A stretch of DNA of 64,000 nucleotides, taken from IMG/VR virus record IMGVR_UViG_3300008954_003475, positions 124,001-188,000 of that record; one strand, 5' to 3'. Shown in pieces: positions 1 to 64,000 of the stretch. The position numbers and the translations under genes were made by a program. Numbering within the stretch: position 1 is the stretch's first letter; the number at the start of each line of letters is the position of its first letter. Under the pieces are notes generated by a model. It saw nothing but the letters and a program-made list of their open reading frames with translations, was not told the origin of the DNA and did no database searches. The stretch comes from a virus.

Positions 1-1739
1 TCAATAGTTCTTCCTGAATACTTTTCTTTAAGGGCCGAAAAAACATCCTCTGTTCCAAAGCCTTCAGGAACTCTGATCAAATCTGTATCAACAGAAATCT
101 TAACGCCTGTCTTAATCTCAATCTCTTTTTGAATTATATTTTCTAATACAAATTTATCATTATCTCCCCTGGATACAAAAACAAGTTTTTTATTTGTATC
201 TGTCGATATATCAGATATTTTCTTCAATGCTTTATTTCTATTTACATTATTCAGATTAGAAAAGCTCATAAATTGACTAGGGATTAATGAATATTTAAAA
301 TTAATATTTTCATAGAAACCCTTTGATACTAAATTATTTAATCTAATATCTACAAAAGCTTCTTTATCAATCGAAAAGGTTTCATCATATAGACCTCTAA
401 ATATTTTATCATCCCTATCTGGAGGCCTATGCCTATACAGTCTAATCTTTGCTTTATTATCTATAATTAAATTATCAATATCAAATGCAACTATATCTTT
501 TATACTATCATTATTTAATGATGCCTTTTTAACTATTGTTTTTGCAGAATTTTCATCATCATTTATAACATAAATCTTATTATTTAAAATATTATAAAAG
601 CCAGAATTTAATAAATTAGAACGCTTAAAAATAACTTTATCTACACCAATTCCATTAATTATATTTGATATCTTTGATAAATCTTTATCAAGACCTGCTC
701 CATAATCTATATACATTAAATTAGATTCTTTAATACCAAGAACATCAGAGAGTCCTCCGGATATCTCTAAAACGTTTTTAACCCCAGAGCACCCATATAC
801 GCCCAAAGATCCTGGTTTAATATTTTTGCAAATCTTTTTAATTTTTGAATTATCATCTATAAAAATAATATCAATTGGATAATTAACACTTCCCATGTGA
901 TAACAAACGTCTGTAGGCTTATCATATGGAAATAATAATCCGGATTCCTTTTCTAATTTAGAATAAACTTGGAGGCCATCAATTTTTTCTTTATATGTTT
1001 TTGCCACATCACACTTAAAAACAATAGATGCATCATTGATATTGTCTTTCCCATAGCACCTAACAACTGCCGTTTTGTTTAAATCATTTCGTGAAACAAT
1101 ATACTTGCCAATCTTATCTATATGTTTATCTGTAATAATAAATCCTAATTTTTCTATAGAAGAAGATATGTCTATTGAGTTACTCGTAACAATAAACCCA
1201 TGGCCAACCGGTCTGAGGTGGTCGCAGATGTTGCCCAAAACTATCTCTAAAGAATCTTCTTCAGATGGCGTGCTGGTTATATAAAAACCATCAAATTTAT
1301 TTCTAAAAGTATGAAACATTGGATTTCCATATTCTTGATGAAAATTATGTAAATTTACTTTACTCGTTGCATTTTTAGATAAATTAATTAAATTATGACC
1401 TGCTTTTAAAATAACAGAAGCATTATCATCTGTCTGTTCTCCAATCCCCAAAACTGTTGATCCTCGCCTAAGCAGCCGCATAAACTTGTTGGAAAGATTT
1501 GCCAAAGCTTGATACTCATCATCTTCTATATCTGAATATAAATCTTCTGCCGGAAAAAATATACCTCCAGAGTATCCCACAGGGGCTTGCTCTTCAGGAG
1601 TTGTAGATATTTGAGCCACCATCATATCATAACGAGGCTGTGCATCCATATGTATATCCATGTGCGCATCTCCCGATGCAGACATAGATCCCATCTCAAG
1701 CTCTGGATCTCCAATATATGGCCAAGATAACTTTCTCAT
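1..1739 (-). CDS. DUF192-domain-containing phage protein, 3' end cut by the window
   Basis: I translated this frame by hand from the ATG at 1739; it stays open to base 1, so the C-terminus lies outside the window (at least 579 codons). Residues about 235-345 match the DUF192 (COG1430) pattern: a GLLFPYDKP stretch, then NYPIDIIFIDD, then VLEISGG and LGI. DUF192 is a small fold of unknown biochemical role, usually a stand-alone, often exported, protein; here it sits inside a much longer chain. The N-terminus (residues 1-60) is Met/Asp-rich and low in complexity. The part before DUF192 and the at least 230 residues after it match no family I recognise. It is the most downstream gene of the portal/terminase cluster, so a virion or head-assembly role is likely but inferred. 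The upstream gap (1740-1794) has AGGAG, though rather far from the ATG. Confidence 0.75.
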   Translation of the reverse strand, partial: MRKLSWPYIGDPELEMGSMSASGDAHMDIHMDAQPRYDMMVAQISTTPEEQAPVGYSGGIFFPAEDLYSDIEDDEYQALANLSNKFMRLLRRGSTVLGIGEQTDDNASVILKAGHNLINLSKNATSKVNLHNFHQEYGNPMFHTFRNKFDGFYITSTPSEEDSLEIVLGNICDHLRPVGHGFIVTSNSIDISSSIEKLGFIITDKHIDKIGKYIVSRNDLNKTAVVRCYGKDNINDASIVFKCDVAKTYKEKIDGLQVYSKLEKESGLLFPYDKPTDVCYHMGSVNYPIDIIFIDDNSKIKKICKNIKPGSLGVYGCSGVKNVLEISGGLSDVLGIKESNLMYIDYGAGLDKDLSKISNIINGIGVDKVIFKRSNLLNSGFYNILNNKIYVINDDENSAKTIVKKASLNNDSIKDIVAFDIDNLIIDNKAKIRLYRHRPPDRDDKIFRGLYDETFSIDKEAFVDIRLNNLVSKGFYENINFKYSLIPSQFMSFSNLNNVNRNKALKKISDISTDTNKKLVFVSRGDNDKFVLENIIQKEIEIKTGVKISVDTDLIRVPEGFGTEDVFSALKEKYSGRTI

Positions 1740-1794
1740 TTCTTAACTTTTAACTCCTAATAACTATATAATCTATACTAAAAATAGCAGAATA

Positions 1795-2094
1795 TTATAA
1801 CCTTATCATTAGCTCGCTTAAAACAATATTTATAAAATATGGATCTTTTCCATTCAAAATATTCTTAACAAGACTAAGACTGACCCCTATAGCGGCCCCT
1901 CCCGGAGACTTCTTGCCTGCAATCTCCATTACATTAAACTCTTCTAATTTTTTTGAAACATTACTATACGACCTTACTCGGGCCTCAGGGGACATGCTGC
2001 TTATCATAATCTTTATTATACTATGCAGCTGTTCCGCTACATAAGTAGGGTTTTGTTCAAGCAATTGCGCTTCTTTCTCTAATCTACTTGACAT
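1795..2094 (-). CDS. Hypothetical 99-aa protein of the head module
   Basis: This is a small, mostly helical protein with no family I recognise. The first half is charged and polar (MSSRLEKEAQLLEQNP) and the second half is more hydrophobic, with a Gly/Ala-rich turn (KSPGGAAIGVSL). It overlaps the end of the preceding gene (2084-2638) by 11 nt, so translation is probably coupled. Its place between the portal cluster and the DUF192 gene suggests a minor virion or assembly role, which is inference from position only. Confidence 0.7.
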   Translation of the reverse strand: MSSRLEKEAQLLEQNPTYVAEQLHSIIKIMISSMSPEARVRSYSNVSKKLEEFNVMEIAGKKSPGGAAIGVSLSLVKNILNGKDPYFINIVLSELMIRL

Positions 2095-2638
2095 ACTCTT
2101 TAACCCTTGAAACGCTTCCTTGGTAAGCCTTTCTTCTTGCCGTTGCCTCGTTTTCTTCTAAATTATTATATAACTTTAATAATTTATTAAACTCAAGAGT
2201 AGCTTCGATCAATATATCATCTTTGTCCAAAACATCAGAATCTACAATCTTTACTAGCAAATCTCTAAATAATGCAGAATAATCTATATTTTTTTGCACT
2301 GCTATCTTTTTTATTAAAAAGTCTGCAAAATTTGCCAAAGCAACATCCTCTTCTTTGTCCATTTCGTCTGCCATAGCAATCATCATTTGCATTAAATCAT
2401 CATAATCTAATTGTTTTATTCTTTTTCTTTTTATTTTCTCCGTAAAAAACGGCCTCTCCTCTTCCTCTGTGTGCGTAGGGGGCATAACAGGCTCTCCGGG
2501 GGCTGCAAAACCCCTTCCTATGCCTACGCCCGGGTTTCCAGTCAAACCCTCCTCTGCCTCTGTCACGCTTGGAAGATCACAGGATTTAACCTTTGGTTTT
2601 AACCTTAGCCTTTTATTTCTATAAGATATCTTCTTCAT
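2084..2638 (-). CDS. Hypothetical 184-aa head-module protein
   Basis: I recognise no family. The N-terminal 25 residues are basic (Lys/Arg-rich). A Gly/Pro-rich linker (about residues 32-55) follows, and then an acidic helical C-terminal half with probable amphipathic helices (for example YDDLMQMMIAMADEMDKEED). It begins 10 nt after the upstream 2649-4310 gene ends and overlaps the following gene by 11 nt, so it belongs to the portal/terminase operon. The domain order resembles scaffold-like or connector-associated proteins of other phages, but no motif proves this. Confidence 0.7.
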   Translation of the reverse strand: MKKISYRNKRLRLKPKVKSCDLPSVTEAEEGLTGNPGVGIGRGFAAPGEPVMPPTHTEEEERPFFTEKIKRKRIKQLDYDDLMQMMIAMADEMDKEEDVALANFADFLIKKIAVQKNIDYSALFRDLLVKIVDSDVLDKDDILIEATLEFNKLLKLYNNLEENEATARRKAYQGSVSRVKEYVK

Positions 2639-2648
2639 CTTTCAAAAC

Positions 2649-4310
2649 CTACTTAAGCCCGCGCTTAACTTTTCCAAAGTCAGAAGACACAACCCTATCC
2701 GATAAAGACTTGCCTTTTCTCTTTTTTACCTTAAACTTGTTTCCCTTAGAATCCCTCAACCTTCCCCCTCCAAGAACTAAATCTGCAGGAGTAAAAGCAA
2801 CCGCCTCTCCACTTGGAGAGACAGTTTCATACAAAGGAGTCGTTGATGATGCACTTGAAAGCTTTACTAGATCATCAAATGTTGTATCATTATTTGCCAT
2901 AATGCTTATATCTTCATTAACAGTTCTTATATTCATTAATTTAACCAAATCTGAAGCTTTTGCAGTTTCTTGCAAAATAGCTGAAGGATTAAAATAAATA
3001 GTAAGCTTTGCTCCTTCTGATGTATTTTCTGATGAAACATTTGTTATAAACTTTGGAAGATCTGTACTTATATCTTTTAATGTTTTTATTTTATTATTTT
3101 TCATAAAATATAAAAAATAATCCATATCTTTGCCAACCGGCTTTACATATCTCGCCATTGGTCCGGTCAAAACCAAGCTAACAACCGGAATATTTGTAGG
3201 ATCTAACAATCGCCTGTTTATCACTATCTCTCCTGGGTTTGCGCCAACACTAGATCCGCCCCCAGGCCTTACCCTGCTAATCTCAATCCCTTTAACAACC
3301 TCATTAAATGAAGGCAGCTTCGCTTCTCCGCCACCCCCCTCCTGCACGCTCTTGCCAGACTCTGTTGCCCCCGACTTATTCTCATCCGAACCTGCATCTC
3401 TAACAGACTCTGCAGAACCACCTCTGTCAAGGCCTTTAACGAGTTGCCACCAATCATCTATGGCCCGATAAAGCCCGCCAAGCTGCACGATGTCATCTGA
3501 TTGACCTCCGGCCGTGAAATCACTATCGTTATTGACGCCTTCAATACTAACCTGACCCTCTTGTGCTTGCTTGTTCATACTGGTAGAAGAAAATCTTGCA
3601 CCGACACCTTCGTAGTCAATGCTTGAACCAGCACCAACCTTCTCTTTAAAAGAGACTATAGCATCAAATTTTGACCTAAGCAATGGTATTAACTTATTCA
3701 AGATAAGCTTATGAGGACTCTCTCCGGGGGCTAATCCTAAAAAATCTGTCGTTCTAGCTGATTCGTCCAAACTTTTATATTCTATTGCTAAAGATTTCGT
3801 TTCTGATGTATTATTTGTTATATTTTTCGAAATAGAAGTATTTTTAACAAGATTCATAAATGCTTCAAAATTATCACTATAAAGACTTTTAGATGGCTGT
3901 ATTATATATTGTTGAAATGCTCGCTTAGAATTTTCATTTACCTTATTATTGTCAAACTCCATAGTAGATTCGGTTTTAACTCGCCTTTCCAAAAGCCGAC
4001 CCGTCGATCCGGTCATTAGAGCCAGGCCTCTAAAAATTCCACTAATGATAGATCCCTCTATTCCGCTGTATGATGCAAAGTCTTTGCGAATACCTTTTTC
4101 AATACCTTTATCTACAGCTTTTAAGGCCGCTGTCATTAATCGTCCATCAATATCAAACTGCTCTGCCCCAGAACCTTTACCTCCCGGGGCAGAGTTAGCA
4201 GGCTGCGCTGGTGGCGCTCCTGACTCATTCTCTATATTTATAGACTCATCACTGGTGTCTACACTTACACCTTCGCCCATGTCTATTCCTCTTTTTGTAA
4301 AATTACTCAT
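2649..4310 (-). CDS. Probable virion protein downstream of portal
   Basis: This is a large protein of about 553 residues encoded immediately after the portal gene. I recognise no family. It has a Ser/Gly/Pro-rich N-terminus, a central Gly/Ser/Glu-rich low-complexity linker (about residues 285-330), a more ordered region afterwards (LVLTGPMARYVKPVG and onward), and a Lys/Arg-rich C-terminus. The frame is open further upstream, to 4433, but that would overlap the portal C-terminus by 116 nt. I chose the ATG at 4310 (AGGTG about 6 nt upstream). The ATG at 4280, preceded by AGAGGA, is an equally good start. Many phages encode a head-maturation protease or scaffold after the portal; I see no protease triad here, so I leave the function open. 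Confidence 0.7.
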   Translation of the reverse strand: MSNFTKRGIDMGEGVSVDTSDESINIENESGAPPAQPANSAPGGKGSGAEQFDIDGRLMTAALKAVDKGIEKGIRKDFASYSGIEGSIISGIFRGLALMTGSTGRLLERRVKTESTMEFDNNKVNENSKRAFQQYIIQPSKSLYSDNFEAFMNLVKNTSISKNITNNTSETKSLAIEYKSLDESARTTDFLGLAPGESPHKLILNKLIPLLRSKFDAIVSFKEKVGAGSSIDYEGVGARFSSTSMNKQAQEGQVSIEGVNNDSDFTAGGQSDDIVQLGGLYRAIDDWWQLVKGLDRGGSAESVRDAGSDENKSGATESGKSVQEGGGGEAKLPSFNEVVKGIEISRVRPGGGSSVGANPGEIVINRRLLDPTNIPVVSLVLTGPMARYVKPVGKDMDYFLYFMKNNKIKTLKDISTDLPKFITNVSSENTSEGAKLTIYFNPSAILQETAKASDLVKLMNIRTVNEDISIMANNDTTFDDLVKLSSASSTTPLYETVSPSGEAVAFTPADLVLGGGRLRDSKGNKFKVKKRKGKSLSDRVVSSDFGKVKRGLK

Positions 4311-4317
4311 AAAGCAC

Positions 4318-6018
4318 CTACAACTCTCCACCTGGAGGCTCGCCACCGGGTGGAGGTGGAGCGCCACCGCCCATGTCTCCGCCGCCCGGCGGAACCCCAG
4401 GAAGCCCCTCGCCCCCGGCTGGAGCCGCGCCAAGTCCTTCGGGAGGCTCTGATATCACCTTGCCTGGGTCCAGTCCTAACAACTCTGACAACTTCATATT
4501 GCCCAATACTTGTTGCTCTTTGGCAAAAATCTGTTCATCAATCATTTCTTCTCGTATTCTTCTGCGCTCATCCTCATATCCAAGCCCAAGGCTTCTATGC
4601 AGAGTCTGTAGCGATACCTGCTTATTTCCAACAAACTGTCCGATTGCTGTAATAAAATCAGCCATATCATATAGGTTCATATGATTAAAGTCAATCGATG
4701 GAACCAACAACCTTTTCTCTCCATCTTTATATTCGAAAAAATCTTGAAGTTCACATATTGGTGCAAAGATCTTTCTCTCAAGCCACTTCTTCATCATGTT
4801 TCTAAATATGTCATACCTTTGCCTAAGAACCTCAAGCCCAACAGAGGAGCTTGCGTATGTGGCAGCCTCTTGGTCCATCAAGGCCTTTGGAGTCATAAGG
4901 CCTGCATATAAGTTGTTTATTATAAGCTCAACATCTGTTCCAATCTCTAAAACACCTCCGGAAAAACCATTTCGTTCAATTTTAACACCGTTATGTGTTA
5001 CGATTTTAAAGTCCTTGTCATACTGAGCCTCTTCTAATAGGTCTTTAAACGCCTCTATATCAGCCTGTGTTGGCCTGTAATCACCCTCACCGCCTAGCGT
5101 GACCAGGGTAAGAGGGTTGACCATTCCATCGGCCTGTGCGAACTTGCTTTCTCTTAATTTATCATAAAGCATTAGATCTTTATAAACAGATACTATGACA
5201 GAGGTTCCTCTAACATCATATGGCGAACTTAATAATTTAAGATGTGATATATTAAATGCATCTAATGGAATATTTTGACCTCTTCTAACATAATCTACAA
5301 TATGTTTTGGAATATACTTTCTAAGAGATAAATCAGCAGGAGATGTTGAATTTATAATTCTTTGCAAATTTGCATCTGGCCTAAGGGATACAAGGGTATG
5401 GTTTCCTATTACAGACTTCTTTACGTGTACATAATCTGGATTTAATATAGTTATCCTACTCCATGTTCCAAGACTCTCATCTAACTCCGCATAAGGAAAT
5501 GCTTCACCCATCTTCCAAAACTCTAAAGCCGCACCATAAACAACGGAATACAAGTCAATTTTTTCTGCCATCTCCATAAAAAATTGCTGTACTCTTTTGT
5601 TTTTGCATGTAATATTTATCTTGCTTATCGGATACGAAGCATGAAGATTGATAGCGTTTCTAACAATTGGGTGTGTATCATAAAAAACACGATTCCATGC
5701 ATTCATGGTTACGCGATCACGCGGTAAGTTTAGATTCGCTAATTGAAATAATGGAGAATAAATCTCTGGCGACATCCTGTCTGTTGTAGAGGATGTCGAA
5801 GGTCCCGCCATAGGGGACGCTACAGAGGCGTTCTTTAGAAAGTTTAAACTATTTTTTCTGAACCCAGGGCTGTGTGCAACACTTCCGTAAATTTTAACTT
5901 CAGATTGTGCATCAAGCTGCTTATTCGCAGCATCTGTAATTTGCGCACGCCTAACCTCAGAGATAGAGTCGGCTGCCTTTTTTGAAATTTGTGTTGGCGG
6001 TCTGTTAATCCTTCTCAT
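4318..6018 (-). CDS. Portal protein
   Basis: The portal forms the dodecameric ring at the head vertex through which DNA enters and leaves and to which the tail attaches. The 566-residue length and the position 3 nt after the terminase large subunit fit this well. Portal-like features include the N-terminal segment MNAWNRVFYDTHPIVRNAI, the region with GEAFPYAEL and ILNPDYVHVKK, and a later part with GLMTPKALMDQEAATYASS preceding a long helical region (VLRQRYDIFRNMMKKWLERK) typical of the portal stem. The last 60 residues are a Gly/Pro tail (GGGDMGGGAPPPPGG). The family match is by pattern and synteny, not by a database search. Confidence 0.85.
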   Translation of the reverse strand: MRRINRPPTQISKKAADSISEVRRAQITDAANKQLDAQSEVKIYGSVAHSPGFRKNSLNFLKNASVASPMAGPSTSSTTDRMSPEIYSPLFQLANLNLPRDRVTMNAWNRVFYDTHPIVRNAINLHASYPISKINITCKNKRVQQFFMEMAEKIDLYSVVYGAALEFWKMGEAFPYAELDESLGTWSRITILNPDYVHVKKSVIGNHTLVSLRPDANLQRIINSTSPADLSLRKYIPKHIVDYVRRGQNIPLDAFNISHLKLLSSPYDVRGTSVIVSVYKDLMLYDKLRESKFAQADGMVNPLTLVTLGGEGDYRPTQADIEAFKDLLEEAQYDKDFKIVTHNGVKIERNGFSGGVLEIGTDVELIINNLYAGLMTPKALMDQEAATYASSSVGLEVLRQRYDIFRNMMKKWLERKIFAPICELQDFFEYKDGEKRLLVPSIDFNHMNLYDMADFITAIGQFVGNKQVSLQTLHRSLGLGYEDERRRIREEMIDEQIFAKEQQVLGNMKLSELLGLDPGKVISEPPEGLGAAPAGGEGLPGVPPGGGDMGGGAPPPPGGEPPGGEL

Positions 6019-6021
6019 ATT

Positions 6022-7794
6022 CTATACTCTCCTTGTAACCTTAGCCAATGTAGATCTTAAATAATTTGATTGTCTCTCTAAACCAGGTTTAATAGTAAAA
6101 CCCTTCGTAAGATCAAACTTATATGCCATATAAGCATACATGAGGGCCATCAGTCCATCATTTGGCGCTGATCCTTTTACAAAAGTCTTTATTGGTTGGC
6201 CCCCAGTTATTCTGACCTTTGACTCCATAGATGTGCAATGATCTATTAGCCACTCTACATGCTCATAGCTCTTCCATGGAAATCTTATTTTACCCTTTCT
6301 AAACAAATCAAACAGTTCGTCAATTAAAAGATCTTTATTATAAGAAATTATTAATTCATCCTCTCTGTATTTCATAGGCTTTATCAAACTTCCGCTTCCT
6401 TGTGCTCCAAGAAATCTTTCTCTATAAAGAGACTGAAGATCTCCAACCACATCTTGGCCAAAAAACCAATCAGATACGCCGCGTTGAACGCCAAAGCGTC
6501 TATACATCTCTTTTATTGTATCTTTTTTGAAAGAGAAATTATTTTTACGCAACTTATGAGCATGCTCTATCGACAACGCCCCGTCTGGTTGCGCTGATAA
6601 TACAACAACGCACGAATAAGACTGACCACCTTTAGAGTTGGGATCGTCCTCTTTGCCTCCCCAATCAACCCCCAGGTAAACAGCCTTATCTCTTGGGTTA
6701 ATTTTTTTAGCAAAGCTTCTGTCTGGATCTCTACACTTGTCATAAATCTCCGCCTTAGTAAGAGGTGATCCTGCGCCAGAGTAAAACTCTCCAACTACTT
6801 CATTTTTCCAAATCCTTTCTGTTTGAGCCGGATTATTTTCCGGCATTAATTTTTCAATATTTTCTTTTGTAAAATAAGGAATATATAACTGATTTATATG
6901 AAAACCTACAAATTCGCAATTATCTGGATCAGCAGAACCAACCCACTTACCTCGCTCAGTTGCCTCAACCTTCTTCTGCTTGGTTCCACACAGAGGACAC
7001 TGAATTATATTTTCATGCAACCAAATAGACTTCCATCTATCATCTTCTGGCAAATAAAAGGGATACGTTTCTCCGCAATTTATGCACCCCAAATGATAAT
7101 ATCGTTGATCTGACATATCCCAAATGGTAGAAAAATAACTACCCCTTTGTTTCGGGGTTCCAAAGAAAACTTGAACACCCTGGCCGGTGGGGCCATACTT
7201 TGCCGCTGTTAAAATCTTTGTAGCATTTCCAATGGCATGACCAAACATATCCTGAACTTCGTCAAAAAAGACTATATCCGCTGTCATACCACGAATTCTA
7301 TCACCATCTGTGCCCAAACTGTCTATCCATAAAGTACCTTTATTAAATTGCTTCATGGTTAAATTGTCAACAGAGTTTGAGCTAATTAATTTATTTTTAT
7401 TTATAAAATCATTCTTAGCCGTTCTGATTAATGTTTCAAGCTTATCTTGTGAAAACTTCTTCACCTGCCCGAGGGCCGGAAAAAGGTGAACAACTCTAAT
7501 ATTCGGCTTATCAAACAGGCCGCTATTCGTAAAAAACAAATCAAGAGCGCCAGCCATAACGGTTGCACCAACCTGACGGCCCTTCTTTATAACAACTGGC
7601 TTTCCATCTTTTCTTGTTGCTTGCAAAGCAATATACCGATATATATCGGCCATAAACTTCCACCCATTATCAAGAACTCTAAACTCTGCTCCGTCTAAAG
7701 TTAGATTATTTTGAACAAAGTGTGCTGGGTCGAAGTCTAAGAAGCTTTCTTTGAGTTGTTCAAAAAGTTTTTCTTGACTTTGTTTCTTTGACAT
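6022..7794 (-). CDS. Terminase large subunit (packaging ATPase and nuclease)
   Basis: This is the motor that cuts concatemeric phage DNA and pumps it through the portal. The ATPase Walker A is GRQVGATVM at about residues 72-80 and Walker B is IVFFDEVQD at about 174-182, ending in the catalytic Asp-Glu. The nuclease domain opens with YLGVDWGG (Asp377), with further acidic residues in DVVGDLQS. Between ATPase and nuclease lies a zinc-ribbon-like insert with two CxxC pairs (Cys237/240 and Cys266/269), as seen in GpA-type large terminases. The total of 590 residues is normal. It ends 3 nt before the portal start, and its own start overlaps the stop of 7794-8384 by one base, giving a tightly coupled packaging operon. 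Confidence 0.93.
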   Translation of the reverse strand: MSKKQSQEKLFEQLKESFLDFDPAHFVQNNLTLDGAEFRVLDNGWKFMADIYRYIALQATRKDGKPVVIKKGRQVGATVMAGALDLFFTNSGLFDKPNIRVVHLFPALGQVKKFSQDKLETLIRTAKNDFINKNKLISSNSVDNLTMKQFNKGTLWIDSLGTDGDRIRGMTADIVFFDEVQDMFGHAIGNATKILTAAKYGPTGQGVQVFFGTPKQRGSYFSTIWDMSDQRYYHLGCINCGETYPFYLPEDDRWKSIWLHENIIQCPLCGTKQKKVEATERGKWVGSADPDNCEFVGFHINQLYIPYFTKENIEKLMPENNPAQTERIWKNEVVGEFYSGAGSPLTKAEIYDKCRDPDRSFAKKINPRDKAVYLGVDWGGKEDDPNSKGGQSYSCVVVLSAQPDGALSIEHAHKLRKNNFSFKKDTIKEMYRRFGVQRGVSDWFFGQDVVGDLQSLYRERFLGAQGSGSLIKPMKYREDELIISYNKDLLIDELFDLFRKGKIRFPWKSYEHVEWLIDHCTSMESKVRITGGQPIKTFVKGSAPNDGLMALMYAYMAYKFDLTKGFTIKPGLERQSNYLRSTLAKVTRRV

Positions 7795-8384
7795 TATGGT
7801 CCGGTTTGAGCATGATTCATGTAATCTGCAGTGTCATCATCAAATGATGATGGCATATCTGCCTCAGATACATATTCTACTATTTCCGGACCTTTTTTGT
7901 GTTTATTTAAGAGCTTTTCAACTATAGCTTTAAACTTGCCATTGTCAAGCTTTCCTTCTATTCTATCATATCCAAGATTTGGATGTTCGCGACAATGAGT
8001 AATAACTGTTCCATAATTTGCATCTGGACGATCTTCTGCAAAATCTTTAATATATTTTAAGATATTTCTAAGGGCATCAACATTGTTGCCACGTTCTTTT
8101 TTTGTCTTACATGGGCCACAACCGCCAGTACAGCCACCGCCGCAACCTGCCTCTTTTATATTCTCTTCCGTATTGGTATTTACACTTTTAACAAGATCAA
8201 ATCCTGCACGAGCCTTTAGGTCTGCCATCTTCTCTTCGATTGTATCAAAATCTTTCCTCTTCTTCATAATAGAACGAAGATTGCTGAGATAATCAGCATT
8301 CTTTTCTAAATTATTGGCAAAGTCATTAACCCAACTAACCGTTGTGCTATATTCTTCACTTAAATTTTGTCTTTTTACTTTCAT
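7794..8384 (-). CDS. Hypothetical protein with a Gly/Cys cluster
   Basis: This 196-residue protein lies directly upstream of the terminase large subunit, with a one-base stop/start overlap. Its N-terminal half is helical and charged. The striking feature is CGGGCTGGCGPC at about residues 80-91: four Cys in 12 residues among glycines, a likely metal-binding site. A single further Cys (THCREH) lies at about residue 130 beside two His. The C-terminal third is a charged helical domain. The position would fit a packaging accessory or a small terminase partner. The gene at 13165-13851 is a better small-subunit candidate, so I give no function here. Confidence 0.7.
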   Translation of the reverse strand: MKVKRQNLSEEYSTTVSWVNDFANNLEKNADYLSNLRSIMKKRKDFDTIEEKMADLKARAGFDLVKSVNTNTEENIKEAGCGGGCTGGCGPCKTKKERGNNVDALRNILKYIKDFAEDRPDANYGTVITHCREHPNLGYDRIEGKLDNGKFKAIVEKLLNKHKKGPEIVEYVSEADMPSSFDDDTADYMNHAQTGP

Positions 8385-8416
8385 TAAATTGACCTTTAAA
8401 TTTGCTAACCCTTTAC

Positions 8417-8920
8417 TTACTCAGAAAGTATACCAGTTACACCGCTAGGAAGATCTGTTGCTCCGCCGGCCATATCCAACCACTTTGACCATTCTCCGCC
8501 TGTTGCCAACGGCGCTGTTTGTCCGGGAGCTGAAAGAATATCTTCAAAGCCAGGAAGCTTTAACTTTCCGCTCATAAGCATTTCTAACAAAATGCCTTTA
8601 AACTCTTCATTTGCCAAAAGAAGATTCATAACACTACTTTTTTGTTTAGTATCCAAAGCTATAACCGCATCTGCCAATTTTTCTGGAGACATATGCTCTG
8701 CAATATCTGCCAGCTTTCCCGCACCAACGGTATCAGCCACACCGCCAAGGCGTTCTGGATCCCAGTTTTTAACCACATTTTCAGCCATCCGAGTTTTTGC
8801 ATCTTCAAAAAGACCCTCTTTCTTTTCAGCAGCCTTAATAATCCTGTCTACAAGATCCGCCTCCTTAAGAAGCCCCTTGCTATCCAAACTATTCGCCAAA
8901 TTTACCAAATCTTTTAACAT
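8417..8920 (-). CDS. Hypothetical virion-module protein with LANxLDxKGLxKEA motif
   Basis: This 167-residue protein is of unknown function. The first 30 residues carry LVNLANSLDSKGLLKEADLV, an amphipathic helical motif that recurs twice in the protein at 14062-15162 (LATHLDRKGLxKEATYLD). The middle is helical (SPEKLADAVIAL and onward) and the C-terminus is Gly/Pro/Thr-rich. It lies in the head operon with a 32-nt gap to the next gene. The shared N-terminal motif suggests a common docking or targeting tag for several structural proteins; that is inference. Confidence 0.7.
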   Translation of the reverse strand: MLKDLVNLANSLDSKGLLKEADLVDRIIKAAEKKEGLFEDAKTRMAENVVKNWDPERLGGVADTVGAGKLADIAEHMSPEKLADAVIALDTKQKSSVMNLLLANEEFKGILLEMLMSGKLKLPGFEDILSAPGQTAPLATGGEWSKWLDMAGGATDLPSGVTGILSE

Positions 8921-8929
8921 CTCATCCTC

Positions 8930-9973
8930 CTAGGCAAAGTAATTTCTCAAAAAATCAACGCCGGCCTTGCCCTCGCCCTTCTTGGCGTCATCGCCGGTAT
9001 CATTTGGGGAAAATGTTCCACGATCCTTAAAGATATGAAACCCACTATCCATACATAGCTGCATTATTGCAAGCTCTTCTCTGTCATCAATAGAGTACTT
9101 ATTAGACAAAAAGCCATAAACATCTTCCATCGAATGGCCGCCTGATACATGTGCATTAATCATAATTCCAGAAATAGCCCGCTCAAAGGGAGATACTGCT
9201 ATAACTATATTATTCGGAGTAGCGGCCTCCTTTGTAAGCTCACCGTATTCAATCTCTCTGCCAGAAGCATTGATCCACTTCGGAATGCCATTGGCACCTA
9301 CAGAGGCTTTCTTGTCATGCTCGTCTTTCACCATCTTCTTCAGCTTTCCAATATGTTTCTTGAGAACTAATACGTCCTTCATTATATTTACCCGAACACC
9401 CTCTAGGGCTTGAATGTCTAATACATTATCTGAATCTTCACGAATAGCTCTTGAGATTTGAGAATTCAACTTATCCAAGAAGCTTGTAGCTCGCTCGCAG
9501 CCGACCATGCTTCTTCCGTCATGCTGAGGGATGTTTCCAGGATATTGTTCATGAACATATTCCATAAATTTAGACAAGTCTCCATCATCTGCGTAATTGG
9601 TCTCTTGCTCATCTTCATCCTCGTCTAGTTCTTCAGATCTCAATTGTGAGCCGGGAACTAAATCAGATAAAGAAACATCTCCATGCTCCTCTAAGAATTC
9701 AGTTATATCCTTATCTAACCCCTCCATCTCGCCGCCGAGTTCTCCAAGGCTGCCTTCCCCCTCTGTAAAGGGCTCAAGGACATCCTCAAGGGTTCCGTCA
9801 CCTAAATCATCTGTTCCCACGGCAGAAGCCATGCCCGCCCCGAAGATTTCCTCTTCAGACAGGCCTTCAAACATATCGTCTTCTGCATAACCAGTAAGAT
9901 CGCCTTCCACGTAAGATGTTTGATCTAATTCAGATTCTTTAAAAATTGTTGTTGTCTTAAAATTATTAGCCAT
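8930..9973 (-). CDS. Acidic hypothetical protein, possible scaffold or virion protein
   Basis: This 347-residue protein is of unknown family. The first 130 residues are extremely acidic (runs such as DEDEDEQE) and rich in Gly/Ser, hence probably disordered. The C-terminal half is more ordered and helical, with a basic stretch (KKHIGKLKKMVKDEHDKK). It starts 8 nt after the preceding gene (9982-10416) and ends 9 nt before the next. A highly acidic disordered N-terminus followed by a basic helical region is seen in scaffold and core proteins of several phages, but this resemblance is weak. Confidence 0.7.
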   Translation of the reverse strand: MANNFKTTTIFKESELDQTSYVEGDLTGYAEDDMFEGLSEEEIFGAGMASAVGTDDLGDGTLEDVLEPFTEGEGSLGELGGEMEGLDKDITEFLEEHGDVSLSDLVPGSQLRSEELDEDEDEQETNYADDGDLSKFMEYVHEQYPGNIPQHDGRSMVGCERATSFLDKLNSQISRAIREDSDNVLDIQALEGVRVNIMKDVLVLKKHIGKLKKMVKDEHDKKASVGANGIPKWINASGREIEYGELTKEAATPNNIVIAVSPFERAISGIMINAHVSGGHSMEDVYGFLSNKYSIDDREELAIMQLCMDSGFHIFKDRGTFSPNDTGDDAKKGEGKAGVDFLRNYFA

Positions 9974-9981
9974 TTTTTCTC

Positions 9982-10416
9982 CTATCCTACTAAGCTATAA
10001 AGTCCGTAATATACGTTTCTACTTTCATTATTATCAGAATAATAATCTAACGGATAACCATACTGAGCCTCTGGCATATTTCCTATCATAATATGCGGGT
10101 ACAAAGGACTGCCATTTAACCCAACATTACCTGCAGGAATAGTAGATTGCTTTGAGTCATACTTGCAGTCAACAGAGTCCTTCTCTTCGAAAATCATGTC
10201 TGCAAAAGGGCACTTCGAATACTCTTCGACCATAAGCATTATTTCCAAATTATTATCCGCAATCTCTCTAGCGTCTTCTTTGTTATCAGCAGCTTCCAAC
10301 GGAGTCATGCTAAGAATAGCTGATTTTTTCGAATCTTTTGCCACTCCACCAGCTATTTTGCATCCTGCAGCAACAGGCAGGCCGAATGGGCATCTGGTCG
10401 TTTTTCCTCTAATCAT
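9982..10416 (-). CDS. Hypothetical protein with paired CPF motifs
   Basis: This 144-residue protein is of unknown family. It has two similar cysteine pairs: CPFGLPVAAGC near the N-terminus (residues 9-19) and CPFADMIFEEKDSVDC near residue 70. Together they could hold one metal ion or form disulfides. The C-terminal third is Tyr/Asn/Gly-rich (YYSDNNESRNVYYGLYSL), as often seen in virion surface or baseplate proteins. It lies in the structural operon between the nucleotidyltransferase gene and the acidic protein. I infer a virion role from position only. Confidence 0.65.
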   Translation of the reverse strand: MIRGKTTRCPFGLPVAAGCKIAGGVAKDSKKSAILSMTPLEAADNKEDAREIADNNLEIMLMVEEYSKCPFADMIFEEKDSVDCKYDSKQSTIPAGNVGLNGSPLYPHIMIGNMPEAQYGYPLDYYSDNNESRNVYYGLYSLVG

Positions 10417-10457
10417 AATTAATTATATCCTACTAAATGAAGAAAGTATTAGTAAGT

Positions 10458-11363
10458 CTAAATATTCAATGATTTTAATTTATATTCTGTTAAATTAATT
10501 GCATCATCTAAATATTTATTAACCAACTTTCTTTTAATAACCTCTTCTTTGAAAACGCCAACCAACGGTACGGTTGGAAGCAGCTTCATCTCAGACAAAT
10601 AATGCATTGTTATATCTGAATTATCATTAATTGATTCTGCAATTATTGAAGTAAGGAAAGCCTCTTTTAAAGCCCACTTATTTTCTCCAGTAAAACTTTC
10701 TCTATTATTTCTTGCAAAATCAATAATTTCATCATCAATAGAAAACTCATAACGAGCAGCAAAATTGATGGCTCTATAAATACGCCTAATATCATCACCA
10801 AGAGCAATTCTTGCAGGAACATTTGTTCTTATAATCTTTGCTTCTAAGTCTTCTTTGCCTTTGTTTGTAAAGTCAATAATTTCATCATCAAAAAATCTTT
10901 TATGTAAAGTATTTATTGTAAACTCTCTACTGTAAACTTCAAATAATTTTTCATCTTTAATATTTAGCTCTTTCATTATATACTCAACAACATCATCAGA
11001 TATAAAATTGCTTGAAAAATCAAACATTATATCATCTAAATAAACAGAAACATGTCCATCGCTGAAAAGCTTAAAGTTACTATTTAATTCATTAGCCAAA
11101 GTTATAGCCAACCTTGTTATATCGGCATCATTAGTTGTTATATCTATATCTCTATAATCTTCAACAGGAGCATTTCCGCCTTCCATCTGAAGAACCTGAA
11201 GCCTTCGGCTAACGCGACCCCTTGCCTCAAAAGCCCTCTCTTGCGCCTCTCCTATTCTGTTTAAATACAAAACCCTAGGAACTCCACCAACTATGTACGG
11301 TTCCGCTATATAGTTTTCTTTACAAATTTTTAATATTTTTGAATATATATCATCAAAATTCAT
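10458..11363 (-). CDS. CCA-adding / poly(A) polymerase family nucleotidyltransferase
   Basis: This class II nucleotidyltransferase family adds CCA to tRNA 3' ends or poly(A) to RNA. Family motifs visible: VGGVPRVLY (about residues 25-33), the catalytic DIDI (Asp72, Asp74), SREFTINTL (equivalent of RRDFTINAL), and DIRRIYRAINFAARYEFSID, the nucleotide-recognition helix. The 301 residues correspond to the catalytic head and neck; the tRNA-binding tail is short or absent. An insertion of about 30 residues (35-68) separates the GG motif from the catalytic Asp pair, where relatives have only about 15 residues. No tRNA gene is visible nearby, so the substrate (tRNA, defence-cleaved tRNA or mRNA) is unknown. 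It sits, oddly, inside the structural operon. Confidence 0.85.
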   Translation of the reverse strand: MNFDDIYSKILKICKENYIAEPYIVGGVPRVLYLNRIGEAQERAFEARGRVSRRLQVLQMEGGNAPVEDYRDIDITTNDADITRLAITLANELNSNFKLFSDGHVSVYLDDIMFDFSSNFISDDVVEYIMKELNIKDEKLFEVYSREFTINTLHKRFFDDEIIDFTNKGKEDLEAKIIRTNVPARIALGDDIRRIYRAINFAARYEFSIDDEIIDFARNNRESFTGENKWALKEAFLTSIIAESINDNSDITMHYLSEMKLLPTVPLVGVFKEEVIKRKLVNKYLDDAINLTEYKLKSLNI

Positions 11364-11388
11364 TAGAGCCCCTATTGTTTATAACTCT

Positions 11389-12936
11389 TTATACGGGCGG
11401 CCCTAAATCATCCGCTTCCGGCACCTGTTCCGCCTCAGGCGCAGGCTCTGCCACAGCCTCCTCTTCGGCCCCTGGAATCCCGCTTTGAGCATCGGCCATA
11501 GTCTTTGCGTTAGCAAGTTGTCCCATCATCTTTGTAACCCTTGTAAGAGCGTAAGAGAATGAGTCAATCAATTTGCTTTGTGACTCTGCAAGCTCTGGAA
11601 ACATAGATGCAATACCTATTTTGTCCAGCATAATATCAAACTCGGCTAATTGGCGAATAATACGCCTATCCGCAAGCATTCCCGCCACCTCGTCAAGCTT
11701 TCTGGCAGCATCTTCAACGCTTATATCTCCAGCCAACTCATCGTACTCCCCGGGTCTCGCCCCAGGAAGTGGGGTTATGTCTTCAAAGCTAGCCGCCTCT
11801 ACATCATCAGACTTTGGAATTCCATCCATAGGACCAGGAGGAGACTCCTCTTCTGCCGGGGCTTCACCCAAAGCTTCTGCCGGGGCTTCACCCAAAGCTT
11901 CTGCCGGGGCTTCACCCAAAGCTTCTGCCGGGGCTTCTGCCGGCATCTCTTCAGGAACTTCTTGAGCAATTTTCTTTAAAATTTCCGCACCTTCAGTGCA
12001 GCCAAACTTATTAAGCTTATTTGCAGTATTGTGAGTTACGTCAGATAGTGTACTGCTAAGCTTTAACATTTGAACTTGAAGACTTAAATGCATAAGATGT
12101 TCCGCAAGAGTCTTATAGGTCTCCGAATCCATATACTCATCTGTTCTCAAAAGCTTATCTATACGTCGTATTGCCGTATGAAGCTTTGACTTCCAAGAGC
12201 CAAATCGCTCACCGCGATGAGCCTTTCGCTCTGAGGCTTCTGCCGTCTCATCAAAAACAGATCCGTGAAAACTATCTCCCGGCATATTATTACCCTGACC
12301 TTTGTTTAAATATGCGCTTTGTCCTCCATGATAATACGGAGTTCCGCCTTGACCAAGGTTACTCATGTAAACAGATTCTTTTTTCATGTACTCATCCTCT
12401 TTTGAACTATATTTTAAATGCTCACCAGTGCTATAATATTTAAACCACTTTATAAACTTCAAATCTTCATCGCTATCTATATCTAAAAAATTACTATAAT
12501 AATCTAATGCATTTTGTTTTGTCATTTCATTTTTTGCTACAGAATCATAAATCAAATGAACTGTTTTTAGCCATCTATTTATATCAAATTCATCTTCTAT
12601 ATTTTCTCTATAATAATCAACATTAGGATATGCAATCTTTATTATCTTTTTATCTTTAGTTTTGCAACGAACAACGCTATAGTAAGCATCATTTAAATTA
12701 TTAATGTTTAACTTCAATAATTCTTTCTTTTCTTCTAAAGAAAGAACTATATTTAACTCTTTTGCTGCCTTTTTTATAAAAAAATGCCTTTCAAACTTTT
12801 TGTTACTATCAACACCCAAAGCAGTTAGGTGGACAGACTTCTCTGCAAGTTTATCAAACGCAGGCGTACTAGACGAAACAGGCATAGCTGCCAACTTTTT
12901 TATAAAAAAGTCATTTATTTCGTCTAGATTGCTCAT
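11389..12936 (-). CDS. Large repeat-containing probable virion protein
   Basis: This 515-residue protein is of unknown family. The N-terminal 180 residues are Lys/Asp-rich and helical, followed by a His/Gly/Tyr-rich loop (YYHGGQSAYLNKGQGNN). A helical segment (about 245-330) precedes a tandem 8-residue repeat, APAEALGE, about residues 335-365, encoded by a 24-bp DNA repeat. A second helical region and an acidic Pro/Glu tail follow. The 4-nt overlap with the upstream gene 12933-13175 shows operon coupling. Ala-Pro-Glu repeats act as flexible or extended linkers. I infer a structural role from its place in the head module. Confidence 0.7.
   Translation of the reverse strand: MSNLDEINDFFIKKLAAMPVSSSTPAFDKLAEKSVHLTALGVDSNKKFERHFFIKKAAKELNIVLSLEEKKELLKLNINNLNDAYYSVVRCKTKDKKIIKIAYPNVDYYRENIEDEFDINRWLKTVHLIYDSVAKNEMTKQNALDYYSNFLDIDSDEDLKFIKWFKYYSTGEHLKYSSKEDEYMKKESVYMSNLGQGGTPYYHGGQSAYLNKGQGNNMPGDSFHGSVFDETAEASERKAHRGERFGSWKSKLHTAIRRIDKLLRTDEYMDSETYKTLAEHLMHLSLQVQMLKLSSTLSDVTHNTANKLNKFGCTEGAEILKKIAQEVPEEMPAEAPAEALGEAPAEALGEAPAEALGEAPAEEESPPGPMDGIPKSDDVEAASFEDITPLPGARPGEYDELAGDISVEDAARKLDEVAGMLADRRIIRQLAEFDIMLDKIGIASMFPELAESQSKLIDSFSYALTRVTKMMGQLANAKTMADAQSGIPGAEEEAVAEPAPEAEQVPEADDLGPPV
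11851..11940 (-). repeat. 24-bp tandem repeat encoding APAEALGE
   Basis: The plus-strand unit TTCTGCCGGGGCTTCACCCA plus 4 nt repeats three full times and once in part without differences. It encodes an Ala-Pro-Glu linker in the 11389-12936 protein. Confidence 0.85.
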
Positions 12937-13175
12937 CTTTCCTCTATTCTTTTAACCAAGCCATCAATTTGGTCGAACCATTCCCTCTTCTCTTCTACTC
13001 TCTGCTCTTTTGTATTATATTTAATATATTCTAAAAATGTCTTCAAATGATTATCGGAAATCTTTTCGTCATCTGGATAAAGACTAAGATTATCTTTTAG
13101 CCATTCCTCTAAGGAAATTAAGCTATTAAGATTATCTAAGTTAAGAACTTTATATACCTTTCCGTTAAGTAACAT
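12933..13175 (-). CDS. Hypothetical 80-aa protein
   Basis: This small charged, helical protein (LISLEEWLKDNL, then KEQRVEEKREWFDQIDGLVKRI) matches no family I recognise. It starts inside the 3' end of the candidate terminase small subunit (11-nt overlap) and overlaps the following gene by 4 nt, so it is translationally coupled to both. The overlaps on both sides are the main evidence that it is a real gene. Confidence 0.65.
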   Translation of the reverse strand: MLLNGKVYKVLNLDNLNSLISLEEWLKDNLSLYPDDEKISDNHLKTFLEYIKYNTKEQRVEEKREWFDQIDGLVKRIEER

Positions 13176-13851
13176 CTATAACTTCTCCGTGTATTTTGTC
13201 CAAATCCGAACCATCCAATTGTCTCATTTTTACATCCAGCCTATCTACAAAAACAGATACAAGATCTGGGTTTAATTCTTGCAACACATCCAACACGGCC
13301 TCCTTCAAAACTCTGGCTTGTTCATTTACTACACTAATATTAATATTATGCTCAATCTTTTTATCTGCAACGCCTTCAATATACTTCTTCCAATCCTGCA
13401 TAAGGGCTTTCATGGTATTGATATATTCAATAAAAATCTTGTCTTCCCTGAGAGAGCCTCCTTCTTGTAACATATTATAATAGTATTCTATTCTTGAATT
13501 TATAAGACTATCCATTTCAAGAAGCCTTCTTGTTACATCCAATTCAGATGAGGCAATCTCTTCAAGCTTTTGCTGATACGATGACGAAGCCTTTATGATC
13601 ATTCTGGCCTCAGCCTCTGACGCCTCTCTGTCTATCTCTCCTCTTCTGTTTTTGATATCATCTAAAACTTCGCCTTTAATATTTAAATGCTCTGCTCTAA
13701 ACTTTTGAAGAGTCATGTATGAAATATGCAGACGCCTTGTTCTTGGATATTTCTCTTTAAGCCAACGCTCAACCTCTTTAACAGAATCACCCTCTAACAG
13801 CTTGCTTATAACTAATTCTTTATCCGGATGATTTAAAATTTTCTTGCTCAT
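13165..13851 (-). CDS. Candidate terminase small subunit (HTH plus coiled coil)
   Basis: This is a 228-residue protein whose architecture matches small terminases, the DNA-recognition partner of the packaging motor. An N-terminal helix-turn-helix-like region (about residues 10-55, with LLEGDSVKEVERWLKEKYP and LHISYMTLQKFRAEHL) resembles the resolvase/terminase HTH. A long helical, partly coiled-coil middle (about 70-190) follows, then a C-terminal segment that could contact the large subunit. It is in the same direction as the large subunit but 5 kb upstream of it. It is the first gene after the terminator at 13861-13899, with GAGG about 8 nt before the ATG. An alternative is a DNA-binding regulator; no motif is specific to small terminases. 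Confidence 0.55.
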   Translation of the reverse strand: MSKKILNHPDKELVISKLLEGDSVKEVERWLKEKYPRTRRLHISYMTLQKFRAEHLNIKGEVLDDIKNRRGEIDREASEAEARMIIKASSSYQQKLEEIASSELDVTRRLLEMDSLINSRIEYYYNMLQEGGSLREDKIFIEYINTMKALMQDWKKYIEGVADKKIEHNINISVVNEQARVLKEAVLDVLQELNPDLVSVFVDRLDVKMRQLDGSDLDKIHGEVIDVT

Positions 13852-13860
13852 GTTTACCTC

Positions 13861-13899
13861 AAAATAAAAAGTCCTAGCTTTATATTACTAAGCCAGGAC
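13861..13899 (-). terminator. Rho-independent terminator before the candidate terminase small subunit
   Basis: On the minus-strand transcript a 10-bp stem (GTCCTGGCTT with AAGCTAGGAC, one G-U pair) is closed by a 9-nt loop and followed directly by TTTTTATTTT. It lies about 25 nt after the stop of the 39-codon ORF. Its U-tract runs into the GAGG ribosome-binding site of the next gene, only 10 nt from that gene's start codon. Confidence 0.8.
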
Positions 13900-13923
13900 C
13901 TCTCTCTGTATTTTTAATATAAG

Positions 13924-14043
13924 TTATTTAGATAAATGCTCTTCTACCTGTTTTAAGCTCCACATCTTTGTCATACCATGACGACTCATCGCCTCAATCG
14001 TTTCCATGCCTAATATGCCATCTACTTCTAGAGATTCGTTCAT
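13924..14043 (-). CDS. Possible 39-aa protein
   Basis: This short ORF fills most of the gap between the terminator at 13861-13899 and the gene ending at 14062. It starts with ATG at 14043 and stops with TAA at 13924. The ribosome-binding site is weak (AAGCAAG only). Residues 6-17 (EVDGILGMETIE) look like the DGxxGxxT core of peptidoglycan-binding type 1 domains, but the chain is far too short for the whole fold. It could be a real small protein, a remnant of a longer gene, or chance. Confidence 0.4.
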   Translation of the reverse strand: MNESLEVDGILGMETIEAMSRHGMTKMWSLKQVEEHLSK

Positions 14044-14061
14044 TATTTTATTCAACTTGCT

Positions 14062-15162
14062 TTAAAGCTTCATAACATTGCCTGAGTCACCCCAGTCAGA
14101 GTGAAACATGCCCGCATTCTTTCTTAAAAGCACATCTAGATATGTAGCCTCTTTTGTCAGGCCTTTTCTGTCCAAATGTGTTGCAAGCTTGATGAGATTA
14201 TTGATTGCCTCAGAGGAGAAAGAGCTCATGCTCCCCATTCCGTCTACAATTGCCGCCTCTTCCTCGCTCAAATTGCCGTTAGTCATTTGCGCAAGCCTGC
14301 TTGAGTCTAGCTTATAATCCGAAGATGGATCCTCATGAGCCTTTAATAGTGCTGCAACCTCACCTGTGGTGAGCGGGCGATTCTCCCTGTCCTTAGCTTC
14401 GGCATCAGAAGGCTCATCGGCACCCGGCTCATGAACAATCGCATGCCCAGTGTCCAGTCCAAGCTTTTCTCTTACCCATGGGTCAGACTTATCAAGGCCT
14501 CTCATGCTTTTCTGAACCTCCTCTGTAGGAAGATCATCCGGCCCAAGGCCGGCCTCCTCCATCTTCATCTGCATTAAAGTCATTATCTCTTGTGTTGACA
14601 AAGCGTCGGCTGGATCTGGACCAGAATAAGTAAAGGCAGAATTCTTTCTTAAAAGCACGTCTAGATATGTAGCCTCTTTTTTCAGGCCCTTTCTGTCTAA
14701 ATGTGTTGCAAGATGCATTATACTTGTTTGAAGCGCCGCATGACCAGGAGGGAAGTCTCTTCCGTCCTCTGTCTTAAAGCCTTCGTTGTAATCATAAATC
14801 TTATTTGTATAAGGATCTTGAAATACACCATCAGACACTCTCTTCGCCTGCACGCCCACACGATCTGGCGAATAGCGAGTAGACAAATGTGTGGCTACAT
14901 ACTCCGTTGGCACATAAGAATCCTCATGCTCTGGACCAATGCCATACAGGCCCTCTCTGTCCCTTGAGACTGGATCTCCACCTCTTTGGGCTAGATATCT
15001 ATCACGGGTTGCATACTCAGCTACATTGGATTGAAAGTGCTGAAAAGCCCCATGTTGATCTCCAAGAGCAAACTTCTCAAGAGTTTCTAATCTACTCTCT
15101 TTGCCATCTTCCAATGCCAACTTTTCAATATACTCTAATCTGTTCTCTCTATCTTTAATCAT
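14062..15162 (-). CDS. Probable virion protein with duplicated LATHLDRKGL segment
   Basis: This 366-residue protein is of unknown family. A block of about 24 residues containing LATHLDRKGLxKEATYLD occurs twice, near residue 155 and near residue 330. A related motif opens the protein at 8417-8920. At DNA level the two copies are about 94% identical over 72 nt (14116-14187 and 14641-14712), so the duplication is recent or kept uniform by recombination. The N-terminus also holds a smaller imperfect repeat (ENRLEYIEKLALEDGKESR, then LETLEKFALGD). The rest is polar with no obvious domain. Its position after a 519-residue structural-type gene supports a virion role. Confidence 0.7.
   Translation of the reverse strand: MIKDRENRLEYIEKLALEDGKESRLETLEKFALGDQHGAFQHFQSNVAEYATRDRYLAQRGGDPVSRDREGLYGIGPEHEDSYVPTEYVATHLSTRYSPDRVGVQAKRVSDGVFQDPYTNKIYDYNEGFKTEDGRDFPPGHAALQTSIMHLATHLDRKGLKKEATYLDVLLRKNSAFTYSGPDPADALSTQEIMTLMQMKMEEAGLGPDDLPTEEVQKSMRGLDKSDPWVREKLGLDTGHAIVHEPGADEPSDAEAKDRENRPLTTGEVAALLKAHEDPSSDYKLDSSRLAQMTNGNLSEEEAAIVDGMGSMSSFSSEAINNLIKLATHLDRKGLTKEATYLDVLLRKNAGMFHSDWGDSGNVMKL
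14116..14187 (-). repeat. Direct repeat copy A (72 bp)
   Basis: This matches 14641-14712 with 4 differences in 72 positions. It encodes the C-terminal copy of the LATHLDRKGLTKEATYLD block. Confidence 0.9.
14641..14712 (-). repeat. Direct repeat copy B (72 bp)
   Basis: This is the partner of 14116-14187 and lies in the same gene, 525 bp away. It encodes the central copy of the LATHLDRKGLKKEATYLD block. Recombination between the copies would delete 525 bp in frame. Confidence 0.9.
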
Positions 15163-15174
15163 TTCAATACCCTA

Positions 15175-16734
15175 TTATGACAATGCAATCTTCGAAGTAG
15201 AAATCATAGCTCCAGACTCAGCAAGATTATCCCTCTGAGCCTTTCTTCGTGCCGGAACGGGTCGACCCTTGTGATCAAAGCCTACTTTGCTCACAGGTAG
15301 CCCAAGCTTTGGACAATAAGGCTGTATAGACGTTGGAAGCTGCACAAGGTCTCCGTTCGCAAGAGCCTGCTTAATCAAAGCATCTCTCTCCGTTCCTTCT
15401 GACGAATGCTTTAACAGCTTTGAAAACTTATCCAATGCAGATAAATATTGCTGACCATCAAACTTCTCCCCAATAACGGAAAGGGCATCTTCGGCCTGTC
15501 TATAATCATTGTTTGAAACACCATTGATAATTCTATCAACAAGTTGGCCATAAGAAAGGCGAGTCATCTCTTCGGCCTCTCTAGAAACTTTGCTTATATC
15601 ATTCTTGTGGTCAGAAGCCTTCATAATCGACCTGAGTCCATCTTCATTTAGCCTATAAGATTTTCCGCTAACAATAAAACTGCTTGGAATTACAGGCTTG
15701 CCATTTGGCATATCAACCGGAACATTAATCTCAACTCTGCCATGAGCAGTTGGAATGTCTGCAGCAAAAGTTAAAGTCTTATCTGTTGAGGAGGCTACGC
15801 GAACCTGTGGATTTGGAACTCCATACCCAGAAAGCTCAACGGCCACTACGCCAGTTGCCATCTTTATTTGCTCTACACCAAAAGAGGAGGCTGCCGCAAC
15901 CAAGTCGTTCTCAAGATCTGCATACTTCTCAAGGCTCACAGGAACAACGGGGGTGTCCACCTTGAAATCACTAACGCTTCTTTGAGATGCAAACTTGTTT
16001 ACATTTGTCTTTTTTCTGAAATTATTTGTATCTTTAATATAAACATAAAGATTCTCTTTATTTAGCTTTACAAGCTCATCTCCTTGTACAAAATGATTGG
16101 GAAGAGCAGGAATGCCATTTGTAACCTGAACTGGAATTGGAACATTCACTTGAGTAAAGTCAGACGTATCAATTGAGGCGTTGCAAAGAATGAAGTGATC
16201 ATTCGTGCGAACAGCCGTTACCTCTTGTGGAACACAACCTAATGAAACTAACTGTAACTTAGCAAACTTCTCCGCCTTCCTAACTGTGTTATCAGAAAGT
16301 GCAGAGAAAGAAGATTGCTTATCTAGCGAAAATACTCCCGCTAATTCTTTGGAGAACTCATTCTCTTCGTACAATGGACTTAACTTCTCTCCATAGGGAA
16401 TTCTAGCGCCAGATGCGCCAGAGTCTTCAAGCTTTATGGTTGCATGCTTATCTGGAAGAAGATCTCCAACTTCCTTTCTGAAGTTAGACCTTCCGCCGCC
16501 GAGGCCATAAAGGTGATCATAAATTTCTGAAATTTCCCTCTGAGTTATAAATTTATTATCAGACCTTCTGTTAGCTATAACATCACGCATGTGACAAATC
16601 AATGTATCCTTAGAGTTTAGAGCGGCAGCCTTCTCCAGTCTGTTTACTACATAAGTAGTTGTAAATGTTTTACCATTCTCCAATACGTCCAAAGCTCTCT
16701 TAGCTTGCGCTACAATTCTGTTAATTTCTTTCAT
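15175..16734 (-). CDS. Probable virion protein with internal domain duplication
   Basis: This 519-residue protein is of unknown family. Two segments look like copies of one beta-rich unit. Around residues 195-245 the pattern is VNVPIPVQVTNGIPALPNHF followed by GDELVKLNKENLYVYIKD. Around residues 330-375 it is INVPVDMPNGKPVIPSSF followed by SGKSYRLNEDGLRSIMK. The C-terminal region is helical, then contains a conserved-looking YCPKLGLPVSKVGFDHKGR stretch and a basic tail. It is the second gene of the structural operon, 16 nt after 16751-17227. A capsid-associated or tail role is plausible but unproven. Confidence 0.7.
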   Translation of the reverse strand: MKEINRIVAQAKRALDVLENGKTFTTTYVVNRLEKAAALNSKDTLICHMRDVIANRRSDNKFITQREISEIYDHLYGLGGGRSNFRKEVGDLLPDKHATIKLEDSGASGARIPYGEKLSPLYEENEFSKELAGVFSLDKQSSFSALSDNTVRKAEKFAKLQLVSLGCVPQEVTAVRTNDHFILCNASIDTSDFTQVNVPIPVQVTNGIPALPNHFVQGDELVKLNKENLYVYIKDTNNFRKKTNVNKFASQRSVSDFKVDTPVVPVSLEKYADLENDLVAAASSFGVEQIKMATGVVAVELSGYGVPNPQVRVASSTDKTLTFAADIPTAHGRVEINVPVDMPNGKPVIPSSFIVSGKSYRLNEDGLRSIMKASDHKNDISKVSREAEEMTRLSYGQLVDRIINGVSNNDYRQAEDALSVIGEKFDGQQYLSALDKFSKLLKHSSEGTERDALIKQALANGDLVQLPTSIQPYCPKLGLPVSKVGFDHKGRPVPARRKAQRDNLAESGAMISTSKIALS

Positions 16735-16750
16735 TATTTTATTCCCTTAT

Positions 16751-17227
16751 CTAATTAGACTTTAATATTTCCGGAAAAAGACTTCCAAGAGTATCTGCTT
16801 TTGCCTTTGACTGACTGGAAACGACTTTTTTAACAAACTCACTATCTGTATTTGCTACATCTAATAATGCAGATTTAAATGTAAAAATATCATCACCATT
16901 AAATCCATATTCTTCTGATGAAAAGCTACAAATTGGAACATCTTTATAAGAAAGAGTTACGTTATTATGATCATAATTGCTAGCCGCAGTCCAATCTCCG
17001 CCCTCTTTTGTTTGATATTTAGGATCAGAGCTTCGAACCAAAAAGGAGTTGCCGTCAACTTCCTCGACCTTCCATAAATCATTATATTGATCACCCAATA
17101 CTTTGTACATATCAAATGCAACCTTTTTAATTTTTAAATCTTCAGACAAAGGAATTCTATCCTTTGTTGAGATATCAGAAGATTGCTTTTTCAAAAGCCT
17201 AATAAGTACTTCGTCTAATTCAGACAT
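16751..17227 (-). CDS. Hypothetical 158-aa protein, first gene of the structural operon
   Basis: I recognise no family. The N-terminal helix (MSELDEVLIRLLKKQSS) resembles the N-termini of other proteins in this region. The middle looks beta-rich (DLWKVEEVDGNSFLVRSSD), and the C-terminus is helical. It has a strong ribosome-binding site (AAGGAG about 8 nt before the ATG). It follows a 116-nt non-coding gap that contains a candidate promoter, so it probably opens the transcription unit running to the left edge of the window. Confidence 0.65.
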   Translation of the reverse strand: MSELDEVLIRLLKKQSSDISTKDRIPLSEDLKIKKVAFDMYKVLGDQYNDLWKVEEVDGNSFLVRSSDPKYQTKEGGDWTAASNYDHNNVTLSYKDVPICSFSSEEYGFNGDDIFTFKSALLDVANTDSEFVKKVVSSQSKAKADTLGSLFPEILKSN

Positions 17228-17302
17228 GAATGCTCTCCTTGCTGTAAAATTTGTCTTTATTAATAGAAAAGAAAACTCTATATATTTACTGAATTACCTT
17301 AA

Positions 17303-17330
17303 CTAATAGACCCTTTTCAATTGCTATCAA
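17303..17330 (-). promoter_or_regulatory. Candidate sigma-70-type promoter for the structural operon
   Basis: On the minus strand, TTGATA (17325-17330; 5 of 6 consensus) is followed after 16 nt by TATTAG (17303-17308; 4 of 6). It lies in the 116-nt gap between the replication and structural modules, about 75 nt upstream of the start at 17227, and is preceded by a T-run. The match is moderate. Confidence 0.4.
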
Positions 17331-17343
17331 AAAAATTAGTAGG

Positions 17344-17781
17344 CTATTCAACTTCGCCTTTATTAATTTTTGCAATCTCAGCTAAAATTTCAGTTATCCT
17401 AGGATGTGTTTTGCATATCTTTTGAAGCTTTTTAACTATACCGCCATAGCGCTTCTTTTGATTTTTATAATCTATATTTCCATGCATAGCCTTATGCACG
17501 GCCGATTGGGTAATGCCCAAATGTTCGGCTATCTCATTTTGAGTTTTGCCCATGAGCCTCATAAACAATATCTTTTTCTGATGCTCTGTTAAAAACTCTC
17601 CATTTACTATCTCATAGATCTCATCTAACAATTCTTCTTTTAAATCACTTATCTTTTCATCACAAGAATTGTCCATAAGAACCCGGCCCATGCCTCGTTC
17701 ATTTGAAAAATTATTTAACTTAGCAGACTCAAATGAGATTTCAACAATCTTATATTGATATGATTTACTCTTTTTACCCAC
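17344..17781 (-). CDS. Sigma-region-4-like HTH regulator
   Basis: This 145-residue protein has a clear helix-turn-helix: after TEHQKKILFMRLMGK comes TQNEIAEHLGITQSAVHKAMHG (about residues 75-100), the pattern of sigma-70 region 4 or LuxR-type HTHs. No region 2 is present, so it is not a full sigma factor. It may be a transcription regulator or a sigma fragment that redirects host RNA polymerase. It is the last gene of the replication module, 5 nt after the primase gene ends. Confidence 0.65.
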   Translation of the reverse strand: MGKKSKSYQYKIVEISFESAKLNNFSNERGMGRVLMDNSCDEKISDLKEELLDEIYEIVNGEFLTEHQKKILFMRLMGKTQNEIAEHLGITQSAVHKAMHGNIDYKNQKKRYGGIVKKLQKICKTHPRITEILAEIAKINKGEVE

Positions 17782-17786
17782 TTACC

Positions 17787-18545
17787 CTACCACGTTTCTG
17801 GAATTATTTGCTTAAAATCCTTAGCAAATGTTTGCTTATTTTTTGATAAATCCGAAAAATATTCATCAACATCCTTGTATGAATCTGGAACTTTTAAAAA
17901 CCTTAATCTAATTCCTCTGTTTATATATTTAGAATATACTCTCTCAACAGACCTTGAGCCAGCTTCATCTGAATCCAATATAAACGTTATCCTGTCTGTG
18001 TATCTTGCAAGCTTTAAAAAATGATTTTGAGAAAAGGCTGTTCCACAAATAGCTACAGAGTTTAAAAAGTTATTTTTACTCATAGATATTTGATCAAAGT
18101 AACCTTCTAAAACATATACATTATTAGATTTTAAGATATGCTCTTTTGCATGATTAAGCCCATACAAAATATTTGACTTTTTATAAGATGAATTCTTATA
18201 CTTCGGAATTCCTAAATAATTTCTTTCATCGTCAGCAAGAAGGGTTCTGCCGCTTATTCCGATTGGCTCATTATATTCTGAATAAATTGGAAAGATTAAA
18301 TAAAAGTAATCAGAAAAGTCACTTCCTTTTGAATAGTTTAAAATATTTAATTTATTTAATAAATCTTCAGAAACATATTTTGTTAAAACAGATGGATTTT
18401 GAGGAAAAAAGCCAATATTATTCTTTGTAATAGACTCTTTATCTAATTGCCTATCTTTTACAAGATACTCTAAACACTTATTAGAATTTTTAAGATTGCT
18501 ATGACAAATGTCTATCAAATGTCCTACTCCTTCATTCTGAGTCAT
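17787..18545 (-). CDS. DnaG-type primase catalytic core (no zinc domain)
   Basis: This makes RNA primers for DNA replication. The 252 residues correspond to the RNA-polymerase domain of DnaG: the N-terminal part with CLEYLVKDRQLDKESI and NIGFFP matches the YLxxRGL...IGFAP region; ISGRTL is followed by YLGIPKYKNS and ILYGLNHA; and the TOPRIM fold has Glu147 (VLEGYFDQ) and the DxD pair Asp191/Asp193 (ILDSDEAG). The CHC2 zinc-binding domain that normally begins DnaG is absent, as is the C-terminal helicase-binding domain. A stand-alone zinc-finger protein of the right type is encoded 24 kb away at 41727-42266. The start overlaps the stop of 18532-18900. Confidence 0.88.
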   Translation of the reverse strand: MTQNEGVGHLIDICHSNLKNSNKCLEYLVKDRQLDKESITKNNIGFFPQNPSVLTKYVSEDLLNKLNILNYSKGSDFSDYFYLIFPIYSEYNEPIGISGRTLLADDERNYLGIPKYKNSSYKKSNILYGLNHAKEHILKSNNVYVLEGYFDQISMSKNNFLNSVAICGTAFSQNHFLKLARYTDRITFILDSDEAGSRSVERVYSKYINRGIRLRFLKVPDSYKDVDEYFSDLSKNKQTFAKDFKQIIPETW

Positions 18546-18900
18546 TGCTTTCCACCTTGCTTAACACCCTCTGTGTCTCTTCAACCGCCTTTATCATATG
18601 TTGTGTTACATCGATCTTGCACCCAACCTGATCATTCGAGCAGCCCTTTCCGACCAAAACTCCATTAATAAACTGTGTTTCAACGTCTTGTTCGCAGGTC
18701 TTGCACGGAAAGACAAACGCCTTTTTCTTTTTAGACCTAAGGATATCTCCATTAGCCTTCATCGCCAACTTTGAATATGGCGACACATCAACAAGGACCT
18801 CTCCACACTCATTGCACATTACATCATCTGTATCTATATCTAAAGAACCATCTGTAAATCCATCACTAAACTTACACTTCTGATTACATCTTACAATCAT
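18532..18900 (-). CDS. Multi-zinc-ribbon protein
   Basis: This 122-residue protein has at least four cysteine pairs: CNQKC near the N-terminus, CNEC near residue 30, CKTC near residue 68, and a looser CSNDQVGC near residue 90. This pattern predicts two zinc ribbons, with a basic linker (RSKKKKAF) between them. It is encoded between RecA and the primase core, overlapping the primase gene by 14 nt, so a nucleic-acid-binding replication role is plausible. It does not match the CHC2 zinc finger of DnaG. Confidence 0.7.
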   Translation of the reverse strand: MIVRCNQKCKFSDGFTDGSLDIDTDDVMCNECGEVLVDVSPYSKLAMKANGDILRSKKKKAFVFPCKTCEQDVETQFINGVLVGKGCSNDQVGCKIDVTQHMIKAVEETQRVLSKVESNDSE

Positions 18901-18909
18901 ACTTCCTCC

Positions 18910-20070
18910 TCATTCTATGGAATTTATCAATGGATTAACGTCCTCTGCTGCCCCATCTGTTTCAAGAGCGCCAACGATAGGGTCTTTATATCCTAAATAT
19001 ATATCTCTAACCTCTTGATCATTAGCTTGTACAAAGCTGTCTCCGGATTCAACAAATGCCAATAAAGCTTTATCTCGGCCTCGTATCTTTTCTCCATTTA
19101 TAAGATAGCTCTGACTGCTTGGCCTTTCTATTAGGCCATACTTTACAGACAGATCAAAAACTTCTTCCTCGGCATTTACAATTCCTTTTTTATATTCTAC
19201 TTTATATTCGGCTTTGCGAAATGGCGCTCCAACCTTATTCTTCTGAATCTTAGCTCTAACCGTATGCCCAATCCGACCTCCCTCATCATCTTTTATAACC
19301 GAATCTGCACTAAAAACAGGAGCCATATTTATCATTAAACTGCATGCATGCTTAAGAGCCTTACCTCCAGGAGAGGTCGTTGGATCTCCAAACATTTGGC
19401 CTAAATTAACACGAACCTGATTAATGCCTATGAAGGCAACATTCGCTTGAGCAACAACCGGAGTAAGCTTCTTCAGCTCTGTGGACAAAAACCGTGGAAT
19501 TGGAGCCATATTTGCCTTGCCTATATCTGCAGAAATTTCCAATGGAGTATTCAAAACAGCTATTGAATCAAGAACTATTATTCCAAGATTTCTAAACCTA
19601 GGATCCTTCCCCTCTATAATATGATCCAAAATTCCCTTCATATTTTTTGATGCTTTTTTAGTTTTAGAATTAACCTTCATCGTTCCAATTAGTCCTTGGA
19701 AAATAGCTCTTGCATCATTAGTCTTTATCACCATAACCCTGGATATGTCTACGCCCTGATTCTGTGCCCACTCTGGATCATAAGTATATTCCGCATCTAT
19801 AAAAAGAGCTGTATTATCAGGATTCTCATCCAAGTAACTCTTTATGCACGATAAGGCAAGCATTGTTTTTCCAGAACTCTCTTGACCTGCAAGCTGAGTG
19901 ATCCTTCCCATAGGGATTCCGCCTATGCCTATCGACTCATCGAGCGCAGGACTGCCTGTACTTATTGCATCATATTTTGTAGAAATATTTCCATCGAAAA
20001 AGATCGTATCTTCCCCAAAGAAATTAACAATTTCTTTCTCGGCCTCAGAGGCCGTTATTTTTATCGACAT
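18910..20070 (-). CDS. recA: RecA recombinase
   Basis: This is the strand-exchange ATPase of homologous recombination and repair. Walker A is GQESSGKTM (about residues 62-70), the Walker B region is IIVLDSIAVL, and the L2 DNA-binding region is in the NQVRVNLGQMFGDPTTSPGG stretch. The match is to bacterial RecA rather than T4 UvsX. The frame is open to 20124, but the start is clearly the ATG at 20070, preceded by AAAGGAG with 6 nt spacing; this gives 386 residues, near the usual 350. It lies 11 nt after the GroEL gene. No LexA-type operator was seen. Confidence 0.93.
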   Translation of the reverse strand: MSIKITASEAEKEIVNFFGEDTIFFDGNISTKYDAISTGSPALDESIGIGGIPMGRITQLAGQESSGKTMLALSCIKSYLDENPDNTALFIDAEYTYDPEWAQNQGVDISRVMVIKTNDARAIFQGLIGTMKVNSKTKKASKNMKGILDHIIEGKDPRFRNLGIIVLDSIAVLNTPLEISADIGKANMAPIPRFLSTELKKLTPVVAQANVAFIGINQVRVNLGQMFGDPTTSPGGKALKHACSLMINMAPVFSADSVIKDDEGGRIGHTVRAKIQKNKVGAPFRKAEYKVEYKKGIVNAEEEVFDLSVKYGLIERPSSQSYLINGEKIRGRDKALLAFVESGDSFVQANDQEVRDIYLGYKDPIVGALETDGAAEDVNPLINSIE

Positions 20071-20081
20071 ATTCAACTCCT

Positions 20082-21737
20082 TTAATATTTGTGTCTCAAA
20101 GTACCCTCTTCTGGAGGGCGCCACCCCGTAGGCGGCTGCCAGCTTGACGGATTATTTGCCTGTTCCGATACAATCGCCTCTGTATTTATAAGAAGCAACG
20201 AAATACTTGCAGCATTCTGCAAAGCTATTCTCGACACCTTTTTCGGATCAATAACTCCGGCCTTAACCAAATCTTCAAACTTTCCATTAACAGCATTATA
20301 TCCAAGGTTAGAATTTCTTGATTTCAAAACTCGTTCAACAACTGCCTCATAATCTTCACATGCATTTTCAACGATTTGTCTAATCGGACGAATACATGCA
20401 TCTAAAAGAACCTTTGCCGCAGGAACCAGATCGGCATCCAAGCCTGACAAGCTAACTTTCTTAGCGGCCCTCAGAAGGGCAATGCCACCACCCGGAACAA
20501 AGCCCTCCTCTATGGCCGCCCTTGTTGCACAAATAGAGTCTTCAACCCTATCCCCCTTCTCTCTCAGCTCAAGCTCGGTTGAGTAGCCTACAGTCACAAT
20601 GGCTGCTTTATTTTGCAAATAAGCCATCCTTTTTCTTACATCAAGCCTAGCAGAATCTCCTATCAACTTGTCTAAGTCCTTCTGATAAATAGTTAGACGC
20701 TCATCTATTCTTGCTTGATCTTTTCTTCCCTCTAATATCTTAGTTAAATATTTATTTACAATAACCTTCTTTGCAAAGCCCAAATCCTCAACCTTAGCCT
20801 TTGATAAAGGATTTCCCAACTCTGTTCCGAATATTTTCGTTCCAGTAAGAATAGACATACACTCAAGCCATTCCGTTCTGCTTCCAGGGTCTATGCCTGT
20901 GGGCGGAAGATTAACGGCAACGGCTTTAATTCTTCCTAATTTATTATTTGCAACCAATGTAGCCAACGCTTCTTGCTTTACTGCTTTTGCTATAATCAAA
21001 ACTGGCAAGCTGTTATTTGATAATTCGTTAAGAAGGTCTATACAAGAAGACATTGACGTAATATCTTCATCACAAATTAAAATATTACAATTCTCAATCA
21101 CAACATCCGCCTGCTGTTCTTCTGTTAAAAATGCAGAAGTTACATAGCCGCTCTCAACCTCTACGCCGTCTACAAACCTAACCGAAGTATCTGGGCCTGG
21201 ACATGCCTCTGCGGCAACGGTCCCTTCTAAACCAACCGTATGAAATGCCTCTGCTATCTTATCGCCTATCTCTTGATCATTGTTTGCAGAAATTGTCGCA
21301 ATATTCCTAAGGGTCTCTAAATCACTTACCTCAGTTGCCATATCATTTAGATTAGTCACAACCTGCTTTACAGCCCACTGAACGCCCCGCTTGAAAAAGA
21401 GAGGACTATAATTATCATCTATTAACTCATTTCCTCTTTTTAAAATCTCATGAGCCAAAACAGTGGCAGTAGTTGTTCCGTCTCCGGCAATAGCTGCAGT
21501 TCGACCCGCAGCTTCTTTCACCAACTGACACGCCAGCTCTTCCACCGGGTGTTCAAGAGTTACCTCTCTAGCAACAGTTACACCATCCTTAGTTATAACG
21601 GGCGCTCCAACATATTTCCCCAGAATTACATTCTTACCTTGAGGCCCCATCGTAACGCCAACAGTCTTTGCGAGCTTTTCTGCTCCAGAAAGAAGCGCTG
21701 ATCGAGCTTCTTTGTTATAAGTTAAATCTTTAGCCAT
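20082..21737 (-). CDS. groEL: GroEL-type (group I) chaperonin
   Basis: This is a double-ring ATP-dependent folding chamber subunit. The 551 residues and the ordered motifs match GroEL throughout: the N-terminal TVGVTMGPQGKNVILGK, the ATP-binding AGDGTTTATVLAHEIL (catalytic-region Asp86), the apical domain, and the C-terminal FVPGGGIALLRA. The usual GGM-rich C-terminal tail is replaced by a Pro-rich tail (WQPPTGWRPPEEG). No GroES-like gene is visible in the window; T4 brings its own co-chaperonin and uses host GroEL, whereas here the large subunit is encoded. It overlaps the RuvC-like gene by 8 nt upstream. A role in folding capsid or other phage proteins is inferred. Confidence 0.93.
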   Translation of the reverse strand: MAKDLTYNKEARSALLSGAEKLAKTVGVTMGPQGKNVILGKYVGAPVITKDGVTVAREVTLEHPVEELACQLVKEAAGRTAAIAGDGTTTATVLAHEILKRGNELIDDNYSPLFFKRGVQWAVKQVVTNLNDMATEVSDLETLRNIATISANNDQEIGDKIAEAFHTVGLEGTVAAEACPGPDTSVRFVDGVEVESGYVTSAFLTEEQQADVVIENCNILICDEDITSMSSCIDLLNELSNNSLPVLIIAKAVKQEALATLVANNKLGRIKAVAVNLPPTGIDPGSRTEWLECMSILTGTKIFGTELGNPLSKAKVEDLGFAKKVIVNKYLTKILEGRKDQARIDERLTIYQKDLDKLIGDSARLDVRKRMAYLQNKAAIVTVGYSTELELREKGDRVEDSICATRAAIEEGFVPGGGIALLRAAKKVSLSGLDADLVPAAKVLLDACIRPIRQIVENACEDYEAVVERVLKSRNSNLGYNAVNGKFEDLVKAGVIDPKKVSRIALQNAASISLLLINTEAIVSEQANNPSSWQPPTGWRPPEEGTLRHKY

Positions 21738-22272
21738 TGTTTCTTTCCTTAAAAATATATGTTAACGCTACAGCCATAGCGTCCGCTTCATCATAACACT
21801 CTTTAGCTATTTTACCATTTTTATTATTTCTCAAACTAAAATTAGAAAAGTATTTTTTTATAAATTCGAAGCACTCTTCTTTCGATGAAATTTTGTAACC
21901 AGCCTCTTTTGAGAGCATAGATCTGATTGTTACGACCGCATATCTATGCGGCTCATACTTTAAACCCTTTAGGCAAGCTATAGAGATTAGCTCATTAAAA
22001 ACAGACAAAACAATTATTGTTCTTGCCGTACTTCTTCCTGCTGGAAATTTATTCGCATATGCTTCTGATGCAACAGAATCTGGCATCTTTTCTACTAAAA
22101 GATCACAGACTTCATCATGCGCACTTAAAGCTCTAACTGCCAAAGAACCTTTATTGCTCTTTGGAGGTTTTATGTGTCCGTACTCTTTTAGCTCTATTGT
22201 CTGATCATCATACTCAAGCAGCGACCAACCAATAGTGCTAGACGATATATCTAATCCTAAAACTGTTTTCAT
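21730..22272 (-). CDS. ruvC: RuvC-like Holliday-junction resolvase
   Basis: This 180-residue RNase-H-fold nuclease is likely to resolve branched DNA from replication and recombination before packaging. It shows the RuvC pattern: VLGLDISSSTIGWSL at the N-terminus (first catalytic Asp at residue 7), a central acidic residue in VASEAYANKF, and a C-terminal EADAMAVALTY with the last Asp. The start is fixed by the family pattern, yet no Shine-Dalgarno sequence precedes it: the hairpin terminator at 22278-22309 ends only 5 nt before the ATG. Expression may therefore depend on read-through or coupling. Confidence 0.82.
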   Translation of the reverse strand: MKTVLGLDISSSTIGWSLLEYDDQTIELKEYGHIKPPKSNKGSLAVRALSAHDEVCDLLVEKMPDSVASEAYANKFPAGRSTARTIIVLSVFNELISIACLKGLKYEPHRYAVVTIRSMLSKEAGYKISSKEECFEFIKKYFSNFSLRNNKNGKIAKECYDEADAMAVALTYIFKERNNG

Positions 22273-22309
22273 AATAAAAGGCGCATAGAGATTCTACTCT
22301 ATGCGCCTT
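22271..22309 (-). terminator. Rho-independent terminator after the ssDNA-binding protein gene
   Basis: On the minus transcript a perfect 13-bp stem (AAGGCGCATAGAG with CTCTATGCGCCTT) is closed by a 6-nt loop and followed by TTATTATG, with the stem's own terminal U residues adding to the U-tract. It lies between the SSB gene and the RuvC-like gene and abuts the latter's start codon. Confidence 0.8.
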
Positions 22310-22352
22310 AAACTATCTCAAAAAAGTTCTTATGAACTATTCTCTGAAAGAC

Positions 22353-22961
22353 CTACTCGAAATCAAAATCGAAATCATCATCTGTTGCTGTTACAACATC
22401 TGCAGTTCCGGTTTCAGCACTCCAGCCCATAACCTCTAAAACATCAGAGGCTTCAGCGGGAGAAATAAGCTTCTCGACATTCACTCTGTCATTAAAGTCT
22501 ACGAATGTAGCCTTAAAGTCAGAGGACAACGGTTCCTTTGGATTCGGAGTAACGCTATAAAGCGGCTGAGAACCCTTTGGACCCTTGAAGATAGTTACGT
22601 CATAAGCCGTAACCTTGCCCCAACGACTGTTATTATACAAAGCCTTAACTCCGTTATAAATCTGTGGACCAACTTCGAGAATGCGAAATTCATCATCCGT
22701 TCTGTCGAGGACCTTTATCAGCCATCGCGCTTGACGCCGAAAGCCTGAATCCTCAAGCCTGCGGACAAGATCTGGATGATCAACCGGACTGTTCACCTTT
22801 CGTCGTGAACCATCTGGCGTAACCACCCAATGAATATAAAACTGAACCGGGTTACCCATAACCCGAACTGTGTTCTCACCCTCTTCTAACCGCAAGAAGT
22901 CGGACTTTGTTCCCGAATCTGCGGCATTCCAATCAACTTCTCCAAATACCATACTTGTCAT
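22353..22961 (-). CDS. Single-stranded DNA-binding protein (gp32-like role)
   Basis: This 202-residue protein has an N-terminal and central OB-fold-like part (LRLEEGENTVRVMGNPVQFY, LIKVLDRTDDEFRILEVG, AYDVTIFKG) and a strongly acidic C-terminal tail (TDDDFDFDFE). Phage SSBs such as T4 gp32 and T7 gp2.5 use such a tail to contact replication partners. No zinc-binding Cys/His set is present, unlike T4 gp32. Its upstream gap carries two inverted repeats (22981-23021), and a strong terminator follows, so it is probably expressed as its own highly translated unit. The assignment is by architecture and neighbourhood. Confidence 0.72.
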   Translation of the reverse strand: MTSMVFGEVDWNAADSGTKSDFLRLEEGENTVRVMGNPVQFYIHWVVTPDGSRRKVNSPVDHPDLVRRLEDSGFRRQARWLIKVLDRTDDEFRILEVGPQIYNGVKALYNNSRWGKVTAYDVTIFKGPKGSQPLYSVTPNPKEPLSSDFKATFVDFNDRVNVEKLISPAEASDVLEVMGWSAETGTADVVTATDDDFDFDFE

Positions 22962-22980
22962 TTCTTTCTCCTAATTATCT

Positions 22981-23021
22981 GTGACACTGTCACGTTCTGT
23001 GGCTTAACCGTAGAATTACGG
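22981..23021 (-). promoter_or_regulatory. Two inverted repeats in the SSB leader
   Basis: GTGACA-C-TGTCAC (22981-22993, plus-strand reading) is a perfect 6-bp palindrome, and CCGTA-GAAT-TACGG (23008-23021) is a second 5-bp one. Both lie 20-60 nt upstream of the SSB start codon in an 80-nt gap. They could be an operator or RNA hairpins for translational control, as with the T4 gp32 leader. Confidence 0.5.
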
Positions 23022-23041
23022 ATTGTTGCCATGTTTTAGTT

Positions 23042-23602
23042 TTAGCCCCACTCTATATCATCGGCATCACCGCCGAAGTCATCAGGCTTAACTGATCTGG
23101 TGGGAAATGGATCAGCCTCAACGCCTACACTATTATACCCTACTCCACTAGCGTTTTCAATAGAATAATCTCTTCGTAAAAATGTTTTTAAAGCATAATG
23201 CCAACCTGAAAAATAACTGGCCTTATTCTCAAGCCACTTCTTACACGCCTTTGCAAGAGTTAGCTGATTACAAGCATCAATATAATCATCATCAGCTTGA
23301 GCGTGCCACTCTTTATCCTTTACAGTTTTGAAACCAGCCTCTTTTGCTTTATGCAAAGCAGCATTTGACCATGTTTTATTTTTATTAGACTCTAAAAACC
23401 CAATCCATCTATCAATTTGAACAATCTTTTCCTGACACAGATTCTGGCCCTCAAGGGTATAGAGCAAACCTTTCTCTGCTATATTCGAATCGACCACCCC
23501 ATTGGTCGGCAACAAGCTTATAACATCTTCTATCGGAGAAATATCGATATCCTCAATAGAAAATGAATTTATTGAAATTTTTTCATGAAGTTTCGACACC
23601 AT
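23042..23602 (-). CDS. Hypothetical replication-module protein, 186 aa
   Basis: I recognise no family. The protein is mainly helical in the middle (WIGFLESNKNKTWSNAAL and LTLAKACKKWLENKASYF) with Trp-rich amphipathic helices, and it ends in an acidic tail (DDFGGDADDIEWG) like that of the adjacent SSB. The shared acidic tail and position between the SSB and polymerase genes suggest a replication or recombination accessory factor, perhaps of the mediator type; this is inference. It overlaps the previous gene by 20 nt. Confidence 0.65.
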   Translation of the reverse strand: MVSKLHEKISINSFSIEDIDISPIEDVISLLPTNGVVDSNIAEKGLLYTLEGQNLCQEKIVQIDRWIGFLESNKNKTWSNAALHKAKEAGFKTVKDKEWHAQADDDYIDACNQLTLAKACKKWLENKASYFSGWHYALKTFLRRDYSIENASGVGYNSVGVEADPFPTRSVKPDDFGGDADDIEWG

Positions 23603-23939
23603 CTTCTCCTAATATTTTTTCTTCTAATCGCTCTAGGCGCTCAACCATATTATTCACAGCCATAAAATTGTCAACTTTAGTTTCAAAGTCCATAATCTTA
23701 TTTATCTTTCGGTCCAAAGCTCTAACCCTTTGATTCATCATAACATTTAATAGAAAAAAGATTACTCCCATAGAAATAGTTTTATTTACAGGCGGATTAA
23801 CAGAAGTTATTATCCCATTTTTATCTGTTTTGAACAAACCTACGAAGTCTGTGTCTCCAAACTGTTCTTTCAAACTTTTGTAATATTCAAATTCGCCATC
23901 GCTTAATTCTAGGCGTTTATTTCCAACTGCCCTTATCAC
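23583..23939 (-). CDS. Small possible membrane/coiled-coil protein
   Basis: This 118-residue protein has one hydrophobic stretch (ISMGVIFFLLNVMM, about residues 55-68), borderline for a membrane helix, followed by a predicted coiled coil (RALDRKINKIMDFETKV and MVERLERLEEKIL). It appears to start with GTG at 23939, overlapping the stop of the upstream gene in a GTGA junction, so translation is coupled. I recognise no family. Confidence 0.6.
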   Translation of the reverse strand: MIRAVGNKRLELSDGEFEYYKSLKEQFGDTDFVGLFKTDKNGIITSVNPPVNKTISMGVIFFLLNVMMNQRVRALDRKINKIMDFETKVDNFMAVNNMVERLERLEEKILGEDGVETS

Positions 23940-24448
23940 TCCGTGACCCTCCGAACTGTTGGACCCGTACCTGCAACGGCCTTTTCCTTAGCAATACGCT
24001 TCAGCCTTGCCACCTTCAAATCTAAATCAGCACCCTCTGCCTCTTCGTCCATCTTGGATAACATTTCATTTCTCACTTCGTCTCTTATGCTGTCATAATC
24101 ATCTTCGTCACCTTGACCTTGGCCGGCTGCATCCTCAAACTCTTCAATCTCCCCTTCTCCATCGCTCAAAGCAGAGCCCTCTTGGAACTCCTGAACATCA
24201 TCGGAAGAAGCTTCTTCCGATCTTGTCGGGAAAAACTCTGTCAACATAAACAATGTTATATCAAAAATCAAATCCTCATTTAACTCTTGAGAAAATGATT
24301 GCTCTAAGATTCTGCTCTTTAAAAGCCTAAGTCTTTGCATGTGCAGATCTCCGAAAAGAGCAGCTCCACAAGACGGGCAGCAATTTTTGACGAGACTATG
24401 CCGCATAGTCTCAACAACTTCAAATTCACACCTTTTACAAGTAATCAT
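23936..24448 (-). CDS. Zinc-ribbon protein with acidic linker
   Basis: This 170-residue protein has an N-terminal zinc ribbon (CKRC at residues 4-7 and CPSC near residue 24), a hydrophobic helical region (FDITLFMLTEFFP), a highly acidic disordered stretch (about residues 75-130) and a basic C-terminus. It starts 4 nt inside the end of the DNA polymerase gene (ATGA-type overlap), so it is made with the polymerase. A DNA- or polymerase-binding accessory role is inferred. Confidence 0.65.
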   Translation of the reverse strand: MITCKRCEFEVVETMRHSLVKNCCPSCGAALFGDLHMQRLRLLKSRILEQSFSQELNEDLIFDITLFMLTEFFPTRSEEASSDDVQEFQEGSALSDGEGEIEEFEDAAGQGQGDEDDYDSIRDEVRNEMLSKMDEEAEGADLDLKVARLKRIAKEKAVAGTGPTVRRVTE

Positions 24449-27400
24449 ACCTCTCTCCCATATACCCTCTCAAGAGAAGAAAGGGCTAAATCTTTTTGGT
24501 CCAAATAAGTATTGACTCTACATATGGCCTTAATTGGAATGCCGTCTTTCAACATAGTCCTATACTTTGCATAATCTTCGGCCCATAACGTTAAGCCACA
24601 AGTATCACCATTTATATCTTCCACAAGATATTTGGCAAACTTCTTGCCTACATTTTTACCATTTTTAATCTTAAATTCCTTAATTTTTGTTTTTATTATA
24701 GCTTCAATCTTTATTCTAGATCCACTATTCAAAGTGTCAATCTGCGACAAAGGCGTTACCAAAGAACCGCCCGAGAAAAAACTCTTAAAAACTTCGTGCA
24801 AATTTCCGCTCAAGGATCTTCCCAACACCTCTCTTTCGAAAAGAAGCGTCTCTTTTCTATCCCAACCCTCTTCTATCTTTCCAAACTCTAGTCCAGACAC
24901 TATCTCTCGAAATTCATTTGAATCTTTTGAAATAGAATGAACCTCAAATAATTCTGTTCTTCTATCTTTTGGAATCTTCTTTAGATTCGGATTATGTTTA
25001 AAAATTCTTGATTCAATCATCTTCTTAATTGCATTTTTAGCCTTCGAACGATACTTCTGATAATTATCATGCATATCCTTTCTTGTTCTGTCAAAACAAT
25101 CTAACGCTCCTGCTTTCGAAAGAGACTGTATAACCGTCTTCCCAACTGTTCTGCTGTCGTTTCTAGACAAGAAATCTGGATAATTTTCATAAGGCTGATT
25201 TTCCATTATACTCTCTATAGCCTTATCTCCAACACCTTTTATTGCAGATATTCCAGTTGAGATATTTCCATCTTCTAATATCTTATACCTGCCAACACTG
25301 TGATTTACGTTTGGCGGCAAAACCTCGATCCCCATCTTTCGACATTCATCAAGATACTCTTGCACTTTATCACTATTTGGATCTTCCGAATTTATTAATG
25401 CACACATAAATTGAGATGGATAATGACACTTTAACCATGCGGTATAAAAAGAAATGATAGAATAAGAAATCGAATGTGACTTATTAAAAGCATATCCGCC
25501 AAGCGGCTCTATATACGACTTCCAAATTTTGCACGCTATCTCATATGACATCTTACTGTATTCCATACAGTCTTTAACAAAGTTTGTTTCTGTGCGCAAA
25601 ACAAGCCTTGGATCCTTGCCCTTTAGCTTGCTTATCTTTCTCAAAGCATCAGCTTGATTCAAGTCCCATCCTGCGCAATCTTGCGCAATAATCATCGCCT
25701 GCTCTTCATACACCAAAACACCATAGGTCTTTTCCAAAGCTCTTTTTAAATTAGGATGCTCATATGTAGCCTTCTCCATTCCAAGCCTTCTCTTTGCATA
25801 GCGCTTCCTTTCGGCTGGCTTACAAGAGGGTCTTCCTATTGCGTTAATTGCAGATATATCTTCTATATTTTTAGGTTTAAGCCTTATACAGAAAGGCGTC
25901 AAAGAAGATTCTAATTGAAATAATCCAACAGTTTTACCCCGACCAATCATAGCATAGGCCTTTTCATCCTTCATGTCTATGTCTTCTACCGTAAGCTTTT
26001 CCCCAGTAGTTTCTTCAATAAGTTTAAATGCATTATCTATTACAGTAAGCGTCTTTAGGCCTAAAAGATCCATCTTTATAAGACCATTCTCTTCACACCT
26101 AGTCTTTTCCCACTGCGTTATATTGTGCCCTTCCTTATCTATTCTCAAAGGAATAGTTTCATATAATGCATTTTCACCAATAACCACACCTGCTGCATGC
26201 ATTGACCAGTTTCTTGTAAGATTTTGCAATTTAGACGCATACGCGTACAACTCTGGATATTGGCTCATATACTCTGACAGCTGTGTGCTTTCAGACATTG
26301 CATCATCTAGAGTTTCTGCATCAGGCATAATAGCCGTTATTGTATTTGCAATTTTAAAAGCAGAAGATTTATCCCCACCAAGCCTCAAACTTCTCGCAAC
26401 ATCTTTAATCACAACCCTTGGAGATAGAGTGCTCCAGTTAGATATAGAAGCAACTTTGTCCGATCCATACTTATCTTTTATATAATCTTTCACAATTCCA
26501 GGATCAGAAAAATCAGAATCAATATCTGGAAAAGACTTCTTTTGATTATTGTGAAATCTTTCAAAAATTAAGTCATACTCTATCGGGTCAACATTTGTTA
26601 TGCCTGTAAGATACGCTACAAGCGAACCAGCCGCCGAACCGCGAGCAGGGCCTACCGGCATTCTTTCCTTTGCCCAATTAACATAGTCTGCAACGATCAA
26701 CATATAGGATGAAAAATTCTTATCTTCCAATACAGACAACTCTGTCTTTACCCTCTCCCAATACTCATCTCTATCATCGTTGTCAAGATGAGACAGCTTA
26801 TCCTTAAAACCCTCGATGCACTTGTATCGAAGATATGCTTTATCATCCGGAACATTAGATCCCAAATTATCCTTCCACTCTCTGAACTCTTTAAAGTCTG
26901 GTTCTTCAGAAACGGAAAAAACAGGCAGCATGGCGCCTTTTGGTTTTATATAAGAAGGCTCAGCACATGCATTCATAATCTTTAATGAATTTTGCATACC
27001 TATTTCGGCAATCTTTGGACCAAAAAAATCAATAATTTCATTATGTGTTTTTAGATACATATCTTGAACACCATAACGAAACCTATCTGGATCATCTATT
27101 GCTTTTTTATCTTTGATAGCAAGCATGCAATCATGAAACTTTGCATGCTCCCTGTCTCTATAGTGAGCATCACAAGTTATGACATAAGGAATGTTATAAT
27201 CACTAGAAATTTTCAACAAAGACTCATTAAGTTTTATTTGATTTACTTCTTTTCCATTTTTATTTACAGCATAAAGACTGTGCGGCTGAAGTTCCAAAAA
27301 AAATCTATCTTTAAAAATACCATTCAATCTTTTAATATGCGACAAAGCCAAATCTTCTTCTTGCTCCGTTATAAGAGTTTTTGCCACGATACCATTGCAA

Positions 27401-27816
27401 CAAGCCGTTAATGCAAAAACTCCTTCATTATAATTCTCTATATGCTCCCAAGATATTCTAGGAGTTTGCTTTCCCATATATCCAGAAACCTGGTTTTGAT
27501 ATGATAAATAATTAAGCCTAAGAATATTTTTAAAACCAACTTCACTATTAGCCAAAAGAACCAAGTGATAAGACTTCTTGCTAGTTAAATCGTCTGTAAA
27601 ATATGCCTCCATCCCAGGAATAAGCTTTACACCAGTCTCTTGACTGGCTTTCCAAGCATCATATAATGCAGTCAATGTTCCATGATCTGTAACAGCAACT
27701 GCGGGATGACCAACCTCTTTAGCTCTTCTGAACAAATCATAAGTATCGTTCATCCCATCCAATGGGCTTCCTAGCTCTGTATGATTATGCAAAGATACAA
27801 AGGGACCTTTTACCAT
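24445..27816 (-). CDS. dnaE: DNA polymerase III alpha subunit (family C)
   Basis: This is the replicative polymerase. It is 1123 residues, close to E. coli DnaE (1160). The N-terminal PHP domain has SLHNHTELGSPLDG and VTDHGT. The palm shows GPARGSAAGSLVAYLTGI and the catalytic PDIDSDF aspartates. GGYAFNKSHSISYSIISFYT and CHYPSQFMCALIN follow, then the helix-hairpin region (ISAIKGVGDKAIESI), and an OB-fold domain near residue 1050 (IKIEAIIKTKIKEF). No proofreading exonuclease or clamp gene is visible here, so these must lie elsewhere or come from the host. Most large phages use family A or B polymerases; family C is much rarer. GGAG precedes the ATG. Confidence 0.95.
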   Translation of the reverse strand: MVKGPFVSLHNHTELGSPLDGMNDTYDLFRRAKEVGHPAVAVTDHGTLTALYDAWKASQETGVKLIPGMEAYFTDDLTSKKSYHLVLLANSEVGFKNILRLNYLSYQNQVSGYMGKQTPRISWEHIENYNEGVFALTACCNGIVAKTLITEQEEDLALSHIKRLNGIFKDRFFLELQPHSLYAVNKNGKEVNQIKLNESLLKISSDYNIPYVITCDAHYRDREHAKFHDCMLAIKDKKAIDDPDRFRYGVQDMYLKTHNEIIDFFGPKIAEIGMQNSLKIMNACAEPSYIKPKGAMLPVFSVSEEPDFKEFREWKDNLGSNVPDDKAYLRYKCIEGFKDKLSHLDNDDRDEYWERVKTELSVLEDKNFSSYMLIVADYVNWAKERMPVGPARGSAAGSLVAYLTGITNVDPIEYDLIFERFHNNQKKSFPDIDSDFSDPGIVKDYIKDKYGSDKVASISNWSTLSPRVVIKDVARSLRLGGDKSSAFKIANTITAIMPDAETLDDAMSESTQLSEYMSQYPELYAYASKLQNLTRNWSMHAAGVVIGENALYETIPLRIDKEGHNITQWEKTRCEENGLIKMDLLGLKTLTVIDNAFKLIEETTGEKLTVEDIDMKDEKAYAMIGRGKTVGLFQLESSLTPFCIRLKPKNIEDISAINAIGRPSCKPAERKRYAKRRLGMEKATYEHPNLKRALEKTYGVLVYEEQAMIIAQDCAGWDLNQADALRKISKLKGKDPRLVLRTETNFVKDCMEYSKMSYEIACKIWKSYIEPLGGYAFNKSHSISYSIISFYTAWLKCHYPSQFMCALINSEDPNSDKVQEYLDECRKMGIEVLPPNVNHSVGRYKILEDGNISTGISAIKGVGDKAIESIMENQPYENYPDFLSRNDSRTVGKTVIQSLSKAGALDCFDRTRKDMHDNYQKYRSKAKNAIKKMIESRIFKHNPNLKKIPKDRRTELFEVHSISKDSNEFREIVSGLEFGKIEEGWDRKETLLFEREVLGRSLSGNLHEVFKSFFSGGSLVTPLSQIDTLNSGSRIKIEAIIKTKIKEFKIKNGKNVGKKFAKYLVEDINGDTCGLTLWAEDYAKYRTMLKDGIPIKAICRVNTYLDQKDLALSSLERVYGREV

Positions 27817-27855
27817 CTTGACTCCAAATTAAATAATCTTATAACGAATAACCAA

Positions 27856-27879
27856 GTCGCCACCCTTGAAGGTGGCGAC
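27856..27879 (-). terminator. Strong hairpin between the 27932-28213 gene and the polymerase gene
   Basis: A perfect 9-bp GC-rich stem (GTCGCCACC with GGTGGCGAC) has a 6-nt loop. On the minus transcript it is followed by TTGGTTATT, a poor U-tract, so it may be a weak terminator, an attenuator or an mRNA-end-stabilising hairpin. Confidence 0.5.
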
Positions 27880-27931
27880 CTATAAATAGTATATTCACAC
27901 AAAACTAAAATGCTACATTATTTTTGTTAAT

Positions 27932-28213
27932 TCAATCAACAAATAAATCAACGATATTATCGTAGATTTCATTTACGACATCCATATCAAGCTCTTGTCT
28001 TGCAACCCGCAAAGCTTGAGTTAATTCCTTTTTGGGAATGCTTTTTCTCTTTAGAAAGTCTGCAGACCACTCTCGCCTTGAGTCTTGCAGGTCTTTTATC
28101 TGTTGCTCATAAACCATAAACTGATTTACATAATCCTTTACATCTTCTATGGACCAAGTTGTGTTCTCTTCTGCTTCAGCCTCTTCTTCATTAAAAATAC
28201 GTACAATGCTCAT
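27932..28213 (-). CDS. Hypothetical 93-aa protein, faintly GapR-like
   Basis: This is a small acidic and helical protein. The centre (VYEQQIKDLQDSRREW, then KKELTQALRVARQELDMD) has the spacing of helices seen in DUF2312/GapR, a small DNA-overtwisting-sensor family, but the match is weak and the basic residues are fewer. It lies between the giant 2121-residue gene and the polymerase gene, just before a strong hairpin. Treat it as unknown. Confidence 0.6.
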   Translation of the reverse strand: MSIVRIFNEEEAEAEENTTWSIEDVKDYVNQFMVYEQQIKDLQDSRREWSADFLKRKSIPKKELTQALRVARQELDMDVVNEIYDNIVDLFVD

Positions 28214-28229
28214 ATCTACTCCTCAATAT

Positions 28230-31200
28230 TTATTTGGTTAATTTTAGCCACAAAGCTTGCAGCTCCGTGCTTTGTATTATACCACTACGATAAATATGTC
28301 TCTTTAGATTTTCAGAATATTTTATAAGATTAAATCTGTGAAAACCTTGACGCTCTATGCCCGTAATATCTTGAGCTAATTCATTTAGCATATGATTTAT
28401 CAAATACTCACTAAGCGCCTCAGCATACTTTTGTGCTCCAATATGCTTTGTTTTTTTCAAAATCTTAACAAATCTTGCAAGCTCCTTTGGATCCTCTGGA
28501 ACAGGATAATATCTCTGAGAATTCGGTATTCCCTCAAAGGCTTCAAACGCATAAAGATCATCTGCGGTAAGAATCGTTTCCGAATCAGGATCTCTAGCCT
28601 CTTCCAGGCGCTTCTTCTTTTTGTCCGGTGCAAAGATAACGTTTAACATCTTTATATAAGCATGAGGCTCTTCAGTGTCTACATCAACCTCGCTACTTAA
28701 TCCGACCGGATAATATGAACTAGTACCCTTTACCCATGATCCAAATCTATCAAACATTTTTCCGCCTGATAAATTAACTGCAGAAGTTCGTCTTTTCGGA
28801 CTCAACCCCATCCACGGGAAGCCGTCACCCCCAGAATAAGATCCCTCATCATCGTCATCTCCGATTTTATAGCCAAACAATCTTTCGCATTCTTTTCTTG
28901 TGATGGACCCATTTCTAAAAAGCCTATTAACAGGGTCAAGCAAATCAGTTGGATCTATATATCTCCCTCCAAGCTCTTCGCCTATAAGTCTTGCTAGTTT
29001 GTCTAGCCCATGAACATTAATTAAAAATTGCTCGATAGCCTCCATAGTCTCATTGACAACCTCCGGGCCATCTTCCGCATTCCACAATTGGTGTCCGCCG
29101 AACTCTGGTCCATATTGAGGATTCATAGCCGATATCATCCTATGCATTGTAACCCAATCAACAAGCGGCAAATATGCCGAAACTCTTGGGGAAAACTTAT
29201 CTGAAGCATGGGCAGCGCCAAGGGTTCCTATACTCTTTCTGTCAACCTTTGTACCGCTCTTTGAGTTTTCAACATAGTATGGAAGCCCCCGGTATGTATT
29301 GTGCAGGCTGGATATGACCTCTTTATATCGATCCGTTATCATCCCTCTTTCAGCATCATTTGCTGCCAAGCTAAGGTCATGACTCATCTTGCTGTAAGCT
29401 AAGTTTATTTCTCTTAGCAGCGTAAAAGCAGCATCTGGAGGATCTCTAAGTAAAAAGTCTGATACATCTAACTCTATCATATCTCCCGGCCTTGAGGTCG
29501 GGAGAGATATGGGAATTCTGGCCCCAATTATTGGAAAGATCTTATTCTTCTTTGAGTCATTATTTTCATAATCCAAAGGAATTGGCACGCCAACATTATT
29601 TACCCCATTTACAGGACTAGGCGGAAACAAATTATCTGTTCCACTTCTTATCGCCAGCGGCCCAATGTGAAGGCCGGCCTGAGAGTCATATCCAAGCTCT
29701 GAATTCTGATATCCCATAACAGCCTCTTCTTCAAGAACAGCCGAAGTTCCCGGATGATATATCAAACTAACTCCAGACTTAACTCCAGCATTTGTTTTTC
29801 TATCCGCCATCTTATAGTGATCTGTTGAAACCTGATAAATCTTCCAGCCGTTTGCCCTATATTCTTCTGGCAATCTATCATAAAGATCTTCTAGCTCTAT
29901 CGACATTGGAAGATTTTTATTTGAAAGAACATATATATTGTTCAAACTTGAAGGCTCTGGAATATTAATATTAAAATCATGATAAACAGCCCCCCTGCCT
30001 GTTAGCGCAAAAATTGGATAATAATCTTCCCGCCCCTTATACTCGACCAGATATGCTCCAAACAAGGGAACCAAACTATTTGGATCAACAGGCTCAGAAT
30101 CACTAGAGCCAAAATGTTCTGCATATTTTCCATCTGAATTAAGACTTATGGTTGTTATTGGAGGATTTGACATGACATTATCAACAATCAACCTTGCCCT
30201 ATCAACATCTGCCTCTAATGCAGTAGAGCTATCCAAAACCTCATTAAACTCACCCTGGATATACTCTATAGCTTTTTTCATATATATTTGAGAAGAACAC
30301 GCTGTTCTCATTCTAAACATTTCATCCTGAAGAGCTGTTACGCAACCTACAATATTATCAAAATGCATTTCATAAAAAACATTAATCTTGTCTTCACTCA
30401 TCGTCATAGATCTAATAACTCCCGGGTCGAGACCTATTGTTAACGAGTCTAAGTTTTGACGCTCTAAGTTTAAAACCTTATCCGCACTGGACAAATCAAT
30501 CCCTATCGAATAACCTATATACTCTTTAGAGTTTAAATCACGCATATAAAAGTTATACACTCTAGATACTGCATCGGCAAGATACAAGGCAGAAGATGCC
30601 TGCAAGACTCTTGCCATGAATTCTTTCCCCTTCATCTTTGGAATCATAAGTCCAGGATTACTGCTGGACAGAATTCTGCTTTCTTGCTCTCTAGTTAAAT
30701 CCGGAACGAATGTGCTCCTAAAGTTATCTAGCAAAGTTCTTATATTATTTCCACCATAGCTCAAGGCTGCGATATGATCTAGTGCTAATCTGTTATTTTC
30801 AAACAAAGTAAGCTCATAGCTTCTAGACTCTTCTGGGCCAAGCTGGTCTGTTGCTGCGCTAATTACTGAATGCACTATATTATTCATTATCTTTTCATTA
30901 CTAATAATATCAAACGACTCGCCCCAAACCCCAATCAGCCTAAGGTCCAAGCCATCGAGTCTTTTGTAGTATTTTTCTTTAAACTTTTGCAAAGCAGAAT
31001 CTACAAGGGATGTCAACTCAATCGGAAGATCAGACCCCTCTTCGTCTTCTTGTTCAATACTTCTAACTATAACATCTATAATGGACCTAGCCGATTCAAG
31101 CATTGCATGCTCATCTGACTCTTCAAGCAAAATAGGAGACCCTATCAATGCTCCTTTTATATCCAAAGTTGTAGACATTGCGAGCCAATCCTGTATATTG

Positions 31201-34200
31201 ACAATAAAGGATTTAAGAGTCCTTCCAACGGGCGAAGTTATTCTCACAAGACCTCCCACACCGTCCTCTATCAAATCATCTTTGGCCCTATCAAATACTC
31301 CAGCGGCCTCTTGATTGTCAAACCTTTGCTTTGCAGCTTTAGTTCCAGAGTCTACACCTCTAAGCTTTCCTTCCGAATCCTTCTTTCCTCCCGGATCTAA
31401 TGCTGAGCCTCTATTCTCATCAATCACCTTTATAGTGTCTGGATCACGAGCTTCTTTTTGCCTCGTAGAGCTTAATCGGTACCCCTCTTCAGACCCCCAA
31501 AGATATTGTTTTGGTACCGCTCCAAAGCTGTATGATCCCTCTCCGTAATGATCACTAAACGCAACTCTGCTTACCTTATCTACCCTATCGACCCAGTCTT
31601 CATATGAAAGCCTTCTGTCGTCCCCACTCAATGTAGCCCATTCTTCAACCGGAACTATATAACTGCTACCATTTTTGCTTCTTAATTTAAGCGTACTCTG
31701 AAAATTATCATAACCTTCGGAAAAAAGAAGGCCAGAGTCAATTATCTCTTTCCATGTATATACCGCTCTTCTTCTGTTTCTAAGGTTAATACCCGTATGT
31801 GTTCTTCCAAAAAAGACAGAATCTTTTATTGTAAACCTATGGCTATGTGGACACACAAGTTTTATATCTCCCAATATATCCATCCTGGTCAATGCGGATT
31901 CCACGCCCTGATCGTCTGACCATTGACCAACGGAAGCGCCTAAGTTTGCCGGTGAAGCCATAGCTAATGCTAAGATATTTGAAAGCCTATTGAGTCGTCC
32001 AGACTTTTCAAGCTCGGCAACAGCAGCTGTTGGGCTTTCTATGTTTGAAACAAAAGGAAGAATATCATCAATATCTACTCCAAGGTAAATCAACGTCTCA
32101 ATCAAATTTGTCATAAAAAACTTTGAAAACTCATTATTCTCTTCAGCCTTAGACACTAAATCTTTTATAATCCCAGGCAAAGAGCCTTCTTCGTTCGCGC
32201 TTCTGCTGAACGATGACAGACTAGTTTGAGCTCCACAAACAAAATAAGACAAAGTTCCTTCTTCAATATCTGCGTAACTTCCATCTGAATTCACAGGAAG
32301 CCGAATGTGTCCTGCAGAAATTTTATCTTCAGTTACAGGGCCGGCAATAGGCGTTGCTATATAAGAATATTTCTTCATATATTCTTTATATTTTTTTCTA
32401 AATGTAAGCGGACTCCTATCCTCCTCTGGAATTACAATTCTAGCAGGACAATTAAAATACTTATTAGAAAACTTCCACCCACCGCCGCGTCTGCGTCTAA
32501 GCTCTTCAACGAAACCTAGCTTTTGCTCTTCTGTTATACTTCCAAGCTGTATAGCCTCATCCAATTGAGCCTCTAAGCGTTCTTCCGGATCCTCCTCCAT
32601 ACTTCCAAGCCTTGTGGACTGCAGACTTTCTGGCGACACCCCATGAGCATCAGGCCCCAGCAGGGGCGTTGCGTCTATGGCTAGGCCGCACTTAAACCTA
32701 GCCCTTGTCTCTGAGACCTCACCCAGACTTGATGGGCGATCTTCAATGCTTGAGTATGGACACTTATATTTAAAATTAGAAACCTCTTTCTTTCTTGTAG
32801 GAATAGGTCTTGCGCCCATCAGTCGTAACGCCCAAGATCTTCTCTGCACTCCCTCGATATGCTTTGATCTAGAACCCGAATGCACCAACGCCTCTATCTC
32901 AGACCAAGACATCGACCCCTCGCCTCTTTCGGCCAAGGTAGGCGGAGGGTCAAACGATTCAACCGCATTAAGTTCGTCCAATGTTATTAAGCTATTATCT
33001 TCGACTCTAAACAGACTATACCTATCATCTTCATATTCTGAATACTCTCTTAAATCTATCCGACTAGGCCTGCCCTCAACTCCTGGGGTATCTTGTCTTT
33101 TTCTGGTATATATCTTTGTTCCACAAATTGCACAATCAGCATAATTCCAACTAGTAGTCACAACTCCAAAGGCTTTTTTGTAAGCGCCCTCTTGAAGCAT
33201 ATTTCTCTTTATAGAACCAGCAAGATAGGTTGACAAAGAGGATCTCAACCAACCGCTGCTATCACTGCTGTTGAAAAACTTTTTTAACTTACTTGTAAGT
33301 TGATGCTCTAAATCTTCTGCATATATATTCTTCCACTCATCATATGTTTCTCGCAATTTTTTTGATAATTTATACTGATATGCTTCCGATTCTATATCTA
33401 CAAACACTAATCCTATTGCTAAATCATAAAAAAGCCTAAACAACTGTGATGTCTCATCTTTTATTACATTAGAAATCTTATATGTATCTCTAAAGTCTGA
33501 TACATCTACGCCCTGCCCTTTTAGCTTATAAACCAAGCTTAGAGCATGACTATCTCTCTTCTTTATAGCTGCAGCTATATCATCTAAAGATCCGGAGAAG
33601 GACTGCCTCTGAGTCTCAAACTCTCTAAGTCTTTGATGAAAATTTTCAAAGCTCTCTCCTGCTAACTTGCCCTTGCTTTTTCTGACTGCATTATTTAAAG
33701 AGCTCAAAGAGGAAACCAATGCCTGAATAATTCCTTGCATTTTTTCTACAGAAAAAACCAGCTTAGGCGGATCAGAAGATTCATCTACGCTAAAAGAAAC
33801 AGCGTTATCTCCAAGCTCTTCAAAGATTGGGTGAAAATTTAAAGCATTAACATTCTCATCTTCTTCTTGAGCTTTTGCCAGCCTATTTACATAAGAGTCT
33901 TCAGATTCGTCTGACTCAAAGAACTTTTGTTCTAAATTCATATTTAAATACAAATTATGTATAACAGAAATATCATCTCTTATTTTGACATTCTTCTTAA
34001 GTATGTCATCCACAGGTCGTGAAATTGGTATACCGCCTATGGTCGGCACAGGAACAGCTTCTGGCTCAGCTTCGGGCTCAGCACCTGGCTCACTCAGTGT
34101 TATGGAAATATCTGAAAAATCATCTTTAACAAAATTAGAAAAACCATATGCTACAACAAACAACTGCACGGGCTCTTCGAATGGACTAATGCTATCTAAG

Positions 34201-34595
34201 TCTAAACTAAAACCTGAAATAATCTCCGAAAGCTCTTCAGCTACAGCCTCAAGGCCCCCAGACGCAAACGCCCCTCCTAATGATTCTGTTAAATCTTTTA
34301 TAGAAAGACCGCCCTGTTCGGTTGAATCTTCCTCTATCTCGACATACTCAGGATCATCCTCATCTTCTGATTCACCACCAAAACTAGGAACCCACTCAGC
34401 GCCCTGCAAATCCTCTTCGTCTTCGTATGCGCCCTCATCTTCTAACTCTTCATCTTCATCTGCAGCGGACATCAGAACTGCCATCTCTACTGCTCTGTTA
34501 AGGTTAGAGTGTAAATTCCCCAAAGAAACAAGAAATTCATCCAGGTTGTCATCCCCTACCTGACTTATAACCACCTGTATCTTCTCGTTGTCCAT
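28230..34595 (-). CDS. Giant 2121-residue protein with scattered Cys pairs
   Basis: This is by far the longest gene of the window (6.4 kb); I recognise no family. The N-terminal 200 residues are very acidic (EDEELEDEGAYEDEEDL). A helical region (to about residue 480) precedes a part with several Cys-containing knuckles: CAICGTKIYTRKR, YKCPYSS, KCGLAIDA, NCPARIVI and CPHSHRF. A long mixed region follows, with a C-terminal part containing SVNLSGGKMFDRFGSW and YFMRDLNSKEYIGYS-type segments. I see no Walker motif, polymerase, nuclease or transmembrane run. Its size and lack of enzymatic motifs favour a virion or injected internal protein; a tape measure is less likely because hydrophobic helices are few. 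It ends 16 nt before the next gene. Confidence 0.85.
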   Translation of the reverse strand: MDNEKIQVVISQVGDDNLDEFLVSLGNLHSNLNRAVEMAVLMSAADEDEELEDEGAYEDEEDLQGAEWVPSFGGESEDEDDPEYVEIEEDSTEQGGLSIKDLTESLGGAFASGGLEAVAEELSEIISGFSLDLDSISPFEEPVQLFVVAYGFSNFVKDDFSDISITLSEPGAEPEAEPEAVPVPTIGGIPISRPVDDILKKNVKIRDDISVIHNLYLNMNLEQKFFESDESEDSYVNRLAKAQEEDENVNALNFHPIFEELGDNAVSFSVDESSDPPKLVFSVEKMQGIIQALVSSLSSLNNAVRKSKGKLAGESFENFHQRLREFETQRQSFSGSLDDIAAAIKKRDSHALSLVYKLKGQGVDVSDFRDTYKISNVIKDETSQLFRLFYDLAIGLVFVDIESEAYQYKLSKKLRETYDEWKNIYAEDLEHQLTSKLKKFFNSSDSSGWLRSSLSTYLAGSIKRNMLQEGAYKKAFGVVTTSWNYADCAICGTKIYTRKRQDTPGVEGRPSRIDLREYSEYEDDRYSLFRVEDNSLITLDELNAVESFDPPPTLAERGEGSMSWSEIEALVHSGSRSKHIEGVQRRSWALRLMGARPIPTRKKEVSNFKYKCPYSSIEDRPSSLGEVSETRARFKCGLAIDATPLLGPDAHGVSPESLQSTRLGSMEEDPEERLEAQLDEAIQLGSITEEQKLGFVEELRRRRGGGWKFSNKYFNCPARIVIPEEDRSPLTFRKKYKEYMKKYSYIATPIAGPVTEDKISAGHIRLPVNSDGSYADIEEGTLSYFVCGAQTSLSSFSRSANEEGSLPGIIKDLVSKAEENNEFSKFFMTNLIETLIYLGVDIDDILPFVSNIESPTAAVAELEKSGRLNRLSNILALAMASPANLGASVGQWSDDQGVESALTRMDILGDIKLVCPHSHRFTIKDSVFFGRTHTGINLRNRRRAVYTWKEIIDSGLLFSEGYDNFQSTLKLRSKNGSSYIVPVEEWATLSGDDRRLSYEDWVDRVDKVSRVAFSDHYGEGSYSFGAVPKQYLWGSEEGYRLSSTRQKEARDPDTIKVIDENRGSALDPGGKKDSEGKLRGVDSGTKAAKQRFDNQEAAGVFDRAKDDLIEDGVGGLVRITSPVGRTLKSFIVNIQDWLAMSTTLDIKGALIGSPILLEESDEHAMLESARSIIDVIVRSIEQEDEEGSDLPIELTSLVDSALQKFKEKYYKRLDGLDLRLIGVWGESFDIISNEKIMNNIVHSVISAATDQLGPEESRSYELTLFENNRLALDHIAALSYGGNNIRTLLDNFRSTFVPDLTREQESRILSSSNPGLMIPKMKGKEFMARVLQASSALYLADAVSRVYNFYMRDLNSKEYIGYSIGIDLSSADKVLNLERQNLDSLTIGLDPGVIRSMTMSEDKINVFYEMHFDNIVGCVTALQDEMFRMRTACSSQIYMKKAIEYIQGEFNEVLDSSTALEADVDRARLIVDNVMSNPPITTISLNSDGKYAEHFGSSDSEPVDPNSLVPLFGAYLVEYKGREDYYPIFALTGRGAVYHDFNINIPEPSSLNNIYVLSNKNLPMSIELEDLYDRLPEEYRANGWKIYQVSTDHYKMADRKTNAGVKSGVSLIYHPGTSAVLEEEAVMGYQNSELGYDSQAGLHIGPLAIRSGTDNLFPPSPVNGVNNVGVPIPLDYENNDSKKNKIFPIIGARIPISLPTSRPGDMIELDVSDFLLRDPPDAAFTLLREINLAYSKMSHDLSLAANDAERGMITDRYKEVISSLHNTYRGLPYYVENSKSGTKVDRKSIGTLGAAHASDKFSPRVSAYLPLVDWVTMHRMISAMNPQYGPEFGGHQLWNAEDGPEVVNETMEAIEQFLINVHGLDKLARLIGEELGGRYIDPTDLLDPVNRLFRNGSITRKECERLFGYKIGDDDDEGSYSGGDGFPWMGLSPKRRTSAVNLSGGKMFDRFGSWVKGTSSYYPVGLSSEVDVDTEEPHAYIKMLNVIFAPDKKKKRLEEARDPDSETILTADDLYAFEAFEGIPNSQRYYPVPEDPKELARFVKILKKTKHIGAQKYAEALSEYLINHMLNELAQDITGIERQGFHRFNLIKYSENLKRHIYRSGIIQSTELQALWLKLTK

Positions 34596-34604
34596 GCGCC
34601 TCCT

Positions 34605-35954
34605 CTACTCTCCAAGCTTTTTAACTTTCTCTACCCTATCAATCCTATCTTTATCTTGTAAAGTAATAGGATGAAAAAGACTTTTATAATCATCTCTTAT
34701 TTCTTTTATTAGTAAATCAATCCAGCCGCAAGCTTCTTTGATATGTTCCGACTCAGACCTTGTTGCGGCAATAAGTATTTTACTAGACTCAGAACAAATA
34801 GACATCTTTCCTTTATCCATTTTATTTATTTTATCTAAGATTGAAAGATTCCCAAAGTCAATACCATCAACGAGCGGTTCGTCCTCTAATTCAAAAAGTG
34901 ATAATGCCTCTCTTAATAAGAAATTATTATCTATATTTTGATTAAATGCCCATACTGGCTTTGAGGCTATTGCTTTGTAATAATCATTATTTATACTAAG
35001 ATTAAAAAATTCTTTTTCCATAATACTATTTATGGAAATACCGTTATTTGTCCAAAGATCTAAATACAAAAGATTTATAGCCTCATTTCCAATACGGCGA
35101 ATTGGAGTGACCATCGCAACTCCTCTTTTGATATTTTTTTTATTTACTGGCCTCTTATTTTTGCCAAAAAAAACCTTATCTTTTGTAAGAACTCTTTTTA
35201 GACAATAGCTATCCGGATATTTGTCTACTACGTTTACTAATGGATAAATGGTATGAACAAAATTATTATGCCCTAATGTTCCATTTATTAACAAAGGAAC
35301 TTCTTTAATCCCATTGTTATAATGATTAAAAAGTTCATACTTAATATCTGTAAAAAAATTATCAAGAGATTTTCTTAATTCATCATATAACTCAAAAGAC
35401 ATTTGACCTATCGCAAGAAGGGGTCCAATTTTTTTTGTTTTATGATAAATAAATCTAGAAAGACAATATAACAAGATCTGTATTCTTGCCCGCTTTTTCG
35501 CCAAACTAACGCCCTCTGTCTCGGACAGGCTATCTATTCCTGCCGGTATTATTTCATCGGCATTCTTTAATTTAGACTTTATATATTCATTTTGTAATAA
35601 ATTAATTTCTTTTATTTTTATATCCAATAAATATTTATACAAATCTTCATAATACTCATTCTTCTTTTTCAAAGAAGATATATGACGATCAGAAACAAGT
35701 CTTGTTTTTGTTACTATATTTTTGGAAAAGTTCCTTTCGAACTGCGACCTATCTGTCTTAAACAAAGACATAGCATGCTTTAATTCATCTAGATCTTTAA
35801 AGCTATTTTTTTCAAAAGGATAATCAATAAAATCTTTTTCTATTGAAATCAATCTATACTTATATTCTTTATTTGTTCTCTCTTCCAATAAGGAAATTTT
35901 GTATCTAGAAATATCCTTTTCATCTTTTATATATTTTAAAAAATCATCATTCAT
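34605..35954 (-). CDS. Hypothetical 449-aa protein with a weak RNase II/R-like motif
   Basis: I recognise no family with confidence. It is Lys/Asp/Asn-rich and helical, with charged repeats in the first 200 residues. Near residue 290 the segment VAMVTPIRRIGNEAINLL resembles the conserved TSPIRRYxDLxxHR motif of RNase II/R (RNB) enzymes, but the RNB catalytic Asp cluster is not visible and no S1 domain follows. It lies 9 nt upstream of the giant gene and starts 2 nt after the sigma-factor gene ends. Confidence 0.65.
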   Translation of the reverse strand: MNDDFLKYIKDEKDISRYKISLLEERTNKEYKYRLISIEKDFIDYPFEKNSFKDLDELKHAMSLFKTDRSQFERNFSKNIVTKTRLVSDRHISSLKKKNEYYEDLYKYLLDIKIKEINLLQNEYIKSKLKNADEIIPAGIDSLSETEGVSLAKKRARIQILLYCLSRFIYHKTKKIGPLLAIGQMSFELYDELRKSLDNFFTDIKYELFNHYNNGIKEVPLLINGTLGHNNFVHTIYPLVNVVDKYPDSYCLKRVLTKDKVFFGKNKRPVNKKNIKRGVAMVTPIRRIGNEAINLLYLDLWTNNGISINSIMEKEFFNLSINNDYYKAIASKPVWAFNQNIDNNFLLREALSLFELEDEPLVDGIDFGNLSILDKINKMDKGKMSICSESSKILIAATRSESEHIKEACGWIDLLIKEIRDDYKSLFHPITLQDKDRIDRVEKVKKLGE

Positions 35955-35956
35955 TT

Positions 35957-36754
35957 TTAATCAAGATATTCTGCCAATAAGTCTTTTATTATTTTATATC
36001 TATCAAGCTTCTTAAGCCTCATGCTTGCGGCCCAACCGGTGAGGCCCACCTTCTTTGCTGCATCTTTTATAGAAAAACCCTCAAGGCATACCATCTTTAA
36101 TATTTCAGCTGTCTTATTATCTATTATCTCTGATAATCTTTCTATAGCAATCTCAAGATCGATCCGGTCATAGACGGTGGTGGTGTCTGCATACAAACTA
36201 TCCGTTTCTGCCAAAGAGCTTTGAAACTCGGCATACTCTTCTCCGCTTCCAGGATCTGTTTTCGGCATAGAACTGAAAACAAGTTCTTCTCTAGATTTTC
36301 TATAATTTGGCTTATACTCCTGATTGCACTGTTCGCAAAGATGTCTTGAAACAACAGAATTGTTTTTTGGATTTCTTATCTTCTTAAGAGCTATAAGGCC
36401 ACCGCATTCGCATAGGTCTCCAGCTATTTTCTCATAAAGACTAAAGGCATCATTTGACAACTTATTAACACTCTTTATTTTTGAAACTAATTTATTTCTA
36501 AGATGCGTATGAAGAAAGGTGCTAAGCTTAACATTCTTACTTGTGTCAAAAGCATTTATACCCTCTATAATTATTATAGATAATTCTTGCTTTATATCTT
36601 CAAAGTTATATCCTGGCATATATGTTTTAGATGCCCACTTGCAAAGCAATGGATCAATTCTTTCAAGAACCCTGTTATACCCTTGCTTGGTGGTGGTATT
36701 AACATAAACATCTTCATCATACATTCTAACCACACCTTCATATTCACGCTTCAT
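35957..36754 (-). CDS. T4 gp55-like late sigma factor with zinc-ribbon insert
   Basis: This is a sigma-70-family protein that would bind host RNA polymerase and redirect it to phage promoters. Region 2 is at about residues 30-95 (LCKWASKTYMPGYNFEDIKQ, INAFDTSKNVKLSTFLHTHL). Region 4 is at the C-terminus (LEGFSIKDAAKKVGLTGWAA followed by MRLKKLDRYK). Between them lies a zinc ribbon, Cys115/117 and Cys140/143, not found in ordinary sigma factors. The frame is open upstream to 36787, but the ATG at 36754 has AGGAG with 5-6 nt spacing, giving 265 residues. Its neighbours are gp46/gp47-like genes, as in the general T4 neighbourhood. Confidence 0.8.
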   Translation of the reverse strand: MKREYEGVVRMYDEDVYVNTTTKQGYNRVLERIDPLLCKWASKTYMPGYNFEDIKQELSIIIIEGINAFDTSKNVKLSTFLHTHLRNKLVSKIKSVNKLSNDAFSLYEKIAGDLCECGGLIALKKIRNPKNNSVVSRHLCEQCNQEYKPNYRKSREELVFSSMPKTDPGSGEEYAEFQSSLAETDSLYADTTTVYDRIDLEIAIERLSEIIDNKTAEILKMVCLEGFSIKDAAKKVGLTGWAASMRLKKLDRYKIIKDLLAEYLD

Positions 36755-36762
36755 ATAAACTC

Positions 36763-37527
36763 CTATTCTGCCCAAGCATCTTGGCATATCGGCTTGTAAT
36801 CACACCACCTGCAAAGTGCCGATGGTTTTTTAACCCAGGTTGAATCAGTATCGATAAAACCTGCTCTTTTTATAATATTCTTCTCACAACTCTTTAGATC
36901 ATCCATTGTGAACGTGTAATCATAAGACTTGCAGTCATGCTTTAACATGATGAAAGAACCATGAACAATCTTAACATCTTTAAACCTTCGCCTTAAAGCT
37001 TCCGAATAAACAAGCAGCTGAAAATCTGTCAAGTACTTGGCGTTCTTGCTAGTCTTATAATCAACAACTCTATATTCTCCCGGGCCGACCAAGTCAACCC
37101 TGTCAATAAAGCCTCTAATCAAAGTGTTCTGATCTGTTTTGAAATTAAATGGCATCTCGATACCAATAACATTGGGAGTGCCTTCGGCTCTGATCTTATC
37201 CAAATAAGTTTGCATAATGCCCCTGAGACAAACTAGCCCTGGAGTGTCCCCATTTGGAGTCCAAACACGTTCCTCAAGAAGATTTATATCAAACTCTTTA
37301 ACGGCAGTCTTGAAACATTCTTTCATCAGAATAGAATATTGATTCTCGCCTATTTTTTCTTCTTTTATTTTTTTATGGAAAAGCTCTAAAACCCTATGCG
37401 CGCAAGAGCCAAACTCTGTAAACCCCCACTTTTGCTGGGGTAAATCAGGCTTTTCTATATATCTATAATGATATTTCTTAGGACACTTCTCATAGGTATC
37501 CATTGATGATACAGATAATTTTAACAA
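36763..37527 (-). CDS. Cas4/RecB-type PD-(D/E)XK nuclease with Fe-S cysteines
   Basis: This 254-residue nuclease processes DNA ends. Motifs: RGFIDRVDLV with its Asp, EYRVVDYKTSKN (the D...EXK-type core with Asp and Lys), and QLLVYSEAL. An Fe-S cluster site typical of Cas4/AddB-like nucleases is given by Cys15 (YEKCPKKY) and the C-terminal CRWCDYKPIC plus neighbouring Cys. No cas1, cas2 or CRISPR array is present, so a role in phage recombination or host-DNA degradation is more likely than adaptation. The start appears to be TTG at 37527, with AAGGAG about 8 nt upstream. Confidence 0.85.
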   Translation of the reverse strand: MLKLSVSSMDTYEKCPKKYHYRYIEKPDLPQQKWGFTEFGSCAHRVLELFHKKIKEEKIGENQYSILMKECFKTAVKEFDINLLEERVWTPNGDTPGLVCLRGIMQTYLDKIRAEGTPNVIGIEMPFNFKTDQNTLIRGFIDRVDLVGPGEYRVVDYKTSKNAKYLTDFQLLVYSEALRRRFKDVKIVHGSFIMLKHDCKSYDYTFTMDDLKSCEKNIIKRAGFIDTDSTWVKKPSALCRWCDYKPICQDAWAE

Positions 37528-37549
37528 AACAAACTCCTTAAAAGATTTT

Positions 37550-38425
37550 TTAGAACAACTGACTCATAGCCCGATCCTGTATCCACCTATAAACAAATTT
37601 GGATCCTACATTCGGGCCAACACTTAACTCTGTCCGCTCTATCTTCTGAATTGATTTAATCCATCTAGACTCTAAACTTTCCCAGTAATAAGAAATATAT
37701 ATTCCAGTCGATGGATTGTAATAACTTCTAACATAGTTCCCCGTCACAATAGGCTCTTGTTGCCCAAGTCTTTCTTCATAGAATTTACTTGTGGGCCCAA
37801 AAGTACTATAAGGACGATTCACTATCTTGACAACTTGATTTTCAAATTTAGCATCAGTTGATCCATCTATGATTATAAATCTAGCACTTGGATCAAATTC
37901 TACATTATCATTTGGCGTTGACTCTACAGTCTCTATACTTATGGGCGAAGATTCTGAAAAGTTAACAAAAGGAATAGAAGTCTTTTTGTCATCCAACATT
38001 ACTCCTCCAGAGTCTGTTCTGGAGGCTTTTATCTCTAAGTCTGAAAACGCAACAGCTACCTCTTGAGCTTCATTTCCATCAGCATCAAATGACAGACTGT
38101 CTACAACCTCTGCCCCATAAGAAAGAATAGAAATACCTTCATCTCCTAAGTACCTCGGACCATCAAGATCAGTTGAATCTGTTTTGTACTCTTCTTCAAG
38201 AATAGCAGATGAATCATCTAAAGATATAGCAATTGCTTTCAATGTAAAAGCAGAACCATTTGTTGGCAGATACACATTGTCAACCGCTATTAAAGAAGTT
38301 TCGTCCGGGTCTGTTCCGTCCAAAGTATAATATACCGTTGCTGGATTGCTTGTTGAAAAAGAAACATATTCTGGAAAACCAGAAATATATTCAACAGTGC
38401 TTTCTTCTAAAGTTAATACTATCAT
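37550..38425 (-). CDS. Virion-type protein with a chitobiase C-terminal-like domain
   Basis: This 291-residue protein has an N-terminal domain (about residues 15-80) with VSFSTSNPATVYYTLDGTDP followed by FTLKAIAISLD. That is the pattern of the Ig-like domain at the C-terminus of chitobiases and hexosaminidases (CHB_HEX_C_1), often used for carbohydrate contact. The remaining 210 residues are beta-rich, with Tyr/Ser segments (YVRSYYNPSTGIYISYYWES). It looks like a virion surface or baseplate protein but sits between the nuclease and SbcC genes, which is odd. Confidence 0.7.
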   Translation of the reverse strand: MIVLTLEESTVEYISGFPEYVSFSTSNPATVYYTLDGTDPDETSLIAVDNVYLPTNGSAFTLKAIAISLDDSSAILEEEYKTDSTDLDGPRYLGDEGISILSYGAEVVDSLSFDADGNEAQEVAVAFSDLEIKASRTDSGGVMLDDKKTSIPFVNFSESSPISIETVESTPNDNVEFDPSARFIIIDGSTDAKFENQVVKIVNRPYSTFGPTSKFYEERLGQQEPIVTGNYVRSYYNPSTGIYISYYWESLESRWIKSIQKIERTELSVGPNVGSKFVYRWIQDRAMSQLF

Positions 38426-38458
38426 ATTATCCTCACATGTTATGAGAAAATTAGCAGA

Positions 38459-40564
38459 CTATCGAGTTATAAACTCAAGTTCGCTTTCCCCATTAATCTT
38501 TGTAATATTAACTACATTGTCAAACTTTTCTTTCAAAGATTCATCATGAGTAATTACCAAAATCTTATATTTATCCTCTAAAGATTTTATTACATTTACA
38601 AACAGAGTCTCTACACCAAACCTATCCAGCGGAGAGTTGACTTCATCTAAAAGCAAAAACTCTAGAGAAGAACCGCCATACCTGCTTGATATATCACTTA
38701 GCGCAACCCTAAGGGCCAGAGAGATTCTGAACTTCTCTCCACCGCTGAGTGACTTAAAGTTTTGTAAATGTCCATCTTTTCTTACTTTAAGATCTAAAGT
38801 TTCAATGATAGAGGTTCCATCTGCCCCAAGTCTTTGTGTTTCCAAAACAATAATAACTGGCTCATTACATATTGATGCCAATATAGTATTTGCGCTCTTC
38901 TCAAGATCTTCTATAACAGCGTCTAATAAAATCGTCTGAATACCTCCCTTGCCAAATATCTTTGCAAGCTTATCAAACAACGCGGATCTCTCCATCTTTT
39001 TAGCGACCTTGTTTTTATCAGACCTCATTTTAGATTCTTGCTCTTTAAGCAGAGAAGCTCTTTCCGTCAGCCTTCCCATCTTCTTGTCTTCCTCAGACAC
39101 ATCCTCTACAACACTATCCTTTTCCTCTCTAAGTTGTCCCAGCTTTAACCTTAAGCTTTGAAAATCTTCATTCTTAATAGATTCCAAAATATCCATATTA
39201 GTTTTTAATTTAAACTTTGCCTTATCCAAAGAGGAATCAACCTTCTCCAAAGACTTATTAGCATCTTCCAAACCAACTACAACCAAATCTAACTTGTAAG
39301 TTAATGATCCAATATTTGTATCAATTTCTTTTAATTCATTATTATCTTTTCTTATTGCAAGCCACTTATCAACCTCCTTCTCTAAAGATCGAACTTCCTT
39401 GTTGGCCTCTCCAGATTGAAACTTATAGTGCTTAACCTTAAAATTGTGATCGCCCTCTAGCTTTCTAAAAAGCTTATTATCAATAGTTTGATTGCAAACA
39501 TAACATTCATCAGAAGAAACGTTTATTTCCCCCAACGACTTAAGAGCCTCTTCCGAAGATGCCTTTTGCGACTTATAATGAGTAAGTTGCGCTCTTAGGT
39601 CTTCAATCTTTCCATCTGGAATCTCTATAGCTTTTCTGTTTTTTATTTTCTTTTTTAAAGTATTTATCTTTTTATCAATTTCTTTTTTATCAACTTTATA
39701 TTTTTCTACAGATTCTGCAGCAGAAGATGATTTATCAGAAAACTCTTTACATTCTTGTTTTAAAATCTTTATTTGATCAATAACCTTATCATATGTGTCC
39801 GTATCAAGAGACTTCTTTATAACCGTATATTTCTTGCTCAAAGAATCAATCTGCTCAAATAAGACTTTCTTCTTTGAGCTAAGCTCATTAGCCTTCTTCT
39901 TTGACTCTTTGATTTCAATATTTGTAGTTTGAAGCTTTTCAACTACCGAATCATATTCTTCTACTGACTTCTTTAAAACCTTACACTCTATATTGATATC
40001 TCTGACCTTTTTTCTAGCAGCTTTTTCATAATCATCCCACCTAGAGATATCAACAATAGACTTTAAAATCTCCTTCTTTCTTGAAGGATCTGACTCTGCA
40101 AATTCAGAAATATCATTCTGCCTAAAGTAAACAGAGTTTATAAAGGTTTTATTATCTAATTTTATTGTTGATTCAATCTTATCATTTGTATCTCCAGATG
40201 TAGAGCAAGATATATCTTGCCACTCGCCAGACTTATCTAACATAGAAAACTCAACTGTTGAGGTTGAATTTGCGCGATTTCTGAATCTTTCAACAAGATA
40301 GCTTTCTCCATCATGCTTAAACTCAAGAGACACAGAGCAGGTTGTCTCGCCCCATCGAATTATATCATCCATCATGGCTGCTCTAGACTTGTTGAACAAA
40401 CACCAAAGAATTGCCTCAAAGATCGCGCTCTTGCCCGAACCGTTAGACTTATTGTAATTCCCTTCTGTATTCCCAATAAGAAGTGCTGAATTAAATTTAG
40501 AAAAATCTATTTCACTATCTTTGTGAGAAAAGAAGTTTTCCAATCTAAGTTTAGATGGTATCAT
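38459..40564 (-). CDS. SbcC/Rad50/gp46-type recombination ATPase
   Basis: This is the SMC-like subunit of the exonuclease complex that processes double-strand ends and starts recombination. Walker A is in GNTEGNYNKSNGSGKS (about residues 31-46). Long coiled-coil arms flank a zinc hook, CYVC (about residue 353). The ABC signature is SLSGGEKFRISLALRVAL, Walker B is FLLLDEVNSPLD, and the H-loop is VITHDES. The 701 residues make it longer than T4 gp46 (560) but shorter than E. coli SbcC (1048). It overlaps the nuclease partner gene by 4 nt. Confidence 0.93.
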   Translation of the reverse strand: MIPSKLRLENFFSHKDSEIDFSKFNSALLIGNTEGNYNKSNGSGKSAIFEAILWCLFNKSRAAMMDDIIRWGETTCSVSLEFKHDGESYLVERFRNRANSTSTVEFSMLDKSGEWQDISCSTSGDTNDKIESTIKLDNKTFINSVYFRQNDISEFAESDPSRKKEILKSIVDISRWDDYEKAARKKVRDINIECKVLKKSVEEYDSVVEKLQTTNIEIKESKKKANELSSKKKVLFEQIDSLSKKYTVIKKSLDTDTYDKVIDQIKILKQECKEFSDKSSSAAESVEKYKVDKKEIDKKINTLKKKIKNRKAIEIPDGKIEDLRAQLTHYKSQKASSEEALKSLGEINVSSDECYVCNQTIDNKLFRKLEGDHNFKVKHYKFQSGEANKEVRSLEKEVDKWLAIRKDNNELKEIDTNIGSLTYKLDLVVVGLEDANKSLEKVDSSLDKAKFKLKTNMDILESIKNEDFQSLRLKLGQLREEKDSVVEDVSEEDKKMGRLTERASLLKEQESKMRSDKNKVAKKMERSALFDKLAKIFGKGGIQTILLDAVIEDLEKSANTILASICNEPVIIVLETQRLGADGTSIIETLDLKVRKDGHLQNFKSLSGGEKFRISLALRVALSDISSRYGGSSLEFLLLDEVNSPLDRFGVETLFVNVIKSLEDKYKILVITHDESLKEKFDNVVNITKINGESELEFITR

Positions 40565-41730
40565 ACTTCTCCCATTATTATCTTAGCCTCTTTAATCAAA
40601 GCTTTTTCGTATTCTTTTTCAATGCCTTGTGAATCAACAAAGGCCTTAAACATCGAAAAATCATCTTTATGATCTAATATAGAATTATCTCTGACAAGCC
40701 TTTGCACAATTGTTTCTATACCAATTTTCGAAACATGGAAAGCTCCAAGATTATAAAGAGCTGATTGAATCAACTCCTTATCCATAGCTGGCAGGACCTT
40801 TTCATCAACTGCAAACTTGAACCTAACAATCTTATCTTTTACATCATGTTCTTCCAAAGAGTTATCGATAGCATCATTTATTTCCGAAAAGTCAACCCCC
40901 GATAAGTTGACAGAAGCATCTAGCAAATCTCTTACCGGAATTTTACAAAACTTTGCTTTTTTCTTTGAAATATCATAATCAACAAAATACTTATCTACCC
41001 CTGCATCTCCAAAGTTAGATCGCTCCATAGAACCTGTATACACACACACGGGCGCTTGCTTGCGCAAAACCCTAAACTGGTGCAGGTGGCCCATCATAGT
41101 AATGTCGCAACCCTTAAAGGCTGATGGGCTTGCCATGACTTCTGTTCCGCCATAATCATTATAGCTTCCTTCATAAAAGAAGTTGTGACCGACAGATACT
41201 ATTGGATCATCATTTGAAATTGACCCTATAAGCTCTCTGACCTGTGAATCATATGCTTCGGATTGCTCCTTTGTGTTGCTTCCCTCGTACATCTTTCTAT
41301 CTCTATAAGGAAGCAAAATCAAGTTTACCTTTTGATTCTTTGCATTACAAACCTCTACAACCTCTGGCTCAAGCAGCATTCTAACGTTTGGATATTCTGC
41401 TGCAGATAAGGAAACTATAGAGCTTGTAAAGCTCGTTCCACTCTTCTTATAGTCATGGTTACCCATGATTACAAATGTTGCTATATTTGCATTCGACAAC
41501 CGCTTCAACGCCTTGTCCACAATATTCATATGCTCAATGCTCGGATCTCTTTGTTCAAACATATCTCCCGTCTGAACAAAGACATCAGCTTTTGTTTTAA
41601 TTGTATGGTCAATTATATAATTAAGAGTTTTCTCATAATCATCAACCCTAGTATTTCCGCCTGCCCCATTCGACCTTCCAAGGCCAAATACAGCACCGAT
41701 ATGAGTGTCTCCACAAACAACTATTCTCAT
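40561..41730 (-). CDS. SbcD/Mre11/gp47-type nuclease
   Basis: This is the metallophosphoesterase partner of the SbcC/gp46 protein. All phosphoesterase motifs are present in order: VVCGDTHIG, VQTGDMFEQRDPS, VIMGNHDYKK, SVGHNFFYEG and MMGHLHQFRV, which hold the two catalytic metal ions. The 389 residues match T4 gp47 and E. coli SbcD. It is translationally coupled to SbcC (4-nt overlap), and its own start overlaps the end of the zinc-finger gene by 4 nt. Confidence 0.93.
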   Translation of the reverse strand: MRIVVCGDTHIGAVFGLGRSNGAGGNTRVDDYEKTLNYIIDHTIKTKADVFVQTGDMFEQRDPSIEHMNIVDKALKRLSNANIATFVIMGNHDYKKSGTSFTSSIVSLSAAEYPNVRMLLEPEVVEVCNAKNQKVNLILLPYRDRKMYEGSNTKEQSEAYDSQVRELIGSISNDDPIVSVGHNFFYEGSYNDYGGTEVMASPSAFKGCDITMMGHLHQFRVLRKQAPVCVYTGSMERSNFGDAGVDKYFVDYDISKKKAKFCKIPVRDLLDASVNLSGVDFSEINDAIDNSLEEHDVKDKIVRFKFAVDEKVLPAMDKELIQSALYNLGAFHVSKIGIETIVQRLVRDNSILDHKDDFSMFKAFVDSQGIEKEYEKALIKEAKIIMGEV

Positions 41731-42266
41731 TTGTTAGAATACCTCCTACGTATAGTAACCTTTACTTTCTTAAGTAATTTCTTTGCAGCTTGAACATTCT
41801 TTCGATCAATAGTCTCTAGATATTCATCTGTCTTTTTCATAAGCTTTTCTACCCATTCAATATCATCTGAATGCATAGCCTGTGTTCTTCTAAACACATG
41901 TGACAACTCCAAGAGTTGTGAGAAATTTGAAACATGCTTTTTTCTAGCAACCTTTGTAACTTTGGCTGGATCAACAATCTTTGATAGCTCAATCAAAGAT
42001 GTAGAAAAATCAACCCCTTTACATAGAATATAAAAGTCTATGACATTATTCGAAGCACCACAGCCAAAGCAATAAAAATTATTATTGTCCTCATCTATAT
42101 AAAGCGAACCAGTCCTTTCGGAACCACTCTTGTGTTCCTTGGATGGACACTTACACCTGTGCGTAAAATTGCCACTGTTCACTTGCTCTAAAGCAATTGA
42201 AAACTTGCTGGCTAATTCTGTTATACTTACAGCTATGTTTATTTCTTCTTTCGAATATTTAATCAA
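41727..42266 (-). CDS. Stand-alone primase-type CHC2 zinc-finger protein
   Basis: This 179-residue protein carries a DnaG-like zinc-binding domain at about residues 25-80: HRCKCPSKEH, then SLYIDEDNNNFYCFGCGASN and VIDFY. This matches the C...H...CFGCG signature that recognises template initiation sites in primases. No TOPRIM domain follows; the C-terminal 100 residues are basic helices (KKLMKKTDEYLETIDRK and onward). The catalytic core lacking this domain lies at 17787-18545, so the two probably act as a two-piece primase. It sits, with 4-nt overlaps, between the SbcD and FtsK-like genes. Confidence 0.8.
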   Translation of the reverse strand: MIKYSKEEINIAVSITELASKFSIALEQVNSGNFTHRCKCPSKEHKSGSERTGSLYIDEDNNNFYCFGCGASNNVIDFYILCKGVDFSTSLIELSKIVDPAKVTKVARKKHVSNFSQLLELSHVFRRTQAMHSDDIEWVEKLMKKTDEYLETIDRKNVQAAKKLLKKVKVTIRRRYSNK

Positions 42267-43354
42267 GATAAAAACCTATTCCAAAATGAAGTCTTCTTCT
42301 TTCCTGGTTTAATTTTATCAATTTCTTTTTGAATATCAGTTATAAATGGCGCTCTAAAAAGCATTGGCTTCGATAGGGTTCCGTCTAAATACAGCCCTGT
42401 TCCAACATCTGTTATCTTTTCTGCACCGCCTCGATCAAGAATAACCCTACTGTCAACAGCTGATGCTACTTTTAACGCCACTCTTCCAGAGAAGTTCGCT
42501 TTAATTAATCCCGATATTACTCTACACGATGGCCTTTGTGTTGCCAAAATAATTGAGATCCCTGCGGCTCGGCCCTTTTGGGCGACAAGACACAAGGTCT
42601 TTTGTATATCCTTATCTTGCAAAACAATGTCTGCCCACTCATCAACGATAACAACAACGGGCTTCATCCTGTTTCTATGATCTGCTCGCTTATTATATTC
42701 AATAACACTTCTTGTTCCAGACTTTTGCAGATATGAAAATCTTGTCTCCATAAGAGATCTAACCTCTTCTATAATCTCCCCAGCATCTTCTGCAGAGTTA
42801 ACAATAGATTTTACAGAAGATAGATTCTCATACGCTCCAAACTCTACCATCTTGGGATCTACCAAATATAATATGGCATCCGATCCCAATAGAGAAAGGA
42901 TAAAGCTGTGAAGCAAGACGCTCTTTCCAGAGCCTGTCGTTCCCCCTACAAGTAGGTTCGGTAACGAATTCAGATCAACAAACGAAAACTCTCCTAATGA
43001 ATCTACTCCCAAGGCAACTGGTGCATAATAATTCTTTGGAAAAGAATTAAACACCTGTTCAAAGCTGGGAGAAATTATCTCTTCCCTTTGCATTTCAATT
43101 CTATAAATTCCATCCTTCATAACTGGAAACCCAGTAGGATGGGAATGTGAAGACATTGCCATACCAATATCTACCAATACTCTATCGAGTCTTGATGATC
43201 TAATTCCATTGGCTAACTTTATATCATATACATCAAAAAATCTCTTTTGATCTAGTTTAACAGAGTTAGCCTTTATACCAAAGGATTTAAGCAGTCCAAA
43301 TAGCTTTTCTTCCTTTTTTGGTTCAAATATCTCTATCACTCCGGACGTTTTCAT
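42263..43354 (-). CDS. FtsK/SpoIIIE-type DNA translocase
   Basis: This is a RecA-fold motor that moves double-stranded DNA. Walker A is GGTTGSGKSVLLHSF (about residues 137-151), Walker B is VVIVDEWAD, and the FtsK-typical LATQRPSCRVISGLIKANFS and GRVALKVASAVDSRVILD follow. The 363 residues cover the N-terminal alpha-like part and the beta motor; the gamma DNA-orienting domain and membrane segments are absent. Related soluble FtsK-like proteins act in plasmid transfer and in some viruses. Here it could handle segregation, host-DNA clearing or a packaging step; the sequence does not decide. Confidence 0.88.
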   Translation of the reverse strand: MKTSGVIEIFEPKKEEKLFGLLKSFGIKANSVKLDQKRFFDVYDIKLANGIRSSRLDRVLVDIGMAMSSHSHPTGFPVMKDGIYRIEMQREEIISPSFEQVFNSFPKNYYAPVALGVDSLGEFSFVDLNSLPNLLVGGTTGSGKSVLLHSFILSLLGSDAILYLVDPKMVEFGAYENLSSVKSIVNSAEDAGEIIEEVRSLMETRFSYLQKSGTRSVIEYNKRADHRNRMKPVVVIVDEWADIVLQDKDIQKTLCLVAQKGRAAGISIILATQRPSCRVISGLIKANFSGRVALKVASAVDSRVILDRGGAEKITDVGTGLYLDGTLSKPMLFRAPFITDIQKEIDKIKPGKKKTSFWNRFLS

Positions 43355-43541
43355 TAAGGCTCCTTATTTCAGATAAAATATCCTGAAGGGCTTCGCGGCA
43401 CCCTACAAGACCAATATAGACACCGTTGGAGGATGGAGCAACAGAAAATTTCTTGCTTTCATCTTCGATCTTTCTGATTCTTTTATTTGCCTCAGCTATC
43501 TTATCCAAGATAAGTTTTATAGCTCTATTCTTAAATGTCAT
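43323..43541 (-). CDS. Small 72-aa protein coupled to the translocase
   Basis: This short, basic then acidic helical protein (KLILDKIAEANKRIRKIEDE, then REALQDILSEIRSLNEN) matches no recognised family. Its 3' end overlaps the translocase start by 32 nt, and its ATG overlaps the preceding stop (TAAATG). Coupling on both sides supports a real gene. Confidence 0.6.
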   Translation of the reverse strand: MTFKNRAIKLILDKIAEANKRIRKIEDESKKFSVAPSSNGVYIGLVGCREALQDILSEIRSLNENVRSDRDI

Positions 43542-43904
43542 TTAATTTTTAGATTTAATCTTTGGATTCTTTTTAAGCCTATTGATTTCTCGCCTTAACT
43601 CTCTAATTTCTACTTCTAATTTTACATTTTCATCGCTAAGCTTCAAGCTTGATCTTAATGCCAAAATGATTAATCCAAATATTCCTTCGCCGGGGTTTAC
43701 CCCGTCTAGCTCATCGGCTGCAACAAGCAGTCTGTTTAAAACAGAAACAACATTATTATGATAGGCAGGCGTTTGATTGTCTGGATGTGTTTTGTCTGCA
43801 AGTAACTGCTTAAAGTCATTAAACGCTTTCTCCACATCGCTTTGCGCCTTAACCTTCTTGGCATCTATATATTTTGTATTCGTTGGAACTTTTACGTCTG
43901 ACAT
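43542..43904 (-). CDS. Hypothetical 120-aa protein
   Basis: I recognise no family. It is Lys/Asp-rich at the N-terminus (VKVPTNTKYIDAKKVKAQSD), helical in the middle, and ends in a coiled-coil-like basic stretch (VEIRELRREINRLKKNPK). The frame is open to 43946, but the ATG at 43904 has AGAGGA about 6 nt upstream and is preferred. It overlaps the preceding gene by 13 nt. Confidence 0.65.
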   Translation of the reverse strand: MSDVKVPTNTKYIDAKKVKAQSDVEKAFNDFKQLLADKTHPDNQTPAYHNNVVSVLNRLLVAADELDGVNPGEGIFGLIILALRSSLKLSDENVKLEVEIRELRREINRLKKNPKIKSKN

Positions 43905-44227
43905 ATGTAATCCTCTTTTAAAATTAACATAATATACAAGCCGCATCTTTTATGCATTCGCAAAAAGGCCTGTATTTTATGTAGCATATCTTCGTCAATA
44001 ATACTAAATTGTTTATATAAAAAGTTAATTATATTAACACACTTGTTATAGTCATAGCAGGGTGAATCGAATAATCCACAAGCATTCTCTAAGAATCCAA
44101 AGATCTTATCCTTGTATGCCTTTTCTATCTTTGACAAATCAACCAAAGCATTTGAGGTTGACTCGCAATATATAAAGTTATCAGGATCTGTATATCCATT
44201 ACAACCCAAGATTAAATAGGCATTCAA
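43892..44227 (-). CDS. Hypothetical 111-aa protein with several Cys
   Basis: This small protein of unknown family has seven Cys (for example FLENACGLFDSPCYDYNKC) and many aromatic residues. The Cys spacing does not match a known zinc motif. It starts about 24 nt downstream of a TATAAATA box (44251-44258, minus strand), so it may be the first gene of a transcription unit that runs through the translocase and SbcCD genes. Confidence 0.6.
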   Translation of the reverse strand: MNAYLILGCNGYTDPDNFIYCESTSNALVDLSKIEKAYKDKIFGFLENACGLFDSPCYDYNKCVNIINFLYKQFSIIDEDMLHKIQAFLRMHKRCGLYIMLILKEDYICQT

Positions 44228-44250
44228 AATTAGACTCCGGCATTCTGTGC

Positions 44251-44258
44251 TATTTATA
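44251..44258 (-). promoter_or_regulatory. Possible T4-type late promoter box TATAAATA
   Basis: An exact minus-strand TATAAATA lies in the 41-nt gap between the tail-fibre-like gene ending at 44269 and the gene starting at 44227. TATAAATA is the T4 late -10 element recognised by gp55, and a gp55-like factor is encoded at 35957-36754. The motif also occurs by chance elsewhere in this AT-rich window, so the call rests on position. Confidence 0.35.
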
Positions 44259-44268
44259 TTTTACTGCT

Positions 44269-46515
44269 TTACGCCCAAATCCACTGCAGCCTTGCCCCTA
44301 CAAAATAAAGATGACTTGTATTGAAAAGCCCCGCTGATGTAGTGTCATCTATTTGGTCTACCCAGAGTCTAAATTGAAATAATCCACAATTTGAACCATC
44401 TACCTCTATTTCTTTTGAGGAAAAATCACTAATAGCATGGTACCACCCCATAGAAGAAAATGCTGATGTATAATCATGTAGGTTTTCTCTTACAATTCCT
44501 GATGACGGATGATTGTTGGTCCACACAGTGCCTGTAACAAGCTCTCCATTTGCAAATTCATGCATAGAATCATTTGAGGTTGGTGCATTATGATATAGTT
44601 TTACTCTAAACACTGGCTCAACCACCTGTGCTGATAAATCCATAACAAAATAAGCAGTTATCCTACAATTCAATGGGGCAGATGCTGAAAATCCAGCCAC
44701 ACTGTCTGGGCCAGGTGTGGTCGCATGAGCGCCGGTCATCACCCCTGATGCTGTTAGTGCTTGACTCAGAGGTATTGGAACTGTAGTATAATATTTGTTT
44801 GCGCCACCATTGTTGTCCCTCAAGGCTCTCATCCCAGTCTCTCTGCTGCCATCATTTACGATAATCGTTTCAGCAAACTTTCCATAAATATCTTTGGACG
44901 GAACCCAAGACTCAGCCCCAACCCATTGGGTTGCCATGTGCGAACCACCACCGCCAGACCCTGTTGCTGTAATGGTGATTGTATCAGCACCAACAGAGGC
45001 CGAGTCAGAAGAGACTAGATCTATACCACTTCCTGCTACCAGAGTCAATGTGTCTGACGAAGAAACGGGAGAAACAGGAGATCCGCTGTGAGTGCCTCCG
45101 CTTGAATCAACTCCGATTGAACTATATAAATTCTGATCTACATTTGGAGAAGCATTTGTAATGGTTAAAGTATCTCCAGAAATCGCAGTGCTTATGCTAG
45201 AACCGTCTCCAGCAATAGTTAAGTTATCTGTGGTTGAATTGGCAGTGGCAGTGCTTGCATCATCCGCAGTAAATGTTGCCCACAAGTCTTGATCCGATCC
45301 AATAGAGGAATCAATATACACATCGCCTGTAGACGAATCCCATACCATAACATCGCCAGTACTCGCTGTTAAAGTATTTATTCTAATCGGAGGATTGCTT
45401 GTGTCTTGTACATGCAAAGCTCTTCCTGGAGAGGTCCCTATGCCAACCTTTCCATCCCCCAATATCTTAAGGATATTTGCTCCGGTCCCACTGCCATCAT
45501 TATCTCCATACCAAACATTGAAAACTGCATTTTCAGGACTTCCATCTGCACTAGATAATCCGTATATCGTCCAGTCATAACTACCCCCTGTTGGGCCAGC
45601 TGTGCCTTCCGTATTTGTAAAAGAGATTCTCCCACCCCATTGGCTTTCTTCATGAATTAGAATTGAGGGATTTGTACCAGAGTTAGTCGCACCAACTGTA
45701 AGAAAGCCCTGAGGATCTTCTTCGCCTATGCCAACCTTACCACTTTGCAAAACAGTCATAAGAAGAGTTCCGGAGTCTTGACCGCCGCTGCCATCCTGCG
45801 GGGTTACGCCCATGTTCGCACCTGTCGGACCTACAATGTCAAAGCTCTTGGACAAAGTGGAGTAGTCATTGCCATTGTTATCAATAACAACACGGACACT
45901 TCCGAAGCTTTCAAGACTCAAGGTGTCAACGCTAGAGTGTAAGTTTCCAAGCCTTGCATAAGTAGAATCAGATACATCTATATAAACCTTGGAATTATCG
46001 GCCACTATAACTCTTCCTGAGTCATATTCATACACGAATCCCGAATCGCCCCCAAAGGCTCCATCTTCATTGTATTGAACATGAGTATCGGAACCGCCTG
46101 CCGCCATAGATAAATCAAGATAGAAATCCCCTGCGGCATCCATATATGGTATACAAGGGTTTACACCCCCTGCGGCTATTGCTGCATCAATCTCTGACTG
46201 ACTATACCCTTGAACATTTTTGGCCTGAACAGCTGCGGTTGTACCGCCAAAGCCTCCAAGGTTGCCATGCATCAACTGGCCTCTAACATGCTTGCGTCCC
46301 GATGAAGTATCTGGAGATAAACTGACCCTTGCAGCATGTCCGTCGATGTGTTGACCATCATGAACATGGCCTCCTAAGGAGGGGTGAAACTCATCATCCT
46401 CAGGGGCTACAACTCCGGCATACTCTCCTCCATAAAGGGAGTTTGCAAACTCTGCAGTTACAACGGTAACTGCCGTTGTATGCTTAGTTAATTTTGCATC
46501 ACTATCTACTGACAT
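44269..46515 (-). CDS. Tail-fibre-like protein (paralogue of 46534-49911)
   Basis: This 748-residue protein is probably a tail or baseplate fibre that touches the host. The N-terminus (MSVDSDAKLTKHTTAVTVVT, then GHVHDGQHIDGH) is closely related to that of the next upstream gene and is probably the virion attachment module, with a His-rich HxHxG-like metal site. The middle is a repetitive beta-rich stalk (LTVGATNSGTNPSILIHEE, VGIGTSPGRALHVQDT) followed by Ser/Thr/Asp repeats (about residues 410-530) such as DDASTATANSTTDNLTIAGD. The C-terminal 200 residues form a distinct domain, likely receptor-facing. It starts 18 nt after the upstream fibre gene ends. Confidence 0.78.
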   Translation of the reverse strand: MSVDSDAKLTKHTTAVTVVTAEFANSLYGGEYAGVVAPEDDEFHPSLGGHVHDGQHIDGHAARVSLSPDTSSGRKHVRGQLMHGNLGGFGGTTAAVQAKNVQGYSQSEIDAAIAAGGVNPCIPYMDAAGDFYLDLSMAAGGSDTHVQYNEDGAFGGDSGFVYEYDSGRVIVADNSKVYIDVSDSTYARLGNLHSSVDTLSLESFGSVRVVIDNNGNDYSTLSKSFDIVGPTGANMGVTPQDGSGGQDSGTLLMTVLQSGKVGIGEEDPQGFLTVGATNSGTNPSILIHEESQWGGRISFTNTEGTAGPTGGSYDWTIYGLSSADGSPENAVFNVWYGDNDGSGTGANILKILGDGKVGIGTSPGRALHVQDTSNPPIRINTLTASTGDVMVWDSSTGDVYIDSSIGSDQDLWATFTADDASTATANSTTDNLTIAGDGSSISTAISGDTLTITNASPNVDQNLYSSIGVDSSGGTHSGSPVSPVSSSDTLTLVAGSGIDLVSSDSASVGADTITITATGSGGGGSHMATQWVGAESWVPSKDIYGKFAETIIVNDGSRETGMRALRDNNGGANKYYTTVPIPLSQALTASGVMTGAHATTPGPDSVAGFSASAPLNCRITAYFVMDLSAQVVEPVFRVKLYHNAPTSNDSMHEFANGELVTGTVWTNNHPSSGIVRENLHDYTSAFSSMGWYHAISDFSSKEIEVDGSNCGLFQFRLWVDQIDDTTSAGLFNTSHLYFVGARLQWIWA

Positions 46516-46533
46516 TAGAATCCTCTATAGTAT

Positions 46534-49500
46534 TTATGGAAGTGTATCAAAATTGCCATCCCAATATAGTCCATTTTCAATAAGCTCTACGTTTATAACT
46601 GCAGATGATAAATTTGGTCGAGCCCCATCAGGCTTAGGAGAGTAGACTCCAGCGTTGTAATTTTCTCTTATAATAAATTTCACAGTAGGATAATCAGGAA
46701 AAGAAGAAGCAGAAGACGATGTCCACGGCGGGGAAGCACTTTCGTCAGTTGGTCCATGAGTTATGATGAAACTGAAATCATGCGATGTTCCTATTGCGTC
46801 TGGATCTGTCCCGCCCATAGTAACCGGATACCCTCCGGCACCTGTAGGATAATAAAAAAATGTAAAATGAGCGACTTCAACACCGCCACCTTCGCTGGCA
46901 AGTCGTGGCAAAAATACCCCTTTTGCGCCAAACATTGTAGCATTCTGCATCCCCCCGCCGCTCTTCCACGCTTTGCAGTGTAGTAATCCTTTTACTTCAA
47001 ACATATAGGCATGGCCCGTCTTTAACTGAAGGCGGGTACCTGCCCCATCTGCTGTAAGCTCATAAAACGGCAAACCATTAGAGTCTAAATGCGGACCAAA
47101 ACTAGAAACAGTTCCTAGGTTTGGAACCGTAGCTGGCGCATCTACCGTATAAGACCAGTGACCTCTGGCTACAAAATTGCTTCGTTGTGCAGACCCAGCA
47201 CCGCAGTTCATAAGAGGCGCACCTCCCATGGTGGTTACAGCTCCAGTGGCCGGCTCTCCCGCTGCTGCTGCAGCCTCTATATCAAAGGGCATCCCGCTTT
47301 GAGCGGCCATACCAAAGTGATGAGCCCTTGCCCCTGCTCCATATGCTATTGCATGCTTGGTTGAATTAGCTGGCGTATCAAGCGATAATGATATTGTATT
47401 TCCTTCTCCATTAAGTATAGAGCAATTATGATTGTTAGCCGTTATTGTATTTTTATATCCACATAAAACAGAATTAAAGTTTGTGCCTTGCGCTATGACA
47501 TTTGATGCGCCACCCCCAATGAAGGCATGATTACTATTTGCAATGACATTGAGTTCTCCACCGACAATCGAGTTTTTGGTAGATGCCTCATCTATATAAT
47601 TTCCTGCACCACCTCCTACAAAGCACATCTTGGCTCCATTGTTAATATAATTTCCTGCACCACCTCCTACAAAAGACTGGTCTGCATCGGACAGGTAGTT
47701 TCCATCCCCACCAACTATAACTCCATCTTGGGATTTATTTATATAATTATTTTTACCAGCACCTATAAAAGAAAACGGCGCAGAGTCTCCCGTCTCTCCT
47801 ATCTCATTGCTTTGGCCAGCACCTACAAAAGAGTGAGTGCTGGCTTTTATTTTGTTTTCTTGTCCTGAACATATAGCAGCATATCCGGAAGGAGTAGCTC
47901 CATTGCTGATTACATTTAAACTGCCACCAGCTATTACTGAAAAACTGCCTTTGGTTATTGAACAATCTGATCCACCAACTATGCTTGCACTGGCAGACAT
48001 AGAAATGGCCGAGTTTAACCCTGCCCCTATAAAGGCTGAAGAAGATTGGTTTGAATTTGTCCCACTGATTCCACAATTATTTCCTCCAGAAATAGCTGCA
48101 CGAGAAGAGTATGCTCCTACAGAATTAGACTCACCACCCGAAACTGTAGAGTGTTGCGAGCTTATAGAGTTATCCTGACCCCCTCCAATCGCGGAGTGTT
48201 GCGAGCTTATAGAGTTACTCTGACCACCAGCTATTGTTGAATAAGTAGATGCAGACTCTATGTAGCATGAGCTACCGCCGCCTATAACAGAGTGAGTAGA
48301 TGCTCCATAAATACTGTTAGTCTGACCGCCGCCTATAACAGAGTGAGGAGATGCTCCATAAATATTATTTTGTTGACCGCCGGTTACAGAAGAATGAGGA
48401 GATACTTCGTGTACGTTATTGCTCTGACCTCCAGTTACAGAAGAATGAGTAGATGTTCCATAGACATTATTTCCCTGGCCTCCACCTACAACAGAATAAG
48501 GAGATGTTCCATAGACGTTATTATTCCGACCCCCACTTACGGTCGAATAAGAAGATGCTTGATTTAAGCCATCTACTCCAATATCGTTTTGATACCCGCC
48601 GGCGACTACTGAATATTCAGAACCATCTAAAATCTTATTTTCATACCCGCCACCTATGTTTGAATAATCTGGCTTAGCCCCTACTGAGTCATCAATTATA
48701 TTTGACTGCCCACCACCAATAGATGCGTGGGCAGCATTAGCTTGGTTTCCTTGCCCGCCGAGAACCGCCGCCCAATCGGAATCTGAGTCATTGCTATCTC
48801 CTCCGGCTGTTGCAGAACAATACCCATCAGCAGTGTTGTAACTGCCTCCGCCTATGGCTCCAAAATCCCCACCTGAAGAATTGCCTTGACCACCGCCTAT
48901 AGCCGAATGTGTTACATTTACAGTATTGCCTTGACCACCGCTAACCGTTGAATAGTTTCCAAGCGCATTATTACCACTGCCTCCGCCGACAGTTGAAGAA
49001 AGTTTGGATGCAGTATTGCTGCCGCCTCCGCCTACAGTTGAAGAAGCTTCGGACGCAGTATTTCCTGTACCTCCGCCTACAGTTGAAGAAGCTTCGGACG
49101 CAGTATTTCCTGTACCTCCGCCTACAGTTGAAGAATTGCCGCTAGCAGTATTGGCACTTCCGCCACTTACAACAGAATGGCTTCCGGAAGCTGTATTGTT
49201 CTGACCAAAGGCCGCAGAATAACTACCTCTGTTTGAATTAGTATCAGTACCATCCCATTGTAGCCCGCTAGCAGAGCCTGCTCTAAATGCAGCAGTAGAT
49301 TTGTCGAATATGATTCTGTTATTGCCCTCAGTTCCGCCGCCCGCATGCATAGACTCAAGCGATTCAGATCCAAATACAAAATCATATCCATCGTCTGCAT
49401 CCCATAAGCCGTCCGAACCTTCTACGCGCTGCCTTATAAGCATATGTTCGCCTTCGGTAGTATGCGGAGTATGAGCGCTCGATGGGCTTTCTATCTCGTG

Positions 49501-49911
49501 AAACGTAAAGTCTTCACGCACAATTCTCAGATCTAGATAATAATACTTAAGACTATCTGTGTCACTTATTATGTATTCAGGGATTGCATCATCAGGAGCC
49601 TCTCCGGTGGACGACTCAGCCCATCTTTCTACGTTGTTCTTATAGACAGCAGCAGCAGAAGAATCGCGAGAGCCCAAGTTGGCATGCTGCAACTGATCTT
49701 CTACATGATCTTGCAAATGAATCTTTTGAAGGTGACCATCAGCATGATCTCCATCGTGTACGTGTCCGCGCACACGTGGATCATTCGGATCTAATGATGC
49801 GGCCTCTCCCGAACCATATAGACCTCCAAAGATTGAATTTGCAAAATCAGATGTAACTACAGTAACTGTAGATTCAAACTTTGTAAGTGTTGCATCACTA
49901 TCTACTGACAT
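46534..49911 (-). CDS. Large adhesin-like fibre with YadA-head-type repeats
   Basis: This 1125-residue protein starts with the same attachment module as its neighbour (MSVDSDATLTKFESTVTVVT, GHVHDGDHADGH). From about residue 235 to 870 it consists of some 40 short repeats of the pattern GGGxxNxxxxxxSxVxGG. That is the left-handed beta-roll repeat of trimeric autotransporter (YadA-like) heads, implying a trimeric adhesive shaft. The C-terminal 250 residues are a non-repetitive domain, probably trimer-capping or receptor-binding. Encoding both fibres in tandem suggests two host-recognition arms. It is the last gene before the HU gene, with a 9-nt gap. Confidence 0.82.
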   Translation of the reverse strand: MSVDSDATLTKFESTVTVVTSDFANSIFGGLYGSGEAASLDPNDPRVRGHVHDGDHADGHLQKIHLQDHVEDQLQHANLGSRDSSAAAVYKNNVERWAESSTGEAPDDAIPEYIISDTDSLKYYYLDLRIVREDFTFHEIESPSSAHTPHTTEGEHMLIRQRVEGSDGLWDADDGYDFVFGSESLESMHAGGGTEGNNRIIFDKSTAAFRAGSASGLQWDGTDTNSNRGSYSAAFGQNNTASGSHSVVSGGSANTASGNSSTVGGGTGNTASEASSTVGGGTGNTASEASSTVGGGGSNTASKLSSTVGGGSGNNALGNYSTVSGGQGNTVNVTHSAIGGGQGNSSGGDFGAIGGGSYNTADGYCSATAGGDSNDSDSDWAAVLGGQGNQANAAHASIGGGQSNIIDDSVGAKPDYSNIGGGYENKILDGSEYSVVAGGYQNDIGVDGLNQASSYSTVSGGRNNNVYGTSPYSVVGGGQGNNVYGTSTHSSVTGGQSNNVHEVSPHSSVTGGQQNNIYGASPHSVIGGGQTNSIYGASTHSVIGGGSSCYIESASTYSTIAGGQSNSISSQHSAIGGGQDNSISSQHSTVSGGESNSVGAYSSRAAISGGNNCGISGTNSNQSSSAFIGAGLNSAISMSASASIVGGSDCSITKGSFSVIAGGSLNVISNGATPSGYAAICSGQENKIKASTHSFVGAGQSNEIGETGDSAPFSFIGAGKNNYINKSQDGVIVGGDGNYLSDADQSFVGGGAGNYINNGAKMCFVGGGAGNYIDEASTKNSIVGGELNVIANSNHAFIGGGASNVIAQGTNFNSVLCGYKNTITANNHNCSILNGEGNTISLSLDTPANSTKHAIAYGAGARAHHFGMAAQSGMPFDIEAAAAAGEPATGAVTTMGGAPLMNCGAGSAQRSNFVARGHWSYTVDAPATVPNLGTVSSFGPHLDSNGLPFYELTADGAGTRLQLKTGHAYMFEVKGLLHCKAWKSGGGMQNATMFGAKGVFLPRLASEGGGVEVAHFTFFYYPTGAGGYPVTMGGTDPDAIGTSHDFSFIITHGPTDESASPPWTSSSASSFPDYPTVKFIIRENYNAGVYSPKPDGARPNLSSAVINVELIENGLYWDGNFDTLP
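47300..49215 (-). repeat. Degenerate YadA-like coding repeats
   Basis: The region encodes about 40 imperfect repeats of 14-18 residues, each carrying GGG and Asn-Thr/Ser motifs. Within it, 49026-49070 and 49071-49115 are identical 45-bp tandem copies, followed by a 20-bp partial third copy. Such identity suggests recent slippage or recombination that can lengthen or shorten the fibre. Confidence 0.8.
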
Positions 49912-49920
49912 TCCAATCCC

Positions 49921-50205
49921 TTAGTCTAACTTTTTAAAATGCTTTTTGATTTTATCACTAACCTTAAATTTTACAGACTTATAAGGTTTTAATACCATCT
50001 CCTCTTGTGTCTTTGGGTTTCTAACAGGACGCGAAGCGTGTGTGTACAAATAATACTTTCCAAACCCTACGATAGAAACTTCGCCATCTTCTTCTAATGA
50101 TTCAATAATTGTATCAATTAATGAATCAATAACCTGCAAAGCTTCTTTCTGAGACAAGAGAGTTTTTGCCGCGACCTTTTTTGCTAAATCTTTTTTATTT
50201 ACCAT
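49921..50205 (-). CDS. HU/IHF-family DNA-binding protein
   Basis: This 94-residue histone-like protein bends and compacts DNA. The match covers the whole family: MVNKKDLAKKVAAKTLLSQ (helical dimer part), VSIVGFGKYYLYTHASRPVRNP (beta arms with the conserved GxF and RxxRNPxTGE-like motif) and a basic C-terminal helix (VSDKIKKHFKKL). The frame is open to 50226, but the ATG at 50205 fits the family start. It may help package phage DNA or assist recombination and transcription. Confidence 0.88.
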   Translation of the reverse strand: MVNKKDLAKKVAAKTLLSQKEALQVIDSLIDTIIESLEEDGEVSIVGFGKYYLYTHASRPVRNPKTQEEMVLKPYKSVKFKVSDKIKKHFKKLD

Positions 50206-50274
50206 ACTTATAACCCTTTTAAGCACAAGTGTGCATGCGTATATAACGATACAATCTCAAATATTAATAGTACA

Positions 50275-50475
50275 TTATATCATATCATCTTCGTCAAAAG
50301 ATCCTGCATGCTTCTTTGATTGCTCGTAATCAGCCTCCAGGTCTTCTCTTTTGTCAAAATAGTACCTATAGACTCTTGCTAAGTCAGACTCGTCCATTCC
50401 TGTCGGATCAATGCCGTAATTTTCATACATCTCATCAACTTTTTTTTTAATCTTTTCTACTTCTGTTAATGACAC
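50275..50475 (-). CDS. Hypothetical 66-aa protein
   Basis: This small, charged and helical protein (LTEVEKIKKKVDEMYENYGI, then DLARVYRYYFDKREDLEADY) matches no recognised family. The start is probably GTG at 50475, with GGAGAG about 5 nt upstream; a longer GTG at 50487 is possible. It ends in an acidic stretch (FDEDDMI). Confidence 0.55.
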   Translation of the reverse strand: MSLTEVEKIKKKVDEMYENYGIDPTGMDESDLARVYRYYFDKREDLEADYEQSKKHAGSFDEDDMI

Positions 50476-50496
50476 CGATCTCTCCACCTTCTACTC

Positions 50497-50877
50497 TCAA
50501 GAATTATCTGCCTTTTTAACTATATGTCTACATATATCAATCATGTCTTCTTTTGACATTTTTAGCTTTAATGCATTCACACAGTATGCGCACCATACAA
50601 CATTTCCTTTTACATAACCTAATTTTGGATTTACACAATCTAAAGACATCTTAAACGGATCATGCGTTCTATCTTTATTTTCTTTTACAATATTTAACTT
50701 TATATCAGAATAAAAACATCTTCCGTTTTGTACTTCAAATAAATCCATTATATACTCTTTTGTTATATCAAAAGATATATCTTTCTTTTTAGCCCTATTA
50801 CGAGCGTTTTGAACAGCTCTTCCAAACATAATGCTTGGATAGTCTAAACATTTTTGCCGCCAAACACCAACGCTCAT
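50497..50877 (-). CDS. HNH-type endonuclease-like protein
   Basis: This 126-residue protein has the layout of small phage HNH nucleases: GRCFYSDIKL (Cys-containing strand), then MSLDCVNPKLGYVKGNVVWC (the SLDRxNxxxGYxxGNV motif) and CVNALKLKM. The usual Arg after the SLD is replaced by Cys, and the canonical catalytic His is not evident, so activity is uncertain. It may be a free-standing homing-type nuclease or a domesticated one. It overlaps the KH gene by 4 nt (ATGA), unlike most homing genes, which favours integration into the operon. Confidence 0.65.
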   Translation of the reverse strand: MSVGVWRQKCLDYPSIMFGRAVQNARNRAKKKDISFDITKEYIMDLFEVQNGRCFYSDIKLNIVKENKDRTHDPFKMSLDCVNPKLGYVKGNVVWCAYCVNALKLKMSKEDMIDICRHIVKKADNS

Positions 50878-51128
50878 TCTTCCCCCAGGGGTTTGTTAAA
50901 CACATTAACCATTATCTTTTCGCCATTCTTTGCGGCAGCTGCCTTAGCAACCGTCCTAATAGCATTGGCTATGCGCCCTTGTTTTCCAATAACTTTTCCA
51001 ACATCATCTTTGCCGACCTTAACCTCAAAGAGCCGACCCTTGTCTGACTCTGCCTCTGTAACACTTACGGTATCTACATCATCTACGATGCTTGTAACCA
51101 TAGTCTTTATTAATGCTTCAATACTCAT
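50874..51128 (-). CDS. KH-domain RNA-binding protein (KhpA-like)
   Basis: This 84-residue protein matches the bacterial KhpA/YlqC family. The KH core is VGKDDVGKVIGKQGRIANAI, containing the GxxG loop as GKQG, followed by RTVAKAAAAKNGEKIMVNV. KhpA, usually with KhpB, binds many RNAs in bacteria. A phage copy may modulate host or phage mRNA. It ends 4 nt inside the HNH gene and starts just after the Hsp20 gene. Confidence 0.85.
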   Translation of the reverse strand: MSIEALIKTMVTSIVDDVDTVSVTEAESDKGRLFEVKVGKDDVGKVIGKQGRIANAIRTVAKAAAAKNGEKIMVNVFNKPLGEE

Positions 51129-51129
51129 T

Positions 51130-51639
51130 TTATCTCTCCTCTATTTCAATAGAATGTAATAATCCTTCTTCTTTTCTTGGAATCAAGATCTCAAGAAGCC
51201 CATTTTCCATGGAAGCATCAGCTTTTGATAAGTCAAATGCAGGATTTATAAAATATTTTGTTTTAAAATTCCTTCTAGCAATACCACGAACTATTATACC
51301 ATGTTGAACTCCAATCTTTGGAGACTTAGCTGGATATTCATCTTCATCATCTTTTGTAATAAGACCAGAAGGCTCTGTAGTATCTACTTTAGATCCCAAC
51401 CCATTTATATGAAGTTCATTGTTTTTAATGGCAACCTCAACATCATTCGGAGAATATCCGGCTAAAGCAAAAGCCATATGAAAACCTTTATCATCACACC
51501 ACTGGTCACACCTTGGAAACTTTCCGGCAGATGAAACCTTTTTGTGAGAGGATATATCTCTAAAGAATTCATCATCTGACCATAAAAGGTCTAAAAGCCT
51601 GCCCGGTATAGATACTCTATTCAGTGTTTCTTTCATCAT
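51130..51639 (-). CDS. Small heat-shock protein (Hsp20/alpha-crystallin)
   Basis: This is an ATP-independent holdase. The alpha-crystallin domain is recognisable from GFHMAFALAGYSPNDVEVAI through NNELHINGLG to the conserved ENGLLEILIPRK near the C-terminus. An I-x-I-type end (HSIEIEER) could link oligomers. Hsp20 genes are common in T4-like cyanophages and some others. The start is probably the double ATG at 51636-51639, with GGAGAG upstream; the frame is open to 51651. It overlaps the DUF1360 gene by 23 nt. Confidence 0.85.
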   Translation of the reverse strand: MMKETLNRVSIPGRLLDLLWSDDEFFRDISSHKKVSSAGKFPRCDQWCDDKGFHMAFALAGYSPNDVEVAIKNNELHINGLGSKVDTTEPSGLITKDDEDEYPAKSPKIGVQHGIIVRGIARRNFKTKYFINPAFDLSKADASMENGLLEILIPRKEEGLLHSIEIEER

Positions 51640-51949
51640 CTTTCTCTCCATCTTCTAACATAGTGTCAAAGTAAAAACCAATTGCAAAAACCGCTTCTAC
51701 AATATTTGATATTGACCAACTAAACAAACTTGAAATCGAAGCTCCCCATAACGGATTTATATCCGAATAGAAAGAAGCTACTAGCCCAACCCAAAATCCA
51801 AGACACATTGGGCAATTAACCATCTTTCCTAAGAAGGTTGACTTTTCAGATACAAAATCTCTAACTGGCTCAAATATATCACTTGATGCAAGTATTGTCG
51901 TTAGACCTGCGCATCCAAATATAAAAACAATTAAATCAACTATATTCAT
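51617..51949 (-). CDS. DUF1360-like membrane protein
   Basis: This 110-residue protein has an N-terminal hydrophobic helix (IVDLIVFIFGCAGLTTIL), the family signature CPMCLGFWVG (Cys46, Cys49), and a second and third hydrophobic segment. This pattern fits DUF1360, a small inner-membrane family of unknown role also found in Bacillus and phages. It is the first gene after the strong promoter at 52030-52058, with CGGAG about 9 nt before the ATG. Confidence 0.75.
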   Translation of the reverse strand: MNIVDLIVFIFGCAGLTTILASSDIFEPVRDFVSEKSTFLGKMVNCPMCLGFWVGLVASFYSDINPLWGASISSLFSWSISNIVEAVFAIGFYFDTMLEDGEKDDERNTE

Positions 51950-51971
51950 ATATAACTCCGACTAATTTATA

Positions 51972-52014
51972 TATACTTAAAAAACGTATTAATATCAATT
52001 AATTTTTAAGTATA
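51972..52014 (-). promoter_or_regulatory. 12-bp inverted repeat in the leader of the DUF1360-Hsp20 operon
   Basis: TATACTTAAAAA (51972-51983) and TTTTTAAGTATA (52003-52014) are perfect inverted repeats separated by 19 nt, just downstream of the promoter at 52030-52058. At RNA level they form a 5' stem-loop; at DNA level they could be an operator. Confidence 0.6.
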
Positions 52015-52029
52015 CAAGCATTAAACATC

Positions 52030-52058
52030 CTTATAAATAATCTAAATATTTATGTCAA
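52030..52058 (-). promoter_or_regulatory. Near-consensus sigma-70 promoter
   Basis: On the minus strand, TTGACA (52053-52058, perfect) is followed after exactly 17 nt by TATAAG (52030-52035, 5 of 6). It lies in the 152-nt gap between ThyX and the DUF1360 gene and would drive DUF1360, Hsp20, KhpA-like, HNH and HU genes early with host RNA polymerase. The rest of the gap is AT-rich without an ORF. Confidence 0.75.
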
Positions 52059-52101
52059 GCTTTTGCCCGGAATTTTCTCGTAAAAAGCAGAGAAACAAAC
52101 A

Positions 52102-52800
52102 CTATTTAGAATTACGGTAAGCGGCCACAGAGATAGGCCATAAATCTGTGGCTATATCCAGACAAGCTTTAGCCACCTGCTGAATCTCCCACTGTGCCCC
52201 TTCATGCGTCCTAAGATCAATAAACTTCAAAAGATTATTAAGATTTGTTGTCCCATAATACTCAGTATACATATTCTGCGGAAGAACCCCTCTAGCCTGC
52301 TCTCTGCAAACGCCAGCTTCAATCAGCCTGTTATATAGCTTAATACTTATATCATTGTGCAGCCTAACAGCCTCCGACGCGACCTGCGCTGAATATGTAT
52401 CTCTCGGATAGCTAACCAACGGATTGATGAGGTCACTCTCAACACTTGCCTGCCTATTTGATTTATGCTGTGTTCTGAATTCTTTTGGCTCATAAAATTT
52501 AATATTTATATTGGTATACCTTCTGGATATCTCATTAAATGACCAAGTTCTGTGTCTATGATGTTGGCTGCGAATAAACAAAGGAACACGAAAACGAAAG
52601 GTAACAACATTATGTTCTAAGGTAGAAGTATGTTTGTTCTTAATCAAGTAACCAATAAGCTTCTCGTCCTTAGCGTCAAGTGTATTCTTTTGTTCTCCAA
52701 AAGAAACCCTTGCGCTGTTTACAACAGTAAGGTCGCTACCCATATAATCAACAAGCTCTACCTTGCCAATCCCATCATTATACAGATCAATCCTCGCCAC
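52102..52800 (-). CDS. thyX: Flavin-dependent thymidylate synthase
   Basis: ThyX makes dTMP from dUMP using methylene-tetrahydrofolate, FAD and NADPH. The signature RHRxxSxNExSxRY is present as RHRTWSFNEISRRY (residues 82-95). The 232 residues match the family. It has a GTG start at 52800 that overlaps the end of the M16 peptidase gene by 14 nt. It raises dTTP supply for an AT-rich genome and frees the phage from host ThyA. Confidence 0.95.
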   Translation of the reverse strand: MARIDLYNDGIGKVELVDYMGSDLTVVNSARVSFGEQKNTLDAKDEKLIGYLIKNKHTSTLEHNVVTFRFRVPLFIRSQHHRHRTWSFNEISRRYTNINIKFYEPKEFRTQHKSNRQASVESDLINPLVSYPRDTYSAQVASEAVRLHNDISIKLYNRLIEAGVCREQARGVLPQNMYTEYYGTTNLNNLLKFIDLRTHEGAQWEIQQVAKACLDIATDLWPISVAAYRNSK

Positions 52801-53998
52801 GCTCTCCCCTTCCGGTACAGGTCAAGAACAACTGTCGTTGTTCATCAAACATAATATTTGCAGCCTCCGTAACGTCTTTCGCCGTTACACTTTCCAGACT
52901 CTTCATATAATCCTCTATATCTGGGAGGCCAAAAAGCTTTCGCTTAACCGCCCAATAACAAAGACTATAGCTATCTTCCATGGCAGAATAAAATGATGAT
53001 CTCATTTTATTTTTGGCTCGCTGCACTTCTTCTTCCGTTGGTAATTCTATTTTAATCCTAGACAACTCGGTGTCCACAGTTTCAACTGCTTCCTGAACAT
53101 TGTCTTGTCTTGTTGATAGCTCTATCAAACTTAATGCTCCATGCTGCCAATCGTTATAAGCCGTAGACACTCCATACACTAAGCCGCGCTTCTCCCTGAC
53201 CTCTGTGAACAGCCTACAGTCCATCCCTCGTCCCATAATGGTCATAAGCACCTGTATAGCCCCCTCATGTTCAGAGGCTGTGTTTGCCGCTGGCATACCC
53301 ATCCATACATAAGTATGTTCTATACCATCCTTTGCAAGCTCTAAATATCTGCTTTCATCATAAGTCGTATCTTTAAAATTATATGATCTCTTTATTTTTC
53401 CATTTGGCTTTCCAAAATATTTTCTAAGCAATTCCTTTGATTGCTTTTTATTTAAATTACTACAAAGAGAAACAACAGCATCTTTTCTTTGACAGAATTG
53501 AGAATGGAATCTTCTTACTTCATCACAAGTAAACTCTTCAATGCTTTCTTGAGTTCCAATAACAGGTATCTGAATATAATTATCAAAGAAGTTCTTTGAA
53601 AAGTTTTGCCAAATAAACATCATTGGATCATCACCTGATGAAATCTCTTCCTCCTTAACTACTTCTTTTTCCTTTAAAAACTCTTCCTCTGGAAAGATTG
53701 GATTGAAAACCATATCAGAAAGAATTTCTATACAGGGTTCTAGATTTTCATACGGAACGGTTATGTAATATGCAACAGATTCATGTGAAGTAAAAGCATT
53801 TGAATGACCTCCAAGAAAAGCTATCTCTCTTTGCAGTTGCACACTGTCTCTTTTCGCTGTGCCTTTAAACAAAGAATGCTCAAGCATATGGGCCATGCCT
53901 GAGCTATATCCGCCAATGGGTTCAACTCTTGAACCAGCATTGAAAGCAACCATTATCGTTGCTAATCTACTATGTGTCTTAGAGGTTACATGAATCAT
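52787..53998 (-). CDS. M16-family zinc peptidase
   Basis: This 403-residue inverted-zinc-finger protease has the HxxEH site as HMLEH (residues 37-41), with the third zinc ligand Glu near residue 117 (KEVVKEEEI). The C-terminal half contains the non-catalytic domain signature GRGMDCRLFTEVREKRGLVYG. All catalytic residues are present, so activity is expected. The start is the ATG at 53998, with AGGAGG 6 nt upstream; the frame extends to 54046 through a terminator. M16 peptidases cut small or unfolded peptides and are rarely seen in phages. It is the first gene after the terminator at 54021-54051. Confidence 0.9.
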   Translation of the reverse strand: MIHVTSKTHSRLATIMVAFNAGSRVEPIGGYSSGMAHMLEHSLFKGTAKRDSVQLQREIAFLGGHSNAFTSHESVAYYITVPYENLEPCIEILSDMVFNPIFPEEEFLKEKEVVKEEEISSGDDPMMFIWQNFSKNFFDNYIQIPVIGTQESIEEFTCDEVRRFHSQFCQRKDAVVSLCSNLNKKQSKELLRKYFGKPNGKIKRSYNFKDTTYDESRYLELAKDGIEHTYVWMGMPAANTASEHEGAIQVLMTIMGRGMDCRLFTEVREKRGLVYGVSTAYNDWQHGALSLIELSTRQDNVQEAVETVDTELSRIKIELPTEEEVQRAKNKMRSSFYSAMEDSYSLCYWAVKRKLFGLPDIEDYMKSLESVTAKDVTEAANIMFDEQRQLFLTCTGRGERGED

Positions 53999-54010
53999 TA
54001 ACCGCCTCCT

Positions 54011-54051
54011 TAAGATAAAAAAAGGGTGGAGACATTGTGTCTCCACCCTTT
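54011..54051 (-). terminator. Rho-independent terminator after the VWA-metallopeptidase gene
   Basis: On the minus transcript a perfect 14-bp stem (AAAGGGTGGAGACA with TGTCTCCACCCTTT) and 3-nt loop are followed by TTTTATC. It sits 4 nt after the stop of the VWA-domain gene and ends about 20 nt before the M16 peptidase start. Confidence 0.85.
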
Positions 54052-54054
54052 ATA

Positions 54055-55197
54055 CTACCGATTTTTTTGTTCAATAACTACTTTCTTTCCATACGGAAAC
54101 TCTACATCCTTATCTTGGTCACAGACTGCCCACAAGACTCTTGTTTTAGGTCTATCTGGAAACGGAGCGTAACCATCTGTAAATACAACCAGACCGTCAT
54201 ACTTCTTTTCGTCTGCTAACTCAATCACAGGATGAAAGCAAGTCCCGCCTCGACCCTTTATATCAATCTTTCTTGCTTTCTTACCGAAAGGTTCAGGGTC
54301 GCCATAGATTTGAGTATCGAACTGAACAAAGTCCACTTTTACATGGTCAATCATTCCATTTAACTCAGTAGCAAAATACTCAAGCTGTGTATCAGATACA
54401 GAACCTGATGTATCGAAGGCCACTAGCAGCTTGCTAGTATAGTTTCTCTTTGTGCCTGGAGAGGCAATACCATAGCGCCTATTAGGACGCATACGGGTAT
54501 GCTTCCGACCCATAAGAATCAACTTATTAATAAACCATCTAACTTCCTTTTTCCAATTAACAATTGGCTTATTAGCGGCAATAATCTGTGCAGCAAGGTT
54601 TCCGGCAATATTGCCCCAGCCCTTCTTCTCCTGCTCTTTAATCGCCTTTTCTGCAATGTTTCTAATCTTTTCTTCTACAATATCATCATCGAATTCATCC
54701 CACATAGAATGGTCGTCAACAGTATCTCCTTTGCCCTCAATAAGAGTATCGAAGTCTTTGCCTTCGCCTTCACACTCTTTCTTCAACTTCTCGTAATACC
54801 ATTCCGAAGATTGATTAGACTCCAAGTTGAACTGATGCGGATACAAAGCACCTTCTGGAAGGCCCTCAATATGACAATTGATAGCACAGTCAGCTGCAAT
54901 ATTGTATCCTCGCGGATTATATGCAAAGTGCTTTGCGCGTGTAAGATGATGAAGCAAAATATGCAAAGCCTCATGCTTCAATACACTACGCAACTCTGTT
55001 GGAGACAGAGTGTCAATAAAGTCTGGATTATAATACAAGGCTAAGTCAACCCTGCGAATAACTCCAACCGCCAAAGTCGGAACCTTCTTTGTTTCCTTTT
55101 TATTCAAATGGAGGAAAACCTCTCCATACAAAGGCTGGAATGTTACGAGTTTAGAAATCGCTGATTCTAGCCTATTTTTCACTTGGGTATTAGCCAT
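54055..55197 (-). CDS. VWA-domain metallopeptidase-like protein
   Basis: This 380-residue protein combines an N-terminal zinc-peptidase-like domain, HEALH (residues 75-79), with a C-terminal von Willebrand A domain near residue 260 holding the MIDAS motif DTSGSVS. The layout matches the DUF2201-type proteins that pair with MoxR ATPases, and the MoxR gene lies directly upstream. The pair probably works as an ATP-driven remodelling or chaperone complex. Whether the peptidase site is active is unknown. The gap upstream (55198-55263) has no clear ribosome-binding problem: AGGAGG precedes the ATG. Confidence 0.88.
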   Translation of the reverse strand: MANTQVKNRLESAISKLVTFQPLYGEVFLHLNKKETKKVPTLAVGVIRRVDLALYYNPDFIDTLSPTELRSVLKHEALHILLHHLTRAKHFAYNPRGYNIAADCAINCHIEGLPEGALYPHQFNLESNQSSEWYYEKLKKECEGEGKDFDTLIEGKGDTVDDHSMWDEFDDDIVEEKIRNIAEKAIKEQEKKGWGNIAGNLAAQIIAANKPIVNWKKEVRWFINKLILMGRKHTRMRPNRRYGIASPGTKRNYTSKLLVAFDTSGSVSDTQLEYFATELNGMIDHVKVDFVQFDTQIYGDPEPFGKKARKIDIKGRGGTCFHPVIELADEKKYDGLVVFTDGYAPFPDRPKTRVLWAVCDQDKDVEFPYGKKVVIEQKNR

Positions 55198-55263
55198 AAT
55201 ATCCTCCTAAAGACTTGAGACACCTGATTCCCTGTGCCTCCCTGTGGGGATGAAGTTTTGTGC

Positions 55264-56340
55264 TTAAGAAGAAAGGTAAATCTTCTTCAAGTGCTCACGG
55301 AAATCTTCATCATTCTGCCATTCCATAACAATCTTCTTGCTCTTTTGACCGCCAAGAAGTCCGACCCAAGCCTGCGATGCAACATCACAAGGAAGCATCA
55401 TAAAGAATTCTCTCAAATTCTTCCGCTGCTTTTCCTTAGTCTTAGTCAAAGACCGTTCGTTAACCTCTGCAACAACAGAGCGAGAAAGAGCCGCGACAAC
55501 CTCAATGTCATTACATGCGGCTTCAACCTTATCCTTCACCTTCTCAAAGCTGTCAAGAATATCGGAAGGACGCAGTTGAGAGAATTCGTTAGTCAGAAAC
55601 TTCTGAAACATAACAGCAATCTCTCTGCCTACCCAACCCTTTGTAACCTGAGTTAGCATACCATCATCAGTCCGCGAGTCAAGCCCCATTCCAATAAGAG
55701 TATCACTGAAGGCAACCCAACTTCTACGAGAAGGATAAATCCTTCCTGCTTCGAGGTTTCCAACAGGAGGGTCTAGCAGGTTTTGATTGCGGTTAATAAA
55801 CTCTACCACAGCCTCATGCACATCGGTTGCTCTGGCCCATTCCATCCACTCATTAGCAGAAGGGTCAAAGTCAATATGAAACCACCTATCATGCAAAGCT
55901 GGGTCTAGCTCAACAACATCGTAATCATCATCGGAGTTAACCGCAGCTACAACGCGCCAACCATCCGGCAGCCTTTCTCCGTCCAAACGTCGGTCTAGAC
56001 AGATTTCGAACACAGCTTGCAGTACATCCTTTGATGCTCGATTCAATTCATCAAAGAACAAGATTCCTTGACTACCCTGTGCCCGAGGCCACCACTCTTG
56101 CTTAAGAAAGCGAGTAATGTTTTCTTTAGCATCGAGATATGGCATACCCTTAATGTCGCCAACCTCACACTGTGAAAGGCGAACGTCCCAAAAACCACAA
56201 GGCTTTCCGCTCGCTTCCTCAATTTCTTCTGCAACCTGACGAACAACAGAGGACTTGCCAACACCATGCTTCGCATGAAGCATGATAGACTTATCCATCG
56301 GCATTGTTTTCAGAATTTCCTTAGTCTGATCAATATTCAT
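55264..56340 (-). CDS. MoxR-family AAA+ ATPase
   Basis: This 358-residue ATPase has Walker A as HGVGKSS (about residues 25-31), Walker B as GILFFDELNR (92-101) and a sensor-1-like VVAAVNSDDD. The sequence resembles the MoxR/RavA type of AAA+ proteins, which act with VWA-domain partners to activate or remodel other proteins. It is followed by the VWA-metallopeptidase gene. A putative target could be host defence or phage assembly. GGAG precedes the ATG. Confidence 0.88.
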   Translation of the reverse strand: MNIDQTKEILKTMPMDKSIMLHAKHGVGKSSVVRQVAEEIEEASGKPCGFWDVRLSQCEVGDIKGMPYLDAKENITRFLKQEWWPRAQGSQGILFFDELNRASKDVLQAVFEICLDRRLDGERLPDGWRVVAAVNSDDDYDVVELDPALHDRWFHIDFDPSANEWMEWARATDVHEAVVEFINRNQNLLDPPVGNLEAGRIYPSRRSWVAFSDTLIGMGLDSRTDDGMLTQVTKGWVGREIAVMFQKFLTNEFSQLRPSDILDSFEKVKDKVEAACNDIEVVAALSRSVVAEVNERSLTKTKEKQRKNLREFFMMLPCDVASQAWVGLLGGQKSKKIVMEWQNDEDFREHLKKIYLSS

Positions 56341-56433
56341 TTTTTCTCCTTTTCAATAAGAAAGCAACTTTATGGAGAATTATCCCCACACCAATCCATA
56401 GTTGATGTAAAATCATAATTAAAAAATATTACC

Positions 56434-56799
56434 TCACCCTTCATCTGAGATATTAGATGATTCATCTGGAAGATCTGATATAGCTTCTTTGATACCAGTT
56501 AATCTTTCCTTAAAGTTTTTCAGAGATCCAACCAACTCTTGCAAGGAGTCTGCGTCATACCCTGCCGTATCTGTTGCATCTGTTGCACCTGACACACCCC
56601 CTGTCATTTGTGGTGTTAGAAAGGTGGACAACGTATCCTTTATAGAGCTAAGACCATCTGCACCAAACAAACCATCTTCGCCATCCATCAAGCTATCAGC
56701 AAAGCTTGTAGCTTCTTCAAACCTCGTCTCTATATTGGACAGCCTTTCTTCAATTGAAGAAAGTTTATCTAAAACTTCTTTTTGAAATGTCTTTGACAT
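56434..56799 (-). CDS. Hypothetical coiled-coil protein, 121 aa
   Basis: I recognise no family. The N-terminus is a coiled coil (KEVLDKLSSIEERLSNIE), the middle is a Gly/Thr/Asp-rich flexible linker, and the C-terminus is again helical (LQELVGSLKNFKERLTG). The design suggests an oligomeric adaptor. It lies between the MoxR and GMP-reductase-like genes, with gaps of 93 nt and 11 nt; the 93-nt gap downstream is AT-rich and may hold regulatory sequence. Confidence 0.65.
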   Translation of the reverse strand: MSKTFQKEVLDKLSSIEERLSNIETRFEEATSFADSLMDGEDGLFGADGLSSIKDTLSTFLTPQMTGGVSGATDATDTAGYDADSLQELVGSLKNFKERLTGIKEAISDLPDESSNISDEG

Positions 56800-56810
56800 A
56801 TTATATACTC

Positions 56811-57911
56811 CTATTTCTTTGTTCCAAAAGCATGTGATTCCTCTAACGCAGAAGGCGTCAATCTTACGAAAAGAGAATTCTCTCTTAAACTATTTATACT
56901 TAATGCGTTTGCATAAGTCATGGCCGACCTTAGCCCTCCGCAAAACTCTTCTAATATATAGTAAGCCTTGCCTTTCAATGGAACATATGTCGAAACACCC
57001 TCTGCGCAGGTCCCCGGTCTTAACCCGCCTCTTCTGTCATCTTGAACTTCTTTAGACGCCATTCCTCGATATACTTTCATACTCTTTCCTTCTATGACAG
57101 CAATCTCTCCCGGTGACTCTAATGTTCCCGCAAAAATCCTACCAGCCATTACCGCATCTGCTCCGGCAGCAATGCTCTTAACTAAGTCTGCTGGATACCT
57201 TATTCCTCCATCTGCAATAATAGATACATTAGAAAGATTAGAGTCTGCCAATTTAGCCTTATAGCAATCCACAACAGATGCCAAGGTAGGGATGCCAACG
57301 CCAGTCATAATTCTTGTCTTACAAATAGAGCCACCACCGATGCCCACTCTTATCGCATCTGCCCCGGCATTGGCAAGAAAACGAAAGCCCTCCCCTGTGG
57401 CAACATTCCCAACCAACAGTGGCAACTCTCCATTGGTTTCCTGCTTAATCCAATCAATCATATCTCTCATTATAGAAGAATAACCATTAGCTACGTCTAT
57501 AGCGATCCAATCTATATCTTTCATAAACAAATTATAAAGAGTTCTAAATCTTTGCTTTTCTTCCTTGCCTATCCCAATGGCTATAGCAACCGGAGAATAA
57601 CCATCATCCGTATTCGTATTGTTATATTCAACTATATGCTTTAGTTCTCCAGCTTGTTCCGAAGGAGACATAAATCTGTGAACAATGCCCATAGCGCCTC
57701 GCCTACCGAGAGACAGGGCCATTTCAGAGCCTGTAACAGTATCCATTGGAGAGGATATTATCGGAACATTCAAAGTGAATGGACCTAATTTAGATGCCAA
57801 ATTCGGATCAAGCCTAGACTTTACTGTTGAGTATCTAGGAACCAACATTACATCATCAAAGGATGGCGGCTCTCCAGATTCATTTAAAGATAAGGGTGTC
57901 CATGTTTTCAT
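56811..57911 (-). CDS. GMP reductase / IMP dehydrogenase family enzyme (GMP-reductase-like)
   Basis: This 366-residue TIM-barrel enzyme has no CBS domains, unlike most IMPDHs. The catalytic loop is [11 protein letters not shown], with Cys197 and Thr199. Features favouring GMP reductase (GMP to IMP plus ammonia) are [16 protein letters not shown] and GGLRSAMTY, and the IMPDH flap Arg-Tyr dyad seems replaced by DDRRGG. Features shared with IMPDH are [11 protein letters not shown] and the ESH near the end. I favour GMP reductase activity, but IMPDH is not excluded. It overlaps the next gene by 4 nt and lies 3.3 kb upstream of, and probably functionally linked with, the short PurA. Confidence 0.85.
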
Positions 57912-58531
57912 CGTTGTGCCTCATAATATTCTTGAAATGCATCGGCAAAATCTTCTGTATCAGAAGGCCAATATCTAGCTATACACATCCTGTCCCACCA
58001 GTAATGGGACATTTCATGAGCAAGTAATGCATCATTAATGTCGGAGTTTATATTTGCCACTAATAAAACCGAATTCTTTTCAATTTCCAACGTAGAATCG
58101 TAATACCCCCAAAGAACTGTGCTTTTTATACCAGACTCTACAAAGTAATCCGAAAATCTGCCTCTATCATAAAGCACACTTCTATCTACAACAAAGATAT
58201 GTATATTATAATTCTCTCTACAATCTCTATATGGAATATCTTTTGCTCTAAGAAATTGTTTCAATACAGTCCAAGAGTCTTTCATAATATACTTTACATG
58301 CTGCGGACTATGATGAACATACAAAGATTTATCAACACCTCTATCGGAAGCTTGATAAGACAATGTAAACTCAACACTCCTATCTGACAACTGTATATCA
58401 CCACTCTCTTGTTCTACAGTTTGTATGTCAGATAGAAAACTCGGCTTGTATGCATCAGCATAACAAAGGGTTGGAATTATTAATGTAGCTAATAAATAAC
58501 TAGCGCTCTTTAATCTTGAAGTTACGTTCAT
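57908..58531 (-). CDS. Secreted zinc-metalloprotease-like protein
   Basis: This 207-residue protein has an N-terminal signal peptide (basic MNVTSRLK, a hydrophobic core SYLLATLIIPTL, then CYADA as a possible cleavage region). Near residue 173 it has HEMSHYWWDRM, an HExxH zinc-protease motif. The Cys of CYADA could also be a lipobox, which would make it a lipoprotein. An exported phage protease could act in the periplasm or at the cell surface. The frame is open to 58564, but the ATG at 58531 has AGAGGA with suitable spacing and begins the signal peptide. Confidence 0.75.
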   Translation of the reverse strand: MNVTSRLKSASYLLATLIIPTLCYADAYKPSFLSDIQTVEQESGDIQLSDRSVEFTLSYQASDRGVDKSLYVHHSPQHVKYIMKDSWTVLKQFLRAKDIPYRDCRENYNIHIFVVDRSVLYDRGRFSDYFVESGIKSTVLWGYYDSTLEIEKNSVLLVANINSDINDALLAHEMSHYWWDRMCIARYWPSDTEDFADAFQEYYEAQR

Positions 58532-58691
58532 TTGAGGTTCCTCTGGATTGACCAAGAACCTCAATCTTCAAGTTCTTGTTCATCCTAAGCATTTCTACAT
58601 GCTCTAAGGGAACCCTTCCATGCAAGTAAACAGCCTTGGTATCAAGGTTGGTTACTCTAATCCTTAAGTTAATATATTTATCTTTATTCAT
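58500..58691 (-). CDS. Hypothetical 63-aa protein
   Basis: This small basic protein (YINLRIRVTNLDTKAVYLHG, then NKNLKIEVLGQSRGTSN) is of unknown family and looks like a small beta domain. Its 3' end overlaps the signal-peptide gene by 32 nt, which supports coupling and a real gene. Confidence 0.55.
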   Translation of the reverse strand: MNKDKYINLRIRVTNLDTKAVYLHGRVPLEHVEMLRMNKNLKIEVLGQSRGTSNERNFKIKER

Positions 58692-58699
58692 AAAATCAC

Positions 58700-59614
58700 C
58701 TATTCACTGCTATCAACCATGCTCTGCAATCTGTTCGCAAGATAATAATGTCCAGAAGCAGAAGGCATCAGCCAAGGAAGATTGTCCTTAGAGAGACAGT
58801 CTAGTAGATTGGACACGACCTCTCTGTCTGTACAATCTACAAACAACATAACCTTCCTTTCCAATGCGTCAACCTCTTTCTGAACAAAAGCTGCCAAAGC
58901 TACAGATTCTCTCTTCGTATCCCGCTCAAGCCTTTTAACTCTGTACTTTTTATCTGAAATTTCTCTAGAGAACTTATTAGTTATACTCCTTTTGATATTC
59001 TTGGGAGAAGACTTTGCAATCTTCTTTAAAAGATTATCTGAAAGAGCACTATTATCAAAAGCACTCTCTAAAATATGAAGCTTTGTATTGACAGCGCCCT
59101 TTTCGCGCTTCACCTTGCTCCATACATAATCATAAAAAGCAGAGTCTGTTGAGCTACACATACCTGCATGATGCCAAATCATATACAGTTTGTGCTTATC
59201 TTCTTCCAAAGCAAACTTGCACATTTCCGATAAATAGTCAAAGTTTTTATCGACCTGTGGAAGCAGTCTGACTCTAAGACGATTATCTTCTTCATCCTCA
59301 TTAACCTTAATAAGGCTATACATATCTGTAACAAACTTTAAGCAAAAGTCCTGTGTCAAAGACTCAATCCTTGTAGTTGAATTGCAGACTCTCTCTGCTA
59401 TGTTTAGCAACTCGTCTCTTGTGTCTGGATAATTCTTCCAAATAAATCCAAACGTAGCGTTTGTAATAATCTTTTCTGCATCCTTACTTTTCCAGTAGGA
59501 ATCAATATCGTTAATCGCATTTGGAATAGCATAGTTCATCACCGTTGTGATGAAATCATCATTAACATCAAACTTGCTATCAAAGGTTACTTGTTTAAAT
59601 ACTTTATTAGACAT
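58700..59614 (-). CDS. Hypothetical helical protein, 304 aa
   Basis: I recognise no family. The sequence is mostly alpha-helical with a repeated helix-turn-helix look (INDIDSYWKSKDAEKIITNA, LPQVDKNFDYLSEMCKFALE), as in HEAT/ARM-like solenoids. The C-terminus has a charged patch followed by CTDREVVSNLLDCLSKDN. It is adjacent, 8 nt downstream, to another helical protein (59623-60354), and both lie in the metallo/AAA cluster. A scaffold or adaptor role is inferred. Confidence 0.65.
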   Translation of the reverse strand: MSNKVFKQVTFDSKFDVNDDFITTVMNYAIPNAINDIDSYWKSKDAEKIITNATFGFIWKNYPDTRDELLNIAERVCNSTTRIESLTQDFCLKFVTDMYSLIKVNEDEEDNRLRVRLLPQVDKNFDYLSEMCKFALEEDKHKLYMIWHHAGMCSSTDSAFYDYVWSKVKREKGAVNTKLHILESAFDNSALSDNLLKKIAKSSPKNIKRSITNKFSREISDKKYRVKRLERDTKRESVALAAFVQKEVDALERKVMLFVDCTDREVVSNLLDCLSKDNLPWLMPSASGHYYLANRLQSMVDSSE

Positions 59615-59622
59615 ATTGTCTC

Positions 59623-60354
59623 CTATCGTCCAGCGGTGATTCTTCGTTCAAATTGACGAGAAATCCAGTTATTTTTAACATTTCTATTTGCAACAAGCAT
59701 TGGCAAATAATCAAGAGGAATCTTCTCTAACAACAAAGAGAATGGCCCTCGGGCAATTTCTTTTGTGAATCCCTTTAGCTTGCTGTAATAATAAGGCGCT
59801 CTTGCAAGACCTTCGTATCTAATGTCTGCAATCTTATCGTCTAACATTTCATCTAGACACTCAACGGGGCCTAACCTATTGTAGTAAATCTTTCTAACCT
59901 TCTTACACTTATGCCCCTTCAACTTTCTAAGAGCTTTAATGCTACAAAAGGTTACAGCCATCACCTGACTATCGCCACTTCCATTTATTGCAACTTCATC
60001 AATAAGTGAAATATCTGTATAAAGACCCTTTTGTATTACCAAGGACTTTGCCAAGTCTACATCAGATTCCTTTAGAATCTTATCCCCTATCTCTACATGC
60101 ATTGGAAGCATGTAGGCTAGAACCTTTTGAGCCATCCAATAACCACGATTCCAACTTCTAGTGCGATCTGAGTCTGCAAAGACAATCTCAAAAAGATTTG
60201 AATCTAAACAAACTTTTTCTAAGTCACTCTTTTTCACAGAAGAGCAAACAGCTTGCATCTTCTCATCCAAATCTGACCATGAAGCTGACGCAGAAAGCTC
60301 TTCAAGATCATTAGCAAGTTTCTTCAAACTAGGACTCATTTTTGTTTGACTCAT
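59623..60354 (-). CDS. Hypothetical helical-repeat protein, 243 aa
   Basis: I recognise no family. It has several Trp-rich and Cys/Lys-rich helices (RSWNRGYWMAQKVLAYMLP, FCSIKALRKLKGHKCKKVRK) that resemble HEAT-type repeats. A conserved-looking C-terminus (NRNVKNNWISRQFERRITAGR) is basic. It overlaps the end of the DHH gene by 26 nt and is followed by the 304-residue helical protein; the two may interact. Confidence 0.65.
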   Translation of the reverse strand: MSQTKMSPSLKKLANDLEELSASASWSDLDEKMQAVCSSVKKSDLEKVCLDSNLFEIVFADSDRTRSWNRGYWMAQKVLAYMLPMHVEIGDKILKESDVDLAKSLVIQKGLYTDISLIDEVAINGSGDSQVMAVTFCSIKALRKLKGHKCKKVRKIYYNRLGPVECLDEMLDDKIADIRYEGLARAPYYYSKLKGFTKEIARGPFSLLLEKIPLDYLPMLVANRNVKNNWISRQFERRITAGR

Positions 60355-61186
60355 CAGTCACTCCAGTGTTTAATACATTTAAATCAGCTACTCTAAAACC
60401 AGATGCATTCTTGTGTCCACCGCCACCAAACTCAGCAGCAATCACAGATACATCATCACCATCTTCTTTCGACCTAAGCGAAAACCTATAACTCTCTCCA
60501 TCATAATAATACGCAGCAGCAAAAGGCTCTCCGTCTGCTAACTCTGATGCCATTTCTGATTGAAAAAATGGAGCGTTAACAATGGGAACTTCTTTGCCTA
60601 AAATATTTGTTCTATAAGAATTTAACAAAAGAGATCTAATCAAGTTTCTCTTGTACTGCAAGATTCCTTCTCCCATATTCTTTACGCGTTTCCATCTAAT
60701 AGATTCTGCTGCATCTAAATAACTATGTAGCATATCCCAATTATCAAATGTTTTCTCGAAAGAATCTACGGCAGACAGCACTTCTTCTGTAAATGGAAGT
60801 TCCCACTTCCACAAGTCTCTATCTTCAACATACTGAATAAGGAGAGGAACATTATCATCTGGAAACAAATAATCCCAAGCCAAATATGCTCCAGAATGAT
60901 TCATATCAAAATAACAAAACTCTAAATCTCCCGAATGTTCTTGAGCCGACTTATGATGATCTAACACAACAAGGCTGCTAGCCTCTTGTTCCATTTCCAG
61001 CATTATAGCCCTATCATATGAAAAGTCAACAATAAATACATCACGATCTTTAACGCAAGGTCTTTCCTCGCCATGAGTAACAGGGATATATTCAGCACTC
61101 GCTCCAAACTTTCGCCTAAAAGCCCATGCTGCACCGAATCCATCGGGACAATTAGCATGGTATAAAACCATTATTTTATCTGACAT
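60329..61186 (-). CDS. DHH-family phosphoesterase
   Basis: This 285-residue enzyme has the N-terminal metal motifs YHANCPDGFGAAWA (Asp at residue 15), IVDFSYDRA and VVLDHHKSA (the DHH at residues 76-78), and a C-terminal DHHA1-like EFGGGGHKNASGFRV (about residues 250-265). This domain order fits NrnA-type oligoribonucleases, pAp-phosphatases or c-di-NMP phosphodiesterases. It is shorter than RecJ. Possible roles are recycling of short RNA or signalling nucleotides, or degrading defence cyclic nucleotides; the sequence does not decide. It joins PurA by a TAATG overlap. Confidence 0.88.
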   Translation of the reverse strand: MSDKIMVLYHANCPDGFGAAWAFRRKFGASAEYIPVTHGEERPCVKDRDVFIVDFSYDRAIMLEMEQEASSLVVLDHHKSAQEHSGDLEFCYFDMNHSGAYLAWDYLFPDDNVPLLIQYVEDRDLWKWELPFTEEVLSAVDSFEKTFDNWDMLHSYLDAAESIRWKRVKNMGEGILQYKRNLIRSLLLNSYRTNILGKEVPIVNAPFFQSEMASELADGEPFAAAYYYDGESYRFSLRSKEDGDDVSVIAAEFGGGGHKNASGFRVADLNVLNTGVTDESNKNES

Positions 61187-62202
61187 TAAATTACCTCTGG
61201 TGAATACGAAAACTTAACATACTCTACAAGGGGTGAGTTGTTTCGTATTGTTGTTTCAACAAAGCTTATCATTTCGTCTAAGCTTAAGAACCTAACCAAT
61301 CTTCCACCATAACTGAGCTTAAAATGCCCTAATTCATTTATTATATCACACTTACTTATAACAAGGTTTGTTGTCCCTGTTATGTTAACTGCTCTAATTA
61401 GCATATCCAGATTGAGCCAATTAACCTTTCTTCTTCTTCCGGTCGTGACTCCAAACTCTTGACCTAAATCTGTAAGAGCCTTTAACACAGGATCTTCAAG
61501 CAATCTATTTGGGAACCTTGGGTCCTCTCCGCTCTTTGTATCATAGATCTTTGCAACGCCCCAAACCTTATTAATCTTCTGAGTTGGAAAGCCTATGCTG
61601 CAAGCTCCATAAGGCAATGTGATACTTGATGTTACATAAGGATAAAGTCCATTATCAATATCAAGCCAAACACCTTGGGCTCCTTCACATAACAGATTGC
61701 CATTTAATTCTTCATTCCAAACAAAGTCTTTGTCTAAAACATCAACGGCAAGAGTTCCAACCCTTGCTGCTTTATCTGCATAACAAGGGGCTATGCCTCG
61801 ACCTGTTGTGCCAAGCTTTGCTGCCAAATGTTCTTTATCAAAAGCTATATGTTCCTCTGTAACAATATGGCAATTTGGAGCCACCTTTACTAATGACGTA
61901 TCAAAACCACTTTTTGATAAATAGTCAATCTCTTTATAAAAAGATTCTGGATTCAAAACACATCCTGGGCCTATAAGGGACTGAACTCCATGAAAAACTC
62001 CAGATGGAATCAAGTGAGTTTTGTACTTCTCTCCTTCTACGAATACGGTGTGTCCAGCATTATTTCCACCGCCCCAACGGGCAACTATATCATAATAATT
62101 AGAACCATCTTCATTCTTTGTAGAAGCTAACTGACTGGTGACTTTTCCTTTAGATTCATCCCCCCAAGCTAGTCCTACAACTATATCTGCTATATCAATC
62201 AT
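61186..62202 (-). CDS. purA: Short-form adenylosuccinate synthetase
   Basis: This makes adenylosuccinate from IMP, Asp and GTP. Conserved elements are WGDESKGK (catalytic Asp15), the GGGNNAGHT loop with the catalytic His, GTTGRGIAPCYADKAAR, GAQGVWLDIDNGLYPYVTSS, TTGRRRKVNWL, and the guanine-binding SKCD. The 338 residues are far shorter than E. coli PurA (432) but like archaeal PurA and viral PurZ. The catalytic Asp is kept, whereas the viral PurZ of 2-aminoadenine phages usually replaces it, so PurA activity is favoured. The adjacent Gly of the WGDEGKGK loop is Ser. The ATG at 62202 has AGAGGA upstream and fits the family. Confidence 0.88.
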   Translation of the reverse strand: MIDIADIVVGLAWGDESKGKVTSQLASTKNEDGSNYYDIVARWGGGNNAGHTVFVEGEKYKTHLIPSGVFHGVQSLIGPGCVLNPESFYKEIDYLSKSGFDTSLVKVAPNCHIVTEEHIAFDKEHLAAKLGTTGRGIAPCYADKAARVGTLAVDVLDKDFVWNEELNGNLLCEGAQGVWLDIDNGLYPYVTSSITLPYGACSIGFPTQKINKVWGVAKIYDTKSGEDPRFPNRLLEDPVLKALTDLGQEFGVTTGRRRKVNWLNLDMLIRAVNITGTTNLVISKCDIINELGHFKLSYGGRLVRFLSLDEMISFVETTIRNNSPLVEYVKFSYSPEVI

Positions 62203-62782
62203 CGCTATCCTCTTCGCTTCCATTAAGAATGTTTATAACCTTCTTAATTTTACTGGGACGGCGAAGAAAAGTAATACCCTCTTTATGAGTAGAAACAGTT
62301 GCTGTGAATGTAATCATTTCACCTACATTAAAGCTATGTGCCTTAGATGTTTTGAAATACCACTTCCAACCTCTTTCGTCAACACAGATGATAGCTGGCA
62401 TAGGATATTCGGTATTCATCTTTGCTTCTGCAATCTTATAAATACCAAGCGGTCCAAGATCTAATCTTGCTCCAACCTCAACATCAGGCTCGTCTAACAT
62501 GGTTGCTTTCACAATTGAGTCAACCCATCTATTGAGAGATCCAATCCACTTCTCAGTTAGTCTATGAGGATTTTCTGTAACAACAGAAATGCTTGATTTA
62601 AGAAACTCATTGTTTGGACTTTCTTGTAGCTTTACAGCAAGAAGGGGAATAACCATAGGGTTTAATTGCTCTAGGTTTTCTTGACCTACTCTGGCGGTAT
62701 CAACCCCGCTCTTCTTGCGTCTATTGGTGGCAGACTTTCTGGACTTCTTTTTCTTTCGTCCATCACTAAAGATATTTATCAT
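62195..62782 (-). CDS. Hypothetical basic-N-terminal protein, 195 aa
   Basis: I recognise no family. The N-terminus is strongly basic (DGRKKKKSRKSATNRRKK), likely binding nucleic acid or membrane. The C-terminal half is beta-rich (ARLDLGPLGIYKIAEAKMN, PAIICVDERGWKWYFKTS), perhaps an OB-like fold, then an acidic end (GSEEDSDD). It overlaps PurA by 8 nt. Its start is directly after a terminator hairpin, with no clear Shine-Dalgarno sequence; GTG at 62797 is a less likely start because it lies inside the hairpin. Confidence 0.6.
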   Translation of the reverse strand: MINIFSDGRKKKKSRKSATNRRKKSGVDTARVGQENLEQLNPMVIPLLAVKLQESPNNEFLKSSISVVTENPHRLTEKWIGSLNRWVDSIVKATMLDEPDVEVGARLDLGPLGIYKIAEAKMNTEYPMPAIICVDERGWKWYFKTSKAHSFNVGEMITFTATVSTHKEGITFLRRPSKIKKVINILNGSEEDSDD

Positions 62783-62813
62783 AAGAAAACCCCGCACCTA
62801 TCTGGTACAGGGT
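62782..62813 (-). terminator. Rho-independent terminator after the right-edge gene
   Basis: On the minus transcript a 10-bp stem (ACCCTGTACC with GGTGCGGGGT, two G-U pairs) and 5-nt loop are followed by TTTCTTAT. It lies 43 nt after the stop of the right-edge gene and abuts the start codon of the next one. Confidence 0.7.
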
Positions 62814-62855
62814 ATTCGATGAAAAAACTATATTAGTTTATTTTATGTATGTTGC

Positions 62856-64000
62856 TTATAGCCTACGACTTGTACGACTTGGCGGATATCCTGCTGCGGC
62901 TCTTTCTCGCGGAGTCATTCTTCTCCACTCTCTTTTTTGCTCCCTAGTCATATTATCCCAGTCTCTTCTTTGACCTCTTCTTGCCTCTTCTCTAAGATAT
63001 CGCCGTTGTCTACGAGTTGTAGTACCTGAATCTCTAAGGTTGTTATTCACAGCAGATCTCTCTCTATCTGAAAAAGAACTTCTCTGCTCCGGAATAAGCT
63101 GGCGTCTATAAGTAATAGGGATCCACAGCTTTGCGTCTACTGCTGCATTTCCAATCGGAGGTTTCGGATCTGTTGTATTTTTCTTTTTATTGGTAAAGAA
63201 AAATACAGGAATCATTCTATTCTCTGCTGTATCATGAAATGCCCCTACGGAGCCATCCCTATCTCCGTTTGTCTTACCTTTAATCTCCGCTGCAGGATAG
63301 CCTCTAAAGCTACCACTCTGTCCCGCTTGTCCTGTCTGCCCTGCGCCACCAGACTCAGGCGTAAAGGTTGAAAGGGCAATGCTGAAAGCACTTCCTGTAT
63401 TGTCGTTATCATAAGCTGTTCTGACAGCAGCTTTGTTTGCGCCTCTTCCCAATACTGCAGTTGCAGTTGCTTTATCTAGAGGAAGATCTAATCCTGTTCC
63501 GTCAAATAATTTCGTTCTGGCCTCAAGAGGAAAGGACTCTGTTGCGGGGAACATGAGATAGCTTTCAAGCATCCTATCTCCATCTGTACCCTGTATCCCT
63601 CCGGTGTCCAGCCTTCCTGATAACATCCGTAAAGCTTCTTCTGCTGTTTCCGGAAGAGCACCCTTATCTGCTTTGGCCCAAGCCTGTTTAGATTTAGGTC
63701 CAAAATACCCATCGGGTACCAAATCTTTATCGCTATCATCTTTATACCCAAGCTCTTTAAGCTTCTCCTGAACAGCCTCTGCTGCATCTGATTTAAACAG
63801 CTTACCATCTTTCTTAAAAGGAGTAGCGGCCTGTGCAGCTTGTTGCTGACCGCCTTGCTGATCGCCTTGCTGATCGCCTTGCTGATCGCCTTGCTCCGAA
63901 CTTCTACTGCTTAAGTGATGCCAGTCTCCAGGCCCGTCAGTCTTTTCATAAACAGCAGATGCCGCCGTGGAGCTCCAACTCCCTTTAGGTAACTTTTTCC
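62856..64000 (-). CDS. Peptidoglycan-binding-domain protein, 5' end cut by the window
   Basis: The frame is open from base 64000 to the TAA at 62856 (at least 381 codons); the true start lies beyond the window. A Gln/Gly/Asp repeat, GDQQ, four times, is encoded at 63851-63896. It is followed by a peptidoglycan-binding type 1 domain: AVQEKLKELGYKDD, then DGYFGPKSKQAW. The remaining 250 residues are Gly/Ser/Thr-rich and polar, then very Arg-rich at the C-terminus (RRQRRYLREEARRGQRRD). No lytic catalytic domain is visible. It could be a virion-associated wall-binding protein or the C-terminal part of a larger one. Confidence 0.75.
   Translation of the reverse strand, partial: KKLPKGSWSSTAASAVYEKTDGPGDWHHLSSRSSEQGDQQGDQQGDQQGGQQQAAQAATPFKKDGKLFKSDAAEAVQEKLKELGYKDDSDKDLVPDGYFGPKSKQAWAKADKGALPETAEEALRMLSGRLDTGGIQGTDGDRMLESYLMFPATESFPLEARTKLFDGTGLDLPLDKATATAVLGRGANKAAVRTAYDNDNTGSAFSIALSTFTPESGGAGQTGQAGQSGSFRGYPAAEIKGKTNGDRDGSVGAFHDTAENRMIPVFFFTNKKKNTTDPKPPIGNAAVDAKLWIPITYRRQLIPEQRSSFSDRERSAVNNNLRDSGTTTRRQRRYLREEARRGQRRDWDNMTREQKREWRRMTPRERAAAGYPPSRTSRRL
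63851..63896 (-). repeat. 12-bp tandem repeat encoding GDQQ
   Basis: The plus-strand unit CGCCTTGCTGAT occurs nearly four times in tandem. It encodes a Gly-Asp-Gln-Gln linker before the peptidoglycan-binding domain. Replication slippage could vary its length. Confidence 0.85.

Follow-up and report, generated by a model that had tools for sequence, protein, structure and literature searches.

A large phage of an uncultured lineage encodes, as adjacent genes, a MoxR-like AAA+ ATPase and a partner protein in which an N-terminal zincin-like metallopeptidase domain (peptidase activity predicted) is followed by a C-terminal VWA domain. The domains, the invariant active sites, the co-divergence and co-occurrence of the two genes and the strong purifying selection on them were all seen directly. 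It is very likely that the pair belongs to the class of NorQD-like, ATP-driven remodelling machines, and we see about an even chance for the whole explanation, i.e., a remodelling and cutting machine that acts on a conserved target belonging to the phage itself, probably part of the virion in assembly or maturation.

The gene pair and its active-site motifs

The two genes lie in an IMG/VR virus record of 221,878 bases, of which a stretch of 64 kb (bases 124001-188000), here called the window, was analysed. The record was assigned to a phage because it encodes a terminase and a major head protein, and its TerL is at most ~26% identical to the TerL proteins of the listed cultured phages. Both genes of the pair are on the minus strand with 66 bp between them, and each of the two complete open reading frames (ORFs) is preceded by an AGGAG-type ribosome site (Table 1). 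For the comparison of residues, 29 ATPase-VWA pairs from phages and bacteria, N4 gp24/gp25 included, were aligned. The zinc ligands, the N-A-D-N motif and the MIDAS residues were invariant in 29/29 pairs, and the ATPase residues were kept in 27 to 29 of them; the sequence-only reading, which had described two adjacent and complete genes with Walker A/B, HEALH and MIDAS motifs, was thus borne out, with the residues present in at least 27 of the 29 pairs.

Table 1. Features of the gene pair and its surroundings (positions in the window)
Feature	Position	Strand	Support
MoxR-like AAA+ ATPase, N4 gp24 family, PHROG 1297, 358 aa	55264..56340	-	Pfam, PHROG, fold matches
Walker A AKHGVGKS, residues 23-30	56251..56274	-	G28/K29 in 27/29 pairs
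LSQCEVGDIKGMP, residues 55-67, presumed helix-2-insert region facing VWA finger	56140..56178	-	G65, P67 in 28/29 pairs
Walker B ILFFDE, residues 93-98	56047..56064	-	D97 in 27/29 pairs
Sensor-1 Asn135	55936..55938	-	29/29 pairs
Arg152, presumed arginine finger	55885..55887	-	29/29 pairs
Arg206, presumed sensor-2 arginine	55723..55725	-	29/29 pairs
Small stem-loop in ATPase gene leader, behind TATA-like element	56371..56390	-	Hairpin scan
DUF2201 protein, N4 gp25 family, PHROG 1314, 380 aa	54055..55197	-	Pfam, PHROG, model
Zinc motif HEALHILLHH, residues 75-84	54946..54975	-	H75, E76, H79, H84 in 29/29 pairs
Second catalytic-domain motif N99-x-A-x-D103-x3-N107, next helix	54877..54903	-	29/29 pairs; helix 95-107 in model
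Basic loop, residues 231-255 (..TRMRPNRRYG..PGTKR..), candidate pore finger	54433..54507	-	R241, P247 in 27/29 pairs
MIDAS DTSGS, residues 262-266	54400..54414	-	D262, S264, S266 in 29/29 pairs
MIDAS Thr319 (GGT)	54241..54243	-	29/29 pairs
MIDAS Asp341 (FTDG)	54175..54177	-	29/29 pairs
Intrinsic terminator, 14-bp stem and T tract, right after VWA stop	54021..54051	-	Hairpin scan
M16 metallopeptidase, behind terminator	52787..53998	-	PF00675/PF05193

The ATPase matched the Pfam families AAA_5 (E 1.5e-8) and AAA (E 1.3e-5), both above the cut-offs, as well as PHROG 1297, annotated as 'ATPase', over nearly its full length (E 7.7e-61; profile positions 10-342 of 356). The Pfam MoxR family model AAA_3, which was searched first, scored 15.2 bits against a 27-bit cut-off, and a whole-record search gave no match. 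A single-chain structure model of the ATPase (pLDDT 74, pTM 0.56) was compared with the PDB; 17 of the 18 top matches were NorQ chains, alone or with the VWA partner NorD, and the remaining one was CbbQ, with E values down to 8e-7 and TM scores normalised by query of 0.38-0.43. Judged by the solved folds nearest to the model, the ATPase is MoxR-like, of the NorQ/CbbQ type; by sequence, a search of the PDB found no significant relative of either the ATPase or the VWA protein. Segments for a putative helix-2 insert and pre-sensor-1 hairpin are in place in the model, but pLDDT falls below 50 at residues 60-76. By analogy with NorQ, residues 55-67 are presumed to be the helix-2-insert region that would meet the finger of the VWA protein. 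In many relatives, an upstream alignment judged by eye only shows a TATA-like element before the ATPase gene (window 56340-56420, minus strand), with a small stem-loop of varying sequence behind it; together they may represent a promoter with a 5' leader hairpin.

The VWA protein matched both halves of DUF2201, the N-terminal metallopeptidase PF13203 (E 4e-23; 82.8 bits vs a cut-off of 23.2) and the VWA domain PF09967 (E 3e-19; 69.9 bits vs 26.4), and it matched PHROG 1314 over its full length (E 7.8e-71; profile positions 9-393 of 394). PHROG 1314 is labelled 'HNH endonuclease'; we rejected this label, since Pfam shows a DUF2201 metallopeptidase-VWA protein with no HNH family among the matches at E up to 1. 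The wrong label has by now spread across many phage records. The single-chain model (mean pLDDT 80, pTM 0.60) matched VWA domains, including the midasin MIDAS domain, phage DUF2201 proteins and ORF892 of Acidianus two-tailed virus (ATV). Strict invariance of HExxH and N-A-D-N suggests catalysis. The basic loop of residues 231-255 directly precedes VWA strand 1, the MIDAS strand, and is modelled at low confidence; by analogy it is a candidate for a NorD-type pore finger.

Conservation and co-occurrence of the pair

The gene order ATPase, VWA, M16 metallopeptidase was kept in 25 relatives of the phage. Because these relatives had been found with the pair as query and hence cannot test its loss, DHH and PurA genes were used as independent anchors. 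All 10 loci with a DHH identity of at least 53% carried the pair, so the loss in close relatives that the sequence-only reading had named as its refutation was not seen among the close-lineage loci found through the DHH gene. A more distant DHH locus (L167) also has the pair, with M16, and the remaining distant DHH loci represent different gene contexts. An apparent stop codon within the VWA gene of two relatives (L012 and L013) was discounted as a one-codon shift at the extreme end.

When the proteins shared with two related genomes were ranked by conservation, the ATPase came 3rd of 112 and 2nd of 108, and the VWA protein came 5th in both comparisons, placing the pair beside the major head protein and TerL. 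The pN/pS values, which are rough as synonymous sites are near saturation, lie at 0.06-0.18 in the pair, compared with 0.18-0.34 in neighbouring enzymes and 0.30-0.54 in two helical proteins encoded nearby. Altogether, the pair is under strong purifying selection.

Across phages and bacteria, the distance matrices of the ATPase and the VWA protein were correlated with a Mantel r of 0.80, with none of 5000 permutations as high, a figure in which shared phage ancestry remains. The two genes are also found together without close linkage: in Vibrio phage pv27 they are 45 kb apart, in Bacillus phage G the distance is 4.4 kb, and in LL12 they lie on opposite strands; the partnership of ATPase and VWA protein outlasts the loss of linkage. 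The pair was further found in AR9, LUZ7, CBB, PA5oct, Thermus phage phiFa, Vequintavirinae, and Planktothrix and Rhizobium phages. With the CBB proteins as queries, 803 of 50,697 phage records had an ATPase match, a count that may take in other AAA+ proteins, and 711 had a VWA match, with similar genus counts. Bacteria of several phyla encode the same pair, usually with the ATPase gene just upstream, and its basic function is therefore not phage-specific. Seemingly lone VWA genes in Oceanimonas, Microbacterium and a Marinifilaceae MAG were dismissed after a direct search revealed an adjoining ATPase match.

A gene for a DUF3150-like protein of ~290 aa is a repeated neighbour of the pair, seen in several phages and bacteria; it lies between the ATPase and VWA genes in five loci (L024, L072, L083, L087 and L096) and behind the VWA gene in L085. 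Between distant pair loci, only the pair itself and this gene recur, and its product is possibly a third component of a sub-branch. The present phage gave no match to it in a search that also missed controls, and profile comparison assigned probabilities below 1% to hel1, hel2, coil and a 218-aa protein, which were rejected as candidates for such a component.

Neighbouring genes and transcription

A hairpin and T tract comparable to the intrinsic terminator behind the VWA gene, with a different stem sequence, was detected in 23 of the 25 relatives, i.e., in 24 of 26 lineage members overall. This terminator is taken to end the transcript of the pair. Behind it stands the M16 metallopeptidase gene, whose listed start (GTG 54046) must be wrong because this GTG is inside the terminator; ATG 53998, with AGGAGG upstream, is the likely start. 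In every relative examined, M16 comes next after the VWA gene, with an insert only in L011, and its HxxEH motif is kept in 26/26, but M16 evolves 2-4 times faster than the pair, and the conserved terminator weakens the candidacy of M16 as its operon partner. TGA codons near the M16 gene of one genome (G002) were set aside as they lie outside the 401-aa ORF. M16 peptidases are almost unknown in phages; matches in the phage collection came only from Bacillus phage G (gp2) and unannotated faecal contigs. In phage G, the M16 gene adjoins the large terminase gene, far from the pair of that phage.

The two helical proteins had been suggested as possible adaptors of the pair. Their ORFs (58700-60354) exist, with no family match above cut-off in Pfam or PHROG. 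Few genes of the region change as fast (median identity ~32%). They went undetected in some pair-bearing relatives, and the neighbourhood of the pair in distant phages and bacteria yielded no homologues; an adaptor role was rejected on rate and distribution.

Several other genes of the phage deserve mention. An 824-aa ORF (L056:2397-4871, minus strand; record ~22397-24871) combines a glycosyltransferase domain with a tubulin/FtsZ GTPase domain. Its tubulin half (PF00091, E 6e-12; motif GGGGTGSSS) matches gp138 of Bacillus phage G, and nothing similar to the ORF was found in the two related genomes; it may be a fusion, or two genes may have been joined. The genome holds two separate GroEL-like chaperonin genes (window 20082-21737 and L062:10654-12258, both minus strand), an Hsp20 gene read by eye (window 51130-51651), and genes for a glutamine synthetase (L062:17879-18961), an asparagine synthetase (L063:5551-7203) and an A-type Fe-S biosynthesis protein (L063:8563-8889), all three on the minus strand. 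A short PurA-like protein (window 61186-62223, minus strand) also matches PurZ models; by eye it keeps the WGDE aspartate, which we take to be expected of PurA, not PurZ.

Proposed mechanism, alternative roles and known systems

In the mechanism we propose, the MoxR-like protein would form a hexameric ring, and the VWA domain of its partner would plug this ring through the short basic finger (residues ~231-255). ATP hydrolysis would move the VWA domain, in a coupling modelled on NorQ-NorD, and the force would reach both the zinc-peptidase domain at the N-terminus and a substrate held at the MIDAS site, which would thereby be opened and, as predicted, cut. The most likely target would be a conserved phage complex, probably a component of the virion as it assembles or matures.

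A target of the phage's own is favoured by the conservation ranks beside the head protein and TerL together with the pN/pS of 0.06-0.18; such a conserved target fits the slow evolution best and is the most likely one, and the disarming of a host factor is less likely. A role in the virion is favoured by mass spectrometry of phAPEC6 virions, which yielded 6 peptides of the MoxR homologue gp265c (PMC7247149; the paper does not name its VWA partner, gp264c), by the ESI-MS/MS note that the PA5oct ATPase record carries, by the position of the pair beside virion genes in CBB and phAPEC6, and by the link of the ATV pair to tails; the absence of the pair from RPP1/RLP1 virion proteins counts against it. 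Expression timing weakens a role in assembly, since N4 gp24/gp25 are middle genes (PMC4193335) and the AR9 ATPase gene (g028) follows an annotated early promoter, both earlier than is typical of assembly genes. This objection is softened by RPP1, in which a middle-expressed second structural module lies beside the gp24/25 homologues. Among the usual prohead proteases, S78 and ClpP were not found; the search for S77 matched no control, so the missing prohead protease was dropped as support for assembly. We regard it as a long shot that the pair is a general ATP-powered maturation protease of phages. Such a protease would open and cut a defined set of structural proteins in N4-like phages, jumbo phages and others, either alongside the usual serine prohead proteases or as their substitute, and in this lineage it would work with M16.

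The early promoter of AR9 and the middle expression in N4 would also suit a machine for host takeover, which opens and cuts a conserved host complex early, e.g., a transcription, translation or defence component, as would the rIIA gene that LL12 has near the ATPase gene, the anti-sigma factor annotated there next to the VWA gene, and the presence of the pair in phages of very different hosts. This reading is rather improbable, however, given that the pair falls in the slowest-evolving protein class of the lineage, that bacteria encode the same pair, that MoxR was found in virions and that PADLOC models, searched at E up to 0.1, matched neither the pair nor M16 nor the helical proteins. The sequence-only reading had offered either a host-disarming or an assembly function and had pointed to conflict systems: assembly is supported as one possible role, the very strong conservation disfavours a host-directed one, and membership in a conflict system found no backing in the PADLOC families. 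Its description of the pair as an ATP-driven remodelling system is supported.

MoxR-VWA pairs of known function serve to insert metal or to reactivate enzymes (PMC13036017, PMC9976466). In the manner of NorQD/CbbQO, the present pair might likewise remodel a phage enzyme that depends on a metal or cofactor and serves nucleotide metabolism or replication; the zincin would then be a metal-handling or substrate-docking domain. Nucleotide-metabolism genes do occur near the pair, namely ThyX, IMPDH and PurA in this phage, thymidylate synthase in CBB and phAPEC6, and a dCTP deaminase that adjoins N4 gp25, but no nucleotide enzyme is common to all pair-bearing loci, and the strictly invariant HExxH and N-A-D-N motifs speak for catalysis; we consider such a maturation role unlikely. 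A three-part proteolytic chain in this lineage, in which the pair unfolds and cuts and the adjacent M16 then clears peptides, would account for the constant place and intact HxxEH of M16. It is nevertheless very improbable in view of the strong terminator between the pair and M16, the faster evolution of M16 and its occurrence in few phages vs hundreds with the pair, with phage G holding the two far apart. Chance or an annotation artefact, with no functional pair, has next to no probability; nothing spoke in its favour, and it is refuted by the invariant active sites, the co-divergence and the co-occurrence.

The preferred reading, a remodelling and cutting machine for a conserved phage target, yields a testable model with named residues in ring, finger, MIDAS and zincin. 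The pair is core in N4-like phages and present in roughly 700-800 of 50,697 phage records, with one half labelled HNH endonuclease, and solving its role would give function to conserved genes in several major phage groups.

Among known systems, N4 gp24/gp25, which are core genes of N4-like phages, Schitoviridae (PMC4193335, PMC7650795, PMC2784036), share with the present pair both families, the gene order and the invariant motifs, at ~25% identity; N4, a 70-kb podovirus, differs in having no M16 neighbour and in its other surroundings. Iyer et al. (2021) described, in jumbo phages, a MoxR and metallopeptidase-vWA pair of identical architecture, for which they proposed a role in virion assembly combined with proteolytic processing (PMC7824862); their pair belongs to 'group 2.2' jumbo phages, whereas the present phage represents an uncultured lineage. 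NorQ-NorD, CbbQ-CbbO and RavA-ViaA likewise join a MoxR-like ring ATPase to a VWA partner. In NorQD, the VWA domain inserts a finger into the ring pore, and one strand links the finger to MIDAS (PMC9976466, PMC13036017), and the finger of NorD is located before VWA strand 1, the place of our candidate finger; unlike the present VWA protein, NorD has an N-terminal domain that is no zincin, and the known targets of NorQD-type systems are cellular enzymes. In the archaeal virus ATV, p892 (VWA) binds the virion MoxR protein p618, and the pair is linked to tails (PMC4124505). This is a virus-encoded MoxR-VWA pair like ours, its interaction shown and its ORF892 among the matches of our VWA model, but it has no peptidase domain (PMC7824862), and extracellular tail growth is peculiar to ATV. 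Both the pair and the idea of assembly are already known; as far as the literature shows, the additions made here are the rank of the pair among all genes, the linkage-free test of co-occurrence, the terminator, the finger candidate and the M16 neighbour.
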